Source of the DNA: Bacteroidota bacterium
GTDB taxonomy: Bacteria; Bacteroidota; Bacteroidia; UKL13-3
Assembly: GCA_947464275.1 (NCBI GenBank)
Contig: CANHVU010000001.1
Coordinates: forward strand, 1 to 64,000
Direction of reading: 5' to 3'
Length of the DNA stretch: 64,000 bases
Shown here: positions 1 to 64,000 of the stretch, piece after piece
How positions within the stretch are numbered: position 1 is the stretch's first letter
Layout of the letters: every line of letters starts with the position of its first letter
Position numbers and translations under genes: made by a program
The notes under the pieces: model-generated
The model's database searches: none
Told to the model about the DNA's origin: nothing
What the model saw: only the letters and a program-made list of their open reading frames with translations

Positions 1-40
1 GTAATGCGCAACATAAATTTTATAAGCTTTTAAATATTTT

Positions 41-70
41 TTTGCTATTTAATTCATAACCTTATTATTG
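41..70 (+). promoter_or_regulatory. Putative promoter of the M1 aminopeptidase gene
   Basis: TTTG at 41-44 is followed after 18 bases by TATTATTG at 63-70. This matches the Bacteroidota consensus TTTG-N17-19-TAnnTTTG with one mismatch in the -7 box. The ATG lies only five bases beyond the box, so the transcript would be leaderless or nearly so. The region is AT-rich, so chance matches are possible. Confidence 0.4.
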
Positions 71-75
71 TACCA

Positions 76-2661
76 ATGAATAAAGTTAATGTATTAATAG
101 TAAGCGCAATAACGTTTATTGCGGCATGCAAGGTAAATAAAAATAGCGATACTCAAAACAAAGATGCTAGTTTGTTGGCAAAACCAATCAATATCATAGC
201 TCATAAAAATGCAGCTAATTATCAGCCAACTAGAACCAAAGAGGTTGATTTATTGCACACCCATTTACAAATAAAATTTAATTACGATTTACAACATGCT
301 TATGGCAAAGTAAATTTATTATTTAAACCTTATTTTTATGCTACCAATAAAGTGGTAATTGATGCCAAAGGTATGGAGTTGCATCGCGTGGCTGTAATTA
401 AAGGAAAAGATACTACCAATCTTTCATTTACTTACGATTCGCTTCAAATTACAGCTAATTTAGATAGAACTTATAGCCGAAACGAAACCTTTAATATTTT
501 TATTGATTATACCTCAAAACCAAATGAGTTAAATTTTGAAGGCAGCGCAGCCATTAGAGAAGCCAAAGGTTTGTATTTTATCAATCCTAAAAAAGAAGAT
601 GCAGAAAAACCTCGTCAAATATGGACGCAAGGCGAAACTGAAAGTAATAGCTGCTGGATGCCAACTATTGATGCTCCTAACGAAAAACATACACAAGAAT
701 TATTTATTACTGCCCAAGCTAATGAGGTAACTTTAAGCAATGGAAAATTGGTTTCCATTACCAAAAATGCAGACGGAACACATACCGATTATTGGCAACA
801 AAATTTGCCTCATGCGCCTTATTTAACTATGATGGCTATTGGTGAATTTAATATAACCAAGCGCAAATGGCGCGATTCTGTAGAGGTAAGTTATTATTTA
901 GAAAAAGATTACCATCAATATGCCGATTTAATTTTTGGCCCAACGTCCGAAATGTTGGAATGTTTTAGCCAACGTTTGGGAGTTGATTATCCATGGCATA
1001 AATTTAGCCAAATTATAGTGCGCGATTATGTGAGTGGAGCTATGGAAAATACTACAGCTGTAATTCATGGCGAATTTGTGCAACACGATAGGAGAGAGCA
1101 TTTTGACAACGACCAAGAAGATATTATTGCTCACGAAATGTTTCACCATTGGTTTGGCGATTTAACCACAGCAGAAAGTTGGAGTAATTTACCATTAAAC
1201 GAAAGTTTTGCTACTTATGGCGAATATATTTGGAACGAATGGAAACATGGTGCCATAGAAGCTGATGCTGTTTTTGATAGAAATTTACAAGGCTACATAC
1301 GCAGTAAAGGCAATGCCAATAAAATTCCAATTAGATACCATTACCATAACAAAGAAGATATGTTTGATGGCGTTAGTTACAGTAAAGGCGGACGTATTTT
1401 ACATATGTTGCGCAAGGAAGTTGGCGATGATGCTTTCTTTAAATCGTTGCAATTGTATTTAACCAAAAACAAATTTAAAAGTGCCGAAATTCACGATTTG
1501 CGTTTGGCTTTTGAAGAAACTACGGGCCGCGATTTAAACTGGTTTTTTAACCAATGGTTTTTAAAAGCAGGCCATCCCGAGTTAAGTTTAAACACGGTTT
1601 ATAATGGCAATACAGCCAATTTAACAGTAACCCAAAAACAAGATTCAACAGAATTTGGGTTGTATCAATTGCCAGTTTATGCCAATGTGTTTGATAAAAA
1701 TGGAGTGAAAACTTGGCCAGTAAAAATTACCAAAGCTACCGAAACATTTTCTTTTAAAGGCGATTCAATTTACTTGATTAATTTTGATACAGCCAAAGCC
1801 TTAGTAGCCAAAATAGATTTAGTGCAAAGCAATGCTATTTGGTATGCTCAATTAACCCAAGAAAACCATTGGAAAGCCAAACAACAAGCCATGCAAGGAT
1901 TGGTTTATAACTATAATTTAGATACTGTAAATTTGAGTCAAGACTTTAAAAATGCTATTTTGTATTGTTTAAATTTTAACCATTCGCGTGTGATTGAATT
2001 AGGTTACATGACTTTAAATTCACTTACAGAGCAACAACAGCAACTATTTGAACCTCAAATTTTGGCATTAACCAATTACAGTAAAACTGCTAGTGTGAGG
2101 GCAAATGCCTTGTTATTATTGTACAATTGGAACAATGTAAAATACAAACCAAATTTTGAAAAAGCGTTAACCGATAGTTCAAACCAAGTATTGGTAAGTG
2201 CCTTTTATGGTTTAAGTTATATTGATAGTGTTTACGCTTTACAAGTAGTTGAAAAATGGAAAAACTATCAAAATTACTCGGTTAGCCAAGCCATTTGTTC
2301 TGTATTGAGTAAAAACACTTTTAAAAACGAAAATGCTTATTTTGAAAAAACAATAAACCATGCGGGTTATGGCAAGCGCAATATCATGTATATTTATGCT
2401 AAATATTTAATGCGTTCAGATAACGCCATTGTAGCCGATGCGTTAAATACTTTTGAAAGATTAGGTAAAAAAATGGATGGTGAAGAGCGTAAATATTTGT
2501 TGTTTAACAGTGTTAACGAAATAAAAGAAAACCTAGTAGCTAAAAACGAATTGATAAAAAAGCAAATAGCTAAAGATGCTGCTAATACTGCCTTACAAGC
2601 ACAAAATCAGTCGTTAGAAAATTTGATAAAAAAATACGAAGAGTTGGTTAAAAGTAATTGA
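76..2661 (+). CDS. Secreted M1-family zinc aminopeptidase (lipoprotein)
   Basis: This 861-residue protein removes N-terminal amino acids from peptides, probably on the periplasmic or outer face of a membrane. The M1 substrate-binding motif GAMEN is at residues 321-325. The zinc site HEMFH is at 353-357, and the third ligand, Glu376, sits 18 residues further on, giving the complete HExxH-X18-E signature. The N-terminus is hydrophobic and ends in the lipobox IAAC (Cys18), so it is predicted to be lipid-anchored. The C-terminal 280 residues look like the helical repeat region of the family and finish in a coiled-coil-like Lys/Glu/Asn/Gln-rich tail. It stands alone, with a promoter just upstream and a terminator just downstream. 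The family call is secure; the natural substrate is unknown. Confidence 0.95.
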   Translation: MNKVNVLIVSAITFIAACKVNKNSDTQNKDASLLAKPINIIAHKNAANYQPTRTKEVDLLHTHLQIKFNYDLQHAYGKVNLLFKPYFYATNKVVIDAKGMELHRVAVIKGKDTTNLSFTYDSLQITANLDRTYSRNETFNIFIDYTSKPNELNFEGSAAIREAKGLYFINPKKEDAEKPRQIWTQGETESNSCWMPTIDAPNEKHTQELFITAQANEVTLSNGKLVSITKNADGTHTDYWQQNLPHAPYLTMMAIGEFNITKRKWRDSVEVSYYLEKDYHQYADLIFGPTSEMLECFSQRLGVDYPWHKFSQIIVRDYVSGAMENTTAVIHGEFVQHDRREHFDNDQEDIIAHEMFHHWFGDLTTAESWSNLPLNESFATYGEYIWNEWKHGAIEADAVFDRNLQGYIRSKGNANKIPIRYHYHNKEDMFDGVSYSKGGRILHMLRKEVGDDAFFKSLQLYLTKNKFKSAEIHDLRLAFEETTGRDLNWFFNQWFLKAGHPELSLNTVYNGNTANLTVTQKQDSTEFGLYQLPVYANVFDKNGVKTWPVKITKATETFSFKGDSIYLINFDTAKALVAKIDLVQSNAIWYAQLTQENHWKAKQQAMQGLVYNYNLDTVNLSQDFKNAILYCLNFNHSRVIELGYMTLNSLTEQQQQLFEPQILALTNYSKTASVRANALLLLYNWNNVKYKPNFEKALTDSSNQVLVSAFYGLSYIDSVYALQVVEKWKNYQNYSVSQAICSVLSKNTFKNENAYFEKTINHAGYGKRNIMYIYAKYLMRSDNAIVADALNTFERLGKKMDGEERKYLLFNSVNEIKENLVAKNELIKKQIAKDAANTALQAQNQSLENLIKKYEELVKSN

Positions 2662-2678
2662 TAAAAAAATAAAAAAAC

Positions 2679-2707
2679 CGCTTTAGTTTTTGGCTAAAGC
2701 GATTTTG
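2679..2707 (+). terminator. Rho-independent terminator after the M1 aminopeptidase gene
   Basis: The 8-bp stem CGCTTTAG / CTAAAGCG (2679-2686 and 2694-2701) is followed by a T-rich stretch on the plus strand and preceded by an A tract. It may also serve the convergent lipoprotein gene. Confidence 0.75.
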
Positions 2708-2758
2708 TTATGTTTAGTTCCTTTGTGCACTTCAAAGTCTTGGCATTAACCCATAATA

Positions 2759-3184
2759 TTAATAATATTCTGGATAATTCATATCAAATTTTATTTTTTC
2801 TATTTTATGTGCAAATCTTGCACTATCAAAAGAAGTAATATTCAAAGGTCCTATCACTTTATTCTCTTCGAATGTATCTAAGTTCATATTGATAATATAA
2901 TAATTGGTAATGTTTGTATCTACTTTAAAACTACCTTCAAATCCATTAGTGGGATGTTGTTTGGCAATAATAAATTTTTCGTCATACCCTACACTAAAAA
3001 CAAAAGCTGGAATTCCAATGCCAACATATTGGGATTTTGAAAGTTTTTTATCCGTTGCATAAATAGTTTGACTGTTAGGTAAATCAATCCAAACCAATCT
3101 GTAATTTCTGCAAATATCGTCTCCACCTGTATCACATGAATTAAAAAATAAAAACACTAAAAAAATAAAATAATTGCTTTTCAT
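2759..3184 (-). CDS. Hypothetical small lipoprotein
   Basis: I do not recognise this 141-residue protein. It begins MKSNYFIFLVFLFF and continues into the lipobox FNSC, so it should be exported and lipid-anchored. A GTG four codons upstream could extend it, but the ATG at 3184 puts the signal peptide in its normal place. The mature part is predicted beta-rich with no known motif. The phrase GIGIPAFVFSVGYDEKF and a Thr/Asn-rich middle are all that stands out. It converges with the aminopeptidase gene and faces the structured gap upstream. A surface or envelope role is inferred only from the signal. Confidence 0.7.
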   Translation of the reverse strand: MKSNYFIFLVFLFFNSCDTGGDDICRNYRLVWIDLPNSQTIYATDKKLSKSQYVGIGIPAFVFSVGYDEKFIIAKQHPTNGFEGSFKVDTNITNYYIINMNLDTFEENKVIGPLNITSFDSARFAHKIEKIKFDMNYPEYY

Positions 3185-3360
3185 ATAATTTATCACTTTT
3201 TTAATAAGTTATGCTTTCATTCCACTCAAGTTTCTGTTATTTCTCAGACAGTGGTCCAATTTCACCTAAGGCATTTGCTTATGGTTGATGTTATCACCAA
3301 TCCACTTTTATTCATTTCAAATTAAGTAGTTTTTACATTAAAAAACCGCTTTTCAGAACA

Positions 3361-3383
3361 TTCGCTAGCGTCCCGCTAGTGAA
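3361..3383. repeat. Short palindrome related in core to the 58-59 kb repeats
   Basis: TTCGCTAGCG and CGCTAGTGAA are separated by three bases and pair with one G-T type mismatch. The core AGCGTCCCGCT resembles AGCGTCCGCT in the 127-bp repeats further right. It looks like a REP-type palindrome. Confidence 0.5.
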
Positions 3384-3393
3384 TATATTATTA

Positions 3394-3438
3394 AGCCTCT
3401 GGCTAATTTTGTTTTTTATTACAGCCAGAGGCTGTTTT
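3394..3438 (+). terminator. Strong hairpin with trailing T run, orphan terminator-like
   Basis: AGCCTCTGGCT (3394-3404) pairs perfectly with AGCCAGAGGCT (3423-3433) across an 18-base T-rich loop, then GTTTT follows. No plus-strand gene ends just before it. It therefore either terminates a small RNA, belongs to a repeat element, or limits read-through toward the next gene. Confidence 0.5.
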
Positions 3439-3824
3439 ATATCCTCTTTAGCAAGATGCTAGTGAGTGCGAGAAACGTTTAAAAAAATTTATTTTAAATC
3501 CCCAAATCGCTATGCTAACACTAAGGATATTTGTAAATAACTTCCATCATTTTTTATTGAGTTCTTTATTTAAAAAATTACTATAGGTTAAATTACAATA
3601 AAGTAAACCTAATATTATGAACGTATGAATGAACACTACCCTTTCTAATGCTAGTTCTTTTGTACTCTATAATATAAATAAAGACAACTCTTTTTGTCTC
3701 ACAAAAAATAGCTAAATAAATATATCAAAAGAACTTTTACCCTTTACCTCTTTTTAATAATTTGTTGTTTATCACTAAAATTTTAAAGGTAATTTTTAGT
3801 ATTATTTTATAAAGAAAATTTGTA

Positions 3825-3832
3825 TAAATTTG
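3825..3832 (+). promoter_or_regulatory. Putative -7 box before the solenoid surface protein gene
   Basis: TAAATTTG matches TAnnTTTG exactly. No clear TTTG lies at the -33 distance, only a T-rich stretch. The TTG inside this box is in frame with the gene but is better read as promoter than as a start codon. Confidence 0.35.
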
Positions 3833-3853
3833 CCCACATTACATTCTAATTAT

Positions 3854-6800
3854 ATGAAAGACATGAACTTGAACAGAAATTTTATTGCTTTTTTATTACT
3901 ACCTTTTTTGTCTATCAATTTCTTGAATAGTCAAAATATATATAACTTAGAACCAATTCAAGTAGTTGGACAAATGAATGGCTACTCTACTTCATCAAAT
4001 TCAAATACTACCTATCGTAAAATTAGTACTTCAGCAGCTGGCAATCCTACCGATGGTAGGGGGCAATGGATAAAAACATACAATGTTGAAACAAGTGGTG
4101 GAGATTTCGCACCACGTAATATGATTGGAGGAAGTGGAGCTGGATTTTTATTTGTATCAGGACCAAGTACTAATAGATTTGCGAATAAGTGGGTGTTTAG
4201 TGGAGTTGCTCAAGGGTCTGTAAATGCTGTAAATGTTTGTAATGCCTATAATTCAGGAAACGATATGGGTTTAAATATGAATACTGTAGGTAAATATACA
4301 TTTGTATTTAATGATGCAGGTTATTCATCAACCAATGCAAAATATTATGTAGCATATACATCATCAACTCCAATAACTGTTAGCAGAACAAGCGAGTTTT
4401 TAAACATTGATAGAAGTGCTAATATTTCAATTACTACCAATACAACACCCTCATTTGGCGAAAATATTTTTATTCGTTATACCACTGCTGCTGATTTCTC
4501 ATCAGCTAATACAAGTTCAGTTGTTCAAGCCACTGGATTAAATACTTCTTGGTCGGCAAATATTCCTGCTCAAGCAATAGGAAGCACTGTTAGGTATTAT
4601 ATATTCACCTCCACCATTAGTTTAGCTTCATTAAACAGCATGTCAGAAATTGACAAATCGTTAGCAACATTAAATTATGATGATAATAGTGGAAGCAATT
4701 ATGCTTATAATTTAACATCAAATTTCACTTCTGTAACCTCTGGTAATTTTACTGATTTGGCTACTTGGGGTGTAAGTCAAATATTTAGTGGTGCTTCATA
4801 TACAATTGCCAATTCAAACACTGTTAACTTAAATCAAGATTTTACTGTTCAGAATTTAACGCTAAACTCTGGAGGGAATTTTAACAACAACTCATTTACT
4901 TTAAATATTGCAACAAATGGCAGTATTATAAACAATGGAGATTCAAGCACTTCATTTAATGCAAATTCAGGTAAAATCAATTTCATTGGAGCAGGATCAA
5001 TTAGTGGTAGTAAATCAACCATTTTAAATAGGTTAACCATTAATTCTGGAACAGTTACATTAACAACTGTACCTTTTATTAATGATACCTTTCAAATCAA
5101 TGGAGGAAATGTTTCAGCTGCACCTATTTATTCAATTAACTCAACCCTTTTATATAACACAACTTATAGTAGATTTAACGAATGGAACCATGTTGGTGTA
5201 GGAACAATTGGAACAAGTGCTGGGTACCCTAATAATGTTACCATAGCTGCAGGCACTTTTAATTTGGCCAACTCAAGCACAGCTGCTAGAGCAATGTATG
5301 GTTCATTAAATATTAATTCAGGAGCAACATTAAATGTTAACTCGGCTAATATGCTTTTAACTGTTGGAGGAAATATTGCTAATAATGGAACCTTTAATAG
5401 TGCTTCAACTGGAACGATAGCGCTGGCAAATAATTCAACCATAACTGGGAATACATTAATATTAAATAATTTAACCATAAATGGAATAACATCATTAGGC
5501 CAAACAATAATAAATGGACAATTAACCTTAAACAATGGTTCAAGCATTAATTCGGGAACTCCAAATTATGGTTCATCTGCTACATTAATTTATAATTATA
5601 ATACAAATATTGGATTAGAATGGCCATCAACAAACGGCCCTTTTAATGTGACCTTAGGTGCTTCAATTGGATTGTTAGAACTTAATGAGAATAAAACGAT
5701 AAATGGCACCTTAACCATAAACAATGGTTCAACTTTGGATGTAGGTGCATCAAATTATTCAATAACATTTGGCAACAATTCAAATTTTATTAATAATGGC
5801 ACTTTCAATTCAAACTTTGGCACAATAAATTTTAATGGTTTATCAACTATTACGGGCAATATTAGCTTTTATAAAGTAAATATTTTAGGTGGTGTTAATT
5901 TTGGTACTCTATCAACTGTAAATGATAGTTTAAACATTAAACCCGGTGGCTATATTATAAATAATCCACCAACATATGGAAGTTCATCCACACTAAATTA
6001 CTCATCAGGTGCCACTTATATTGCAGGTACGGAATGGACAATTGGAACGGAATCAGGAAGAGGAGTACCTAGCAATATTTTCATAAGCAACAATACCAAT
6101 CTTTCCTTTGGAACTACAGCTGCTTACAGACAATTATTAGGAAATATAATTATTGAAAATGGTTCAACTGTTACATTATCGAGTAATATTGGCGGTGATA
6201 TTAAAATTAAGGGTAGCTGGCAAAACAATAACATTGCTAAAGGGACTGGTTTTGTGCATAATAATAGGGCTTTAATTTGTAATGGTTCAGGGAATCAATA
6301 TTTAAATAATTTATCAGGAAGATTAACTATAGGTTATTTGCTTTTAAACAAAACAAATGGATCATTAATTTTAAATGATAGCTTATTTTTAAATGGAACC
6401 GCAACCGGAACTGCACAGGTACTTCAGTTGTTAAACAATGGAAACTTAGATTTAAATGGAAATGTTTTAACAATAAATGGTGGGCAAGTTCGCTCTATAT
6501 TATGCAATAACACTTCAAACTTAATTACAGGATCTGAAAATAGTCAAATAAACTTTGAATCAGGAACAGGAATTGCCCTAATTGAAGGAATAGGAAATTT
6601 AACAATAGATAGTAATATCTACTTAAGTATTAACAAAGGAGTAAATTTTGGTCTAAATAAAACCACCATAAAAGGAACACTTGAGATAAATGACGGTTCA
6701 TTTTGCAGTGTTAATTCACCACTTTATACTTCTTCATCTACACTAGTTTATAAAACAGGAAGCTACACACAAAGCAATGAATGGACACCAACAAATTATC

Positions 6801-7984
6801 CTTCAAATATTAAAATTAATTTACTCAATTCATCAAATTCTATTACTTTATCAAGTAGTAGATCCATTTCAGGAACTTTATCATTAATAAATGGAAACAT
6901 TAATACCAATAACGATACTTTAAAACTACTATCAAATTCTTCAATAATTAGAACCAACGGACACATAATTGGTAATTTATCGAAGTACTTTCCAATAGGA
7001 AGTAATACTTCAAAAACTTATGAAGTTGGTACAAGCCTAGGATATACGCCAATAGCAATAAATTTTCCAAATATTACAACTGATGGATTTATTACTTTAT
7101 GTTCTAAGGATAGTGATAATGTGAATATAAGTTCGTCTGGTTTAAAACCTAACAAAAGCGTTAATAGAAATTGGTTAATTAACAGTACAACGGTTGCGCC
7201 TATATCTTATAATATAGAACTAAACTACTTAAATTCAGACAATGATACGCTGGTAAATTATTCAAATTATAAACTTAATACATTTAACTTGGGTGCGTGG
7301 GGCGGCAAAATAAATGCTACAGGAACACCAAATGCTACAACTGCTAGTTATAGCGGTTTAAGTAGTTTTGGCTCAATTCAAATTGCAGAAGATAGTGCTA
7401 CTTCAATGGGAGCAACACTTAATTTAACGGCTTATTTACAAGGCTTATATACAGGTGCTGGCACCATGACTTCAGCTCCATTTAATTATGATGGCGTTAG
7501 CCCTAACTCAATTGCGGATACTATCACAGTTGAATTACATGAAGCAGCCTCGCCTTACAATACTGTATTTTCAGTAACAGGTTTATTAAGTACCACAGGA
7601 AATGCAAATTTACTTTTTCCTTCAGGAGCCATTGGAAACTACTATTATATTGCAGTTAAACACAGAAACTCAATAGAAACTTGGAGCTCAGATACTGTTC
7701 AAATGACAACTGCTACCAATTATGATTTTAGTTCAGGAGCTGGTCAGGCTTTTGGTAATAACATTATTGATGATGGTACGGGTATATTTTTATTATATAG
7801 TGGCGATATTAATCAGGATGGCTCTGTTGATTTTGCAGATTATCCCGATTTAGATTTGGGAAGCAGCAATGGAGATATTGGATATCTTGCAACTGATTTA
7901 AACGGGGACTCTTCAGTCGATTTTGCTGATTATCCACTAATAGACCCTAGTAGTAGTTTAGGAATTATTTTGTTTAGACCTTAA
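3854..7984 (+). CDS. Large secreted surface protein: solenoid-like repeats plus dockerin-like tail
   Basis: This 1376-residue protein starts at the ATG at 3854 (another at 3863), directly ahead of a signal peptide ending near LNSQ. An in-frame TTG at 3830 is rejected because it lies in the promoter box. Residues from about 300 to 1080 are Asn/Ser/Thr/Gly-rich, with recurring phrases such as LTINNGSTL and NNGTFNS that look like a parallel beta-solenoid. A longer unit, roughly YGSSSTLxY...EW...PxNxxI, occurs four times (near 5122, 5563, 5965 and 6717). The last 180 residues form a module common in Bacteroidota surface proteins ([26 protein letters not shown]). It ends in two EF-hand-like loops, [12 protein letters not shown] and [12 protein letters not shown], as in dockerins. 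There is no T9SS sorting domain at the very end. Likely role: calcium-stabilised surface adhesion or matrix; the ligand is unknown. Its stop overlaps the convergent ade stop. Confidence 0.8.
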
Positions 7985-9573
7985 TCACAAAACGAAAAGG
8001 TATCTCCATTAAATAATCCTTTATCGCTTAATTTTAAATGAGGAATTACCAATAATGCCATAAATGATAAACTCATAAATGGAGCTCGTAAAGTTGAACC
8101 TAATACTTGTTTACTAAAATTATCCAATTGAGTATAATCTTCGGCTACTTTCCAAGCATCTTCGTTGCTCATTAAACCTGCAATTGGAAGAGGCAAAATT
8201 AATTGGTCAGCACTATTCACAGCACTTAAGCCACCTTTATTGGCTATTATTAAATTTATAGCATTACAAATTTCTTCATCGTTAACACCTACAGCTATAA
8301 TATTATGGCTATCGTGCGCCACAGACGAAGCAATAGCACCATTTTTCAAACCAAAATTTTTAATAAATGAAATAGCAATAGGTGCAGCTTGATACCTATT
8401 AACCACCACTATTTTTAGAATATCATTTTGCGGTAATACTTCATGTTTAGGAAACGAAAGTTTATTGGTAATTAATTGACCATCTAAACATTCAATAACC
8501 AATTCATTTTCCTTTATTTCATAAAAAAAATCTGATACCTTTTTAGATTCTATATTGAACTGATTAATGGGTTCAATTGGAACTTTTGCCATAAGAGTTT
8601 TACCATTATCAGCAACTAATTTTCCTTTTATAAAAGTGCGTTCCGCAATAAAATCTGTTAAATTATTTACAATAATAAAATCAGCCGAATCGCCAATATT
8701 TAATGTGCCTACGGGCAATTTGTAATGCCATATAGGATTTAAACAAGCTACTTGTAACACATCAAACAAATTATATCCTAGAGCAATTGCCCGAGCAACT
8801 AATTGATTCATGTGACCTAATAACAAACTATCAGGATGTTTATCATCGCTACAAAACATCAATTGCGAAGCATGTTTTTCCATTAATGGAATCAAAGTAT
8901 CAAAATTGCGTGCTGCACTTCCTTCACGAATAATTACCTTCATTCCAAAACCAATTTTATCTAAGGCTTCTTCTAAAGTAAAACATTCATGGTCGGTACT
9001 CATACCTTCGTTTATGTATTGTTTTGCTTGCGCTCCGCGCAATCCTGGGGCATGTCCATCAATAGGTTTATGGTGTTTTTTAGCACTTGCTATTTTAGCC
9101 ATTACCTCTTCATCTTTGAATAAAACACCTGGGAAATTCATCATTTCAGCCAAATACAATATTTCTGGTCTAGCTAAAAGTGTATCAATATCTTGGGCAT
9201 TAATTACCGCACCTGCTGTTTCAAAAATAGTGGCAGGAACACAACTTGGCGCTCCAAAAAAGAAACGAAAAGGCACTTGTTTACCATTTTCAATCATAAA
9301 ATCAATGCCTTGTAAACCTAGCACATTAGCTATTTCGTGAGGATCGCTAACTGTAGCAACTGTCCCATGAATAACAGCCATTCTTGCAAATTCACTTGGT
9401 GCTAATAAGCTACTTTCTATATGCACATGCGCATCAATAAAACCAGGAAGTGCATAGTTTTGGCAAACTTCATTTATTTTTTCAATAGCAGCTATTTCTC
9501 CATTTTCAACAGTAATTTCGGCTGCATAAATTTGTTTGTTTATTATATCTACGTAGTTCGATTTTATTTTCAT
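7981..9573 (-). CDS. ade: Adenine deaminase
   Basis: This cytosolic 530-residue enzyme converts adenine to hypoxanthine and ammonia in purine salvage. It is an amidohydrolase-fold metalloenzyme. Residues after the N-terminal sheet carry DAHVHIESS, then [17 protein letters not shown] and FCSDDKHPD, the metal-binding and substrate motifs of the Ade family. The C-terminal half contains [11 protein letters not shown], also diagnostic. The ATG at 9573 is chosen because the 27 codons upstream (from 9654) read as Arg/Asn-rich non-homologous sequence through a palindromic intergenic region. Its length fits bacterial Ade proteins. It lies 87 bases downstream of hutI on the same strand, so the two may be co-transcribed. 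Its stop codon overlaps that of the convergent surface-protein gene. Confidence 0.93.
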
Positions 9574-9604
9574 AGTTTTATTAAAGATTGAAGGATTAAA
9601 AATT

Positions 9605-9660
9605 AGAAGATTATTTTGACTTCGCTCACGCCTTGCGTGATTGTCACTCCGCACTTCGCA
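9605..9660. repeat. Palindrome-rich hutI-ade spacer
   Basis: TCACGC / GCGTGA (9626-9640, loop CTT) is a perfect 6-bp hairpin flanked by related GCACTTCGCA and TTCGCTCACG words. It resembles a REP-type element inserted between two co-directional genes. On the minus strand no T run follows, so it is not a classic terminator. Confidence 0.45.
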
Positions 9661-10914
9661 TTAATATTGTTTTCCATTAATAATTACTCTGTCAACACAA
9701 TCGTTTCCAAAATTATAGGGTATATAAGCTAAGGATGATATTGGTTTAGTAATAATCAGATTGGCCATTTTCCCTTTGGTAATACTTCCATATTGATGGC
9801 TTAATTCCATGGCATAAGCACCATTAATGGTAGTAGCGTTAATAGCTTCTTCTGGTGTAATTTTCATTTGGGTGCAAGCCAAACTTACCACAAAACCCAT
9901 ACGCCCGTTAGGCGAACTTCCCGGATTATAATCACTTGCCAAACAAACAGGTAAACCTGCATCAATCATTTTACGAGCAGGCATATATGGAATTCCTAAA
10001 AAAAACGAACAATTAGGCAAACCAACCGGCATGGTATTACTGTTTAACAAACATTCAATTTCTTCCTTGCCAGTATATTCTAAATGATCTACACTTAATG
10101 CATTATGCTTTGCTCCTACTTGAACACCGCCTGTATATCCTAACTCATTTGCATGAATTTTTGGTTTTAAATTATACTTGGCTGCTGCATTTAACAATAA
10201 ATCTGTTTCTTCTACCGTATAAAAACCTTTGTCGCAGAATACATCAAAGTAATCGGCTAGTTTTTCATTGGCGATATTGGGCAGCATTTCATTTAAAATT
10301 AAATCAATATAACCTTGACGATTTTGTTTAAACTCAATAGGTATAGCATGCGCACCCAAAAAGGTAGCCTTAATTGGAATTGGCGAAACTTGTTTTAATT
10401 GCGCTATTACGCGCAACATTTTTATTTCATCCTTTACCGTTAATCCATAACCGCTTTTTATTTCAATGGCTCCTGTTCCTTGGCTAATAACTTGTTGCAA
10501 ACGTTCATGTGCTTGTTCAAAAAGCTCGGCCTCGCTCATGTTTTGTAACTTTTTAGCAGAATTTAAAATGCCACCACCTGCTGCTGCAATTTCCTCATAG
10601 CTTTTGCCTTTTATGCGCATTTCAAATTCTTCTTCGCGCCATTTTGCAAAAACTATATGAGTGTGGCTATCCATAAACGATGGTAAAACCATTCCGCCTT
10701 TGGCATCTATTTGGTTTGAAATAGTTATATGTTGAGTAGCGTTGGCCAAATCTTCCATTTTACCAAAATTAAAAATGGTATCATTTTCTATGATTAAAAA
10801 AGCATTGTCAATACTTTCTAAATGAGCCATTTCCGACCCTCTTTTTAAAAAAATTTCAGGAGCTAAAATTCCTTTTAACGATTGGATATTTGAAACTAAA
10901 GTATAGGTTTTCAT
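9661..10914 (-). CDS. hutI: Imidazolonepropionase (histidine degradation)
   Basis: HutI hydrolyses 4-imidazolone-5-propionate to N-formimino-L-glutamate, the third step of histidine breakdown. The 417-residue protein shows the amidohydrolase metal motif DSHTHIVFAKWREEEF and the HutI signature GKSYEEIAAAGGGI. HANELGYTGG and SVDHLEYTG provide further metal and substrate residues, and ASDYNPGS lies near the C-terminus. The start is the ATG at 10914. A TTG three codons upstream overlaps the -7 promoter box. No other hut gene is in the window, so the rest of the pathway must be elsewhere. It lies upstream of ade on the same strand, a pairing of two nitrogen-releasing amidohydrolases. Confidence 0.95.
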   Translation of the reverse strand: MKTYTLVSNIQSLKGILAPEIFLKRGSEMAHLESIDNAFLIIENDTIFNFGKMEDLANATQHITISNQIDAKGGMVLPSFMDSHTHIVFAKWREEEFEMRIKGKSYEEIAAAGGGILNSAKKLQNMSEAELFEQAHERLQQVISQGTGAIEIKSGYGLTVKDEIKMLRVIAQLKQVSPIPIKATFLGAHAIPIEFKQNRQGYIDLILNEMLPNIANEKLADYFDVFCDKGFYTVEETDLLLNAAAKYNLKPKIHANELGYTGGVQVGAKHNALSVDHLEYTGKEEIECLLNSNTMPVGLPNCSFFLGIPYMPARKMIDAGLPVCLASDYNPGSSPNGRMGFVVSLACTQMKITPEEAINATTINGAYAMELSHQYGSITKGKMANLIITKPISSLAYIPYNFGNDCVDRVIINGKQY

Positions 10915-10920
10915 AAAGGT

Positions 10921-10928
10921 CAAAATTA
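10921..10928 (-). promoter_or_regulatory. Putative -7 box of hutI
   Basis: TAATTTTG on the minus strand is an exact TAnnTTTG match, only six bases before the hutI ATG. A TTTG lies 22 bases further upstream (10951-10954), slightly beyond the usual spacing. A very short or absent 5' leader is implied. Confidence 0.4.
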
Positions 10929-11195
10929 ATAATTAAAACGAATTGTATTACAAAAAAGCCAAGACCATTTTTAGTTAAATATTTAGTGTATGTGAAAGGC
11001 ATTATGTTGTGTATTTTATGCATTATTGAAAAACAATAAAGTGATAACCTATTACGTTTTTATCTTCGATTAAAGCAACGATTTTTTATACTTTTATTTA
11101 GTAATAGAAAGCACTCATTTATAACAAAGAAATGCCTTCTGCATAAACTGGTTAGCGAAGTAAAAGTCAACAAATCTCCAAATCAATAAATCAAT

Positions 11196-12098
11196 TTAAA
11201 TCCAGCCTTTGCGGCTAAACCATTGATAAATAATTATGGTAAGCAAAAGCATAAAAATTAACACACCGGGATAGCCATAATGGTGCGTTAATTCAGGCAT
11301 AAACTGAAAATTCATTCCATAAATACCTACTATAAAAGTTAAAGGTAAAAAGAATGCTGAGAAAACCGTTAAAACACGCATTACCTCATTGGTTTTTTGG
11401 CTCGAAAGTGAAATATAAATATTTAACAAACTATGTATGCTATCGTAAATTTCTTCCGTAATGGTTTCTACACGCACATAAGTATCTTTTAAATCTTCAT
11501 AAATCGTATTGCGTTTATGCGAATTTCCTAACTGTTCAATTACAGCCTTGGTTAAAGTAAACAAACGCTTTTTTACATAAATTTTTCTTTTAATCAAGTA
11601 TAGGTTTTTAAGTAAATCGGGTATTTTACTTTTTAAAAATATACGCGTTTCGTACGAATCAATTTCAGCATCTAAGGCCGCCAAAGGATTTTCAAAACTT
11701 TGCAAAGAGTCTTTAATTATTTTACAAATAATATCGAAAGGGCTTTTACAAACATTGGCATTTGCATACTTTTTAGCTACTCCATCTATAACTATTGAAT
11801 CATGTCTGTGTATGGTAAGCAAAAAATCTTTACCCCAAAAAACAGCTATTTTACGAGTCAATTTTTGAAAACTATCTGCTCCAATATCGCACTTATTGTC
11901 ATAATTTCTAATAATAATAAAATGCTCATTATCGAGTTGTTCAAATTTTGGTAAATGTCCGGGGTCTAAACAATCTTTAATGGCTGTTTCTGGTAAATTG
12001 TATTTTATAGCCAAGTCTTTTAACTCTTGCTCAGTTGGTTGGTTTACATCTACCCAACAAAACGAATGTTCTGAGGCCTCTTTCAGTATTTGTATCAT
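11196..12098 (-). CDS. corA: CorA-family divalent cation transporter
   Basis: This 300-residue inner-membrane protein is a pentameric magnesium/cobalt channel by family. It shows a long cytosolic N-terminal domain rich in charged helices. The CorA selectivity motif GMN is at residues 261-263, at the end of the first membrane helix (VFSAFFLPLTFIVGIY). The second helix follows at about 276-294, and the protein ends in the basic tail FSRKGWI. The short acidic loop FMPEL after GMN is typical. It is transcribed away from the plus-strand genes at 12.4 kb. The downstream 270-base gap before hutI holds no gene. Ion specificity cannot be told from sequence. Confidence 0.92.
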   Translation of the reverse strand: MIQILKEASEHSFCWVDVNQPTEQELKDLAIKYNLPETAIKDCLDPGHLPKFEQLDNEHFIIIRNYDNKCDIGADSFQKLTRKIAVFWGKDFLLTIHRHDSIVIDGVAKKYANANVCKSPFDIICKIIKDSLQSFENPLAALDAEIDSYETRIFLKSKIPDLLKNLYLIKRKIYVKKRLFTLTKAVIEQLGNSHKRNTIYEDLKDTYVRVETITEEIYDSIHSLLNIYISLSSQKTNEVMRVLTVFSAFFLPLTFIVGIYGMNFQFMPELTHHYGYPGVLIFMLLLTIIIYQWFSRKGWI

Positions 12099-12297
12099 GC
12101 TTTTTGAAAGTATAAAAATACATATATTTACTTTTGAATAAAATTAATTTACTCACTTAATTCCAAACAATTCAATTTTTCAGGATAAAATTAATTAATT
12201 GATTTGCAGATAATTGCATTTAATTTAAAATTATTAGAAACTATTCATCTCATTTCGATGTTTTTGTACTTTGAGTGAGTAAATTTTTTCATAATTA

Positions 12298-12369
12298 ATG
12301 AAGAAACCTTTGGAAACATTGGGCAAAAAGCCGGGGGAGCCCGGCTTTTTTGTTTTCATTAGTTATTAA
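12298..12369 (+). CDS. Possible 23-residue peptide or small-RNA gene overlapping a terminator
   Basis: An ATG opens a 23-codon frame, MKKPLETLGKKPGEPGFFVF plus three residues. Its second half is encoded by the terminator hairpin itself (GKKPGEPGFF). A TACTTTG box sits at 12267-12273, close to but not matching TAnnTTTG. Two readings are possible: a genuine small peptide, or a roughly 85-nt small RNA whose 3' hairpin happens to be open in one frame. I cannot choose between them. The clean frame through a GC-rich hairpin in AT-rich DNA is the reason to list it. Confidence 0.3.
   Translation: MKKPLETLGKKPGEPGFFVFISY
12325..12354 (+). terminator. Strong rho-independent terminator without an annotated upstream gene
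   Basis: AAAAAGCCGGG (12325-12335) and CCCGGCTTTTT (12340-12350) form a perfect 11-bp stem with a GGAG loop and a T6 tail. The only upstream annotated gene (corA) runs away from it. It must end a transcript that starts inside this spacer. Confidence 0.85.
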
Positions 12370-12405
12370 ATTTTATTTTTAATATTTAAGTATGCTGCTT
12401 TATTA

Positions 12406-12413
12406 TATTTTTG
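12406..12413 (+). promoter_or_regulatory. Putative -7 box of the FemAB/GNAT-like gene
   Basis: TATTTTTG fits TAnnTTTG exactly and lies 17 bases before the TTG start at 12431. The -33 element is poor. Confidence 0.35.
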
Positions 12414-12430
12414 TGTTGAAACATTAAGCT

Positions 12431-13327
12431 TTGATAAACTACCTTAAACATACCGAAATAGATAAAACAAAGTGGGACCATTGTATTTCACAAGCTAGCA
12501 ATAACATTATTTACGCCTATGCTTGGTATTTAGATATAGTAAGCCCTGGTTGGGATGCTTTGGTGCTTAATGACTATGAAGCTGTAATGCCTTTAACTCA
12601 CAGAAAAAAGTATTTCATTTCTTATTTATATCAACCTTTTTTTACGCAGCAATTAGGTGTATTTTCAAAAAACGAATCACAGGCTTTATTGGTTCAAGAT
12701 TTTTTAAATGCCATTCCTACCAAATTTAAATTAATCGATATCAACTTAAATGAAGAAAATAGTACTGAAGGATTAAAACCTCGTAAAAACTATTTGCTTC
12801 CTATTGATGAAGGTTATAAAGACATTTTTGCTGGATACAAAGGGCAAGCAAAACGTAATATAAAAAAAGCCAAAGAGGAAGGCTTATTTTTACAAGCCTT
12901 ACCTTACAAACAAGTAATTGATTTTTACCAAAAATATAAGGGTAAAGAAACCAAAGGTGTAAAAGAAAACGACTATAAAACCCTTAAACGATTGTACAAA
13001 ATCTGTAACAAACAAAATAATTTATTGGCAGTTGGCGTTTATAGTAATCAGTTTGGTTTATTAGGTGCTGCCGCTTTTGTTATTAATGACGATAGGGCAA
13101 TTTTTCATTTAGGAACATCAAACGAAAAAGGTAAAAAAATTGGTGCCATGCACTTTTTAATGGATTCGGTTATTATGCAATTGTGTGGCAAAAATTTGTT
13201 TATTGACTTTGAAGGTTCAGAAATTGATGGAATCGAACGATTCTACAAATCATTTGGCGCTTATAAGAAACCTTATTTTAAATATAGAAAAAACAATTTG
13301 CCAAAACTTTTGGCTTGGATAAAATAA
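12431..13327 (+). CDS. FemAB/GNAT-fold acyltransferase-like protein
   Basis: This 298-residue cytosolic protein resembles the Bacteroidota group related to FemAB and GNAT acyltransferases. It opens with ASNNIIYAYAWYLDIVSPGWDAL, followed by YLYQPFFTQQLGVFS. The C-terminal half has the acyltransferase-like core LLGAAAFVINDDRAIFHLGTSNEKG and FIDFEGSEIDGIERFYKSFGA. The only possible start is the TTG at 12431, because a stop codon lies two codons upstream. The substrate is unknown; FemAB relatives add amino acids to peptidoglycan precursors. Its TAA overlaps the ATG of the next gene (TAATG), so the two are translationally coupled. Confidence 0.65.
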   Translation: MINYLKHTEIDKTKWDHCISQASNNIIYAYAWYLDIVSPGWDALVLNDYEAVMPLTHRKKYFISYLYQPFFTQQLGVFSKNESQALLVQDFLNAIPTKFKLIDINLNEENSTEGLKPRKNYLLPIDEGYKDIFAGYKGQAKRNIKKAKEEGLFLQALPYKQVIDFYQKYKGKETKGVKENDYKTLKRLYKICNKQNNLLAVGVYSNQFGLLGAAAFVINDDRAIFHLGTSNEKGKKIGAMHFLMDSVIMQLCGKNLFIDFEGSEIDGIERFYKSFGAYKKPYFKYRKNNLPKLLAWIK

Positions 13328-13791
13328 TGAAATTAAAATATTTATACATAGTTATCGCTTTGTTATTTTTAATGGCTTGCGAGAAAGACAAAAGTGCCTC
13401 ACAAAACAATGATTTTTTTCCTCCAGTAAATTTTGATATCAATATCAATTTATTACTGCCCGATGCTGCTCCACTTCAAAACATGGGAGGCTACATATAC
13501 CGAGATGGGCAAGCTGTTGGTTATAAAGGAATTGTAATATATAATAATTTTGACGATTTTGTGGCTTTTGATAGAGCATGTCCTTACAAAGTTGATAGTG
13601 CTTGCAGCCGCATTTACATAGCCGATAATAATTCAAAATTTCAATGCGGAAGCGGCAATAACCGATGCTGTGCTAGTGAGTTTTTTTTAACCACAGGAAC
13701 ACCAAGTAAAGGCCCTGCCGATAGAGGATTGCGCCAATATTATGTAACCAGAAATGGAAATTATTTAAGAGTTACTAGCTTTCCTCAATAA
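13327..13791 (+). CDS. Rieske-like lipoprotein lacking the usual histidine ligands
   Basis: This 154-residue protein has a signal sequence with lipobox LMAC (MKLKYLYIVIALLFLMAC). Its mature region follows the Rieske fold pattern: AFDRACPYKVDSAC, then FQCGSGNNRCCASEF and TTGTPSKGPADRGLRQYYV. True Rieske proteins bind a 2Fe-2S cluster with CxH and CxxH. Here the CxH position reads CPY and the second motif is CCAS, so histidines are missing and Cys residues are in excess. It may have lost the cluster or be held by disulfides. The start is the ATG at 13327, overlapping the previous stop. A terminator follows immediately. Confidence 0.65.
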   Translation: MKLKYLYIVIALLFLMACEKDKSASQNNDFFPPVNFDININLLLPDAAPLQNMGGYIYRDGQAVGYKGIVIYNNFDDFVAFDRACPYKVDSACSRIYIADNNSKFQCGSGNNRCCASEFFLTTGTPSKGPADRGLRQYYVTRNGNYLRVTSFPQ

Positions 13792-13792
13792 A

Positions 13793-13830
13793 AAATCATT
13801 TTTAGGGGCTATGTAGCCATAAAATGATTT
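13793..13830 (+). terminator. Hairpin terminator after the Rieske-like gene
   Basis: AAATCATTTT (13793-13802) pairs with AAAATGATTT (13821-13830), enclosing an inner GGCT/AGCC stem. It immediately precedes, and nearly touches, the next -7 box. Confidence 0.7.
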
Positions 13831-13832
13831 AG

Positions 13833-13840
13833 TATTATTG
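13833..13840 (+). promoter_or_regulatory. Putative -7 box of the kynureninase operon
   Basis: TATTATTG, one mismatch from TAnnTTTG, lies three bases before the ATG at 13844. TATG at 13810-13813 could serve as a weak -33 element, 19 bases upstream. A leaderless mRNA is implied. Confidence 0.35.
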
Positions 13841-13843
13841 CAC

Positions 13844-15103
13844 ATGCAATTTGAAAATACCTTAAGTTTTGCTCAGCAATTAGATGCAAACGATAAACTA
13901 GCCCATTTTAAACATCAATTTCATTTATTAACTCATAACAATAAACATGTAGTTTATTTATGTGGCAACTCATTAGGCTTGCAGCCAAAATCAGTGCGTG
14001 CAGCTATTGATCAAGAGTTAAACGATTGGGCAAAATTTGGAGTAGAAGGACATTTTGATGCAAAAAATCCTTGGTTTGGTTACCACCATTTTTTAACCGA
14101 AAATGCTGCAAAAGTAGTAGGTGCAAAACCTAGCGAGGTAGTTATAATGAATAACCTAACTGTAAACTTACACCTCATGATGGTAAGTTTTTACAAACCA
14201 ACTGCCACTCGATATAAAATAATAATGGAAGCTGCTGCTTTTCCAAGCGATTTATATGCCATGGAAACGCAAGCTAAACACCATAATTTAAATCCTGATG
14301 ATGCCATTATAGAACTTAAACCACGCGAAGGCGAACACACTTTACGCACCGAAGATATTATTGCAACCATAAATGCAAATGCCGATAGTTTGGCATTGGT
14401 AATGTTAGGTGGTGTAAATTATTATACAGGCCAAGTTTTTGATATGAAGGCCATAGCTGCTGCTGCACATGCTGTTGGGTCTTATGCAGGCTTTGATTTA
14501 GCTCATGCTGCAGGAAACTTACATTTACAATTACACGATTGGGATGTAGATTTTGCGGTTTGGTGTACTTATAAATACTTAAATAGCGGCCCTGGAGGAA
14601 CAAGTGGTGTATTTGTTCACCAAAGACACGAAAACTCTGAATTAAACCGTTTTGCAGGCTGGTGGGGACATGATGAAGGCGAGCGTTTCCAAATGAAAAA
14701 AGGCTTTAAAGCCATTCCTGGCGCCCAAGGTTGGCAATTAAGCAATGCGCAAATTTTCCCAATGGCCATTCATAAAGCTTCTTTGGAAATGTTTGCTGAA
14801 GCGGGTATGGAAAATTTAAGAGCCAAAAGCGAATTATTAACGGGTTATTTGGAGTTTATTTTAAATCAATATACAGAACATTTAACCATAATAACTCCAA
14901 AAAATAAAGACGAAAGAGGTTGCCAACTATCAATTATTGTAAAGCAAGACGGCAAAAAATTATTTGATTATTTGGTGAGCGAAAACATAATGCCCGATTG
15001 GCGCGAACCTGACGTTATACGTATGAGTCCAGTACCAATGTATAACACCTTCGAAGATGTTTATTTAATTGGCGAAGCTCTAAAAAAATACTTTGCTAAA
15101 TGA
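13844..15103 (+). CDS. kynU: Kynureninase
   Basis: This PLP enzyme of 419 residues cleaves kynurenine or 3-hydroxykynurenine to (hydroxy)anthranilate plus alanine, in tryptophan degradation or NAD synthesis. Motifs include [11 protein letters not shown] and [10 protein letters not shown] near the N-terminus. [16 protein letters not shown] contains phosphate-binding residues, [10 protein letters not shown] the cofactor Asp. [12 protein letters not shown] carries the Schiff-base Lys244. [14 protein letters not shown] closes the fold. The ATG at 13844 is preferred over an in-frame TTG at 13838 inside the promoter box. It overlaps the next gene by four bases (ATGA). No other kynurenine gene is in the window. 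Confidence 0.96.
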
Positions 15104-15522
15104 TAAAAATAGAAAAAATTATTGACGAAAATATACAGCAAATAGCTTGGGATATTAGGCACGAAGTTTTTGTGATTGGGCAAAAATGCCCTAAAGAAAT
15201 TGAATATGAATTTGAAGAAGAAAGTATTCATTTTTTGGCTTATTATAATAACGAACCTGCCGGAACAGCCCGTATAAGAGAAACTAAAAATGGTTACAAA
15301 TTAGAACGATTTGCAGTATTGGAAAAATTTAGAGGCAATGGAATTGGTTCTGCTTTGGTAGCTCATTTATTGAACGAAACCATTCCATTTGGTAAAAAAA
15401 TTTACTTGCATGCTCAATTAACGGCTGCACCTTTATACGCAAAACACAACTTTAAACCAGAAGGACCAAACTTTTGGGAAGCAGATATTGAACATGTAAA
15501 AATGGTTTACAGTAAACCATAA
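15100..15522 (+). CDS. GNAT-family N-acetyltransferase
   Basis: A compact 140-residue acetyltransferase that moves an acetyl group from acetyl-CoA to an unidentified amine. The acetyl-CoA pyrophosphate loop is RGNGIGSAL, preceded by the strand [11 protein letters not shown]. The opening, [19 protein letters not shown], is typical of the ElaA-like or YjcF-like subgroup. The later [19 protein letters not shown] is the conserved C-terminal part of the fold. It starts inside the kynureninase stop codon and is followed after seven bases by pth, so it belongs to the same operon. Confidence 0.85.
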
Positions 15523-15529
15523 AAAATAT

Positions 15530-16090
15530 ATGAAATTTTTAATTGTAGGATTAGGAAATATAGGAGTTGAATATGCACAAACCCGTCATAATATTGGGTT
15601 TGATATAGCCGAAGCTTTGGTAAAAAAACATGCAGGAAATTTTACTGTTCAAAAGCATGCACAATATGCTCAAGTAAGTTTGCGTGGCAGGCAAATGCAC
15701 GTAATTATGCCAACCACTTATATGAATTTAAGTGGCAAAGCTGTGCGCCATTGGATGACTGATTTAAAAATTCCAATTGAAAATATTTTTATTTTAGTAG
15801 ATGATTTGGCTATTGATTTTGGCAAACTACGTATTAGAGGAAATGGCAGCGATGCGGGTCATAATGGACTAAAAAGCATTAACGAATTGCTCGGTACTCA
15901 AAATTATCCTAGACTTAGGTTTGGTATTGGCAATAATTTCCCCAAAGGTCGTCAGGTAGATTATGTTTTAGGAAAATGGACTACTGACGAAATGAAAGAA
16001 ATGCCTTTTTTAATTCATAAATCAGTAGATGCTATTGAAAGTTTTGTTATAAAAGGATTGCCTTTAACCATGAATGAATACAATAAATAA
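15530..16090 (+). CDS. pth: Peptidyl-tRNA hydrolase
   Basis: Pth releases peptides from prematurely dropped peptidyl-tRNA and recycles tRNA. The 186-residue protein starts with MKFLIVGLGNIG and contains YAQTRHNIGF, including Asn10 and the catalytic His20. MPTTYMNLSGKAV, the catalytic Asp in LVDDLAIDFGKLR and GSDAGHNGLKSI follow, so all active-site features are present and the length is normal. It sits in the kynU-GNAT-pth-menE run. Its TAA overlaps the next ATG by one base. Confidence 0.97.
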   Translation: MKFLIVGLGNIGVEYAQTRHNIGFDIAEALVKKHAGNFTVQKHAQYAQVSLRGRQMHVIMPTTYMNLSGKAVRHWMTDLKIPIENIFILVDDLAIDFGKLRIRGNGSDAGHNGLKSINELLGTQNYPRLRFGIGNNFPKGRQVDYVLGKWTTDEMKEMPFLIHKSVDAIESFVIKGLPLTMNEYNK

Positions 16091-17157
16091 TGCGTTTATT
16101 TATTAACCATATTGCATATAAAATTGAATCATTAATCGATTTAAATTTAATTGATAAAAGCCTTTTGAACGATAACGAAAAAAAGGCTTTTTCTTTTATT
16201 GAAAAATGGTTTGCCAATCAAGATTTTAACTTTCAAAGTTCAGGAAGTACAGGCATTCCCAAACAATTTAGATTTACTAAAGAGGAAATTATTTGGTCGG
16301 CCACACAAACCATAAATTACTTAAATTTAAACCAAGAAAAACAACATTTTTACATTTGTTTAGATACCAGTTTGGTAGCAGGTGCCATGCTTTTAGCTCG
16401 AGCAATTTTATTACAAGCAGATATAACAATAGTGAATCCAAGTGGCAATCCATTTGCAACATTAACACAAAATCATATGTACACTTTTTGTTCATTAGTT
16501 CCTCTGCAACTGCAACAAATAGTAAATAATGATTATGAAAAAAAAGTACTCAATCAGTTTAAAAATATACTTTTAGGAGGAGCTCCAGCTTCTAATTCAC
16601 TTATTTTAACAAGTGCAGATTTAAAACCAAATATATGGGCAACTTATGGCATGACAGAAACTTTAAGCCATATAGCTTTACGCAATTTAAAAACTGAATC
16701 GTATTTTAAATTATTACCCAATAATGAAATAGCCTTAAGCCAAGAAAATACTTTAAAAATAAAAAATAAAATTACCAAAAACCAATGGCTACAAACCAAC
16801 GATTTAGTTGAAATTACTACTAATGGATTTTCAGTATTAGGCAGAATAGATTTTGTAATAAACAGTGGAGGATTTAAAGTAAATGCACTAAAAGTGGAGG
16901 ATGAAATTTCTAACTATTTTACAGAACAAAATATTTTGCCCTTCCCTTATTTTATTGGCAGTTTGCCCGATGAATTACTTGGAGAAAAAGTGGTTTTATT
17001 CATTGAAAAACAAAACAAAGATTCCGTAAATTTTGTTGACTTAAAATTATATTTATCAAAAACTTTGAAACATTATGAGATACCCAAACAAGTTCAAGTT
17101 GTTGATGAATTTTACTACACCCCAAGCCAAAAAATTGATAGGAATAAAAGTAAATAG
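16090..17157 (+). CDS. menE: AMP-binding acyl-CoA ligase, MenE-like
   Basis: This is a short adenylate-forming enzyme of 355 residues, the usual size for Bacteroidota o-succinylbenzoate-CoA ligases of menaquinone synthesis. It shows the ATP loop SSGSTGIPKQFRFTK, the adenine motif WATYGMTE, the hinge motif LGRIDFVINSGGFKVN, and the C-terminal lysine region PSQKIDRNKSK. The N-terminal domain is truncated relative to typical ligases, as in this MenE subgroup. No other men gene is nearby, so MenE is a family-based inference and another carboxylate substrate is possible. It closes the operon and is followed by a terminator. Confidence 0.75.
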   Translation: MRLFINHIAYKIESLIDLNLIDKSLLNDNEKKAFSFIEKWFANQDFNFQSSGSTGIPKQFRFTKEEIIWSATQTINYLNLNQEKQHFYICLDTSLVAGAMLLARAILLQADITIVNPSGNPFATLTQNHMYTFCSLVPLQLQQIVNNDYEKKVLNQFKNILLGGAPASNSLILTSADLKPNIWATYGMTETLSHIALRNLKTESYFKLLPNNEIALSQENTLKIKNKITKNQWLQTNDLVEITTNGFSVLGRIDFVINSGGFKVNALKVEDEISNYFTEQNILPFPYFIGSLPDELLGEKVVLFIEKQNKDSVNFVDLKLYLSKTLKHYEIPKQVQVVDEFYYTPSQKIDRNKSK

Positions 17158-17188
17158 AAAAAGCTATTCGTTTAACGAATAGCTTTTT
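17158..17188. terminator. Bidirectional terminator between the menE-like gene and accD
   Basis: A 13-bp perfect stem, AAAAAGCTATTCG / CGAATAGCTTTTT, with loop TTTAA lies between convergent genes. A and T tracts on both sides let it work on either strand. Confidence 0.88.
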
Positions 17189-17208
17189 CTATTTAAAAAT
17201 ATTTAGCC

Positions 17209-18069
17209 TTACATAGCCATTGGTTTTTCAGCCCAAAGGTGTAATAATGTGCTTAGTTTTTGTTTCAATTCTGTTCTTGGAACAATAATATCCACAAAAC
17301 CGTGTTCTAGTAAAAACTCTGAGCTTTGGAAGCCTTTTGGTAAATCTTTACCAATAGTCTCACGTATTACACGAGGACCAGCAAAACCAATTAATGCTTC
17401 TGGTTCAGCAATATTAATATCGCCAAGCATAGCAAAAGAAGCTGTAACACCTCCTGTGGTTGGATCTGTCAATAAACTAATATAAGGAACTCCTGCTTGA
17501 CCTAATAAAGCAAGCTTGGCCGATGTTTTAGCCATTTGCATTAAACTAAATGCAGCTTCCATCATTCGTGCTCCTCCCGATTTTGAAATAATCATAACCG
17601 GTATTCTATTTTCACGACCATAATCAATTGCGCGAGCAATTTTTTCACCAACTACACTTCCCATACTTCCTCCAATAAAACCAAAATCCATACATGCAAT
17701 TACCAATGGTAATCCATCTACATTACCTACACCAACTCTTAAAGCATCTTCCATTCCTGTTTTTTTAATGGTTTCTGCCAAACGATCTTTGTAAGCTTTG
17801 GTATCTTTAAATTCTAAAGGATCGGTAGGTTTAATATTACTATAAAGTTCTTTGCAGGTTCCTTCATCAAAAATCACTTCAAAATATTCTCTTGAACCAA
17901 TTTTATCGTGGTAATTGCAATGCATACAAACATATTTGTTTACTGCATGATCAGAACTTAATGTGGCTTTTTTACATCTTGAACACTTATGCCACAATCC
18001 ATCAGGCACCGATTTTTTATCAGATGTAGATGTTGTAATACCTTCTTTTACTCTTTTAAACCAACTCAT
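17209..18069 (-). CDS. accD: Acetyl-CoA carboxylase carboxyltransferase subunit beta
   Basis: AccD forms half of the carboxyltransferase that makes malonyl-CoA for fatty-acid synthesis. The 286-residue protein begins with the Zn ribbon Cys29-x2-Cys32 and Cys48-x2-Cys51. The crotonase-like core includes [45 protein letters not shown] and [12 protein letters not shown]. The start at 18069 gives the standard N-terminus [10 protein letters not shown]. The aldolase gene lies 80 bases upstream on the same strand. That spacer folds into a long imperfect hairpin. Confidence 0.97.
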
Positions 18070-18077
18070 TTTTGCTA

Positions 18078-18141
18078 CTGACTACTAGCTTCTAGCAACT
18101 AGCTGTAATCCTTTAATAAGACGCTAGTAGCTAGAGGCCAG
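18078..18141 (-). repeat. Imperfect 19-bp inverted repeat between the aldolase and accD genes
   Basis: The arms 18078-18096 and 18123-18141 pair at 15 of 19 positions and are built from CTAG/TAGC words. On the minus-strand mRNA the hairpin would stand just before accD. It has no T run, so it may affect processing or translation rather than end transcription, or it may be a REP-like repeat. Confidence 0.5.
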
Positions 18142-18149
18142 AAACATAT

Positions 18150-19202
18150 TTATGCTATTGTTATACTATTATCTAAATAAACGTCTTGAATGGTATTTAA
18201 TAACTGAATACCTTCGTTCATTGGTTTTTGGAATGCCTTACGACCGCTAATTAAACCTTGTCCACCAGCACGTTTATTAATAACTGCTGTTGTTACTGCT
18301 TCAGCTAAATCACTAGCGCCTTTACTTTCACCACCTGAATTAATTAAACCTTGACGACCCATGTAGCAATTTGCAACTTGGTAACGAGTTAAATCAATTG
18401 GATGATCAGTAGTTAATTCACTATAAACTTTTGGATGTGTTTTACCATGTTTTGTAGCATTGTAACCACCGTTATTGGTAGGTAATTTTTGTTTAATAAT
18501 ATCTGCTTGGATAGTTACACCTAAATGGTTTGCTTGACCTGTTAAATCAGCAGCAGTGTGGTAATCAACACCATCTACTTTAAATGCATTATTACGTAAA
18601 TAGCACCATAAAATAGTAGCCATACCTAACTCATGAGCACGCTCAAAAGCAGCTGCTACTTCTTGAATTTGGCGGCCAGATTCATCCGAACCAAAATAAA
18701 TAGTAGCACCAACTGCTACTGCACCTAAATTATAAGCCTCATCAACAGAACCAAACATAATTTGGTCAAATTTATTAGGATAGCTTAAAAACTCATTGTG
18801 ATTAATTTTAACAATAAACGGAATTTTATGAGCGTATTTTCTTGACATTGAAGCCAAAACGCCATACGTTGAAGCTACTGCATTACAGCCACCTTCAATT
18901 GCCAATTTAACAATATTTTCAGGGTCAAAAAACGCAGGATTTGGAGCAAAACTTGCACCAGCCGAGTGTTCAATACCTTGATCAACAGGTAAAATAGACA
19001 TATAACCTGTATTTGCTAAACGACCTGTCCCATATAACTGAGCAAGACTACGCAATACTTGAGGATTTCTATTAGTTTGAGCAAAAATGCGATCAATAAA
19101 ATCGCTACCAGGTAAGTGGATATTTGATTTGCTAATAGTTTTACTTTCGTGGTTTAAGTAATAATCGGCTTTATCGCCTAATAGTTCAACAATTTTTGAC
19201 AT
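18150..19202 (-). CDS. fbaB: Class I fructose-bisphosphate aldolase (DhnA/FbaB type)
   Basis: This enzyme cleaves or forms fructose-1,6-bisphosphate through a Schiff base. The 350-residue protein carries [43 protein letters not shown] and [25 protein letters not shown] places the Schiff-base lysine at Lys237, the same number as in E. coli Fba[15 protein letters not shown] near the end is the phosphate-binding region. It is separate from the metal-dependent class II enzyme. It is upstream of accD on the same strand. Confidence 0.93.
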
Positions 19203-19310
19203 AAAATTATAAATTTATTGTGAGTGTTTTGCTGCGCAATTTATATTTTTTTATCAATTTATCATTTTTTTGATAAGATTTAGTTGTTGCGCCTTGCTTT
19301 AGGGTTTTAT

Positions 19311-20018
19311 TTAATTGCCTAATATGAAAATAGTTGGTTTTTTATGTAAATCAGGTTTTACTTTTACCCACTCTTTAATTGGTTTTGTTTGTATCAATTC
19401 ATCATTTGCCGAAATATTGCAAGCAATACATAGCAAAACATTACCATTACAATTTTTTACTAAATCATCAAAAAGATGATTATTTCGATAAGGTGTTTCC
19501 ATAAAAATCTGGGCCTGATGTTTGGTAACCAATTCTCTTTCTAACTCCTTAATCCTTTTTACTCTTAAATTTTTATCAATTGGCAAATACCCCGTAAAAG
19601 CAAAATTTTGACCACTAAAGCCACTTGCCATCAAGGCCATAAAAATAGATGACGAACCTGGCAGAGGAATAACTTTTATATTTTTTTGATGCGCTAAAGC
19701 CACAAGCTGAAAACCAGGATCGGCTACACAAGGAAGGCCTGCATCACTTATTATACCAGCATCTTGGTCATTTTCCAATGCTTTTAATAATCGATGGTAA
19801 GTATTTGCCTCTGTATGTTCATTTAAAATAAAAATTTGCAGTTCATTTTGAGGCGTGTTCAATTGCAATTTTTTAATTAAGGCTCTTGCCTCTTTTTCAC
19901 TTTCAACCACAAAATTTTTTAAATGATGGGTCATTCTTTTCACCATTTCGGGTAAAAAATCATTTTGGCTATCATTTGCCAAAAAATTGGGAATTAAGTA
20001 TAATTTTCCGTAGGTCAT
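19311..20018 (-). CDS. SAM-dependent methyltransferase, RsmI-like
   Basis: A 235-residue tetrapyrrole-methylase-fold protein of the RsmI family. RsmI 2'-O-methylates cytidine in 16S rRNA. Evidence is the family signature SDAGLPCVADPGF, the loop VIPLPGSSSIFMALMASGF, and FTGYLPIDKNLR with IFMETPYRN. It is about 50 residues shorter than E. coli RsmI and lacks the usual N-terminal GTLYLVPTPIGN form, reading GKLYLIPNFL instead. This matches a short Bacteroidota relative, and the rRNA target is therefore uncertain. It is divergent from ppiD. Confidence 0.8.
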   Translation of the reverse strand: MTYGKLYLIPNFLANDSQNDFLPEMVKRMTHHLKNFVVESEKEARALIKKLQLNTPQNELQIFILNEHTEANTYHRLLKALENDQDAGIISDAGLPCVADPGFQLVALAHQKNIKVIPLPGSSSIFMALMASGFSGQNFAFTGYLPIDKNLRVKRIKELERELVTKHQAQIFMETPYRNNHLFDDLVKNCNGNVLLCIACNISANDELIQTKPIKEWVKVKPDLHKKPTIFILGN

Positions 20019-20074
20019 TTTTATGCTATTTATGTAATTACCTGATTATATTACAAATGTAAAAATAAATAACA

Positions 20075-20106
20075 TTTGCCTTGTATAGTCATTGCGCTTA
20101 TTTTTG
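20075..20106 (+). promoter_or_regulatory. Putative promoter of the PpiD-like gene
   Basis: TTTG at 20075-20078 and TATTTTTG at 20099-20106 are separated by 20 bases, a good Bacteroidota promoter with slightly long spacing. The ATG follows 20 bases later. Confidence 0.5.
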
Positions 20107-20126
20107 CCACTCTTTAAAAAAATCGT

Positions 20127-22238
20127 ATGGCAATATTAACCAAAATAAGAAATAGAAGTGGCATAGCAATTGGATTTGTTGGATTAGCCTTAGTTTTATT
20201 CCTAGTTTCTGATGCACTAACTGGCAGGAACAGCTTTTTAAATACCAATTCAAATAATGTAGGAACCATTGATGGTGACGCCATTACTTACAAGGAGTTT
20301 GAAATGGAAGTGGCTAAACAAGAAGAGTTATTCAAAGAGCGTGCTCAAGGTCAACCACTTGATGATAATACCCGCAATCAAATTAGAGAACAAGCTTGGA
20401 ATACCATCATTCAAGAAAACTTAATGACCAAAGAATATGGTGATTTAGGTGTAGCATTAACAAACGAAGAATTAACAGATTTATTTGTAGGTGACAATAT
20501 TCACCCACAAGTTAAACAATCGTTTACTGATCCTAAAACTGGAATCTTTGATAAAAACGTTGTTATTCAAAACTTAAAACAAATTACTGAAAAAGGTGAT
20601 GAAAAAACTAAAAAGCAATTACGTGCTTTCGAAGATTACCTTTTACAAGAAGGATTAAGTAGAAAATACGCTAGCCTTGTAAAAAAAGGAGTTTATACTA
20701 CAAATGTAGAAGCTAAAAAACTGTATGAGGGTAGAACTAAAACTGCCGAATTAAATTATGTAGTAATGCCTTTTAATACCATTGCTGATTCAACTATTAA
20801 AGCTGAAGAAAGTGATTTAAAATCTTACTTCAATAAAAATCAAAACAAATACAAAGAGCGCGAAAACAGCCGTAAAGTTGATTTTGTTGTATATAATTTT
20901 TCTCCAAGTAAAGAAGATTCAGCAGAAATGCAAAAATGGGTGAGTGATCAAGTTGTTGCATTTGCACAATCAAAAAATGATACTCAATATATTGATGCAA
21001 ACAGTGAAGTAAGATTTGATCCAACACCTCGTTCTAGAAAAGATTTTCCTGAAGACATTGTAGAAAAATTATTTTCTGATTCTGTTGGTGGTTTGGTTGG
21101 TCCAATATTTAAAGATAATAAATACCAAATTTATAAAGTTTGTGGTGTTAAAAACGACACTTCCATATTTATGCGTGCAAGCCATATCTTATTCAAAGTT
21201 GAAGGAACTACTGCACAAGATACATTAAACAGTAAAACAAAAGCAGAAGAAATTTTAGCTCAATTAAAAAGCGGTAGTGACTTTGCGATGATGGCTAGTC
21301 AATATGGAACAGATGGAACAAAAGATAAAGGTGGAGATTTAGGTTGGTTCCAAGATGGCCAAATGGTAAAAGAATTTAATAGCTTTTGCAAAAACGGCAA
21401 AAAAGGTGATATTGGCTTAGTTAAAACCCAATTTGGATGGCATATTGTTAAAATAACAGAAAATAAATCAAGCAAATTAATTGTAGCAGGTTTATTAGAG
21501 CGCACTTTCAAAGCTAGTGAAAAAACTGTTGGTATGGCCTTTAATGAGGCAAGCCAATTTGCTGCTTCAAGCAGAAGTGCTTCATCGTTTGAAGAAAATG
21601 CCAAAGCAAAAAAATTAGAAATTAAAACTGCTGAATACGTTAGGGAAAATGATAATTTCTTACCTGGCTACCCTGAAGCTAGAGAGGCTGTAAAATGGGC
21701 TTATAATGCAGAAGCTGGCGATGTAAGTGAAGTAATAACTATTGGCGATAAACATGTAATAGCAGTTGTAAAAGATATTCGTGAAAAAGGAAAAGCTAGC
21801 TTTGATGCAGCAAAAGCAAGAGTTGAGGTTGATTATAGAAAAGATAAGAAGGCAGAGCAATTAACTGCTAAGATGAAAGAAGCCGTTGATGGTGGAGCAA
21901 ATACTTTGGATGCAATCAGCAAAAAATTAAACTTACCATTAACTCCAATTGGAAGTCAAACTTTTGAAAACACAAATATTGCTTATGTTGGTCAAGATAA
22001 TTCTTTTGTAGGAGCTGTTTTAGGATCAACTCCAAATAAGTTTGTATCTTCTTTCAAAGGTGATGGTGGTATTTATGCATTTCAAGTTAATAAATTTGTT
22101 GACGCACCTGCTATAAAAGATTATACTCCATACAAAGCTGAGTTAAAACAACCTTTAAGCCAAAAAGTAGAGTATGGTTTTATGGAAACCTTAAAAGATT
22201 TACACAAAGTAACAGATTTACGTTATAAATTTTACTAG
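20127..22238 (+). CDS. Membrane-anchored peptidyl-prolyl isomerase, PpiD/SurA-like
   Basis: This 703-residue periplasmic foldase is held by one N-terminal membrane helix (about residues 13-31, IAIGFVGLALVLFLVSDAL). Residues 40-200 form the SurA_N-like chaperone segment, with GDAITYKEFEMEVAKQEE. A parvulin domain at about 345-450 shows MRASHILFKV, GSDFAMMASQYGTDG, KGGDLGWFQDGQMV and TQFGWHIVKI. A second, more degenerate parvulin-like or substrate-binding stretch follows. E. coli PpiD has one degenerate parvulin domain, so catalytic activity here is likely but not proven. It has its own promoter and terminator. Confidence 0.88.
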   Translation: MAILTKIRNRSGIAIGFVGLALVLFLVSDALTGRNSFLNTNSNNVGTIDGDAITYKEFEMEVAKQEELFKERAQGQPLDDNTRNQIREQAWNTIIQENLMTKEYGDLGVALTNEELTDLFVGDNIHPQVKQSFTDPKTGIFDKNVVIQNLKQITEKGDEKTKKQLRAFEDYLLQEGLSRKYASLVKKGVYTTNVEAKKLYEGRTKTAELNYVVMPFNTIADSTIKAEESDLKSYFNKNQNKYKERENSRKVDFVVYNFSPSKEDSAEMQKWVSDQVVAFAQSKNDTQYIDANSEVRFDPTPRSRKDFPEDIVEKLFSDSVGGLVGPIFKDNKYQIYKVCGVKNDTSIFMRASHILFKVEGTTAQDTLNSKTKAEEILAQLKSGSDFAMMASQYGTDGTKDKGGDLGWFQDGQMVKEFNSFCKNGKKGDIGLVKTQFGWHIVKITENKSSKLIVAGLLERTFKASEKTVGMAFNEASQFAASSRSASSFEENAKAKKLEIKTAEYVRENDNFLPGYPEAREAVKWAYNAEAGDVSEVITIGDKHVIAVVKDIREKGKASFDAAKARVEVDYRKDKKAEQLTAKMKEAVDGGANTLDAISKKLNLPLTPIGSQTFENTNIAYVGQDNSFVGAVLGSTPNKFVSSFKGDGGIYAFQVNKFVDAPAIKDYTPYKAELKQPLSQKVEYGFMETLKDLHKVTDLRYKFY

Positions 22239-22250
22239 TATTTAAATAAA

Positions 22251-22295
22251 AACACAAAAAGCCATTCGTTATATTCCGAATGGCTTTTTGTGTTT
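22251..22295 (+). terminator. Long perfect terminator after the PpiD-like gene
   Basis: A stem of at least 17 perfect base pairs (core GCCATTCG / CGAATGGC, extended by AAAACACAAAAA and TTTTTGTGTTT) with an 8-base loop. The following hydrolase begins only 16 bases later, and an in-frame GTG at 22290 falls inside this stem. Confidence 0.9.
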
Positions 22296-22310
22296 TATAA
22301 CCTTTTAATT

Positions 22311-23087
22311 ATGCTCAAACACCAATTTTATTTCTCTAATAAAAACGAGACCATTGTTCTTATCCATGGATTTTGTGAGAACAGCAAATTATTTGATAAA
22401 CAAACAGATTATTTGAAAGATAATTTCAATATACTTACACTTAATTTACCTGGATTTGGTGGAAGTAAAGTTATCAAAAATATTACTATACCAGCAATGG
22501 CATCTAAAGTGAAGGAGCTATTAGATTATTTAGAAATAAAGAACTGTTTTATGTTTGGACACAGTATGGGTGGGTATGTCACTTTAGCATTTGCCAAAGA
22601 ATTTAGCTTTATGCTAAATGGTTTTGGACTTATCCATTCTACAGGAGCAAAAGACAGTTTTGAAAGACTGGCAAAACGCACCCAATTAATTAAATTTATT
22701 CAAAAAAATGGTACTGATCCATTTTTTAAAACGTTCTTTCCAGAACTTTTTTTTGATAAAGAAGTAAACAAGGAAGCTATCAATCAATTAATAGGAAATG
22801 CTCAATCAACGGCACTACAAGGCGTTATTGAAGGCATTAAGGCAATGATGATGAGGGATGAAAGTATTTCATTACTAGAAAACACAAAATTACCTGTTTT
22901 TTTTGCCATTGGTAAATATGATAACATAATTACCGATAACGAAATGTTTGCTCAAGCCGCATTGTGTAATCATTCGCAAATTTGTTATCTCCAAAACTCA
23001 AATCACATGGGAATGATTGAAGAATGTACAAAACTTAATTTATCGATTGAGCATTTTGTAAAAATAAATATTAAAACTACTCATTAA
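22311..23087 (+). CDS. Alpha/beta-fold hydrolase
   Basis: This 258-residue cytosolic hydrolase has the oxyanion motif VLIHGFCEN and the nucleophile elbow GHSMGG with Ser85. The probable acid Asp is in GKYDNIITDN and the catalytic His in NSNHMGM. The substrate is unknown; BioH-like or ester hydrolase activity would fit the size. The ATG at 22311 is chosen because the upstream in-frame GTG lies in the preceding terminator. No promoter box is evident, so transcription may start within or leak through the terminator region. Confidence 0.85.
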   Translation: MLKHQFYFSNKNETIVLIHGFCENSKLFDKQTDYLKDNFNILTLNLPGFGGSKVIKNITIPAMASKVKELLDYLEIKNCFMFGHSMGGYVTLAFAKEFSFMLNGFGLIHSTGAKDSFERLAKRTQLIKFIQKNGTDPFFKTFFPELFFDKEVNKEAINQLIGNAQSTALQGVIEGIKAMMMRDESISLLENTKLPVFFAIGKYDNIITDNEMFAQAALCNHSQICYLQNSNHMGMIEECTKLNLSIEHFVKINIKTTH

Positions 23088-23188
23088 AAAATTATTATTA
23101 AATACAGCCAATTGATATGTTTTATAGTGCAAAAAATTATATTGCAACATATTTCAATCTTATTTCATTAATTAAATAATCATAGCTT

Positions 23189-24052
23189 ATGAAAGGAATA
23201 ATTTTAGCCGGAGGTAGTGGCACTCGTCTACATCCATTAACATTAGCCGTTAGCAAACAATTAATGCCTGTTTACGATAAACCGATGATTTATTATCCAT
23301 TATCAGTATTAATGTTGGCAGGTATCAAAGAAATTTTAATTATTTCAACTCCACATGATTTACCTGGATTTAGAAAATTATTAGGTGATGGCTCCCAAAT
23401 TGGCTGCCGTATAGAATATGCTGAACAACCAAGCCCAGACGGACTAGCGCAAGCTTTTGTAATTGGTGAAGAGTTTATTGGCAAAGATAAAGTTGCATTA
23501 ATCTTAGGTGATAATATTTTCTTTAGCTCAGGTTTAAAAGCATTATTACAAAGCAACAATAACCCTGAAGGTGGAGTTGTATTTGCATACCATGTGAGCG
23601 ACCCTGAGCGTTATGGGGTTGTAGAATTTGATGAACAAATGAATGCTTTAAGCATTGAAGAAAAACCAGTTAATCCTAAATCAAATTATGCGGTTCCAGG
23701 ATTATATTTTTACGATAACTCAGTTGTTGAAATTGCTAAAAATATCAAACCATCAGCACGAGGAGAGTACGAAATTACAGACGTGAATAAAGTATATTTA
23801 GAGCAAGGAAAACTTAAAGTAGGTGTTTTACAACGTGGGACTGCTTGGTTAGATACAGGAACCTTTGCTTCACTTATGCAAGCAGGTCAGTTTGTGCAAG
23901 TAATTGAAGAACGCCAAGGATTAAAGGTTGGTTGTATTGAAGAAATAGCCTATAATATGGGTTATATAACTAAAGAACAACTAGAAACAGAAGCCAAAAA
24001 ATTAGTAAAAAGCGGATATGGTCAATATTTATTGAACCTAATAAAAAAATAA
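23189..24052 (+). CDS. rmlA: Glucose-1-phosphate thymidylyltransferase
   Basis: RmlA makes dTDP-glucose, the first step of dTDP-sugar synthesis for surface polysaccharides. The 287-residue protein starts [18 protein letters not shown], the nucleotide-binding loop. Then [28 protein letters not shown] (metal Asp), [27 protein letters not shown] and [10 protein letters not shown] follow, which covers the whole family pattern. Length is normal. Twelve bases separate it from the isomerase gene. rmlB, C and D are not in the window. Confidence 0.97.
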
Positions 24053-24064
24053 TAAAAGAAAAAT

Positions 24065-25042
24065 ATGAACGTACAACACGAAGCATTAAAAAAATTCAGT
24101 TATCAAATTGAATTTGCGCTTAATAATTATAGCGCACATGGAATGGACATTACTAAATACACCAATATCATGATTGGTGGTTTAGGCGGTAGTGGTATTG
24201 GTGGTAGATTAGTAAAAAACATTTTTATGGATGAATTCCCAGTTCCTGTAGAATGTATTGCTGATTACACTTTACCTTCATATGTAAATAAAAGCACATT
24301 GGTTATTTTAGGTTCGTATAGCGGAAATACTGAGGAAACATTATTTATGTTTGATGAAGTTAAAAAACGTGGTTGCGATATGATTATTTTAACTGGTGGT
24401 GGTAAATTAGCTGAACATGCAACTGAAAATAACTTAAAAAGATACCATTTAGAGCCTGGTTTCCAACCAAGAATGGCCTTAGGCTTTTCGTTAACTTATT
24501 TGGTACAAATTTTTGCTGAGTTTATTAAAAAAGATGTTGCCTCAACATTGAAAGAAATAGCTGCTAAGGTAAAAGATACTGCTCCATACGAAGAAGAAAT
24601 GACAAGAGCTTTTGAAGCAATTAAATCTAAGGTAAACAACAAATTTATTATTGTTACCGATGGTTATTTTGAATCAACAGGAATTCGTTTTGCACAGCAA
24701 ATACAAGAAAATGCTAAGCACGAAGCATTTGTTAGTGTATTACCAGAGGCCAACCATAACATGATAGAAAGCTATTATGGTGACCTACCATCTCTATACA
24801 TTTTATTAAACTCAAATAGCAATCCTAGAGTTGGTGCTCGTTTTGAATTTTTAACCAATTTATTGGAAGTTGAAAACCATAAAGTGATTAATATGGCTGT
24901 AAACAAGTTTAATTTAGAAGCGGTTTACGAAATGATTCACCGCTTAGATTGGTTAAGTTTATACGTAGCTGATTACAGAAAAGTTGATTCATTAAATGTT
25001 CCAAATATTGCTTCGTTAAAAGAATATTTATCAAACGTATAA
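24065..25042 (+). CDS. Bifunctional phosphoglucose/phosphomannose isomerase
   Basis: This 325-residue two-SIS-domain protein interconverts glucose-6-phosphate, mannose-6-phosphate and fructose-6-phosphate by family. The first SIS domain has GGLGGSGIGGRLVKN and GSYSGNTEETL. LEPGFQPRMALGFS follows. PEANHNMIESYYGD supplies the catalytic Glu and His region, and the C-terminal LDWLSLYVADYRKVD is typical of this family. Between rmlA and the CpsB-like phosphatase it fits a sugar-phosphate supply role for polysaccharide. The next gene starts one base after its stop. Confidence 0.9.
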   Translation: MNVQHEALKKFSYQIEFALNNYSAHGMDITKYTNIMIGGLGGSGIGGRLVKNIFMDEFPVPVECIADYTLPSYVNKSTLVILGSYSGNTEETLFMFDEVKKRGCDMIILTGGGKLAEHATENNLKRYHLEPGFQPRMALGFSLTYLVQIFAEFIKKDVASTLKEIAAKVKDTAPYEEEMTRAFEAIKSKVNNKFIIVTDGYFESTGIRFAQQIQENAKHEAFVSVLPEANHNMIESYYGDLPSLYILLNSNSNPRVGARFEFLTNLLEVENHKVINMAVNKFNLEAVYEMIHRLDWLSLYVADYRKVDSLNVPNIASLKEYLSNV

Positions 25043-25043
25043 T

Positions 25044-25805
25044 TTGGGATTTTTAAATAAAATATTCGGTAATAAAGAGGCAGCTAATAAGGCTGCCTCT
25101 TTTATAAATCCTATAAAGGTTGAGCTTCACTCGCACCTTATTCATGCCGTAGATGATGGCGTGCAATCCCTTGACGAAGCGGCCGAAACGCTAAAAGTAT
25201 TTGAGGAAATGGGTTACACAAAGGTGATAACTACACCCCATGTTATGAGTGATTATTATAAAAATGGACCTAGTAATTTATTGCCCAAACTAGCTGAACT
25301 TAAAGCCCATTTGATAGAAAAAGGAATAAACCTTGAAATGGAAGTAGCTGCCGAGTATATGATAGACGATGCATTTGAGGCAAAAATTAATAATAACGAA
25401 ATATTAAGCTTTGGTGGCAGCAAAAAATATGTCTTGTTAGAAATGCCTTTTTTAGAAGAAGCTCGTAATTTTAAATCTGCTATTTTTGAGCTACAGATAA
25501 ATGGTTTTACCCCTATTTTAGCTCACCCAGAACGATATACCTATTATCATCAAAAAAAAGATAAATACCAAGAAATGGTTGATAAAGGTATTTTATTGCA
25601 ATTAAATAACCTCTCATTAATTGGCTATTACAGTCCTTATGTGCTCAAAGCTGCCGAAGGAATAATTGAAAAAAAACTACATAGTTTTGTAGGAAGCGAT
25701 GCGCATAATATTAAACATGCAACTATTATTAATGAAAAGGTAATTCAGTCGAATTTATACCAAAAAGCATGTAATAGTGTAGAGCTATTAAACAATAGTT
25801 TATAA
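25044..25805 (+). CDS. PHP-domain tyrosine phosphatase, CpsB/CapC family
   Basis: This 253-residue metal-dependent phosphatase family dephosphorylates tyrosine kinases that control capsule or exopolysaccharide export. The PHP metal motifs are VELHSHLIHAVDDG, ITTPHVMSDYY, LAHPERYTYY and VGSDAHNIKH. The start is a TTG at 25044, one base after the previous stop. It gives MGFLNKIFGNKEAANK, the usual short basic N-terminus of Bacteroidota members, and no ATG occurs before the first metal motif. The partner tyrosine kinase is not in the window. Confidence 0.88.
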   Translation: MGFLNKIFGNKEAANKAASFINPIKVELHSHLIHAVDDGVQSLDEAAETLKVFEEMGYTKVITTPHVMSDYYKNGPSNLLPKLAELKAHLIEKGINLEMEVAAEYMIDDAFEAKINNNEILSFGGSKKYVLLEMPFLEEARNFKSAIFELQINGFTPILAHPERYTYYHQKKDKYQEMVDKGILLQLNNLSLIGYYSPYVLKAAEGIIEKKLHSFVGSDAHNIKHATIINEKVIQSNLYQKACNSVELLNNSL

Positions 25806-25829
25806 TAAAAAATATTAAAATCTTAGCGC

Positions 25830-26351
25830 TTATAATTCATTAAAATGCTGCCAAAAGTTTTCCGAAATAATGGTAAACCAAGCAGTGTAGTTATTTGGAT
25901 TTTTCAACATATCTTGTTTTAACCAATCAATTGCTACCCATTTATAGCTGGCCACTTCAGTTGGGTTTATGGTTACTTTCCCATTAAAATTTCCAACTAA
26001 CACATGGTCAAATTCATGTTCGGTTAGTCCATTGTCGAAGTCAGCTTTATAAATAAAACTATTTTTAACTTCCAAAACGCAATCAAAGCCCATTTCTTCC
26101 TGAAGCCTTCTGTGAGCTGCCTCAACAATAGTTTCGTTAACCCTTGGGTGGCTACAGCATGTATTTGTCCAAAGGCCTGCGCTGTGATATTTAGTTAAAG
26201 CCCTTTGTTGTAAAAGAAGCTCCTTTTGGTCGTTAAAAATAAAGACGGAAAAAGCACGATGCAACAACCCTTTTTCATGCGCTTCTTGTTTTTCCATTTT
26301 ACCAATTTCTTGGTCTTTTTCGTTCACCAATATTACATATTCCAAACCCAT
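25830..26351 (-). CDS. idi: Isopentenyl-diphosphate delta-isomerase (type I)
   Basis: Idi converts isopentenyl diphosphate to dimethylallyl diphosphate for isoprenoids. It is a 173-residue Nudix-fold enzyme. Key motifs are GLLHRAFSVFIF, LWTNTCCSHPR (catalytic Cys and metal His) and the Nudix-like EAAHRRLQEEMGF with metal Glu residues. HEFDHVLVG follows. The ATG at 26351 is preferred; an in-frame TTG six codons earlier would add MCYNQL. It lies 44 bases downstream of the DsbD-like gene's stop-side end on the same strand and converges with the CpsB-like gene. Its product would feed UppS. Confidence 0.95.
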   Translation of the reverse strand: MGLEYVILVNEKDQEIGKMEKQEAHEKGLLHRAFSVFIFNDQKELLLQQRALTKYHSAGLWTNTCCSHPRVNETIVEAAHRRLQEEMGFDCVLEVKNSFIYKADFDNGLTEHEFDHVLVGNFNGKVTINPTEVASYKWVAIDWLKQDMLKNPNNYTAWFTIISENFWQHFNEL

Positions 26352-26395
26352 TAATTGATTATAACACAACTTTATTAATAAAGTTTTGCAATACC

Positions 26396-28480
26396 CTATT
26401 GCTTTACAAATGCAGCTTTTCCGTCATCTAAGAATTTAACAAATGCAGCTTCGTCAGTATCAAAAAAGCGCGGGCCCGAAAGTTGTTTTTCATTGCCATC
26501 AATTACCAAGTATTGCGGTTGTGCCGAAAAATGATATTTTGAAACCTGTAAATCGCTGTTTTGCTGCGCAATGGTTTTTTTCACTTTACCATCTCTTTCA
26601 GAAGTGTACCATTCATTTTCAGGCAATTCAAAACGTTCATCAACGTATAAAGAAACTATTATAAAATCGTTTTTTAAACGTTTTAACACCTCTGGTTTTA
26701 CCCAAACGTATTCTTCCATTTTACGACAATTAACGCAAGCATGGCCTGTAAAATCAACAAATATTGGCTTTCCAGTAGCTTTAGATGCTGCCAATGCTTC
26801 TTTGTAATCAAAATAACCTGTTAAACCATGAGGCAAATGAAGAAAATCAGAATATTTAGTTTTAGGTGCTGATTGATTAGAAGATTGAATACTAGAATGG
26901 CTATTATCATTACCTAGAATAAAATCTTGCGTACTCATAGGTGGTAATAAACCTGAAAGGGCTTTTAGAGGCGCGCCAAACAATCCCGGAATCATGTATA
27001 CAGCAAAACAAAACGAAAGACAAGCCAATAAAAATCTTGGAACTCCTACATGTGGCATATCGCTATCATGGCTAAATTTTATTTTACCCAACAAATACAT
27101 TCCTAATAAAATAGCAAGTACAATCCAAATGGCTAAATAAATTTCTCTATCTAAAATTCCCCAATGATAAACTACATCAGCATTTGAAAGAAATTTGAAA
27201 GCAAAAGCCAACTCCACAAATCCCAAAACAACTTTAACTGAGTTCAACCAACTTCCACTTTTTGGCATACTTTGTAACCAACTTGGAAAAATGGCAAATA
27301 AAGTAAATGGTAAAGCAAATGCTAACGAAAAACCAAACATGGCTACAATTGGTCTTAAAAACTCACCTTTGGTGGCTGCTTGTCCTAATACTGCTCCTGC
27401 AATTGGGCCTGTGCATGAAAACGAAACCAAGGTAAGCGTAAATGCCATAAAAAATATACCTCCAAAACTTCCCAAACTCGATTTTTTATCAATGGAGTTA
27501 ACAAATCCGCTTGGTAAAGTTATTTCAAATAAGCCTAAAAACGAAACTCCAAAAACAAGAAAAATAATAAAGAATAAAATATTAGGTAACCAATGTGTGC
27601 TAATAATATTGCCAGCATTTTCGCCAAATAATACAGAAACAATTAAACCAATAACTGTATAAATAAATATAATAGACCCTCCAAAAGTTAAACCTTTAAG
27701 AATTCCTTCCATTTTTGTAGCGCTTTTTTTGGTAAAAAATGAAACCGTCATGGGAATCATTGGGTAAACACAAGGAGTAGCTAAAGCCGCAAAACCAAAA
27801 CCAAAAGACAATAAAAACAATGCAAGCAAGCTTGAGTTTTTTATCTTATCTTCTAAGTTATCTTCTGTTTTATTTCTAGCCACGGCTGTTATAGCAGCTT
27901 TATCGGCATTAAGAGAAGAGTTGCTGTCTATTAATTTTGCTGGAGTTTCTGTCCTTACCAATTCAGCTGGTTGCGTTTCGGCCGAAGCTGTAACTTGCAA
28001 ACCTTTCAACTCATACTCTTGCTCATACGGAGGCATGCACATACCTGTAACTTCAGAACATTCTTGAAAGTATATACCAACTTTTACATTTGGTTTAGCC
28101 GAAAGCAACTTAATTTTTTGAATAAATTTAGCTGTACCTTTCATTACACTTACTGTGCCTTTCCAAACTTCCTCGTAATGTTTATGACTACCTATTGGCT
28201 TGGTTTTACCAACCAAAGCATAGCTTGGGTCTTTTTTCCAACTAAACTCTGCAGCAATTGGGCCTAAATTAGGATCCATATCATTGCTGTACATATACCA
28301 ATCTTTTTCGATTACACTGGTTAAAACAATCTCCACTTCTTCGCCAATTTTAGCATTTGGCTTGCTGCTGACCATCTTCCAAACAGGCTCTTTTTTTAGC
28401 TGAGCAAATATGGCTGTTGATGAAAAACTAAAGAATAATACCAGTAGTAAAAATTTGTATCTTAAACGAATCATATGCAT
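26396..28480 (-). CDS. dsbD: DsbD-like thiol:disulfide interchange protein
   Basis: This inner-membrane protein of 694 residues carries electrons from cytosolic thioredoxin to periplasmic thiols. After a signal peptide (about residues 1-26) comes an immunoglobulin-like alpha domain with the Cys pair in FQECSEVTGMCMPPY. Next is a multi-helix beta domain with ATPCVYPMIPMTVSFFTKK and FSCTGPIAGAVLG, containing the paired redox Cys. A thioredoxin-like gamma domain has CVNC at 582-585 (DFTGHACVNCRKMEE). All three domains are in normal order. It is co-directional with idi. The gap upstream holds the ompH terminator, so it is probably transcribed separately from the bamA operon. Confidence 0.94.
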   Translation of the reverse strand: MHMIRLRYKFLLLVLFFSFSSTAIFAQLKKEPVWKMVSSKPNAKIGEEVEIVLTSVIEKDWYMYSNDMDPNLGPIAAEFSWKKDPSYALVGKTKPIGSHKHYEEVWKGTVSVMKGTAKFIQKIKLLSAKPNVKVGIYFQECSEVTGMCMPPYEQEYELKGLQVTASAETQPAELVRTETPAKLIDSNSSLNADKAAITAVARNKTEDNLEDKIKNSSLLALFLLSFGFGFAALATPCVYPMIPMTVSFFTKKSATKMEGILKGLTFGGSIIFIYTVIGLIVSVLFGENAGNIISTHWLPNILFFIIFLVFGVSFLGLFEITLPSGFVNSIDKKSSLGSFGGIFFMAFTLTLVSFSCTGPIAGAVLGQAATKGEFLRPIVAMFGFSLAFALPFTLFAIFPSWLQSMPKSGSWLNSVKVVLGFVELAFAFKFLSNADVVYHWGILDREIYLAIWIVLAILLGMYLLGKIKFSHDSDMPHVGVPRFLLACLSFCFAVYMIPGLFGAPLKALSGLLPPMSTQDFILGNDNSHSSIQSSNQSAPKTKYSDFLHLPHGLTGYFDYKEALAASKATGKPIFVDFTGHACVNCRKMEEYVWVKPEVLKRLKNDFIIVSLYVDERFELPENEWYTSERDGKVKKTIAQQNSDLQVSKYHFSAQPQYLVIDGNEKQLSGPRFFDTDEAAFVKFLDDGKAAFVKQ

Positions 28481-28579
28481 TTTATTAAAATATTGGGTAT
28501 GGGCAAATGTAAAAGTATTTTTTTAAACACAATTATCAATATTTGCTTAAATTGACATATAGCTGTCAAATCATAAAAA

Positions 28580-28612
28580 AACCCCGAAAATTCTCAAATT
28601 CGGGGTTCAAAT
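28580..28612 (-). terminator. Terminator of the uppS-bamA-ompH-ompH operon
   Basis: AACCCCGAA (28580-28588) pairs with TTCGGGGTT (28599-28607). Read on the minus strand, a run of T follows, so it ends the ompH transcript. A rich strand keeps the stem stable in AT-rich surroundings. Confidence 0.88.
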
Positions 28613-28627
28613 ATTTAAATGAATAAA

Positions 28628-29191
28628 TTATTTCTTAGGTGCAGCGGGTGCAACCGTTTTAGGTGCAGGTGGTGCATCTACAATTCCTAATTTCTTTTTT
28701 ACCAATGCAGTAACATCGTCACCTTCTGGCTTGTAAAGCATACCTGCAGTATTACTATCAAATACATACGTATAGCCTACTTCTTTAGCAACTTGACCAA
28801 TTGCATTTTTAGCTTTTTCTACTATTGGTTTTAACAATTCTGCTTCTTTTTTACGACTATCCTCTTGAGCAGTTTGCTGAAATTCTTGGATTCTTTCTTG
28901 TAATTGGCGTAATTCTTTTTCTTTAAATTCACGCATTGTTGGGGAAAGTTTAGTTCCTTCTTCTTCGTAAGATTTATACTTAGTTTGAAATTCTTGTTGT
29001 AATTTTCCTAGGTCATCTTCTAACTGCTTTTGATACTTTTCCATATCAGTGTTTGCTTTCTTGTATTCTGGCATTGCTACCATAACCTCTTGCAAATCTA
29101 CATAACCTAATTTTTGAGCATTTGCTACAAATACCCCACCGCAAAGCGCAAATACCATTGCCAATGCAAACTTTCTAATGATGCTTTTCAT
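28628..29191 (-). CDS. OmpH/Skp-family periplasmic chaperone (second copy)
   Basis: This 187-residue secreted chaperone holds unfolded outer-membrane proteins for BamA. Signal peptide MKSIIRKFALAMVFALCGGVFVANA is followed by QKLGYVDLQEVMVAMPEYKKA, the Skp strand. The long charged coiled coil (about residues 45-120) forms the tentacles. VAKEVGYTYVFDSN is the conserved closing strand. The tail PAPKTVAPAAPKK is Pro/Ala-rich. It lies 28 bases after the first ompH, a paralogue by duplication. Confidence 0.93.
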   Translation of the reverse strand: MKSIIRKFALAMVFALCGGVFVANAQKLGYVDLQEVMVAMPEYKKANTDMEKYQKQLEDDLGKLQQEFQTKYKSYEEEGTKLSPTMREFKEKELRQLQERIQEFQQTAQEDSRKKEAELLKPIVEKAKNAIGQVAKEVGYTYVFDSNTAGMLYKPEGDDVTALVKKKLGIVDAPPAPKTVAPAAPKK

Positions 29192-29219
29192 TTGTATTAT
29201 TATTTATTTTATTTTTGTT

Positions 29220-29810
29220 TTATCTTTTTTCGTTACCCTCGTTTGTTTTGGGTGCAGGATTTTCAGGCTTCAATTGGTTTTTACTTGGTTTATCAATTGC
29301 TATGCCAAGTTCAGTTAATACCTCATTACTCATATCATATTTGGAGTTGGTATAAAGCATTACCACTTCCCCACCCTTAGCAAATATAAAGTCGTACGCT
29401 CTGGCTTTAGCCACTTTTTGTACTGCGTCAAAAACTTTATCTTGTATTGGTTTTACCAATTCTTGACGCTTTTTGAACAAATCACCTTCAAAGCCAAATT
29501 TTCTATTTCTATAATCTCTTAATTCATCTTGCATTTGCTTTAGTTCAACGCTACGCTTTTTTTTCATTTCATCACTCATTAGCACTTGTTCAGCACTAAA
29601 TTCCTTTTCTGCTTTTTCTAAATCTTGCATTTTAAGCTCAATTTCTTTTTGCCAATCTTCGCTTAAAGCATTTAATTGTTTTTGTGCTGACCGATATTCT
29701 GGTAACAAATCCAAAATATATTCTGTATCAACGTAAGCAAATTTTTGAGCAATAACGCTATTGCTTGCCAAAGCAAACAAAATTGTAATAAGAACTACTA
29801 TTTTTTTCAT
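29220..29810 (-). CDS. OmpH/Skp-family periplasmic chaperone (first copy)
   Basis: This 196-residue relative of the next gene has a signal peptide ending SVIAQ, the strand KFAYVDTEYILDLLPEYRSAQ and a Glu/Lys-rich coiled coil up to about residue 120. VAKARAYDFIFAKGGEVVMLYTN is the closing strand. It differs from the second copy in its C-terminal tail (KPENPAPKTNEGNEKR). Two divergent copies side by side after bamA are standard in Bacteroidota. They probably form homo- or heterotrimers. Confidence 0.93.
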   Translation of the reverse strand: MKKIVVLITILFALASNSVIAQKFAYVDTEYILDLLPEYRSAQKQLNALSEDWQKEIELKMQDLEKAEKEFSAEQVLMSDEMKKKRSVELKQMQDELRDYRNRKFGFEGDLFKKRQELVKPIQDKVFDAVQKVAKARAYDFIFAKGGEVVMLYTNSKYDMSNEVLTELGIAIDKPSKNQLKPENPAPKTNEGNEKR

Positions 29811-29851
29811 AATAACTAAAACTAATATATGTGTTTTTAGTATAAATAATT

Positions 29852-32353
29852 TTAAAACTGTTGGCCAATTAAGAAATGAAAATTACCTCCATTAACGCCT
29901 TGACGTAATGGCACATCATCAATTCCCCAACCATAATCCAAACCAATCATACCAAACATTGGTAAAAAGATACGAACACCCATTCCATAACTTCTATACA
30001 ATTTAAATGGATTGTAATCTCTGAACTCAAGCTGAGCATTCCCAGCTTCAGCAAATACTAGCGGAAAAACTGTAGCTTGTGGATTCAATGAAATAGGGTA
30101 ACGTAATTCCATTGTAAACCTATTGTACAATGCTGCGCCTTTAGGGGCTGTTTGGCCTGTATTAGGATCGGTGTATAGAGGAGTCAAAGTATTATCTTGA
30201 TAACCACGTAAAGCTACTAATTCCCTTCCATCTAAATTAAATCCAGTTAAACCAGCTCCTCCAACCCAAAACCTCTCAAATGGGGTAATGGCTAAATTTG
30301 AATTATATCTTCCTAATGCACCAAAATTAACCCTTGTCATAAATACTAAGTCACCCAAAATTCTGTTAAAGAACGTTGCATCAAATTTCCACTTATGGAA
30401 TTCTAACCAACGTGTATTAGCAGCATCAGTATTCGAGAACAATGAATAAGGAGGAGTAGCTTGTAATGAAAGTGAAATATTTGAGCCAGTTCTTGGATAT
30501 ATAATTTGATCGGTAGAGTTACGGCCTAATACAACCTTAAAGCTTAAATTATTGGAAACACCCCCTGCAATTGATGAAATATAGGGTAATCCAGCTGAAC
30601 TGTATTTATGATCGTATTGCTGAAAACTTCCTTGGTATTGCAAAACAAAATAATCATCAGGCCATTTCAATCGTTTTCCTAATCCCACTGTTAAACCAGA
30701 TGTAAACAAACCTGTACTTCTTGAATCTTCGCTAGAATAACCATTTGTTTGACGCGAGTGAAACACTGAAACACTCAATGCATTCGGTTTTTTACCTCCT
30801 AACCAAGGTTCAGTAAATGATGCTGAATACGATTGAAAAAAGGAACCGTTAGTTTGAGCTCTTAAAGAAATTCTTTGTCCATCACCACTTGGGATAGGAT
30901 TCCATGAACTTGCTTTGCTTACTTTTCTAGCTGAAAAATTATTAATAGTTAAACCTAATGTTCCTATTATCATTCCGGCTCCCCAACCACCTGAAAGTTC
31001 AATTTGATCGTTGGCTCTCTCTTCTACCTTATATTCAATATCAACAGTTCCTGTAGCAGGGTTTGGAACAGGATTTACACCTAAAGCCTCCGGATTAAAA
31101 TAACCTATTTGGCTTAGTTCTCTTAAACTTCTGGTAATATCGCTTCTACTAAATAACTGTCCTGGTTTAGTTCTTAACTCTCGTAAAATAACGTGGTCAC
31201 TTGTTTTTGTATTTCCTTTAACTGTAACTTTATTTATTCGAGCTTGTTCACCCTCACTAATCCTTATTTCTAAATCAATACTATCATTCTCTATTAAAAC
31301 TTCTACAGGTTCTACCCTAAAAAACAAATAACCATCATCCATGTACAAAGTACTCACATCTAAACCTTGCTGACTCATGTTCAATCTTTGATCGAGCATT
31401 GTTTGATCATAAATATCACCACGTTTAATATTTAACACTTTGCTTAATTCATCATCTTTGTACTTTGAATTTCCAATAAACTTAATGTTTCTGAAATAAT
31501 ATTTTAAGCCTTCATTGATAACAATTTTAATATTTACATTTTGATCTTTACCCCTCCAAACTGAATCAGACACAATTTGCACATCACGGTAACCCATGCT
31601 TAAGTACTTTTCAACTATTTTCTGCTTGTCATCAGAATAGTTTTCCTCTATAAATTTTGATTTAGAGAACAATCTGTGTTTCCACTTGGTTTCTTTCATT
31701 TGTCCTCTAATTTGCTTATCGGTTAAGGCAGTGTTTCCTTCAATAATAATTTTATCTATCTTTATTTTGGGACCAGGAGTAACATAAATTTTAAGTTTAT
31801 TGGTGTTCTTAACAGCATTATAATCAACCATCTCAAACTTCACTTTAGTATCAGAACGTCCTTTGTCATCATAAAATTTTTTAATTTCACGTTCTACTGT
31901 AACTAATAAATTTTGATTAATAATTTGACCTGCCTTAATAGTTAAAGCTTCGCTTATATCTTCTGCTTTACCTTTTCTTACACCTATAATACTAAAGGTA
32001 GATAAACGGGGTTTTTCTTTTAAAGCTAATTCTAGCCAAATACGTTCCCCTTCAATTTTCTGAACCTTTAATTTTATATCATCAAAAAGTTTTTGTTTCC
32101 ATAAAGTGGTAATTGATTTTGTAATATCATCAGAAGGTACTTTAATTTTTTGACCAATTGAGATACCAGCTATAATTTGAATGACACTTTTATCATAATA
32201 ACTGGTTCCTGTAACTTCAAATCCAGCTACTATATAGGTTTTTGCAGCATTATAATCTACAACAGCATAGGTATTGGCACTATCAGTTTGTGCAGAAACA
32301 AAACTTGTAATACCAAGAATAAGTGTTGTAATAATTGCAATCTTTTTTATCAT
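29852..32353 (-). CDS. bamA: Outer-membrane assembly factor BamA
   Basis: BamA folds and inserts beta-barrel proteins. The 833-residue protein has a signal peptide ending FVSAQ and POTRA repeats over about residues 35-440 (for example IDKIIIEGNTALTDKQIRGQMKETKWKH). The last 380 residues are a 16-strand barrel. The chain ends in phenylalanine (HFLIGQQF), the usual beta-signal. FERFWVGGAGLTGFNLDGRE matches the conserved region near the end of the barrel. A terminal GVNGGNFHFLIG segment is normal. It sits between uppS and ompH. Confidence 0.96.
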   Translation of the reverse strand: MIKKIAIITTLILGITSFVSAQTDSANTYAVVDYNAAKTYIVAGFEVTGTSYYDKSVIQIIAGISIGQKIKVPSDDITKSITTLWKQKLFDDIKLKVQKIEGERIWLELALKEKPRLSTFSIIGVRKGKAEDISEALTIKAGQIINQNLLVTVEREIKKFYDDKGRSDTKVKFEMVDYNAVKNTNKLKIYVTPGPKIKIDKIIIEGNTALTDKQIRGQMKETKWKHRLFSKSKFIEENYSDDKQKIVEKYLSMGYRDVQIVSDSVWRGKDQNVNIKIVINEGLKYYFRNIKFIGNSKYKDDELSKVLNIKRGDIYDQTMLDQRLNMSQQGLDVSTLYMDDGYLFFRVEPVEVLIENDSIDLEIRISEGEQARINKVTVKGNTKTSDHVILRELRTKPGQLFSRSDITRSLRELSQIGYFNPEALGVNPVPNPATGTVDIEYKVEERANDQIELSGGWGAGMIIGTLGLTINNFSARKVSKASSWNPIPSGDGQRISLRAQTNGSFFQSYSASFTEPWLGGKKPNALSVSVFHSRQTNGYSSEDSRSTGLFTSGLTVGLGKRLKWPDDYFVLQYQGSFQQYDHKYSSAGLPYISSIAGGVSNNLSFKVVLGRNSTDQIIYPRTGSNISLSLQATPPYSLFSNTDAANTRWLEFHKWKFDATFFNRILGDLVFMTRVNFGALGRYNSNLAITPFERFWVGGAGLTGFNLDGRELVALRGYQDNTLTPLYTDPNTGQTAPKGAALYNRFTMELRYPISLNPQATVFPLVFAEAGNAQLEFRDYNPFKLYRSYGMGVRIFLPMFGMIGLDYGWGIDDVPLRQGVNGGNFHFLIGQQF

Positions 32354-32415
32354 TTGTTTATAACGAAAACAGTCTATTTATGTTACTTTAAAGTTTAAAA
32401 TTCGGCTTTCTATTT

Positions 32416-33162
32416 TTAATTAGTTATTAGTTGTTCTGAGGTTTTTCCAAATCTTCTTTCTCTTTGTTGAAAATCGATAATGGCATCATACAAATCTTCT
32501 TCTTTGAAATCAGGCCAAAGTTTAGGTGTAAAATAAAATTCAGCGTAGGCCAATTCCCAAAGCAAAAAATTACTTATTCTATGTTCACCACTTGTTCTAA
32601 TCATCAAATCGGGATTTGGTATTCCGTTTGTTGAAAGGTGCTTATCAATAACAATATCATCAATATCTGATATGGCTAACTCATTATTTTTTACCTGAGT
32701 AGCAATATTTTTTATGGCATTAATAATATCCCACTTGGCACTATAACTTAGTGCTAATACCATTGTTAATCCATCATTGTCTTTTGTTGCATCAATGGTT
32801 TCTTGTAATTGGAGTTGGCACTTAGCAGGTAAATCGCTTATATTACCTATAGATTTCAACCTAATATTATTTTTTTGCAAAGTGGGAGTTTCCTTTTTAA
32901 TGGTATCAATTAAAAGTTCCATCAAATCGTCAACCTCTTTTTGGGGTCTATTCCAGTTTTCGGTACTAAAAGCATATAAAGTAATATATTTTAAACCAAT
33001 CTCTGCCGCAGCCTCTACCGTTGTTTTAACAGCTTTTACACCATTATAATGACCAAAAATACGAAACTTTCCAAACCCTTTGGCCCACCTCCCATTTCCG
33101 TCCATAATAATTGCAATATGCTTTGGCAATTTAGTTATATCTATTTGGTCTTTTCTCGACAT
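32416..33162 (-). CDS. uppS: Isoprenyl transferase (undecaprenyl diphosphate synthase)
   Basis: UppS extends farnesyl diphosphate to the C55 carrier lipid for peptidoglycan and surface polymers. The 248-residue protein has the catalytic Asp21 in IAIIMDGNGRWAKG. Its other motifs are RIFGHYNGVKAVK, LYAFSTENWNRP and DLMIRTSGEHRISNFLLWE, ending with YFTPKLWPDF and RERRFGK. Length and start are standard. It is the first gene of the operon running through bamA to the ompH pair and shares isoprenoid supply with idi nearby. Confidence 0.97.
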   Translation of the reverse strand: MSRKDQIDITKLPKHIAIIMDGNGRWAKGFGKFRIFGHYNGVKAVKTTVEAAAEIGLKYITLYAFSTENWNRPQKEVDDLMELLIDTIKKETPTLQKNNIRLKSIGNISDLPAKCQLQLQETIDATKDNDGLTMVLALSYSAKWDIINAIKNIATQVKNNELAISDIDDIVIDKHLSTNGIPNPDLMIRTSGEHRISNFLLWELAYAEFYFTPKLWPDFKEEDLYDAIIDFQQRERRFGKTSEQLITN

Positions 33163-33283
33163 GTACTGTTTTTAGCAAAATCGGACGAAAATAACTAAAT
33201 TGTTTGAATCAAAAAGTATAAATACAGCAAAATAAATTTCTGAATAAAATATTTTAACAGTTTTACTGCAATAGAAACCAAAA

Positions 33284-33313
33284 AGGGCCGCCTAAACTAA
33301 ATTAGGCAGCCCT
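33284..33313 (-). terminator. Terminator of the giant PKD-protein operon
   Basis: AGGGCCGCCTAA (33284-33295) pairs with TTAGGCAGCCCT (33302-33313) at 11 of 12 positions. On the minus strand TTTTT follows. It ends the sigma/anti-sigma/PKD transcript just before the uppS promoter region. Confidence 0.85.
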
Positions 33314-33330
33314 CTTGATGAAAAATAATT

Positions 33331-36300
33331 CTATTGTCTTATTAAGGTAATTGAACCACGAACTGTTTTTTCAGGCTCACCTCTTAATTGATAAGTGAAT
33401 AGATAATAATACGTTCCTGCTGGGTTTTCACCACCATCGTTGTTGGTTTTTCCATTCCACATTCTTTGAGCATTATCGCTTTCAAAAACTGTATTACCCC
33501 ATCTGTTCCAAATTACGATGCTGTATTTTTGATATCCTTCAATATCAATTTTAAATACATCATTTTTGTCATCACCATTTGGAGTAAATACGTTTGGAAT
33601 ATTTATTTTCCCTTTTGGAATAATTACTTGAATTACCTTACAAACTGAATCAGGACAGCTATTTGTACCAGCCACATCTGCCACAATACAAACATTAAAT
33701 GCTCTGCTTGAGTCTATGTCAAATGTTTGAACAAAATCGTTCAAATTACTTGCTTCGTCAAAATCTTTTGGAAAGCCTGTGAATTGTGATCCATCAGGAT
33801 TGTAAATTTTCCAAGTATATTTATCAGAGATAACAGTATCAGATGTATTTACTAATCTAAATTGATTTTCACCTGCTTGAGTAGCGGTAAAATCAGCTTT
33901 AGATTTAGCAGCAACCATTGTTACAGTATCGTGGTTTGGACAAGGCGAGTACGCTCTATCAAACTTAGTAGATGAAAGAACAAGTTTATACTGTCCTACT
34001 TTATTAAACTTATACTGCCAAGCAGTATCGGCCACAAAGTTAGTTTTGAGCACCGAATCAAGTTTATTGCCAAATGTTCCATCATAAACATCCATTCTAT
34101 AACGATTTATGGTATCTCTATCAGAACGATTGCGTATTTTAAATACTTCGCCAACACAAACTGTATCTTTTGAAGTTACTAAATCAACCTTGTATGGAAC
34201 ATTTATTACTATCCTAATTGGTTTTTGGAATCCATCTACCGTATCAGGTACTATAGCTGGCCTACATGCACTAGCACTACCATCTTCTGTATTATAACCT
34301 TCGGCTGTAATATAAAAAGTTCCTGGTTGGTCGTAATAGAAAACTGCAGTATCAATTACAGAATATTTATAAGTATATGATAACCTATCAGGACGACCAG
34401 AACGTATAATAGTTAATTTAGTAAATGTATCTTCAGGCAAACTCCAATTTTCTCTTTCTGGAATATTAACCACTCTTACTCTTTGAGGAGTACATCCTAA
34501 AGTATCATCAAGCAAAATTAAATGTGGACGAGGACCACTTAAAATTATATCTTTCTCTACTTCACTCTTACACCCTTGCTCTGTTATAATTTCTAATCTT
34601 ACTCTGTATTTTCCATATAATCTATAATCATACTGAGGATCTTTTAAGATAGATTGAGGTGCTTTTGGATAATATTTTCTATCGCCAAACCACCACTTCC
34701 ATTGTGCAATTCTATCTAATGAATCTGTACCTGTAGAGGCAGCATAACCGTCTAATATAATAGTAGAATCTCTGAAAAGGTATTTGTCACCACAAATAAA
34801 TATGTCTTTAGAAGCAATTTGCGCAATAGGTTTAACCACATTCACAAACTGAATACAAGTATCCCATCTTCCGGTACTATCTCTAGTAATCATGGATACT
34901 TTATATCTTCCCCACTTATCGTATTTATGGGTTACATTAGGTAATTTTCCTGGAGTTAATTCTGTATTGGCTTCTAAATGATCAATTACACCATCACTTT
35001 CAAAATCCCAATAAACACGCTCATAGAAAAATTCATTCAATTTATTTTTGAAACACTGGGTTAGTGTTTTTCCTACATCATTGGTAATTACTGTTCTGTT
35101 AACATATCCAAATGGACATACTGGTACATTTCCATTTAAAGTAATATAATCCCAAGGAACCCAAGTAATATCAGTTCTAATTGAATCAATAGGATATGTA
35201 TGTTTGGTGTAAGCCCACTGATGCATATTTCCATGATCATGATTATCTAACCAATTTTCGTTGGCTGGTATATTTAATGGACGAGAACAAGCTGATGAAG
35301 GATACCAATACCTCACGGAATCTCTGAAGTAAACTGTTTCTCCTTCACAATAAACAGAATCAATATCACCATTGCTATTCAACATATCAAAAGTATCAAT
35401 AACACCTATTACCACGTGGTAACTAGCTAATGTTTGACATCTTGAAAAAGTATTGGTTACCATAATATGATCAACCCTAGTAATATCACCAACCCTAATC
35501 AATTCACCATCACCACCAAGTGTCATTTGCTCAAACGATGATTTTTCGTATTTATGAGTAATTGGCAGTAACATAAGACTAGTATCCACAATAGTAGTTA
35601 CAGTATCATATTTAGGATACAATTTGTTGATATCCCAGCAATCATAATTTATGGAAACTGTTTTATACTGAGACATACGAGTTCCTATAGGGAAATACTC
35701 CATGCTAGAATTACTCCATGGCAATGTTAGGGTATTAAAATGGTACCTAATTCTATTATAAGGAATATCTGAACCTGGGTTGTAATAAAATGAATCTATG
35801 GTAGCTGTTCCATCACCCCAATTCCAAACATCGGCAATTACATTGTCTTGCATCGAATCTAGGTAGTGGAAAGTTACATTATCGCCCTTTCCGCGTAAAT
35901 AACAGAAAGATACTTTATTGTCCATTATTTCATTTTCGTATGTATAATTTTCAATTTTAAAATCAGCTTGTAACTGAATAAAGCGGAAGAAATTATGGTA
36001 CCAAACAGTATCACTCATACCACAATTTGGATCAGGTATGGTACAATCTGTTGGAGATTTACATCCAGTACCTACCACTAAACCCAAGGTAACCCAACCT
36101 TTTTTAGTATCAAAAGGCATGTTAGTAAATCCATATGAGTTTGAACCAGCAGGGTAATAATGTACATTGGTACTAGAACCAGAAGGACCAGTCCAAGCAT
36201 TTGGTGGCGGTCTTCTATTTGGCGAATTCCACATTGGCGGCATCACTAAACCTCCTCTGGTTTGTCCTTTAGCAACTTTTCCTTCTGCCGAAAAATCCAA

Positions 36301-39300
36301 ATTAGCCGATCCGTCAAATGGTACAAAATTATCTAACACACAAGGTGTCATATCATTTCTATCCAACAACGAGTCATAGTTAATTTGTAAGAACGTTCTG
36401 GAATTACTAGGCAAAATACCTGCACCTTGCGTTTTTTGTAAAGTATCGGTAAATCCATTATTATCAAAAATTAACCTTGCACTTCCACCAAAGTCTTTAC
36501 TAATAAACTCACCTGGACAAATCTTTCCATCTTGCAATAATCCAAAGGCATCAGGACGAGTAAATGATAATAATACGGTAGAAGATCCATTACAATCCCA
36601 ATCATCTAAAAACAAAGAGTCGGTTATAATAGAATCTTTAAGACCTTTAGTAATAGGATTGTAAATTTTAATCGTATCAAATTTAACTTTTACTTTTCTA
36701 TAATCAGGGTCTGCAGAAGCATTATTCAATGAATCTTTCATCCTCAGTGTTACAGAAATATCTTTAATTACATCTCGTTTAAATGCATATTCATATAAAG
36801 TCATTGGCGGATTAATACCCGGAATGATATCTGAACCTTTGTACCTTCTTAAACGACCATCATTAGCAACAGGCAACACAATATTTAGTAAACCAGTATC
36901 TATCCTTGTTCCTGCTCTGATTAAATCCATCCAATTTCCGCGGTATGCCGATATTGGATCAGGAATAGCTTTACTCAAAGTAATTACTCTATTTGGATTG
37001 ATATCCGCAGGCCAAATATTAGCCATGGTATCTAACCTACTTTGAACCGCTCCGGTGGCTCTAACTTGTTTATTCCAACTAGATGTATCTATACCTGAAA
37101 CCCAAAATTTACCAGTTGGAGGGGCTATTGGTGGCGGCCAACTTACATAAGTATTTGCCCAAGCTTTAGACCAAGCAGTTGTATCGTACGGAGGAAAATC
37201 ATGTCCATATTTATACCAATTTAGTATTTTATCCCAATTGGTATAATTATGAGTAGGAATACTATCATGTGAGAAATTACAACCATTAAATCTACCCAAA
37301 TACCTTTTACCATTAGCTATAAATGCACCATAAGTTCTAGCTTGCTGGTCGAATGCATTAACATATGGAGGTTCTCCATTAAAAGCAGTTGTAGGGTTTG
37401 GAATAGAATAAGATGTACAAGCAGGAGCAAAATCATCTTCAGCAAAATCCCAACGAATCCATAACCTGTCTGATTGGTATGCTACTGATGTATTTACAAA
37501 TTGCACATCATATTCAGGACCACATTGTACCTTTTGCCATTGTAATATAGTAATAGGAGGAGGAGAGGTTTTCTCAATTCTAACCTGAGGTCCCAAAATA
37601 TTTATACCAAATCCAACCAATAAGTCTCCTTCAATTACCTTCCAAATTCCATTTATTAAGGTAATATTAGTTGTATCTTTAGGTCTATAAAATAACTCAC
37701 CTTCGGTAACATCTATTGGCGCAGCCCCATTATAGGAAATTTGTTCACCGGCCAAATTATTGTAATTTCCTGTTGTACCAACCCCGTTTACTAATGCTTC
37801 ATTCATAGCTAAACCTGTTGGCAAATTTTTAACCCTGTATTTAATTGGAGAAGAATACTCGTATATCGCAGGAACAGTATTTAATAATCCAGTAAAAGGA
37901 TTTTTAAATGTGTAAGGAACGGTATCCCAATAATTTGGAACAAAAGTGGTATCAGAATTAAAGAAGCTATAATTTCTCGCGGTGAAATCAGCATTCTTTT
38001 GATGTCGGTAGTAAAACCCTAAAAAATTGGTTGGATTAGTAGGATCAATAATAGTATCAATTTTGTAGTTAGATACTTGTCCATTATAATTAATCAATAA
38101 ATATTTTTGATTAGTTAAAAATAACGGATCTCTTAAGAACTTCCCTAATCTAGTAGGTATTCTTGGAAATAACCTGTAAGACTCTGGATTTAATGAAGAA
38201 GGAAACATGGCATTAGGCGCACTGAAATAATTTTCATATTGGTACCGTTTCCTGTCTTTTGGTAAAGTATCTATTTTTGAATAAAAGTTGTAAACAATTG
38301 GCTTAGGTGGAGTTCCAGGACAAATTACAGTTAAAGTAGGATAAAACTGACCTAATCCTAAGTATTTATAGGTAGGTTGGTCATCCAAAAATCTATCTGA
38401 TACTCCTGGTGTTGTTGCATTTGGATCATTAAAATTCCAAATAATACTTAACCTAGTACCGCCTTTACCTATTAATTCTCTATTGTTATATAAAGTAACT
38501 GAGCCATCTTGTGGTTTTAATAAACAAACAGAATCGGCTATAGTATCATTTTGAAGTTCTCTTTTTGTTAAAATTTCAATTTCGTAAATAATATTTTCAG
38601 GTAAAGGTAAACCTGTAGTTCTATAATAAAATGTGTCTGCACATCCTAATGGCTTATTTACCACTGTTAATGAAGGATAAAATACATTATTATCAGTATA
38701 TAAGTGAGTAAATGATTTACTCCAAGCATTAAAATCTTCAGTTACAGTATTTGGTGGTCCGGAAACATACTTTTTACCATCTCCAAAATCCCAAACAAAT
38801 GATTTAACATAACTAAAACCCAAATCAGTTTTATTAGTAAATATATATGGAGTTGTATCGCAACGAGGAGAACCAGTTATGGTGAATTTAGGATTGATAT
38901 CCGCAGCTAAACTAATTACTCTTACACTTTGAAAATCTCTTGTTGGGTCGGTTCTACAACCCACAGAATCAACTACTGTTAAACTAACTTTATAAGTAGG
39001 GTTTACTAAATTATAACTATGACAAATATTCCTAATATTTGTATCAGTAATTAGCCTCGCATTACCATCTGCATAAACCCACTCGTAGCTTAACAAAGGG
39101 GCATCCCCTTGAGTTGTAAGATTATTAAAACAGTAGTTATTGTTTTTGAAACATTGTGTATCTCTACTTGCTAAAGTAATGATTGTTTTGGGTCTTTCCC
39201 AAATTTTTCTCTGTTTTGTAACTATAATGTCTGGTCCATTTGTTCTTTTTACAACTAGAGTAATGTTATAAAGACCCCCTTTATTATAAATTTTAGAGAA

Positions 39301-39567
39301 AAAAGTACTAGGCGGATTAGGCCCGTTCCTTGTTAACATAGAAGTGTCGTTAGGAATACCCCATCTTACAGTGTATGAAACTACATCTGATTCAGGAATT
39401 CCAGGAATTACATTAACCTGGGTTAAGTCAACTTCCGAACACGCTATTTTAGGTGTTATTGTAAAGTCGGACTGGGCTTTAACCAATACAGACATAAACA
39501 ATAACAAAATTAAAACCGCTTTATGTTTTAATTTGTTGGTTGATAGTTTAAAGTACATATATTTCAT
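33331..39567 (-). CDS. Giant secreted PKD-type protein with T9SS type B sorting domain
   Basis: This 2078-residue surface protein has a signal peptide ending near VLVKAQ, then a long series of immunoglobulin-like PKD domains. Copies of the WDFGDG-type motif are visible at SFVWDFGDGKKY, DVWNWGDGTATID and KWWFGDRKYYP. The last 90 or so residues are a type B (gliding-associated) sorting domain. It starts IPNVFTPNGDDKNDVF, contains IWNRWGNTVFES, and ends GSITLIRQ. It is exported through Sec and then the T9SS. The middle is Pro/Asn/Tyr-rich and contains many invariant-looking Cys. It is the third gene of a minus-strand run after an ECF sigma and anti-sigma pair, so it may be a target of that sigma. 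Function as an adhesin or scaffold is inferred. Confidence 0.85.
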   Translation of the reverse strand: MKYMYFKLSTNKLKHKAVLILLLFMSVLVKAQSDFTITPKIACSEVDLTQVNVIPGIPESDVVSYTVRWGIPNDTSMLTRNGPNPPSTFFSKIYNKGGLYNITLVVKRTNGPDIIVTKQRKIWERPKTIITLASRDTQCFKNNNYCFNNLTTQGDAPLLSYEWVYADGNARLITDTNIRNICHSYNLVNPTYKVSLTVVDSVGCRTDPTRDFQSVRVISLAADINPKFTITGSPRCDTTPYIFTNKTDLGFSYVKSFVWDFGDGKKYVSGPPNTVTEDFNAWSKSFTHLYTDNNVFYPSLTVVNKPLGCADTFYYRTTGLPLPENIIYEIEILTKRELQNDTIADSVCLLKPQDGSVTLYNNRELIGKGGTRLSIIWNFNDPNATTPGVSDRFLDDQPTYKYLGLGQFYPTLTVICPGTPPKPIVYNFYSKIDTLPKDRKRYQYENYFSAPNAMFPSSLNPESYRLFPRIPTRLGKFLRDPLFLTNQKYLLINYNGQVSNYKIDTIIDPTNPTNFLGFYYRHQKNADFTARNYSFFNSDTTFVPNYWDTVPYTFKNPFTGLLNTVPAIYEYSSPIKYRVKNLPTGLAMNEALVNGVGTTGNYNNLAGEQISYNGAAPIDVTEGELFYRPKDTTNITLINGIWKVIEGDLLVGFGINILGPQVRIEKTSPPPITILQWQKVQCGPEYDVQFVNTSVAYQSDRLWIRWDFAEDDFAPACTSYSIPNPTTAFNGEPPYVNAFDQQARTYGAFIANGKRYLGRFNGCNFSHDSIPTHNYTNWDKILNWYKYGHDFPPYDTTAWSKAWANTYVSWPPPIAPPTGKFWVSGIDTSSWNKQVRATGAVQSRLDTMANIWPADINPNRVITLSKAIPDPISAYRGNWMDLIRAGTRIDTGLLNIVLPVANDGRLRRYKGSDIIPGINPPMTLYEYAFKRDVIKDISVTLRMKDSLNNASADPDYRKVKVKFDTIKIYNPITKGLKDSIITDSLFLDDWDCNGSSTVLLSFTRPDAFGLLQDGKICPGEFISKDFGGSARLIFDNNGFTDTLQKTQGAGILPSNSRTFLQINYDSLLDRNDMTPCVLDNFVPFDGSANLDFSAEGKVAKGQTRGGLVMPPMWNSPNRRPPPNAWTGPSGSSTNVHYYPAGSNSYGFTNMPFDTKKGWVTLGLVVGTGCKSPTDCTIPDPNCGMSDTVWYHNFFRFIQLQADFKIENYTYENEIMDNKVSFCYLRGKGDNVTFHYLDSMQDNVIADVWNWGDGTATIDSFYYNPGSDIPYNRIRYHFNTLTLPWSNSSMEYFPIGTRMSQYKTVSINYDCWDINKLYPKYDTVTTIVDTSLMLLPITHKYEKSSFEQMTLGGDGELIRVGDITRVDHIMVTNTFSRCQTLASYHVVIGVIDTFDMLNSNGDIDSVYCEGETVYFRDSVRYWYPSSACSRPLNIPANENWLDNHDHGNMHQWAYTKHTYPIDSIRTDITWVPWDYITLNGNVPVCPFGYVNRTVITNDVGKTLTQCFKNKLNEFFYERVYWDFESDGVIDHLEANTELTPGKLPNVTHKYDKWGRYKVSMITRDSTGRWDTCIQFVNVVKPIAQIASKDIFICGDKYLFRDSTIILDGYAASTGTDSLDRIAQWKWWFGDRKYYPKAPQSILKDPQYDYRLYGKYRVRLEIITEQGCKSEVEKDIILSGPRPHLILLDDTLGCTPQRVRVVNIPERENWSLPEDTFTKLTIIRSGRPDRLSYTYKYSVIDTAVFYYDQPGTFYITAEGYNTEDGSASACRPAIVPDTVDGFQKPIRIVINVPYKVDLVTSKDTVCVGEVFKIRNRSDRDTINRYRMDVYDGTFGNKLDSVLKTNFVADTAWQYKFNKVGQYKLVLSSTKFDRAYSPCPNHDTVTMVAAKSKADFTATQAGENQFRLVNTSDTVISDKYTWKIYNPDGSQFTGFPKDFDEASNLNDFVQTFDIDSSRAFNVCIVADVAGTNSCPDSVCKVIQVIIPKGKINIPNVFTPNGDDKNDVFKIDIEGYQKYSIVIWNRWGNTVFESDNAQRMWNGKTNNDGGENPAGTYYYLFTYQLRGEPEKTVRGSITLIRQ

Positions 39568-39635
39568 TCTTTATTTTTTGTTTTAAACAGTTTGCTAACA
39601 TAATATTTTTTAATTCAATTACAAATTTTAAATCG

Positions 39636-40535
39636 TTAACGTATGAGCTTGATTTTGGTCATTTGTGTTTGTAATTTATCATTATTAATAAATTTAAAAT
39701 TCAAAACTCCATAGTAAATGCCACTATTACAAGCCTGTCCAGTTTTTTGACTAACTCCATCCCAAGTAAAATTTTTATCATTACTTTCAAAAACTAACTC
39801 GTTATTAAAATTATAAATTTTTAAATTAAACAATTTTTCACCTTCAATTTCTATTACATACCTATCATTTAAACCATCATTATTTGGGGTTAACACATTA
39901 GGTGTTTTAATAAATGCTGATTCGTTTTTGTTTGTTTCGGTTGCTTCAAAATTATTTTCAATATTTTCAATTGAATCAATTTTATCATCCAAATCAATTT
40001 CTGGTATGGTAGGATTTGTGATTATCTCAGTAACAACTAAAGGAGTAACAGTCTGCTCAAGATTTTTATTATTTAAACCTTCTTGCTGTTTATTCTCCAC
40101 ATTTACTTTATGCTCAATAAAGTTATCATTTATATGAGCCTCTTGAGTTTTAATTAAATTATTAGAAACATATTTTTCATTGTTTGTAAAAGTTTCTTTT
40201 GGCTTATCAGTAACCTGCGTTTCATCTAAATTAATCTCAGGAGAATTTACTGCAATTGGCACTTTTAATTCTGCAACTTTTGATTCTCTTTCAATATTTT
40301 CTTTTTTACTGTTTTTTGTGTAAAAATAAGTAGCCACCGAAGCAGGAATAGCCAAAATAGCAGTTACCTTAATTACAGTTAAAGCCAATTTGCTAAATAC
40401 AACCTTACCACCAGCTACACCGCTTTGAGCAGCTGCATTGGCTTGAATACCTTGCTCAATTCCAGCCCAAATATTCGGGGCCTCGGGAGCAAAATCCTGC
40501 ATTTGTTGTTTTAATATTTCGTCTAAATTATTCAA
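39636..40535 (-). CDS. Anti-sigma-like membrane protein fused to a T9SS type B sorting domain
   Basis: This 299-residue protein overlaps the sigma-factor gene by four bases (ATGA), the usual sigma/anti-sigma arrangement. Residues 1-45 (MNNLDEILKQQMQDFAPEAP) resemble the cytosolic sigma-binding segment of Bacteroidota anti-sigma factors, with a Trp near 22. One membrane helix follows at about 50-73 (KLALTVIKVTAILAIPASVA). Then comes a Glu/Asn/Thr-rich periplasmic linker to about 210. The end is a type B sorting domain: TPNVLTPNNDGLNDRYVIEI, LVFESNDKNFTWDG, and the terminus TKIKLIR. There is no cleavable signal peptide, so the domain should hang tethered in the periplasm. The combination is unusual, and a sensing role is my inference. 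Confidence 0.7.
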   Translation of the reverse strand: MNNLDEILKQQMQDFAPEAPNIWAGIEQGIQANAAAQSGVAGGKVVFSKLALTVIKVTAILAIPASVATYFYTKNSKKENIERESKVAELKVPIAVNSPEINLDETQVTDKPKETFTNNEKYVSNNLIKTQEAHINDNFIEHKVNVENKQQEGLNNKNLEQTVTPLVVTEIITNPTIPEIDLDDKIDSIENIENNFEATETNKNESAFIKTPNVLTPNNDGLNDRYVIEIEGEKLFNLKIYNFNNELVFESNDKNFTWDGVSQKTGQACNSGIYYGVLNFKFINNDKLQTQMTKIKLIR

Positions 40536-41065
40536 TTTACTTTTTTATATTCTTTTATAAAAGCTGCTCTTGCTCTTGCAAGTTGGCTTTTTGATGTTCC
40601 TTCATTAATTCCAAGCATTTCTGCTATTTCAGCATGCGAAAACCCCTCAATGGCATACAAATTTAAAACTGTTCTATATCCTAATGCCAATTTTTGCATG
40701 GTTTCCATAATTTCTTTTTGACTGATCCTGTCAATTGTAAAACTATCAAAACCCAAATCAAACTCTTCTGCTATATCAGATGTTTCAGTATAAAATTTAT
40801 TTACCCTAATATTTTCCAAAGCACAGTTAACAAAAATTCTCCTCATCCAAGCTTCAATCACACCTTTGCCTTCAAATTGCTTCATTTTTCCAAAAACCCT
40901 AATATAACCTTCTTGCAAAGTATCTTTGGCGTCTTCGGCATCTTTACAATACCTCAAACATATTCCATACATTTGCTTAGAAGTAAGTTCATACAACTTT
41001 TTATGAGCATTAGAATTCCCTTGTATGCACTTTTCAATTAAATCTTGAGTTACGTTTTGGCTCAC
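40532..41065 (-). CDS. ECF-type RNA polymerase sigma factor
   Basis: This 177-residue sigma-70 family protein shows region 2 at YCKDAEDAKDTLQEGYIRVF and region 4 at LALGYRTVLNLYAIEGFSHAEIAEMLGI, ending in the helix-turn-helix part EGTSKSQLARARAAFIKEY. The only in-frame start is a GTG at 41065, because a stop codon lies five codons upstream. It is first in a minus-strand run with the anti-sigma-like gene and the giant T9SS cargo. By analogy with other Bacteroidota ECF cassettes it should switch on its own operon when the anti-sigma is inactivated. Confidence 0.92.
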   Translation of the reverse strand: MSQNVTQDLIEKCIQGNSNAHKKLYELTSKQMYGICLRYCKDAEDAKDTLQEGYIRVFGKMKQFEGKGVIEAWMRRIFVNCALENIRVNKFYTETSDIAEEFDLGFDSFTIDRISQKEIMETMQKLALGYRTVLNLYAIEGFSHAEIAEMLGINEGTSKSQLARARAAFIKEYKKVN

Positions 41066-41209
41066 TTTTCTTTTGCTTTAGGTTTGATTAAAGAATCAAT
41101 TTTTTAGTTGCATGTTATGATAAAAAAAACTTAATTTTTTCTAAACACTTTTATTACCCTATATTTCAATTACATTTTTACTTACTTTGTATTTATTACA
41201 TTATCCGCT

Positions 41210-43981
41210 TTGATTGCTAAAAACAAACATATAATATTCGTTACAACCTTACTTCTGAGTTTGGTATTTAACATAAAGGCACAGGTGTTTAAAGTAAATG
41301 AAAATAAAAACAACAGTTTTTACCTTACAGAAAATAAAGGACAATGGGATTCAGACATAAAATATAAATATGCCAACTCAGTCAATCATATATTGTTCAA
41401 ACCAAATCAAATTTGCTATTACTTTTTGAACGAAGAAAATGTAAGTAACGCAAACCGTCATTTAAAAAAAGGTGAAAAAGAATTAAGTTTAATAAATGGT
41501 CATTATTTAATGCTTAATTTTGAGTCTGCTAATAATAACTCTATAATCATACCAAGCGGGCAAGCAGCTCCATTTTACAAAAATTATTATATTGGTAGTA
41601 ATCCCCAAAAATGGCAATCAAAAGTTCAATCATTTTGTCAAGTTACTTACCAAAATATTTATCAAAATATTGATTTAAAAGTTTCTACAAAAGGTGATAT
41701 TGGCCTAAAATACGATTGGGTAATTAGACCTAATGCTGATTTAGATGATATAAAACTTAATTTTCAAGGGGCAGACACCATATATAGTCAATACAACGAA
41801 TTATACATAAAACATAGTCAAGGTATTTTAAAGGAACAAAAACCTTTTGCTTATCAAATAATTAATGGAAGGCGAATTTTGGTTAATGTATATTATGCTA
41901 TTAACAAAAACACAGTTAGCTTTAATGCTGACTCTTATAACAAAAACTATGAACTAATTATTGACCCAGATTTAATTTTTAGTACCTACAGTGGAGCCAC
42001 TGATGATAATTTTGGATTTACAGCCACTTATGATAGTGAGGGGAATTTATATGCAGGTGGTGTTACCACCGATGCTTTTGGAGGTGAATATCCAGTAACG
42101 GCAGGAGCATTTCAATTAACTTATAAAGGTGGAGATGTAGAAGCACCTGTGAATTTGGCATGCGATATAACCATTAGTAAATACAGCAGCGATGGTAAAC
42201 AATTGATTTACGCTACTTATTTAGGTGGTATAAAAAACGAATACCCGCACAGTTTAGTGGCAGATAATAACGACAATTTGGTAATAATGGGAACCAGCAA
42301 ATCGGTTGATTTTCCAATAAGTGCAGATGCTTACGATAACTCTCAAAATGGCGATATTGATATCATTGTGAGCAAATTAAGCAAAGATGGAACAACACTT
42401 ATAGGTTCAACTTTTATGGGTGGCTTAGGAAGTGACGGGCTTAATATTAAACCATTTTTAAACACATTTTACGCAGATGAATTTAGAGGCGATGCTATAA
42501 TTGACAAGCAAAATAATATTATAATTGGCAGTTGTAGTTTTTCAACCGATTTTCCAATAACTTCAGGTTCATTTGGTGCTGCTATTCCTAGTGCTATTCA
42601 AAAAGGTGTAGTTTTTAAACTTTCGCCAACTTGCAATAATTTGATTTTTAGTGCTGCCATGACCGGCAATAGCGAGGATGTAATTTACAGTGTTGACCTA
42701 AACCAAACGGGTGATATTTTTATAGCAGGAACTACAACGGGTAATATGCAAATTCCAACTGCAACCAATTCATTTATTGGAGGAAATTCTGATGGATTTT
42801 TTGCAAAAATAAAATTTGATGGCTCCACCATTTTAAAGGCAAAATATTTTGGAACTATTCAAAACGACCAAGTTTTTAGTTTGGAATTAGATAATAATGA
42901 AGATATTTACATTGTTGGAAATTCACTAGGAAATATTGCTCCCATTGGAAATGTGTATTCAGTTACCAATGGAAAACAATTTATAAGTAAGATAAACAAC
43001 GATTTTAGCACTATCAATTTTATAAGCACTTTTGGGCGAGGCGCAACAGATGTAGATTTAAGTATTAACGCTTTTTTATTAGATGATTGTGGGCGCCTAT
43101 ACATAAGCGGGTGGGGCGGCAGTGATGCCCGATTTAGATTAGGTGGAAATACAAACGGATTGCCGATTACAAATGATGCTTTTCAAAAAACAACAGATGG
43201 TAACGATTTTTATTTGATGGTATTAGGCCAAAATGCTGAAAAAATTTTATACGCCACATTTTTTGGAGGAAATAGCTCGCCCGACCACGTGGATGGAGGA
43301 ACAAGTAGGTTTGACAAAAAGGGATATATATATCAATCAGTATGTGCAAGTTGCCCTGCTAGTGGCAGTTTTTTGAGTGATTTCCCAACCAATGCAGATG
43401 CCGTTTTTAAAACAAATGTAAGTCCAAGATGCAGCAATGCGGCTTTTAAAATGTCGTTTAGGTTTAACCAAGCCACCATTGAAATGAAAATTGATACTTG
43501 CGCAAAAATTGTAACACTTGGTACTCCAATAGAAAATGCACTGAATTATTTATGGCTACTGCCAAATGGAAAAACTAGTATTTTAAAAAGCCCAATGGTA
43601 ACCATTGATGAAATAAACAATAAAGAAATTGTACTAATATTAAATGCGAATACCAATTGTGCAGATACTGCCAAACAAACCTTAAACTATAACGAATCAC
43701 TTAATAACGTAAAATTTAGCAATGTATTTACCCCTAATAATGATGGAATAAACGATTTGTTTTTTATAGATGGTATTAGCCAATGTGGAGAATATGAGTT
43801 GACTTTTTTTAATCGTTGGGGGCAAGAAATTTTTATAACAACAACCAACCAACCAAAATGGGATGGAAAAACAACTAATGGACAAGATGCTTTAGCAGGA
43901 ATATATTATTATTTGGGTTATTATAAAAAACAAAACGAACCAAAAGTAAAATTGCATGGTACAGTTACTTTAATTAGGTAA
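41210..43981 (+). CDS. Secreted SBBP-repeat protein with T9SS type B sorting domain
   Basis: This 923-residue protein begins with a signal peptide (MIAKNKHIIFVTTLLLSLVF) cut after NIKAQ. The ENKGQW region at residues about 35-260 is a conserved N-terminal domain of such proteins. SBBP-type beta-propeller repeats follow, with LIYATYLGGIKNEYPHSLV and GSTFMGGLGSDG-like units. A type B sorting domain closes the chain: VFTPNNDGINDLFFIDG, FFNRWGQEIF, KWDGKTTNG, ending HGTVTLIR. The start is a TTG at 41210; no ATG precedes the signal peptide. It is divergent from the sigma gene and continues into the PorV-like gene. It is a likely surface protein exported by the T9SS. Confidence 0.88.
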   Translation: MIAKNKHIIFVTTLLLSLVFNIKAQVFKVNENKNNSFYLTENKGQWDSDIKYKYANSVNHILFKPNQICYYFLNEENVSNANRHLKKGEKELSLINGHYLMLNFESANNNSIIIPSGQAAPFYKNYYIGSNPQKWQSKVQSFCQVTYQNIYQNIDLKVSTKGDIGLKYDWVIRPNADLDDIKLNFQGADTIYSQYNELYIKHSQGILKEQKPFAYQIINGRRILVNVYYAINKNTVSFNADSYNKNYELIIDPDLIFSTYSGATDDNFGFTATYDSEGNLYAGGVTTDAFGGEYPVTAGAFQLTYKGGDVEAPVNLACDITISKYSSDGKQLIYATYLGGIKNEYPHSLVADNNDNLVIMGTSKSVDFPISADAYDNSQNGDIDIIVSKLSKDGTTLIGSTFMGGLGSDGLNIKPFLNTFYADEFRGDAIIDKQNNIIIGSCSFSTDFPITSGSFGAAIPSAIQKGVVFKLSPTCNNLIFSAAMTGNSEDVIYSVDLNQTGDIFIAGTTTGNMQIPTATNSFIGGNSDGFFAKIKFDGSTILKAKYFGTIQNDQVFSLELDNNEDIYIVGNSLGNIAPIGNVYSVTNGKQFISKINNDFSTINFISTFGRGATDVDLSINAFLLDDCGRLYISGWGGSDARFRLGGNTNGLPITNDAFQKTTDGNDFYLMVLGQNAEKILYATFFGGNSSPDHVDGGTSRFDKKGYIYQSVCASCPASGSFLSDFPTNADAVFKTNVSPRCSNAAFKMSFRFNQATIEMKIDTCAKIVTLGTPIENALNYLWLLPNGKTSILKSPMVTIDEINNKEIVLILNANTNCADTAKQTLNYNESLNNVKFSNVFTPNNDGINDLFFIDGISQCGEYELTFFNRWGQEIFITTTNQPKWDGKTTNGQDALAGIYYYLGYYKKQNEPKVKLHGTVTLIR

Positions 43982-44021
43982 AATAAATTTTATTTTCGAA
44001 TTTTGATTTTTAATCTTTTAC

Positions 44022-44834
44022 TTGAAATCGATTTTAAAAATAGTATTGCTGATCATTGCATTCCAAAAAGTGGATGCTCAAATAGTGCACGACCCAATTG
44101 GTGCAAGAGCCTGGAGTTTGGGAGGAAGCAGTACAGCTGAAAGTAATGTGTTTTCTGTAAACAATAACATGGCTAGCTCAGCCGAATTAAAAAACTACCA
44201 ATTAGGCATTTATAACCAAACTCGTTTTGGTGTAAAAGAGCTTAACTTAATTAACTCAAGCTTTGTGCTCCCAACTAAATTTATTCATTTGGGTTTAAGC
44301 ATAAACCACTATGGGTATGAAAAATATAACCAACAAAACTTCAGCTTAGGAATTGCAAAAAAGCTTAACAACAACTTTAACCTAGGTGTAACGCTTAACT
44401 ACCTGACCATAAACATTGCAGAGCAAGAAAATACAAGCGCTTTAACAGGCAGCTTAAGTGCTTTTTATAAAATTAATAAAAACATTCAATTGGGTGTTTT
44501 ATTATTCAATCCAACTTTAAGCAATTACTCAATTAATGGCTATGGAAAAGTAAAAACTTTTGGAAGAATTGGTGTAAAATATCAAGTGAATAAAAGTGTG
44601 TATTTAATAGGCGATTTGGATAAAACCTTTGAACAAGAAACCATTTTAAGAGGTGGCATTAATTATGCTCTGCATCCCAATTTTGACTTAAGTTTAGGAT
44701 ATGCCAATAACCCTAATTATTTAACCTTTGGGTTTAATGCCAAAATAAAACAAATGGACTTAACCTTTGCTGCAAGCATGCATGAAATATTGGGTTTTAC
44801 ACCACATATTGGTTTGATATTTTATGGCAAATAA
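44022..44834 (+). CDS. PorV/PorQ-like outer-membrane beta-barrel protein
   Basis: This 270-residue protein has a signal peptide ending KVDAQ. Its first mature residues, GARAWSLGGSSTAESNVFSV, resemble the GARAxxMGGA opening of the PorV/UPF0164 family (FadL-like barrels). The remainder is alternating beta strands, such as FIHLGLSINHYGYEKYNQQ and NFNLGVTLNYLTIN, ending FTPHIGLIFYGK. PorV is a T9SS component that hands cargo to the sortase. Here similarity is only partial and a general barrel is also possible. The TTG at 44022 is the only usable start. It overlaps the next gene by 11 bases. Confidence 0.6.
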   Translation: MKSILKIVLLIIAFQKVDAQIVHDPIGARAWSLGGSSTAESNVFSVNNNMASSAELKNYQLGIYNQTRFGVKELNLINSSFVLPTKFIHLGLSINHYGYEKYNQQNFSLGIAKKLNNNFNLGVTLNYLTINIAEQENTSALTGSLSAFYKINKNIQLGVLLFNPTLSNYSINGYGKVKTFGRIGVKYQVNKSVYLIGDLDKTFEQETILRGGINYALHPNFDLSLGYANNPNYLTFGFNAKIKQMDLTFAASMHEILGFTPHIGLIFYGK

Positions 44835-46914
44835 AAGGTTTGTTTTTATAAAATATTTAGGTGCTTTGGCAATGGTATTTTGGGGTAAAATATTGCTCGC
44901 GCAAAAATTGCAAAGCAAAACCGAAATTATTTCTACCATTATTGAGAAATTGGTTGAAAATACCGAATCTACAATAGATTATACCGATTTACAAGCCCAA
45001 CTTGAATACCTTTACGACAATAAAATTAACCTAAACAAAGCCACCGATAATGAATTAAGGCAGCTTATTTTTTTAAAACAAACCGATATTTTAAGCATTT
45101 TAAAACACCAAAAACTATATGGCAATTTTGAAAGCATTTATGAGCTACAAGCCATTGATAATTTAAGTGATGAAAGCGTTTATTTTTTAAAACATTTTGT
45201 AACAATAAACGAAGGCAACAAGCAACTAAAACTGAGCGAACTGAACCAAGTTGGTAAAACTGAAATTGTATTACAACATGAAAACGATTTTCAGCAACGT
45301 TTGGGTTATAAAACCAACGAGTTAAAAGCGCAAAACAAGCAGTATTATTTGGGTTCCCCATACCGATATGTGGTAAGAGCCAAACAAAAATTAGGTAAAA
45401 ATATTGATTTGGGATTTACCGCAGAAAAAGACGCAGGTGAACAATTTTTTGAAGGCGCACAAAGCAATGGCTTTGATTTTTACTCAGCACATATTCATAT
45501 AAAAAATGTGTGGCGTTTTAGCCAAATAATTATTGGTGATTACCAAGCTAATTTTGGGCAAGGACTGACCTTTGGTAGTGGACTTTCAGCACGAAAATCG
45601 GCTTATGTATTAAACGTAAACAGGTATTTTCAAAATATTAGGCCTTACCGAAGTGTAAACGAATTTGAGTTTATGCGCGGAGCAGCCTTAAATTATCAAT
45701 ATAAAAATTGGACCATTATTGGTTTTGTATCAAGTAAAAAAATAAATACCAATTTTCAAACAGCCGATACCAATCAAATTAATACATTTGACGGCTTTAC
45801 GGGTTTTAACGTTACAGGCTTTCACCGCACCATCAATGAAATTGCCGATAAGGAAAATGTGAATCAAACCATTTTAGGAATACATGTTCAACATGATTTT
45901 AAATTTTTACAAATAGGCTTTACTGGTATAAAAACCAATTACAGTAGTCCGTTTTTACCAAGTAATGCCATTTACCAAAAATATAATTTTACTGGCACCC
46001 AACTTATAAATGCTGGTGTAGATTACAAATTAGCTTTAGGAAATGCTTTGTTAAGTGGGGAATTTTCGAGCAGCGATAATGGTGCATTTGCCACCACACA
46101 CTCGCTCTTAATAGCTTTAGATAATAAATTAGACCTTTGTTTATTATACAGAAGTTTTGACAAAAACTTCCAAGTAACTTACAATAATCCCTTTGCTGAA
46201 AATAGTGATGGACGAAATGAAACAGGTTTTTATTTTGGAATAAGTTATAAACCTAAAAAAGCTTTGGTATTTAATCAATACATCGATTTTTACCAATCAA
46301 AATGGCTACGATATTTAGTAGATGCACCGAGTAAAGGATATGATGTTTTGAATGAAGTACAGTACAATCCTTCTAAAAGTTTAAATATGTATGTGAGGTA
46401 CAGATTTGAGAGCAAAGAAAAAAACGAAATCGATAACAATGAAGCACTTAACGATATTTTGGCTGTGCAAGAAAAACAGCAATTTAGGTTTCATATCAAG
46501 TACAAACTGAGCCTTATGTTAGAAGCCGAAACAAGGTTAGAACAATCGTATTTTAATACCAAAAATATTGCTCCAAGCAATGGAACATTAATTTACCAAG
46601 ATATAAAATACAAAGCTAATGGAGGCAAATGGACCTTGAGTGCTAGAATTGCCCTATTTAGCATTGATGATTATGATGCCAGAATTTATTCTTACGAAGA
46701 CAATTTACCATATACTTTTACTGTACCTTTGTATCAAAACAGTGGTAGCAGATTTTACTTAATGGCCAAATACCAAGTAACTAAAAAAATAAAATTATTT
46801 GCCCGGTATGCCCAAACAAAATATAACAATATAAATAGCATTGGCTCTGGTTTAGAACAAATTAGCGGTAATACCCAAAGCGATTTAAGTATGCAATTAC
46901 ACCTCAGTTTTTAA
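44824..46914 (+). CDS. Helix-hairpin-helix plus outer-membrane barrel protein
   Basis: This 696-residue exported protein has a signal peptide ending LLAQ, then a helix-hairpin-helix motif (LNKATDNELRQLIFLKQTDI, then a second half-repeat FESIYELQAIDNLSDESVYF) at about residues 60-105. The remaining 550 residues are amphipathic beta strands typical of a large outer-membrane barrel (for example FSQIIIGDYQANFGQGLTFG). This HHH-barrel pair is a known Bacteroidota architecture of unclear function. The ATG at 44824 lies inside the end of the preceding PorV-like gene, suggesting translational coupling and a shared envelope job. Confidence 0.7.
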   Translation: MANKRFVFIKYLGALAMVFWGKILLAQKLQSKTEIISTIIEKLVENTESTIDYTDLQAQLEYLYDNKINLNKATDNELRQLIFLKQTDILSILKHQKLYGNFESIYELQAIDNLSDESVYFLKHFVTINEGNKQLKLSELNQVGKTEIVLQHENDFQQRLGYKTNELKAQNKQYYLGSPYRYVVRAKQKLGKNIDLGFTAEKDAGEQFFEGAQSNGFDFYSAHIHIKNVWRFSQIIIGDYQANFGQGLTFGSGLSARKSAYVLNVNRYFQNIRPYRSVNEFEFMRGAALNYQYKNWTIIGFVSSKKINTNFQTADTNQINTFDGFTGFNVTGFHRTINEIADKENVNQTILGIHVQHDFKFLQIGFTGIKTNYSSPFLPSNAIYQKYNFTGTQLINAGVDYKLALGNALLSGEFSSSDNGAFATTHSLLIALDNKLDLCLLYRSFDKNFQVTYNNPFAENSDGRNETGFYFGISYKPKKALVFNQYIDFYQSKWLRYLVDAPSKGYDVLNEVQYNPSKSLNMYVRYRFESKEKNEIDNNEALNDILAVQEKQQFRFHIKYKLSLMLEAETRLEQSYFNTKNIAPSNGTLIYQDIKYKANGGKWTLSARIALFSIDDYDARIYSYEDNLPYTFTVPLYQNSGSRFYLMAKYQVTKKIKLFARYAQTKYNNINSIGSGLEQISGNTQSDLSMQLHLSF

Positions 46915-46922
46915 AAAAACAC

Positions 46923-47231
46923 ATGACAGAAGAACAATACAACGCCATTACAACTTGGCAAAAAAATACGTTTAAACAAGCTACTCCACTTTCAAAAATT
47001 GCGCATTTAAGGCAAGAGATAGAAGAACTAGCAGATGATATCAAAAACAATAATCCAAACCAAAACCTAGAATTTGCTGATTGTTTTATTTTACTTTTTG
47101 GAGCAGCTAATTCAGCAGGAATGAGTTATAAAAATATTATAGACGCCATTAACCAAAAAATGGAAATCAACTACCAACGAAAATGGGGTAAACCCAATGA
47201 AGATGGAGTAGTTAATCACTTAAAAAAATAA
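46923..47231 (+). CDS. MazG-superfamily dATP/dGTP diphosphohydrolase-like protein
   Basis: A 102-residue all-helical protein with HLRQEIEELADDI and NLEFADCFILLFGAANSAG. These supply the ExxE and ExxD metal residues of the MazG fold. The ending MEINYQRKWGKPNEDGVVNH matches the DUF550 branch, which hydrolyses dATP and dGTP. It probably cleans nucleotide pools. Eight bases separate it from the HHH gene and ten from the asparaginase gene, so it is likely co-transcribed. Confidence 0.78.
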   Translation: MTEEQYNAITTWQKNTFKQATPLSKIAHLRQEIEELADDIKNNNPNQNLEFADCFILLFGAANSAGMSYKNIIDAINQKMEINYQRKWGKPNEDGVVNHLKK

Positions 47232-47241
47232 TAGAAAAAAC

Positions 47242-48177
47242 ATGAAAAAACACGCAATTGCCATTCATGGCGGAGCCGGAACTATTTTACGCACATTAAT
47301 GACTCCCGAAAAGGAGGCTCAATATAAACAAGGCTTAAAAAATGCTTTATTGATTGGCAATGAGGTTTTAAATAAAGGAGGCTCAAGTATAGATGCAGTA
47401 GAAGCTGCTGTTATGAGCCTTGAAAATTTTCCATTATTTAATGCTGGCAAAGGTGCAGTGTTTACTAATAAAGGAACACACGAAATGGATGCCTCTATTA
47501 TGGAAGGTAAAAACCTAGAAGCGGGGGCTGTTTCAGGAATTAGCAATGTTCAAAATCCAGTGCATTTGGCTAAGGTTATTATGCAAAAATCAGGTCATGT
47601 ATTTTTGCAAGGTGCCGATGCAGAATTGTTTGCCCAAAAAATGAATTTACCATTTCAAGATAACGACTATTTTTATACTGAAGAACGTTACAAACAATGG
47701 CAAGATGTGAAAGATACTGATGGTTACCAGTTAGACCATACAGTATTAGAAACAGGTGAAAAAAAGTTTGGAACCGTAGGTGCTGTTGCTTTAGATGTAT
47801 ATGGAAATTTAGCTGCTGCAACTTCGACTGGAGGAATGACAAATAAACGTTTTGGCAGAGTTGGAGATAGCCCAGTAATTGGTGCTGGAACTTATGCTAA
47901 TAATCATACTTGTGCCATCAGTTGCACTGGACATGGCGAGTATTTTTTACGTGCTGTAGTGGCCTACGATATTAGTTGCTTAATGGAGTACAAGGGTTAT
48001 ACCTTGAATCAAGCTTGTAACTTTGTAGTAAAAGACAAATTGGTGAAAATGGGTGGAGAAGGAGGCTTAATTGGTATCGATACCCAGGGAAATATTGAAC
48101 TATGTTTTAATTCAGAAGGAATGTACCGTGGTATTTTGCGCCAAGATGAAGAAATGTATTTGGGTATTTATGAATAA
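47242..48177 (+). CDS. iaaA: Isoaspartyl peptidase / plant-type L-asparaginase
   Basis: This 311-residue Ntn hydrolase cleaves itself before the nucleophile Thr178 in KKFGTVGAVALDVYGN. It then removes isoaspartyl residues from damaged peptides or hydrolyses asparagine. Start AIHGGAGTI, the loop NAGKGAVFTNKG with EMDASIMEG, and STGGMTNKRFGRVGDSPVIGAG are all family hallmarks. SCTGHGEYF lies near the end. Length is standard. It closes the plus-strand run, with a 168-base gap before mreB. Confidence 0.95.
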   Translation: MKKHAIAIHGGAGTILRTLMTPEKEAQYKQGLKNALLIGNEVLNKGGSSIDAVEAAVMSLENFPLFNAGKGAVFTNKGTHEMDASIMEGKNLEAGAVSGISNVQNPVHLAKVIMQKSGHVFLQGADAELFAQKMNLPFQDNDYFYTEERYKQWQDVKDTDGYQLDHTVLETGEKKFGTVGAVALDVYGNLAAATSTGGMTNKRFGRVGDSPVIGAGTYANNHTCAISCTGHGEYFLRAVVAYDISCLMEYKGYTLNQACNFVVKDKLVKMGGEGGLIGIDTQGNIELCFNSEGMYRGILRQDEEMYLGIYE

Positions 48178-48345
48178 TTTCTCTGAAATTTTGGAGATTA
48201 AAATTGATTGAAAAATATTTTTATTAGATAATTATAAAAACATAAAAAAGATTGCAATGAATTATGTTAAATTGCAACGTTTTTTATTAAACAAATAATT
48301 TTCATAATTCAATTTACCCAAAAATAAACGAAACGAGTAGCATAA

Positions 48346-49368
48346 ATGGGCGTATTTAGTTTTTTAACACAAGATTTAGCCATAGATTTAGGAACGGCTA
48401 ATACTTTAATAATTCATAAAGACCAAGTTGTGGTTGATGAGCCGTCAATTATAGCTATTAACAGACGCAACGGAAATGTAATTGCTGTTGGCAGTCAAGC
48501 ACAGCAAATGCATGGAAAGGTTCATGAAGATATTAAAACTATTCGTCCGCTTAAAGATGGAGTAATTGCTGATTTTCAGGCTGCCGAACACATGATTCGT
48601 GGCCTAATTGGAATGATTCCTCAGGCTAATAAGTTTATTAAACCGCAACAGCGCATGGTAATTTGTATTCCTTCGGGCATTACTGAGGTTGAAAAACGTG
48701 CTGTAAAAGATAGTGCTGAACGCGCTGGCTCAAAAGAGGTTTACTTAATTCACGAACCTATGGCCGCTGCAATTGGTATTGGAATTGACGTATTTGAACC
48801 AATGGGTAATATGATTATTGATATTGGTGGTGGTACAACAGAAATTGCTGTTATTGCACTAGCTGGTATTGTTTGCGACCAATCAATTCGTGTAGCAGGT
48901 GATGAATTTACAGATGATATATTAGATTATATGCGCAGGCAACATAATTTGCTTGTTGGAGAACGTACGGCTGAAAGAATTAAAATTGAAGTGGGTTCTG
49001 CATTAAGTGAATTGGAAAATCCGCCACAAGATTATGCAGTAAATGGTCGCGATTTAATGACTGGAATTCCTAAACAAATTAGCGTTACCTATTCTGAAAT
49101 TGCCGCAGCTTTAGATAAATCTATTTCAAAAATTGAAGAAGCTATATTACGTGCATTGGAATTAACTCCACCTGAACTTTCTGCTGATATTTACTCAACT
49201 GGCTTATACTTAACTGGTGGTGGTGCTCTTTTACGTGGTTTAGATAAACGTATTTCGGCAAAAACTAAATTACCTGTTCATGTGGCCGAAGATCCATTAA
49301 GAGCAGTAGTAAGAGGAACAGGTATGGCGCTAAAAAACTTAAAAAGTTATAAGTTTTTAATGACCTAA
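48346..49368 (+). CDS. mreB: Rod-shape-determining protein MreB
   Basis: MreB is the actin-like filament that guides wall synthesis in rod cells. The 340-residue protein starts MGVFSFLTQDLAIDLGTANTL, the phosphate-1 loop. IDIGGGTTEIAVI (phosphate-2), TERIKIEVGSA and STGLYLTGGGALLRGLDKRI follow. Sequence and length are normal for the family. It is first of mreB-mreC-mreD, indicating a rod or elongated cell shape. An AT-rich 168-base gap precedes it, including a double TTGCAA palindrome. Confidence 0.98.
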   Translation: MGVFSFLTQDLAIDLGTANTLIIHKDQVVVDEPSIIAINRRNGNVIAVGSQAQQMHGKVHEDIKTIRPLKDGVIADFQAAEHMIRGLIGMIPQANKFIKPQQRMVICIPSGITEVEKRAVKDSAERAGSKEVYLIHEPMAAAIGIGIDVFEPMGNMIIDIGGGTTEIAVIALAGIVCDQSIRVAGDEFTDDILDYMRRQHNLLVGERTAERIKIEVGSALSELENPPQDYAVNGRDLMTGIPKQISVTYSEIAAALDKSISKIEEAILRALELTPPELSADIYSTGLYLTGGGALLRGLDKRISAKTKLPVHVAEDPLRAVVRGTGMALKNLKSYKFLMT

Positions 49369-49439
49369 TTGAAAGCATTCTACAAACCAAAGTATTAATT
49401 AACCTAAAAAAACCAACGCAATACCCAATTAAGTAAAAC

Positions 49440-50291
49440 ATGAAGAACCTAATATTTTTTATATATAAGTATTATGTATTTTTTATGTTTTTAGCATTTG
49501 AGGTTTTTGCCCTAATTGTATTATTTAGGTTCAATAATTACCAACAAGCCAGTTTTTTAAATTATACTGCAAGTACTAGTTCAAGTATTTATAATGCTAT
49601 CAATAGTACAACAGGATATTTTAACTTAAAAACATTGAATGATAGTTTACAAGCTGAAAATTCAAGACTTCGTTCACAATTACTCCAATCCTATTACCAA
49701 CATGGTTACACAACCACAACAGTAAATGATACACAGTACAAACAACAATATGTGTATATATCGGCACAGGTAGTAAATAACTCAATTAGTAAAAAAAACA
49801 ACTTCATTACCATTGACAAGGGCTCATTACATGGTGTAAAACGTTTCGATGGTGTTATTTGCCCAAATGGAGTTGTTGGCATAGTTTGGCAGGTTACACC
49901 ATATTATAGTTTAATTCAATCTGTATTGAATAGTAAAAGTAATACTGGTGCAAAAATTAAAAAAACGGGTGACATTGGTACCGTAACTTGGGATGGAAGC
50001 AATGCACTTTTTGCGCAATTAAGTAATGTAAACACTTATGTTCCTGTAGCCATAGGTGATGAAGTGGTTAGTACCACCCAATCAGCATCCTACCCTGAGG
50101 AAATTCCAATAGGAAAAATAGTTAATATTGACCGTAATCCTGAGAAGAACGCTTATGATATTACTATATTAGTTCATACCCCTTTTAGCCGTTTAAAAAA
50201 TGTTTATGTGGTTCGCAATTTATTCAAAGAGAGCCAACAATCAGCTGAGGTTAAAGTATTAGAAGAGGAGGCAAAAGACCATGATAATTGA
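49440..50291 (+). CDS. mreC: Rod-shape-determining protein MreC
   Basis: MreC is a membrane-anchored periplasmic scaffold for elongation. This 283-residue protein has an N-terminal helix (about 10-30), a coiled coil around LNDSLQAENSRLRSQL, and a double beta-barrel core. That core includes VNNSISKKNNFITIDKGSLHGVK, GVVGIVWQV and LFAQLSNVNTYVPVAIGDEV. Its C-terminus is acidic. It overlaps mreD by 11 bases. Confidence 0.95.
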   Translation: MKNLIFFIYKYYVFFMFLAFEVFALIVLFRFNNYQQASFLNYTASTSSSIYNAINSTTGYFNLKTLNDSLQAENSRLRSQLLQSYYQHGYTTTTVNDTQYKQQYVYISAQVVNNSISKKNNFITIDKGSLHGVKRFDGVICPNGVVGIVWQVTPYYSLIQSVLNSKSNTGAKIKKTGDIGTVTWDGSNALFAQLSNVNTYVPVAIGDEVVSTTQSASYPEEIPIGKIVNIDRNPEKNAYDITILVHTPFSRLKNVYVVRNLFKESQQSAEVKVLEEEAKDHDN

Positions 50292-50799
50292 TATACTTAA
50301 TTACCTTACAAGGTTTATTCTACTTGTTTTTTTTCAAATTGTAATTGTAAATAATATCGATTTAAGTACCTATGTAAATCCATATATTTATGTGGTATTT
50401 ATTATTGGTTTGCCTTATAACACAAAGCCATGGATTGTATTAGTATTAAGTTTACTATTAGGAATGACAATGGATAGTTTTAGTAGTTTACCAGGACCAC
50501 ATATTGCTGCAACTGTTTTAATGGGCTATTTTAGAAGGTTTTACTTGATTTTCAGTACCAACAAAGATGACTTAAGTACTAAAATAGAGCCGAGTATAAG
50601 TACGAAAGGTCCAATTGGATTTTTAGTGTATGCTCTAATAATGGTATTTATTCATCACTTTGTTTTGTTTTACCTAGAGGCATTTAGCTTTAATCAATTT
50701 TTTTCAACTTTAGCGCGCGTTTTCTTCAGTACCATTTTTACAATTCTACTTATTGGATTAGGTCAACTTCTATTTTATAGAATTGCCAAAAAAGCATAA
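50281..50799 (+). CDS. mreD: Rod-shape-determining protein MreD
   Basis: A 172-residue inner-membrane protein with about five helices (for example YVVFIIGLPYN, IVLVLSLLLGMTMDSFSSLPG). It spans the elongasome with MreC. Sequence conservation is low as usual for MreD, but the position after mreC and the GxTMDxFxS-type motif support the call. The penicillin-binding protein and RodA genes that often follow are absent; the convergent pnuC begins six bases later. Confidence 0.88.
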   Translation: MIIDILNYLTRFILLVFFQIVIVNNIDLSTYVNPYIYVVFIIGLPYNTKPWIVLVLSLLLGMTMDSFSSLPGPHIAATVLMGYFRRFYLIFSTNKDDLSTKIEPSISTKGPIGFLVYALIMVFIHHFVLFYLEAFSFNQFFSTLARVFFSTIFTILLIGLGQLLFYRIAKKA

Positions 50800-50805
50800 T
50801 TCACT

Positions 50806-51381
50806 TTAAATTATCTTGTTATTTTTTAACTCTTTATTCCAAGTTAGATAACCTTTTACAGATAATAAAGTGTAGATAACCATAAGCAAGGCATAAATAA
50901 ATAACCCAGTTTGTAAATAAAGTACAAAGCTAGCTGCGTTTAGTATTATCCAATAAATCCAAGCGGTTACTATTTTATGGGTTTCTTTAAAAGTAGCTAT
51001 AAAACAAAAAACGGTAATCAAAATATCTAGCACATTTATATTTTCTATAAACCTATTAAGGACAAAATAACTCAATACAAAACTGATGATAAAACCAAAA
51101 GCAAGGGTATAAGCTTGCATGGTTATGGTCCATTTTTTTACTTTTAATTCCTGTTTGTTTTTACCCCAAATATACCAACCATAAATTGCCATTAATGCAT
51201 AAAATACATGCAAAATTACTTGCCCAATTAATTGTTTTTCATAAAAAATAACTAGACCAGTTACTGAAGATAAAAAGCCAAAAAGCCAACAGATAATTTG
51301 CTGTTTAATTAAAAAATAGTTGTAAAGTAAAGTAGTTATAATTACTATAATTTCAAGCAATTCAATTAAAGTAAACTTCAT
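50806..51381 (-). CDS. pnuC: Nicotinamide riboside/mononucleotide transporter, PnuC family
   Basis: This 191-residue protein has seven predicted helices and the PnuC features IICWLFGFLSSVTGLVIFYE, VFYALMAIYGWYIWG and AWIYWIILNAASFVLYL. PnuC takes up an NAD precursor. The ligand could instead be thiamine or riboflavin in relatives, and no riboswitch is visible. It overlaps the hydroxylase gene by four bases, downstream of pdxJ, so co-transcription is likely. It converges with mreD. Confidence 0.88.
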   Translation of the reverse strand: MKFTLIELLEIIVIITTLLYNYFLIKQQIICWLFGFLSSVTGLVIFYEKQLIGQVILHVFYALMAIYGWYIWGKNKQELKVKKWTITMQAYTLAFGFIISFVLSYFVLNRFIENINVLDILITVFCFIATFKETHKIVTAWIYWIILNAASFVLYLQTGLFIYALLMVIYTLLSVKGYLTWNKELKNNKII

Positions 51382-52403
51382 GCCGATGCCTTTAATTGTG
51401 CTATTTTGGGGTGCATGATTTTAAACCACAAAGGAGGCACCGCAGCTACAAAAAACAATCCTGCATAACCAGCAGGTAAAATAGGACTATTAGGATAGGT
51501 TATTAAAGTATGATATGGTTTTGAAGCATAATAATGATGGTCGGCATGGCGCGATAAATCAACCAAAACAAATCTGCTAATAAAACGGTCGCTCTGCCAA
51601 CTGTGTCCTTCGGTTACACGTTCTTTATAATCGCGGCTCAAACCGTAATGCTGAATATAGTTTACATACTCTAATAAAAAATTAGCAAAAAAACATTGCA
51701 AACTCCAAGCAATAATGGCATCAATGCCTATAAAATAATAGATACTTATTAGCAATAAAACTTGTAAAATTATTTGACGAATCACATAATTCTCAAACCC
51801 GTATGCCATTTTATTTTCGGCTTTTAAACGTTGTGCTTCAATGGCAATGGCTCCCCAAAATTGTCCTGAAACAGAGCGGATAAAAAATTGGTATAGATTT
51901 TCTCCATACTTAGCCGTTGCATGGTCTTTTTCGGTTCCCACCCATTTGTGATGTACTTTTAAATGGTCGATATAAAAATACATATTGCCAGCTGAAAATA
52001 ATAAAAGTTTGCCTAACATCCGCTCGTATTTTACTTTTCTATGAATGTATTCGTGCGAGACAATAATGGCCGAAGAGCCAGAATTTAAACCTGTACTTAA
52101 AGCTGCACCAATTATAAAAAAACCTGTTAACGAATGGTTATAAATGCCATAAAATAAGCTGCCAATTGAAATAAGTTGCAATGGAATATGAAGCAGTAAA
52201 ATAAACTTTGGAATCACATCGTCTTTTTCGGAGGCTTGATTCGATAAGAATTCTTTGGTAATCCATTCGAAAGTAGCTAAAACACCTAACGAAAATATAA
52301 AATTGCCAAAGGCAAAATACCCGCCATTTAAATTACCATAAATGGCAAAAAAGCTTGGTAAAAAACTTAGTAAATAAAGCCAATTTCTGCTACTTGAATT
52401 CAT
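51378..52403 (-). CDS. AlkB-like membrane hydroxylase (alkane 1-monooxygenase/desaturase family)
   Basis: This 341-residue integral membrane di-iron protein has three histidine boxes. These are HEYIH at 117-121, HLKVHH at 147-152 and the late LSRHADHHYY. NYIQHYGL, the AlkB signature, is also present. Several helices surround them. The family hydroxylates alkanes or related lipids; the substrate here is unknown. It lies between pdxJ (four bases upstream) and pnuC (four-base overlap), an odd but tightly packed operon. Confidence 0.87.
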   Translation of the reverse strand: MNSSSRNWLYLLSFLPSFFAIYGNLNGGYFAFGNFIFSLGVLATFEWITKEFLSNQASEKDDVIPKFILLLHIPLQLISIGSLFYGIYNHSLTGFFIIGAALSTGLNSGSSAIIVSHEYIHRKVKYERMLGKLLLFSAGNMYFYIDHLKVHHKWVGTEKDHATAKYGENLYQFFIRSVSGQFWGAIAIEAQRLKAENKMAYGFENYVIRQIILQVLLLISIYYFIGIDAIIAWSLQCFFANFLLEYVNYIQHYGLSRDYKERVTEGHSWQSDRFISRFVLVDLSRHADHHYYASKPYHTLITYPNSPILPAGYAGLFFVAAVPPLWFKIMHPKIAQLKASA

Positions 52404-52406
52404 AAA

Positions 52407-53123
52407 TTATTGTAATTTTTGTTTATACATTTGAATGGTATTGTGTAAGCCTAAATAAATGGCATCGCACACCAAAGCATGTCCTATGGAAACCTCGGCT
52501 AGGTTAGGAATGTTTTTATTAAAGAAATGTAAATTGTGTAAATCTAAATCGTGGCCAGCATTTATACCCAAGCCTAACTCATGTGCTCTAATGGCTGATG
52601 TTGTATATGGTTTTACAACGGATTCTTTATTGGTATGATAATGATGCGCGTAACTTTCGGTGTAAAGTTCTATTCTATCAGTGCCAGTAAGTTTTGCTCC
52701 TTCTATCATTTCTAAAACTGGGTCCACAAAAATAGAAGTGCGAATTCCCGCATTTTTAAAAACTTTGATGATATCATTTAAAAATTGATAGTTTTTAATC
52801 GTATCCCAACCGTGGTTACTGGTAATTTGGTTCAATGCATCAGGCACTAATGTAACTTGAGCAGGTTTGGTATCAAGCACCAGTTGCACAAATTTATCTT
52901 CCAATGGATTGCCTTCAATATTAAATTCGGTAGTTAAAACTTGTTTTAAATCTACCACATCGGCATAACGAATGTGACGTTCATCGGGCCTTGGATGTAC
53001 AGTAATGCCATCGGCTCCAAATTTTTCACAATCTATGGCAACCTGCACCAAGTTTGGGTTATTACCACCTCGGGCATTTCTAATAGTAGCAAATTTATTG
53101 ATGTTAACGCTTAACTTAGTCAA
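52407..53123 (-). CDS. pdxJ: Pyridoxine 5'-phosphate synthase
   Basis: PdxJ condenses aminoacetone phosphate with deoxyxylulose phosphate to make vitamin B6 phosphate. The 238-residue protein starts MTKLSVNINKFATIRNARGG. That conserved N-terminus requires the TTG at 53123 as start, since no ATG precedes it. GADGITVHPRPDERHIR, RTSIFVDPVLEMI, GTDRIELYTESYA and GINAGHDLDLHNL match the family. It is first in the minus-strand trio with AlkB-like and PnuC genes. Confidence 0.94.
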   Translation of the reverse strand: MTKLSVNINKFATIRNARGGNNPNLVQVAIDCEKFGADGITVHPRPDERHIRYADVVDLKQVLTTEFNIEGNPLEDKFVQLVLDTKPAQVTLVPDALNQITSNHGWDTIKNYQFLNDIIKVFKNAGIRTSIFVDPVLEMIEGAKLTGTDRIELYTESYAHHYHTNKESVVKPYTTSAIRAHELGLGINAGHDLDLHNLHFFNKNIPNLAEVSIGHALVCDAIYLGLHNTIQMYKQKLQ

Positions 53124-53224
53124 AATTATTAGTTTTATGGGTTAATAGTGTTTACAATTTTACTAAATAAAATGAAGTAGGCTGTATAATTTTAAATAGT
53201 TTTGAAAAATATTTCAGAATAAAC

Positions 53225-54055
53225 ATGATTCAATTAGGCGTAGTTAGCAATTTAACAGTAAGCAGAGGCAGTGCTGTAGGATTTTTTTTAGTAGATAACG
53301 ATGGCGAAGAAGTGTTGTTGCATAATAAATATGCGCCCGCAGGCTTGCAATTGCAAGATAATATTGATGTGTTTGTTTACAACGATTCAGAAGACAGATT
53401 AATAGCTACCACCCAAACACCTAAAATTTTGCTAAATACATTTGCTTTACTAAAAGTGGTGGATGCTGCTAGTTTTGGTGCTTTTATGGATTGGGGTTTA
53501 GATAAAGATTTGCTAGTTCCATTTAAAGAGCAAGCAAAAAAAATGTACACGGGCAAATATTATGTGGTGTATTTGTATCACGATGAAACTTCGGATAGGT
53601 TAGTAGGAACTACTAAAATAAACCGTTATTTAGATAATACCGATTGCGATTTGAAACATAACGATGAAGTTGATTTAATGGTTTATGAAGATTTTGATTT
53701 GGGTTATTTTGTAATTATCAATAACAAATACAAAGGCCTAGTTTATAAAAATGAAATTTATACTGATGTGCAAATTGGTGATCAATTAAAGGGCTACGTA
53801 AAGCAAATAAAAGAAGGCAATTTAATTGATGTGAGTTTGCAAAAAATTGGTTTTGAAAACGTAGATATTAACTCGCAAATGATTTTGGATTTGCTAAAAA
53901 AACAAGGTGGTAAATTAGCTTTACACGATGGTAGCGATCCCGAAGATATTAAACGCCAATTGGGTATGAGCAAAAAAACTTTTAAAAAGGCGGTTGGTAT
54001 TTTGTATCGCCAAAAGCTAATTACGTTAGGTGATAATCAAATAATATTGGTTTAA
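53225..54055 (+). CDS. CvfB-like S1 RNA-binding protein
   Basis: A 276-residue cytosolic protein with several S1-type OB domains. Evidence is the opening IQLGVVSNLTVSRGSAVGFFL, the second domain KVVDAASFGAFMDWGLDKDLLVPFK, and the third domain IGDQLKGYVKQIKEGNLIDVSL. The winged-helix end reads GSDPEDIKRQLGMSKKTFKKA, as in CvfB. It may bind RNA and regulate gene expression. A -7-like TAGTTTTG lies at 53197-53204. The kinase gene starts 18 bases on. Confidence 0.85.
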   Translation: MIQLGVVSNLTVSRGSAVGFFLVDNDGEEVLLHNKYAPAGLQLQDNIDVFVYNDSEDRLIATTQTPKILLNTFALLKVVDAASFGAFMDWGLDKDLLVPFKEQAKKMYTGKYYVVYLYHDETSDRLVGTTKINRYLDNTDCDLKHNDEVDLMVYEDFDLGYFVIINNKYKGLVYKNEIYTDVQIGDQLKGYVKQIKEGNLIDVSLQKIGFENVDINSQMILDLLKKQGGKLALHDGSDPEDIKRQLGMSKKTFKKAVGILYRQKLITLGDNQIILV

Positions 54056-54073
54056 AAAATATTTTTATTATTA

Positions 54074-56587
54074 TTGAATCGACTACTTCACTTGATAAAA
54101 AAAATATACATATTATTCGCTGTTTTATTGGTATGGGTTAATGCGCAAGGCAACAATGGGCTTAAAAAGGATAGTATTGTAAATATTATTTTAAGCAATA
54201 CCGATGTTAAAACCAAAGTTGATTTATTTAACAAAGACCTTAGTTTTTTTATTTATAATCCTTCGGAGTTAATAGAATATGCACAGAAATTATTAGCAGA
54301 GGCAAAAAAGGAAAAATACAATACCGGAATTTATGATTTGTATTTGAGCTTAGGAGTAGGGTACTGCGAAAATAGGCAATTTGACTCAGCCATTAATAGC
54401 ATATACAATTCATTAGGGCATTTTATTCGAGAAAAGAATGTAAGACAACGAATTCGCTGCAACAACTATTTAGGAATTTCGTACGAAGGCAAAACCAATT
54501 ATACAAAAGCACTATGGCATTATTTCCAGGCATTAAACCTTTCAAAAGAAATAAATGATACTGCTTTTTTGCTGAGGTCACTTAATAATATAGCTGTAGT
54601 ATATATTGTTAAAAATGACTACAATTTGGCAGAAAAAAAATTATTAGATGCACTTCCTTTAGCCATCAACCATAAATCTGAACTAAGTTTAATTAACTAC
54701 AACTTAGCTATTATTTATTTAGAGAAAAAAGAATTCACAAAATCACTAGCTAAATTCGAATTGGTGCTAGATGATGATATAAAAAGCAACGATTTAAAAA
54801 ACATAGCTGAAACATACAATAATATTGGCGCTTGCTATTTAGGCTTAAATCAATTATCCAGAGCGGAAGATTTTTTGAATAAATCTTTTGACATACGAGA
54901 AAAAATTAACGATAAAAATGGACTTCGAAATTCATATACTGATTTAGCAGAGTTACACATAAAAAATAAAGAATTTAAAGTAGCACTTTTATACTTAGAA
55001 AAAGCTGAAGAATTGGCTAAAAAAGCACAAAACCTCGAAGCTCAAGTTAGTGTTTACAACGCATATATTAACTGCTATAAAGCGCAAAATGACTATAAAA
55101 AAGTGCTAATTTATACCGAACTAAAAGTGGATATTCTGCAAAATATAAGTAATTCCGAAAATTTAGTAAAGTTAAAGGAGCTAGAGACACAAGCACAAGC
55201 AAGACAAAAAGCTGCGGAAACAGAGGTGTCAGCAGAAAAACAAAAAAATGAATTAACAACCAGAATTCTTATAATAACCATAGTTGTTATTGTTCTTTTA
55301 GTTTTAGTGTTCTTAAGTTATTCCGTTTACAATTTTAGAAAAAATAATGCAATACTTAGAAGCAATAAAGCTGCGTTGACCCTAAAGAATGAAGTGCTAA
55401 TAAAGCAAAATGAAGAAATATTAAGAAATCAAGAGCTTGCCAAGCAGGCCGTAGTGGCAAAAGCTAGCTTTATAAGAAACATAAGTCATGAAGTTAGAAC
55501 TCCATTAAATGCAATAAATGGAGTAGCTGATTTGATTAGTCAAGACAACTTAAATCAACAGCAAATTGATAATATTCAAATTCTAAAAAAATCAACTTAC
55601 AAATTAATTAATCTGATTAATGATATTCTTGACTTTAATAATCTTGAAAGCGGAAATATTGATTTTAACTCAACAAACTTTAAAATTCAAGAAATAGTAA
55701 ATAATCTTAAAAATCTTTTTGCTGATAAAATAAAAGACAAAGGTTTAGAGTTTATTATTGATAATTTGGTTGATCATAAACTAGTATTCAAATCAGATTC
55801 TGTAAGAATATCACAAGTATTAGCTAATTTATTATCAAACTCGCTTACTTTCACAGACCAAGGCTTTATTAAACTTACAATTAAAACAATCCAGTCAAGC
55901 TATGTTAAGGCATTGGTAAGGTTTGAAGTTCAAGATAGCGGAACGGGTATTGACAAAGACAAACTAAATATCATCTTTGAGGCCTTTACACAAATTGATG
56001 CATCAAACACCCGTAAAATTGAAGGTGCTGGTTTGGGTTTATCTATTAGTAAAAAAATAGTTGAAGGTTTTAACAGCCAACTTGAAGTAATAACTGAACG
56101 TGGTAAAGGCAGTACATTTTATTTTGATGTATCATTAAATTTGGCAGATATAGAAACCTATGATAGCAATGAAGATGTGATTATTAAAAATATTACTTCA
56201 TTAGAGAATAAAAACATATTGATTGTAGAAGACTCAATGGTAAATGTAATAATTCTAAAGCAATTTTTAAAGAAATGGGGCTGCACTTTTACTTGTGTTG
56301 AAAATGGTTTAGAGGGACTAAAAGCAGTTAAAGAACAACCTTTTGACCTAATATTAATGGATTTGCAAATGCCAGTAATGGATGGTATTACTTGTACAAA
56401 AGAAATCAGAGCATTAACCGATATTTATTATAAAACTGTCCCCATTATAGCCTTAACTGCAGCCAATGAAAATACCATGCGCGATGCTGCCTATGCAGTT
56501 GGAATGAACGATTATATATTAAAACCATTTGAACCTCAAAACCTCCAAGAAAAAATGCTCAGAGCCATCAATGAATCATTGGCATAA
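54074..56587 (+). CDS. TPR hybrid sensor histidine kinase with receiver domain
   Basis: This 837-residue protein combines an exported TPR sensor (repeats at about 60-340, for example AETYNNIGACYLGLNQLSRA), a helix at about 393-420, and a histidine kinase. The H-box is ASFIRNISHEVRTPLNAI with His472. The ATPase domain has SDSVRISQVLANLLSNSLTF and GAGLGLSISKKIV. A receiver domain (about 710-830) carries the phospho-acceptor Asp763 in LILMDLQMPVMDG. It has no DNA-binding domain, so the signal must pass to another regulator. The TTG at 54074 is the only workable start before the signal peptide (VLLVWVNAQ). The ligand is unknown. Confidence 0.9.
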   Translation: MNRLLHLIKKIYILFAVLLVWVNAQGNNGLKKDSIVNIILSNTDVKTKVDLFNKDLSFFIYNPSELIEYAQKLLAEAKKEKYNTGIYDLYLSLGVGYCENRQFDSAINSIYNSLGHFIREKNVRQRIRCNNYLGISYEGKTNYTKALWHYFQALNLSKEINDTAFLLRSLNNIAVVYIVKNDYNLAEKKLLDALPLAINHKSELSLINYNLAIIYLEKKEFTKSLAKFELVLDDDIKSNDLKNIAETYNNIGACYLGLNQLSRAEDFLNKSFDIREKINDKNGLRNSYTDLAELHIKNKEFKVALLYLEKAEELAKKAQNLEAQVSVYNAYINCYKAQNDYKKVLIYTELKVDILQNISNSENLVKLKELETQAQARQKAAETEVSAEKQKNELTTRILIITIVVIVLLVLVFLSYSVYNFRKNNAILRSNKAALTLKNEVLIKQNEEILRNQELAKQAVVAKASFIRNISHEVRTPLNAINGVADLISQDNLNQQQIDNIQILKKSTYKLINLINDILDFNNLESGNIDFNSTNFKIQEIVNNLKNLFADKIKDKGLEFIIDNLVDHKLVFKSDSVRISQVLANLLSNSLTFTDQGFIKLTIKTIQSSYVKALVRFEVQDSGTGIDKDKLNIIFEAFTQIDASNTRKIEGAGLGLSISKKIVEGFNSQLEVITERGKGSTFYFDVSLNLADIETYDSNEDVIIKNITSLENKNILIVEDSMVNVIILKQFLKKWGCTFTCVENGLEGLKAVKEQPFDLILMDLQMPVMDGITCTKEIRALTDIYYKTVPIIALTAANENTMRDAAYAVGMNDYILKPFEPQNLQEKMLRAINESLA

Positions 56588-56644
56588 AAAGCTAATGGAA
56601 ATTATTTAATTTTTTTACAATTATTTAAACTAATAACCTTAAAC

Positions 56645-56673
56645 TTGCACCGCAAATAGAATACCTATCTTTA
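56645..56673 (+). promoter_or_regulatory. Putative promoter of guaB
   Basis: TTG at 56645-56647 is followed after 18 bases by TATCTTTA (56666-56673), one base off TAnnTTTG. The ATG lies six bases downstream, so the leader would be very short. Confidence 0.3.
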
Positions 56674-56679
56674 TTTGCC

Positions 56680-58152
56680 ATGCTTAATCAATCTGATAAA
56701 TTTTACACCGAAGGTTTAACCTACGATGACGTTTTAGTTTTACCCGCCTATTCTGAAATACTGCCGCGCGAGGTAAACACTACTACCCAACTTTCACGCA
56801 ATATTCAAATTAAAATTCCTATTGTTACTGCTGCTATGGATACAGTAACCGAAAGCAAATTAGCCATTGCTATTTCGCAAGAAGGTGGAATTGGTATTAT
56901 GCATAAAAACATGAGTATTGAGCGCCAAGCTGCCGAAGTACGTAAAGTAAAACGCAGCGAAAGTGGTTTAATACTTGACCCAGTAACATTGCACGATTCG
57001 GCTTCACTGCGTGATGCACATAAACTAATGACCGAAAATAAAATTGGTGGTATTCCAATTATTAATGATAACGGTAAATTAGTTGGTATTTTAACCAATA
57101 GAGACCTACGCTTTGAAACCGACATGACCAAATGCGTGAGTGATATAATGACTAAAGATAAAATTATTACTGCACCTGAAGGTACCGACCTAAAGCAAGC
57201 AGAATTAATTTTACAACAATATAAAATTGAAAAATTACCTGTAATTGATAAAGACAATCTTTTAAAAGGATTAATTACTTACAAAGATATTTTAAAGGTA
57301 AAGGCTCATCCTTCGGCTTGTAAAGATAAACATGGACGTTTACTTGCTGGAGCTGCTGTGGGTGTAACTGCCGATACCGAAGAAAGAATACATGCTTTGG
57401 TTAAAGCTGGAGTGGATGTAGTTATTATTGACACTGCTCATGGCCATTCAAGAGGTGTTTTAAACGAAGTAGCACGTATTAAAAAGTTGTTTGGCAATAT
57501 TGATATCATAGCAGGAAATGTGGCTACAGGAAGTGGCGCACGTGCTTTGGTTGATGCAGGAGTGGATGGAGTAAAAGTAGGTGTTGGTCCTGGTTCTATT
57601 TGTACCACGCGTATTATAGCAGGTATAGGCGTTCCGCAATTAACAGCAGTTTACGAAAGTGCAAAAGCCATAGCTGGTAGCGGTGTTCCTATAATAGCCG
57701 ATGGTGGAATAAGATACAGTGGCGATGTGGTAAAAGCCATAGCTGCAGGAGCAAGTTCTATTATGTCGGGTTCTATTTTTGCTGGGGTTGAAGAAAGCCC
57801 AGGAGAAACCGTAATTTACGAAGGACGTAAGTTTAAATCGTACCGAGGAATGGGCAGTATTGAAGCCATGAAAGAAGGAAGCAAAGACCGTTATTTCCAA
57901 GATACTGAAGACGAAATAGCTAAATTGGTACCAGAAGGTATAGTGGGTATAGTTCCATTTAAAGGAACTTTAAAAGAAGTAGTGTATCAGTTTGTGGGTG
58001 GTTTACGTGCAGGTATGGGTTACTGTGGTGCTGCTACCATATCCGATTTACAACAAGCTAAATTTGTAAAAATTACATCAGCAGGTGTTAAAGAAAGCCA
58101 TGCACACGATGTAAAAATTACCAAAGAATCACCAAATTATTCAAGGAATTAA
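56680..58152 (+). CDS. guaB: IMP dehydrogenase
   Basis: GuaB oxidises IMP to XMP with NAD, the rate-limiting step for guanine nucleotides. The 490-residue protein has an N-terminal barrel half ([18 protein letters not shown]), then paired CBS domains at about 95-210 ([20 protein letters not shown] and [13 protein letters not shown]). [10 protein letters not shown], the catalytic loop [13 protein letters not shown] with Cys308, and the flap region [11 protein letters not shown] then YRGMGS follow. All family features are present. A perfect terminator follows. Confidence 0.98.
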
Positions 58153-58154
58153 TT

Positions 58155-58200
58155 GATAATAAAAAAAGCGGCTTAGGTCTCTTTTTTTATTATCTTTTTT
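58155..58200 (+). terminator. Perfect AT-rich terminator after guaB
   Basis: GATAATAAAAAAAG (58155-58168) pairs with CTTTTTTTATTATC (58181-58194) with no mismatch across a 12-base loop, and T6 follows. Confidence 0.85.
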
Positions 58201-58210
58201 ATAAGCCAGT

Positions 58211-58372
58211 GAGGTTTTGCAAACCTCACTTCCCCAAAGCTGGTGCGAGCGTCCGCTCGTTCCGTTTTTGAAAAACAGGCATTTATTTCATTGATAAATA
58301 GTTCTTACATTTACACCTGTAAAAAATGCTTTCATTAATTTGTATGAGCAGACGCTCGCACTAGCGGTGAGG
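58211..58372. repeat. MITE-like repeat, copy A, with terminal inverted repeats
   Basis: The 127-bp core (58239-58365) is bounded by 15-base inverted ends, GCTGGTGCGAGCGTC and GACGCTCGCACTAGC, pairing at 14 of 15 positions. The left end has its own small hairpin CGAGCG-TC-CGCTCG. The palindrome GAGGTTTTGCAAACCTC precedes the core. A second copy at 59457-59583 has the same core length and, by my hand count, 13 differences. No protein is encoded, so it would need a transposase in trans. Confidence 0.75.
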
Positions 58373-58477
58373 TATGATTTTGTAAACTGAGGTTCTTTTC
58401 AATAAGAACTATCTTTTATTTAGTATAATCGTTTACATATCGTTATTGAAGTAAATTTATCAAGTCAAAAAAACACA

Positions 58478-58879
58478 ATGAAAACACAAAGACCAAAAAT
58501 TAAAAAATGGGATATAATTGGAAGTATTTTATTGATTGTTTTCTTAGCAATTATGTACCCATTTGCTAAAAAATGGGATGATGATAAAGTTAATATATAT
58601 ATTAAAAATGGCAAAACAGCTAAGGGTTTAATAATAAATAAAATCTTTGAAGATAATGGGCCAAGAAGAGGAGGAACAGATATTAAGGTTTTTTATTTTT
58701 ACGTTGTTAATAACGATACAATTGAAGGGTTTAATAATGTGGATTTTGAGTCGTATAAAAAATTAGAAATAGGCCAATTTTATGAGGTAAAATATATTAA
58801 TGACCAATCTATTATTTTTCCAGATAAAAAGATAGAAAGAAAAGATTCACTTATTTATTATAAAGGAAAATATTATTAG
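58478..58879 (+). CDS. Hypothetical small membrane protein
   Basis: I do not recognise this 133-residue protein. A helix at about residues 13-29 (IIGSILLIVFLAIMYPF) follows a basic start MKTQRPKIKKW. The rest is a soluble, charged domain, YIKNGKTAKGLIINKIFEDNGPRR, with the later strand GQFYEVKYINDQSIIF. The pattern is compatible with a DUF3592-like beta domain, but the similarity is too weak to claim. It is the first of three small genes bracketed by repeats. Confidence 0.6.
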   Translation: MKTQRPKIKKWDIIGSILLIVFLAIMYPFAKKWDDDKVNIYIKNGKTAKGLIINKIFEDNGPRRGGTDIKVFYFYVVNNDTIEGFNNVDFESYKKLEIGQFYEVKYINDQSIIFPDKKIERKDSLIYYKGKYY

Positions 58880-58917
58880 TTTAAATTTTTAGTTTTACTT
58901 AAATACTTGCAACAATT

Positions 58918-58982
58918 GTTTTGCAAACCTCATTTCATATTATTAGCATTTGTAATACAAAAAAAGCAAATTTGTTCAAGCT
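58918..58982. repeat. Decayed repeat copy B (remnant)
   Basis: Thirty bases at 58918-58947 match 29 of 30 bases of copy C's left flank, and TTTGTTCAAGCT at 58971-58982 is identical to copy C near its right end (59557-59568). Nearly all of the interior with the inverted ends is absent. It looks like an internally deleted copy. Confidence 0.55.
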
Positions 58983-59028
58983 ATAATCTTTAAAATTCAT
59001 CGAAAAAACGAACAGAAAATATTTATCC

Positions 59029-59406
59029 ATGAAAGCAATCTTTAAAGTTTTAATAGCCATTTTTGGGAGTTTGTTATTATTTGTTGCTATAAAATTTTTA
59101 TACGAAGCTAATAAAATAAGTACTAGCAGGGCAGTTCATATTTGTTGGCAAAATGATTCTTTAAGAATAGAGCTTATGAATTCCGCACAATACATTAGAG
59201 AAATTAAGGTTTTGTCTGGTAGCAATTCCGATACATTGGTTATTGTTTCTTATGTTACATCTTCATTATCTATTTTTTATGGAAAATTAAGCCGTAGTGC
59301 AACTTTAAAAGTTGATAAAAATGCCAAATATTTAAAGCTTGACAACGACTCCATAACTTATGATTTACATAAAGACATAAAAATATGTAGGCGATTATAC
59401 CCATAG
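59029..59406 (+). CDS. Hypothetical small signal-anchored protein
   Basis: I do not recognise this 125-residue protein. Its N-terminus (MKAIFKVLIAIFGSLLLFVA) is a membrane anchor or signal. The mature part is beta-rich, with ICWQNDSLRIELMNSAQYIR and SGSNSDTLVIVSYVTSSLSI, and ends in basic KICRRLYP. It has no lipobox. It lies between repeat B and repeat C. Confidence 0.6.
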   Translation: MKAIFKVLIAIFGSLLLFVAIKFLYEANKISTSRAVHICWQNDSLRIELMNSAQYIREIKVLSGSNSDTLVIVSYVTSSLSIFYGKLSRSATLKVDKNAKYLKLDNDSITYDLHKDIKICRRLYP

Positions 59407-59417
59407 GTCACACTAAT

Positions 59418-59589
59418 GAGGTTTTGCAAACCTCTTTTCATATTATTAGCCCCAAAGCTAGTACGAGCGTCCGCTCGTTCCGTTTTTGAAAAACAGGCAT
59501 TTATTTCATTGAAAAAAAGTTGTTACATTTACACCAGTTAAAAATGCTTTCATTACTTTGTTCAAGCTGACGCTCGCACTAACGGTGAA
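59418..59589. repeat. MITE-like repeat, copy C
   Basis: The core 59457-59583 has ends GCTAGTACGAGCGTC and GACGCTCGCACTAAC and the same 127-bp length as copy A. It is preceded by GAGGTTTTGCAAACCTC and a 14-base insertion (CATATTATTAGCCC-like) shared in part with copy B. The ends are better kept than the middle. Confidence 0.75.
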
Positions 59590-59649
59590 AAACCAAAAAT
59601 CAAAACATTTTTAAGAAAAGGCATTTATAAGTAATTAAATAGAAATATC

Positions 59650-60240
59650 ATGAACAGATTTGTATTATTTTTTTCCGTAATAATATTAGCGCTATTCTCT
59701 TGTAAGAAAGAAAAATGCCAATCAAAAATTGTTAAAGAATATTTGCATGAAGCCTCTGATAGCTTGTTTGCAACAATACCTTATAAAGCCAATGATACCA
59801 TAGTATTTGTAGGAAAAGGACTAGATACTTCGGTATTAATTAGCTCAGAAGTTAAGCACTATTATCAAGAAGAATTTTTAGACTTAATTGGAGAAGGACT
59901 TGAATGTCCAGACCAAGAGAAACACATAAACGAAGTTTATGAAATTAACTATAAAGGAAGTGGTTCTTATTTGTTAAATTTTAGTGTGAAGTTCTTTAGC
60001 AGTAAAGATTATATTGATTTTTTTGAATTTAAGATCAACAATGAATATTCATTCAATATGCCTTTTAATAAATCTTTAGACACCTTTTGGTATGATGTTC
60101 CAATTGTGTTTAGAGGCAAAGAAGTTAAAACGCTTAAGTTAAATGAATTCTTTTCAAAATCTGCCATTTTACTGTTTTATAAGGATGAAGGCATCGTTCA
60201 TATCAATATAAATAATAGCTATCTTTATACCAAGCAATAG
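59650..60240 (+). CDS. Hypothetical lipoprotein
   Basis: I do not recognise this 196-residue protein. Its signal MNRFVLFFSVIILALFSC gives a lipobox with Cys18. The mature chain starts KKEKCQSKIVKEYLHEASDS and contains YEINYKGSGSYLLNFSVKFF and FFEFKINNEYSFNM, suggesting a beta-sandwich. It is the last of the three small genes and converges with rsmA across a terminator-like hairpin. Confidence 0.65.
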   Translation: MNRFVLFFSVIILALFSCKKEKCQSKIVKEYLHEASDSLFATIPYKANDTIVFVGKGLDTSVLISSEVKHYYQEEFLDLIGEGLECPDQEKHINEVYEINYKGSGSYLLNFSVKFFSSKDYIDFFEFKINNEYSFNMPFNKSLDTFWYDVPIVFRGKEVKTLKLNEFFSKSAILLFYKDEGIVHININNSYLYTKQ

Positions 60241-60355
60241 TTTAAACCCATGTTGTTGAAAGCACAAATTAGCAGCAAATTAACTTTGCTAATTGTTTTG
60301 AAATTTTAAGAAATACTTATATAACCACAATCAGCCAAAAGCTTAACAAAAAACT

Positions 60356-60378
60356 CACTAGCTAAAAATTAGCGAGTG
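60356..60378. terminator. Short hairpin between the convergent lipoprotein and rsmA genes
   Basis: CACTAGCTA (60356-60364) pairs with TAGCGAGTG (60370-60378) with one mismatch. It lacks a strong T tail, so it may be a weak terminator or another REP-like word, since it shares CTAG and GCGAGTG elements with the repeats. Confidence 0.4.
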
Positions 60379-60395
60379 CTAAACGTGAAAAATTA

Positions 60396-61196
60396 TTATT
60401 CCCCTAATAAAATAATGGTTAGCCTTACAAAATCTTGAACAGTTAATTCTTCAGCTCTTTTATCGGCAAATTCCGTAATTAAGCTTTTATCTTGCACCAA
60501 CGAGTTAATGGCATTACTTAATTTTTTTCTTCGTTGGTTAAAAGCCAGTTTTACTACTTGTTTAAACTTTTTAGGGTCGCAGCCCAACTCCGTATTTTTG
60601 CGCATTAGTCTCACTACCCCCGATTTAACTTTGGGTGGAGGAGTAAATACTGTTTCGGGCACTGTAAATAAATATTCTACATCAAAATAAGCTTGCGTTA
60701 TAACACTTAAAATACCATAATCTTTGGTGCGTGGTTTTGCGCCAAGGCGCTCTGCCACTTCCTTTTGAAACATGCCAACCATCAATGGAATTTTATGGCG
60801 TTTATCAATTAAAGTAAATACTATTTGGCTCGAAATATTGTAAGGAAAATTACCTACTAAACTAAATTCGTCTTTAAAATAATTATCAAAATTTAGTGCT
60901 AAGAAATCGGCTTCTAGTAATCTGTTTTCTAATTGAGGATAATGTGTTTGCAAATAAGCTATCGACTCTTTATCTAAATCAATGGCCCAAGTTTTAAAGT
61001 TGGTGTTTTGTAATAAATACTTGGTTAAAACGCCCATTCCGGGTCCTACTTCCAGTATATCAGGTGTTTGGCACTTTTCGTTTAAAGCGTTTACTATATT
61101 AAATGCAATGTTTTCATCATTTAAAAAATGCTGTCCTAAGTGTTTTTTTGCCCTTACATCGGAGCTTTTTTTAGCCGATAAATAGAATTTTTCCAT
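60396..61196 (-). CDS. rsmA: 16S rRNA dimethyladenosine transferase
   Basis: RsmA (KsgA) dimethylates two adjacent adenosines near the 3' end of 16S rRNA. The 266-residue protein has KKHLGQHFLNDENIA, the SAM loop EVGPGMGVLTKYLL, WAIDLDKES and LLEADFLALN. VGNFPYNISSQIV (the NxPY catalytic motif), FQKEVAERLGAKPRTKDYG and PPPKVKSGVVRL follow. Length and start are standard. It is divergent from a small secreted protein gene and shares its promoter region. Confidence 0.97.
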   Translation of the reverse strand: MEKFYLSAKKSSDVRAKKHLGQHFLNDENIAFNIVNALNEKCQTPDILEVGPGMGVLTKYLLQNTNFKTWAIDLDKESIAYLQTHYPQLENRLLEADFLALNFDNYFKDEFSLVGNFPYNISSQIVFTLIDKRHKIPLMVGMFQKEVAERLGAKPRTKDYGILSVITQAYFDVEYLFTVPETVFTPPPKVKSGVVRLMRKNTELGCDPKKFKQVVKLAFNQRRKKLSNAINSLVQDKSLITEFADKRAEELTVQDFVRLTIILLGE

Positions 61197-61206
61197 ATAT
61201 AATTGT

Positions 61207-61214
61207 CAAAGCTA
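61207..61214 (-). promoter_or_regulatory. Putative -7 box of rsmA
   Basis: TAGCTTTG on the minus strand matches TAnnTTTG exactly, ten bases before the ATG. It lies next to the divergent promoter at 61222-61252. Confidence 0.4.
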
Positions 61215-61221
61215 AAAATAA

Positions 61222-61252
61222 TTTGCATTTATAACTACTAAAGTTATTTTTG
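61222..61252 (+). promoter_or_regulatory. Promoter of the small secreted repeat protein
   Basis: TTTG at 61222-61225 and TATTTTTG at 61245-61252 are separated by 19 bases, a full match to the Bacteroidota consensus. It is among the best promoters in the window. Confidence 0.6.
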
Positions 61253-61277
61253 AGGAGAACAATTAATAAAAAATGTA

Positions 61278-61496
61278 ATGAAAAATTTAATGAAAGTATT
61301 AGCGCTACTTATGTTGGTAGCATTTACAGCACCTACATTTGCCCAAACTAAGCCTAAAAAAGAGGAAGGTAAAAAAGAAGAGGTAAAACTAAAAAAAGAT
61401 GGTACTCCTGACAAACGTTTTAAGGAAAACAAAAAAGCAGAAGTAAAATTAAAAAAAGACGGTACTCCCGATAAAAGATTTAAAGCCAATAAATAA
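61278..61496 (+). CDS. Tiny secreted Lys-rich repeat protein
   Basis: A 72-residue protein with a signal peptide ending PTFAQ. Its mature chain is two near-copies of a 20-odd-residue unit, EVKLKKDGTPDKRFKENK and EVKLKKDGTPDKRFKANK, joined after a Lys/Glu-rich stretch. The repeat unit is widespread in short Bacteroidota proteins, but its role is unknown. It should be very basic and periplasmic or extracellular. The ATG at 61278 overlaps a minimal ATGTAA frame just before it. The end of the coding region forms the left arm of a terminator. It has its own consensus promoter, so expression could be high. Confidence 0.8.
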   Translation: MKNLMKVLALLMLVAFTAPTFAQTKPKKEEGKKEEVKLKKDGTPDKRFKENKKAEVKLKKDGTPDKRFKANK

Positions 61497-61510
61497 TTGG
61501 CTTTTTTTTA
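61482..61510 (+). terminator. Terminator overlapping the end of the small repeat-protein gene
   Basis: AAAGCCAA (61482-61489) within the last codons pairs with TTGGCTTT (61497-61504), the loop includes the stop codon, and a T run follows. Confidence 0.75.
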
Positions 61511-61547
61511 TACTAAAAACGCAAGCTTAGTTGTTTATCCTATTCGA

Positions 61548-62294
61548 ATGAAAAAAATAATTGTTTATCTTGGCTTAACTGCAATGCTTTTAGCTTGTGG
61601 GAAAGATAGAATTTTAGATATTACTCCTGTAGTTAACTTATCATCTGGTTTATTGATTGATATTCCTTTCGATAGCAATACATTGGAGTTGGTTAATAAC
61701 CAAACAGGACTAAATACCAAAGCTACTTATTGCCCAAATAGAAAAAACATTGCGAATAAAGCTATACATTTCAATCGTTTAGATTCAGCCCAAATAAATT
61801 TTGGCGATTTAGAAAACACTTCCATTGTAAATGGAATTTTTAGCATTAGCTGCTGGATATTATTAGAAGATACAACTTCACCATGCGCTGTTTTAAGTAA
61901 ACGCAGTGCTAGTGGTGGTTTTGAATATTCTTTAGATAATCATTTTAGAAGTAAAGAATATTTCAACTTTGACAATTGGATGGAAAATGGAACAAATTCG
62001 GTTTATGGAATAGACCCCCTCAATGCCTCTGCAGCTATTGATTTGAACAAATGGCAACATTTGGTATATGTGGCGGATGGGACTAGTTTAAAAGTGTATG
62101 TAAATGGTACTTTGCAAACTGGAACCGATTTAAAAAATAGTGGTCAATCATTTACCAATACCGATAAACCATTTGTGGTTGGTAATGGAGGTGGTTATGG
62201 CAAAAACTATTATTTTCAAGGTGCTATTGACGATTTGAAAATGTATAACCGCATTTTAAATGTAGATGAAATTAAAGCATTGTTTGCTCAATAA
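61548..62294 (+). CDS. LamG/concanavalin-like lipoprotein
   Basis: This 248-residue lipoprotein has signal MKKIIVYLGLTAMLLAC with Cys17 as the lipid site. An in-frame ATG is absent upstream apart from read-through codons, so 61548 is chosen. The body is a laminin-G/jelly-roll lectin fold: GIFSISCWILLEDTTSPC, LDNHFRSKEYF, WQHLVYVADGTSLKVYVNG and GAIDDLKMYNRILNVDEI. These are the standard strands of LamG-like domains, which usually bind sugars or act as structural modules. The ligand is unknown. It converges with the LruC gene across a strong terminator. Confidence 0.82.
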   Translation: MKKIIVYLGLTAMLLACGKDRILDITPVVNLSSGLLIDIPFDSNTLELVNNQTGLNTKATYCPNRKNIANKAIHFNRLDSAQINFGDLENTSIVNGIFSISCWILLEDTTSPCAVLSKRSASGGFEYSLDNHFRSKEYFNFDNWMENGTNSVYGIDPLNASAAIDLNKWQHLVYVADGTSLKVYVNGTLQTGTDLKNSGQSFTNTDKPFVVGNGGGYGKNYYFQGAIDDLKMYNRILNVDEIKALFAQ

Positions 62295-62315
62295 TTTTGC
62301 AAATTATTTATTAAT

Positions 62316-62354
62316 AAAAAAAGGCTACCATAAAATTTTATGGTAGCCTTTTTT
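62316..62354. terminator. Long perfect bidirectional terminator
   Basis: The core GGCTACCATAAAA / TTTTATGGTAGCC, extended by A and T tracts to about 19 pairs, lies between two convergent genes and can serve both. Confidence 0.92.
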
Positions 62355-62355
62355 G

Positions 62356-63858
62356 TTATTTTACAATATATAAAACATCGTAATCCCTGTATTTTTCTTT
62401 GTCTTCATACCAGTCGCTGTAAAAATCGCCTTTGCTTTTTGCCCACTCTGCAAAATAACTGTATGCTTTTACAAAATCAACTTTTTCAATGGTATTTGGT
62501 ATTTCAGCTGGGATATTTAAAGCCCAAGGTAAGTTGTTCTTTGTTCTGTAATAATCTCCTTCTTTACTATTATCATCAAATGTACCAAACAATTTTGAAT
62601 CTGCTCTTTCCGAAGGTTCATAACCAGCTAAATGCAATTCATGTCCACGTTCTTGGTTTATGATAATAAATGGATTGAATTGTTCTGGTGAAAATTCTTT
62701 CATAGAAACCAATCCATTTGGTGCATTTCCTTCAGCATCTCTAAATTTAACACTGAAAGTTAACCTAGTTGGCTTTACATAGGTTGCTTTGGGGTCAACA
62801 TTTACACCACTTGACCCACCTGGATTTGGTAAAATTTCATTAGCACTTGTAAATGCGATGATAGTTGCTACTTTTTGGTCTGCCTCAGTTCCGTTATTAT
62901 CTAATTTTAACCATTTTGCTTCAGTTTTTAAACCTTCAATAGCATAAATTTTATCGCTAGCAATTCCATTTAACATAAAACCAAAACCATTATTAAAACT
63001 AGCACCAATTGCTTTTGGCGTAATTTCAAATTTTATTTCTACAATATTATTTTTTGCATCAGTTATGGTATTCATTCTGTATGCCACTACTAAATCGTTA
63101 AAATCATAATCACCCACAGATGGCCATAAATCTTCAAACATTAATGTACCATTACTTTTTTCGGGATAATAATTATTGAATGCTTTATCAGGATCACTTG
63201 GGTAAGAATCATCATTATTTGTTACTTTGTCCTTATCATCATCTTCTTTCTCACTTTCTTCACTGGTTTTAGCAGGGTAACAATTATCTGAAAGGTCAGA
63301 TGAGTATTTTCCAGAGATTTCTATATCATCAAAAATTATAGTTCCCTCACCTGAATTACCAACAAAACTAATTCTAATTTTATACGGTTTGATACTGCTT
63401 TTTATAGCCGTAGGTAACGCTGCCGAAATATCAACAATGTTTTTATTGTTCATATTGGTGAAGCTATATTCGTAAAAAGTCATAAAATTGGTAGTAAGGT
63501 CCTCATTGTTGCTTCCTTTATCAAAAAAAGCATATGAAAATACCACACCTCTTGTTACGGCACTACCCCCATTAAGACGAGCCTTTAATTTTACATTTCC
63601 TGTTCCATTGGTTAACCAAGGTGATTTAATGTAAGCACCGGTTAAAGTATTGGTGTTTAACGGTGCAGTTTCAAACGAATATTTGCCAGCAATAATTAGA
63701 TCTTCATTTTCTATATTATTGATGGATTTCGGGATTTGCCAACATAAATAATTGTATTCTTCAATATTATAGTTTTCACCATTAAAAATGGTTTGCGCAT
63801 TTACAATATTAATGCTTAACAAAACAACTGTTACTGCAAAAAGGAATATTTTTTTCAT
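62356..63858 (-). CDS. LruC-domain secreted protein
   Basis: This 500-residue exported protein has a signal peptide ending NIVNAQ. The ATG at 63858 is chosen over an in-frame start at 63906 that precedes MKKIFLFAV by 16 codons. After a beta-sandwich N-terminal domain come the acidic linker EESEKEDDDKDK and SYPSDPDKAFNNYYPEKSNG. That stretch resembles a thrombospondin-type calcium-binding repeat. Then LMFEDLWPSVGDYDFNDLVV opens the LruC domain, followed by GASFNNGFGFML and GVSMKEFSPEQFNPF-like text. It is a surface protein of unknown ligand. Its C-terminus reads YRDYDVLYIVK, with no T9SS sorting domain. Confidence 0.85.
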   Translation of the reverse strand: MKKIFLFAVTVVLLSINIVNAQTIFNGENYNIEEYNYLCWQIPKSINNIENEDLIIAGKYSFETAPLNTNTLTGAYIKSPWLTNGTGNVKLKARLNGGSAVTRGVVFSYAFFDKGSNNEDLTTNFMTFYEYSFTNMNNKNIVDISAALPTAIKSSIKPYKIRISFVGNSGEGTIIFDDIEISGKYSSDLSDNCYPAKTSEESEKEDDDKDKVTNNDDSYPSDPDKAFNNYYPEKSNGTLMFEDLWPSVGDYDFNDLVVAYRMNTITDAKNNIVEIKFEITPKAIGASFNNGFGFMLNGIASDKIYAIEGLKTEAKWLKLDNNGTEADQKVATIIAFTSANEILPNPGGSSGVNVDPKATYVKPTRLTFSVKFRDAEGNAPNGLVSMKEFSPEQFNPFIIINQERGHELHLAGYEPSERADSKLFGTFDDNSKEGDYYRTKNNLPWALNIPAEIPNTIEKVDFVKAYSYFAEWAKSKGDFYSDWYEDKEKYRDYDVLYIVK

Positions 63859-63871
63859 ATTAGTTTCTAGT

Positions 63872-64000
63872 TTAGTTTTTAATAAAATTAATAACAGCAC
63901 TGCCATTGTTAATGCTAACTGTTTTTACAATGCTTCCAAAATTCACAATTACTTTGGTGGTTTTTAAAGGAACTGTAATATTAGCCGTATAACTTTCGTT
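63872..64000 (-). CDS. Partial gene at the window edge (3' end only)
   Basis: The reading frame NESYTANITVPLKTTKVIVN continues to a stop at 63872-63874, giving 42 residues, and runs off the window. It is Thr/Val/Ile-rich and beta-like, ending SGAVINFIKN-like as NGSAVINFIKN. It lies 13 bases upstream of the LruC gene on the same strand, so it may be its operon partner. The family is not recognisable from this fragment. Confidence 0.6.
   Translation of the reverse strand, partial: NESYTANITVPLKTTKVIVNFGSIVKTVSINNGSAVINFIKN

Follow-up and report, generated by a model that had tools for sequence, protein, structure and literature searches.

Across 11 families of the class, genes for ECF sigma factors are paired with genes for anti-sigma-like proteins that end in a modified form of the type B sorting domain of the type IX secretion system (T9SS), 54 such pairs having been collected in our survey. 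The pair was first noticed in a 64,000-nucleotide stretch of DNA from a Bacteroidota bacterium (hereafter the window). The finding is real and broader than the sequence-only reading of that stretch had shown, with two corrections: the sorting domain is modified, and the protein that carries it has the layout of the Dma proteins, the dual-membrane-spanning anti-sigmas of Bacteroidota (PMC13088901). Our best reading is that the protein is a secretion-coupled anti-sigma which controls the supply of T9SS cargo.

Organization and conservation of the locus

The sigma factor contains both regions 2 and 4, belongs to the ~180 aa size class and has an ECF-type promoter 5' of its gene (Table 1). The 4-bp overlap of its stop codon with the start of the anti-sigma gene likely couples the translation of the two. 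In these respects the sequence-only reading was accurate, in that it had a sigma gene overlapping that of a one-helix membrane protein with the same ORF coordinates, a tethered topology without a cleavable signal peptide, and a giant type B cargo as the next gene. By hydropathy no cleavable Sec signal peptide is apparent, the sole hydrophobic segment beginning after ~residue 38, and the PKD/CHU_C protein encoded by the third gene terminates in a normal type B CTD (Pfam). No terminator was called on the operon strand in the interval between the anti-sigma and giant genes. No promoter of the sigma-operon type is seen ahead of the divergent cargo gene, and no porP/sprF gene is linked to the sigma/anti-sigma operon; the window's genome encodes SprA, four PorP-family proteins, 108 type A matches and 14 other type B matches. 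In the window's genus the divergent cargo gene is followed (within 41210-44834) by a gene for a PorV/PorQ-like protein (NF033709, below cut-off), not PorP/SprF, and in other genera of the family a PorV-like gene is absent from this position. Elsewhere in the window, a 1384-aa ORF at 3830-7984 has no Pfam match at all.

Table 1. Features of the sigma/anti-sigma locus and its neighbours, in window coordinates.
Feature	Position	Strand	Basis
Divergent DUF7948/SBBP type B cargo	41210-43981	+	Pfam; neighbour conserved in most of the family
ECF-type promoter TGCAACT-N17-ATC ahead of sigma gene	41086-41112	-	Footprint, motif
ECF sigma factor gene, 177 aa	40532-41065	-	Sigma70_r2 E 2.6e-11, Sigma70_r4_2 E 1.8e-16 (Pfam)
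TTGA 4-bp overlap, sigma stop / anti-sigma TTG start	40532-40535	-	
Tethered anti-sigma-like protein, 299 aa	39636-40535	-	ORF, Pfam, model
Residues 1-40, predicted cytoplasmic sigma-binding domain, two helices (4-15, 23-34)	40416-40535	-	Model
Single membrane helix, ~residues 51-74, limits uncertain	40314-40385	-	Hydropathy; model helix 64-74, low confidence
Residues 75-207, disordered periplasmic linker	39915-40313	-	pLDDT <50 for 75-205
Residues 208-299, CHU_C / type B T9SS-like domain	39639-39914	-	Pfam; pLDDT ~90 or more
Residues 243-244 (FN), at position of cargo RW (NRWG)	39804-39809	-	Alignment
Cys269, sole cysteine of protein	39729-39731	-	Alignment
Giant PKD protein, 2078 aa, type B CTD; operon gene 3	33331-39567	-	Pfam (PKD/CHU_C), NCBIfam

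Of the 64 genomes in the window's order, 49 (counted from result rows) encode a near full-length homologue of the anti-sigma-like protein, those of the window's genus and family being full length and at the same position, and further homologues come from ten other families of the class, coded f5, f15, f19, f33, f37, f52, f55, f57, f59 and f61; the matches of the genome-contig profile scan are in MAGs only. The possibility that the reading frame is a chance ORF was ruled out by its conservation over 11 families and by a dN/dS of ~0.1 for its C-terminal domain. A giant CHU_C protein of 1431-2533 aa is encoded directly downstream in 43 of the 54 loci, with a gap of -8 to 645 bp that is mostly below 90 bp. 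The linkage is not universal, since 11 loci show no adjacent intact giant in view: in two (L063 and L143) the contig or stretch breaks off first, one (L110) has a split cargo frame, and the remainder, among them L112, L115, L117, L119, L122 and L126, have no neighbouring giant. We therefore regard the sigma/anti-sigma pair as the core of the system and the giant as a frequent third gene. One of these loci (L119, 7293-9511) has two different ECF sigma genes flanking a single CHU_C anti-sigma gene.

The anti-sigma-like protein was modelled from a 25-sequence input, and its N-terminal domain has no Pfam match. Within the genus, identity to the window protein is 70% over the N-terminal 40 residues, 19% over the linker and 68% over the C-terminal domain, and within the family the corresponding values are 35%, 10% and 36%; because identity is high at the ends and low between them, selection evidently holds both ends of the protein and not the linker. 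The linker ranges from 117 to 299 aa across the 54 homologues, and several of the longer ones contain PKD domains, often ahead of CHU_C as in the giant cargo. These PKD domains, together with the co-operonic giant and its related CTD, would fit a protein that senses the giant itself or its unsecreted form, through CTD-CTD or PKD contact, and not a part of the T9SS; DegS/RseA senses unassembled porins. The six pairs named above, which have no giant beside them, count against such a sensor, and we consider it very unlikely.

A type B domain without the cargo RW pair

The claim that the protein ends in the same type B domain as T9SS cargo was only partly borne out. The Pfam CHU_C model matches residues 209-287 well above its cut-off (E 4.2e-14, 52.9 bits, cut-off 27), whereas the stricter NCBIfam model TIGR04131 gives E 2e-7 and 31.1 bits, below its cut-off of 35. 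'Same' is inexact because the CHU_C domain at the C-terminus has diverged and is missing the RW pair of cargo. The best PDB match of the domain in a Foldseek search is the CTD-bearing T9SS protein PorZ, and further matches include chains of PorU, PorZ, RemZ and RemA; the CTDs of NucA and RemZ have been solved inside T9SS complexes, and realignment of the domain with that of NucA gives a Z of 8.8 and an rmsd of 2.0 over 72 residues. Unrelated Ig-like domains equal or exceed the scores of the T9SS CTDs in the fold search, so that the fold alone is no proof of a T9SS role.

In an alignment of the 54 anti-sigma domains with 43 giant CTDs and 44 other CTDs, the Trp of the NRWG motif is found in none of the anti-sigmas as against 78 of 87 cargo domains, and the RW pair in none as against 77 of 87, counts which refer to related sequences and not to independent events. 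The domain is thus no ordinary cargo tail. The stretches PNxFTPNxDGxND, FES, WDG, GxxxxGxY and the terminal LIR are largely retained in the anti-sigma domains, and the C-terminus is free. A tree of the CHU_C domains, built on few columns, contains eight label changes and is compatible with one origin of the anti-sigma domains or with more; within the window's genome, the CTD of the giant is no nearer to the anti-sigma domain than are those of two other cargo proteins. Two tiny ORFs in other loci (L140, 3352-3828, 158 aa; L147, 2750-3145, 131 aa) encode barely more than a CHU_C domain.

Since the Trp of NRWG is kept in none of the anti-sigmas, their C-terminal domain may be an export-disabled variant of the cargo domain. 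In SprB of Flavobacterium johnsoniae, secretion of the CTD was lost when any one of five conserved type B motifs was mutated (PMC12618676). We infer that NRWG is one of these five, in which case the anti-sigma domain would lack the full set. Loss of the RW pair makes sense as protection, because the export channel might become blocked if an inner-membrane protein carried a fully active type B signal; it could alternatively reflect loss of contact with the T9SS.

This last possibility is the starting point for the main rival explanation, an ordinary tethered anti-sigma whose Ig-like domain was recruited from cargo and senses a cue unrelated to the T9SS, such as envelope stress, a ligand or, via Cys269, redox state. 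The absence of the Trp from all 54 homologues would fit it, as would the generic binding role of Ig-like folds, with unrelated proteins scoring equally in the fold search, and the conservation of a lone cysteine. A cysteine occupies the 269 column in 72% of anti-sigmas as against 38% of cargo, and 23 of the 54 anti-sigmas contain exactly one. A redox or disulfide role for the residue is conceivable, since T9SS components, GldK among them, form disulfides between molecules (PMC12635249). Against it speak the largely kept remaining type B stretches, the free C-terminus, the co-operonic giant in 43 of 54 loci and the T9SS cargo among the motif-linked genes described below. We judge it possible, though on the unlikely side.

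The sigma-operon promoter and its candidate targets

The pattern [TG]GCAAC[CT]-N16-18-[AG]TC lies 5' of the sigma gene in 43 of the 54 loci, compared with a mean of 0.15 and a maximum of 3 in shuffled controls, and the sigma factor probably autoregulates its own operon. This promoter, together with copies of the motif ahead of T9SS cargo genes, makes the feedback loop proposed in the sequence-only reading likely. Across genomes of the window's own genus the pattern gives a weak signal, with 16 matches against 9 for the reversed pattern, and for this reason the reading was confined to copies that directly precede a start codon. Genome G029 has a single copy of the strict form TTGCAACC-N17-RTCT, at the sigma operon, and G028 and G017 have two each; looser forms were read in G000, G010, G011, G017 and G029, in the subset of matches with available sequence.

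Outside the sigma operons there are nine intact promoter-placed copies in five genomes, six of which precede type A or type B T9SS cargo: an M43 protease ending in a type A CTD (G029 and G010), a type B cargo of 906/912 aa (G010 and G011) and a type A protein of 227/233 aa (G011 and G000). The motif overlaps the first called start of the 906/912-aa genes, and their true start is therefore probably further in. The three other copies precede a large membrane protein, which we take to be DUF2723, a 198-aa protein and a DUF1573 protein. With 88-118 type A and ~11-15 type B matches per genome, cargo makes up ~4% of genes, assuming about one gene per kilobase. On this basis six of nine has a P of ~3e-7 if the copies are independent and three of six ortholog groups one of ~1e-3, both being rough figures for counts that are small and were chosen post hoc, after the data had been seen. 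Paralogous sigmas may share the -35 element or have similar promoters.

A further copy (L254) is left out of the nine; it stands ahead of a type B cargo gene of G029 (768-1403) in which a frameshift splits the CTD over two frames. A type A CTD gene in G000 (contig C20, 13474-13686) contains an in-frame TGA. Also in G029 (contig C1, 921000-928500; L286), a gene of ~2500 aa or more contains several identical repeats, and the promoter pattern recurs in every one of them on the opposite strand.

A Dma-like scaffold and a proposed coupling to secretion

In Bacteroides thetaiotaomicron, Dma1 and Dma2 begin with an anti-sigma domain, continue with a membrane helix and a disordered tether and end in a beta-barrel, and their genes adjoin an ECF21 sigma gene (PMC13088901). 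The window's genome encodes several sigma paralogs, each followed by a Dma-like protein. One such paralog (G000, contig C11) is modelled with N-terminal helices, a membrane helix at 77-107, disorder at 99-307 and a C-terminal barrel whose PDB matches include OmpA, OmpW and other barrels. Its N-terminus matches the CHU_C anti-sigma profile with an i-E of 1.8e-6 (Z set to 4000), the same comparison by hhalign giving E 2.9e-4 at a probability of 40%, and its sigma factor is 42% identical to that of the window. The window protein resembles the Dma proteins in its single membrane helix, long disordered tether and adjacent ECF sigma gene, and probably in its predicted N-terminal anti-sigma domain; it differs in ending in a modified type B T9SS domain where they end in a beta-barrel, and in having an operon that holds T9SS cargo and a promoter motif linked to cargo genes. 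Given the shared layout and the N-terminal homology to the Dma-like paralog, we read the protein as a Dma-type anti-sigma whose head has been swapped, although, lacking the beta-barrel, it falls outside the Dma family as strictly defined. What is new relative to the known Dma anti-sigmas would, on our best reading, be the replacement of the beta-barrel head by a modified T9SS sorting domain.

The Dma layout could also mean that the domain is a true export signal, which crosses the outer membrane, docks on a PorP/SprF-like shuttle and so allows a dual-membrane-spanning protein to sense the cell surface. The likeness to Dma1/2 and to the paralog with its modelled barrel is consistent with this, as are the length of the linker and the binding of type B CTDs by PorP-like proteins (PMC9143113). 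The RW pair is, however, missing from every homologue, while secretion of the SprB CTD depended on each of the five motifs, and porP/sprF is not linked to the operon. An exported head is in our view quite improbable.

We favour, at a probability of about 0.5, a composite model in which a Dma-type tethered anti-sigma with a modified type B domain as its head couples the state of the T9SS to the supply of cargo. The N-terminal helices, by their position and homology, would keep the ECF sigma bound at the inner membrane, and the disordered linker would give the C-terminal domain access to T9SS components at the outer membrane. There the domain would be recognised as a substrate mimic; without the RW pair it would not be exported, and for that reason would not jam the channel. 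Its engagement would be set by competition from real cargo for the same site, and the resulting signal, travelling along the tether, would alter release of the sigma. The freed sigma would transcribe its own operon, including the giant type B cargo, and a few further T9SS cargo genes, and cargo supply would in this way be tied back to export capacity. We lean towards a sign in which free capacity leads to engagement of the domain and to sigma release, the opposite sign being nearly as likely.

Architecture, conservation, operon, promoter motif, RW loss and homology to the Dma-like paralog are computed observations. Counting for the composite model are the CHU_C domain with its fold matches to T9SS substrate CTDs, the conserved sigma/anti-sigma/giant order, the conservation of both protein ends, the promoter motif and the cargo behind its copies, the T9SS genes of the genome, the Dma-like paralog beside a paralogous sigma, the PKD domains of long homologues and the loss of the RW pair in all 54. 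Counting against it are the 11 loci without the giant, the lack of a linked PorP/SprF gene, the ambiguity of the RW loss, the absence of any special closeness between the anti-sigma domain and the giant's CTD, and the small motif counts.

In the open-access literature we found no anti-sigma ending in a type B domain, and among CTD proteins described in regulation that matches cargo to the T9SS only PorA/SigP. PorA of Porphyromonas gingivalis is a CTD-bearing protein that acts on PorXY-SigP, the ECF sigma pathway governing the T9SS (PMC7712824), as the window protein is predicted to act on an ECF sigma pathway. PorA is surface exposed and works via a two-component system, whereas the window protein is predicted to be an inner-membrane anti-sigma, and SigP governs T9SS components, whereas the promoter motif described above precedes cargo genes. 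With T9SS type B cargo (TIGR04131/PF13585; PMC12618676, PMC9143113) the window protein shares the CHU_C domain, most of the conserved stretches and the free C-terminal end. Unlike such cargo, it has no apparent signal peptide and adds a predicted N-terminal anti-sigma domain and a membrane anchor; unlike type B cargo served by PorP/SprF shuttles, it lacks the RW of NRWG and a linked shuttle gene. For the question of how the output of large T9SS cargo is matched to export capacity in Bacteroidota, a conserved candidate sensor is now concrete and testable. Its architecture suggests a modular build for Dma-type anti-sigmas, in which one outer head can be exchanged for another, and the loss of the RW pair flags residues that may separate recognition by the T9SS from export. 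Other systems couple anti-sigma activity to the envelope. In flagella, the anti-sigma activity of FlgM on FliA is coupled to the export machine, FlgM being exported by the type III system, and in Escherichia coli RseA, acting with DegS on sigmaE, answers the C-terminal signals of undelivered envelope proteins via a protease cascade. Both are offered as analogies to the proposed coupling, with no homology claimed. Somewhat short of even odds, and so tentatively, we suggest a class-wide regulator, an anti-sigma whose dummy substrate is an export-disabled T9SS signal. How far the secretion system is occupied would then directly set how strongly its own cargo is transcribed, in a T9SS analogue of FlgM coupling reached by a swap of the Dma head.
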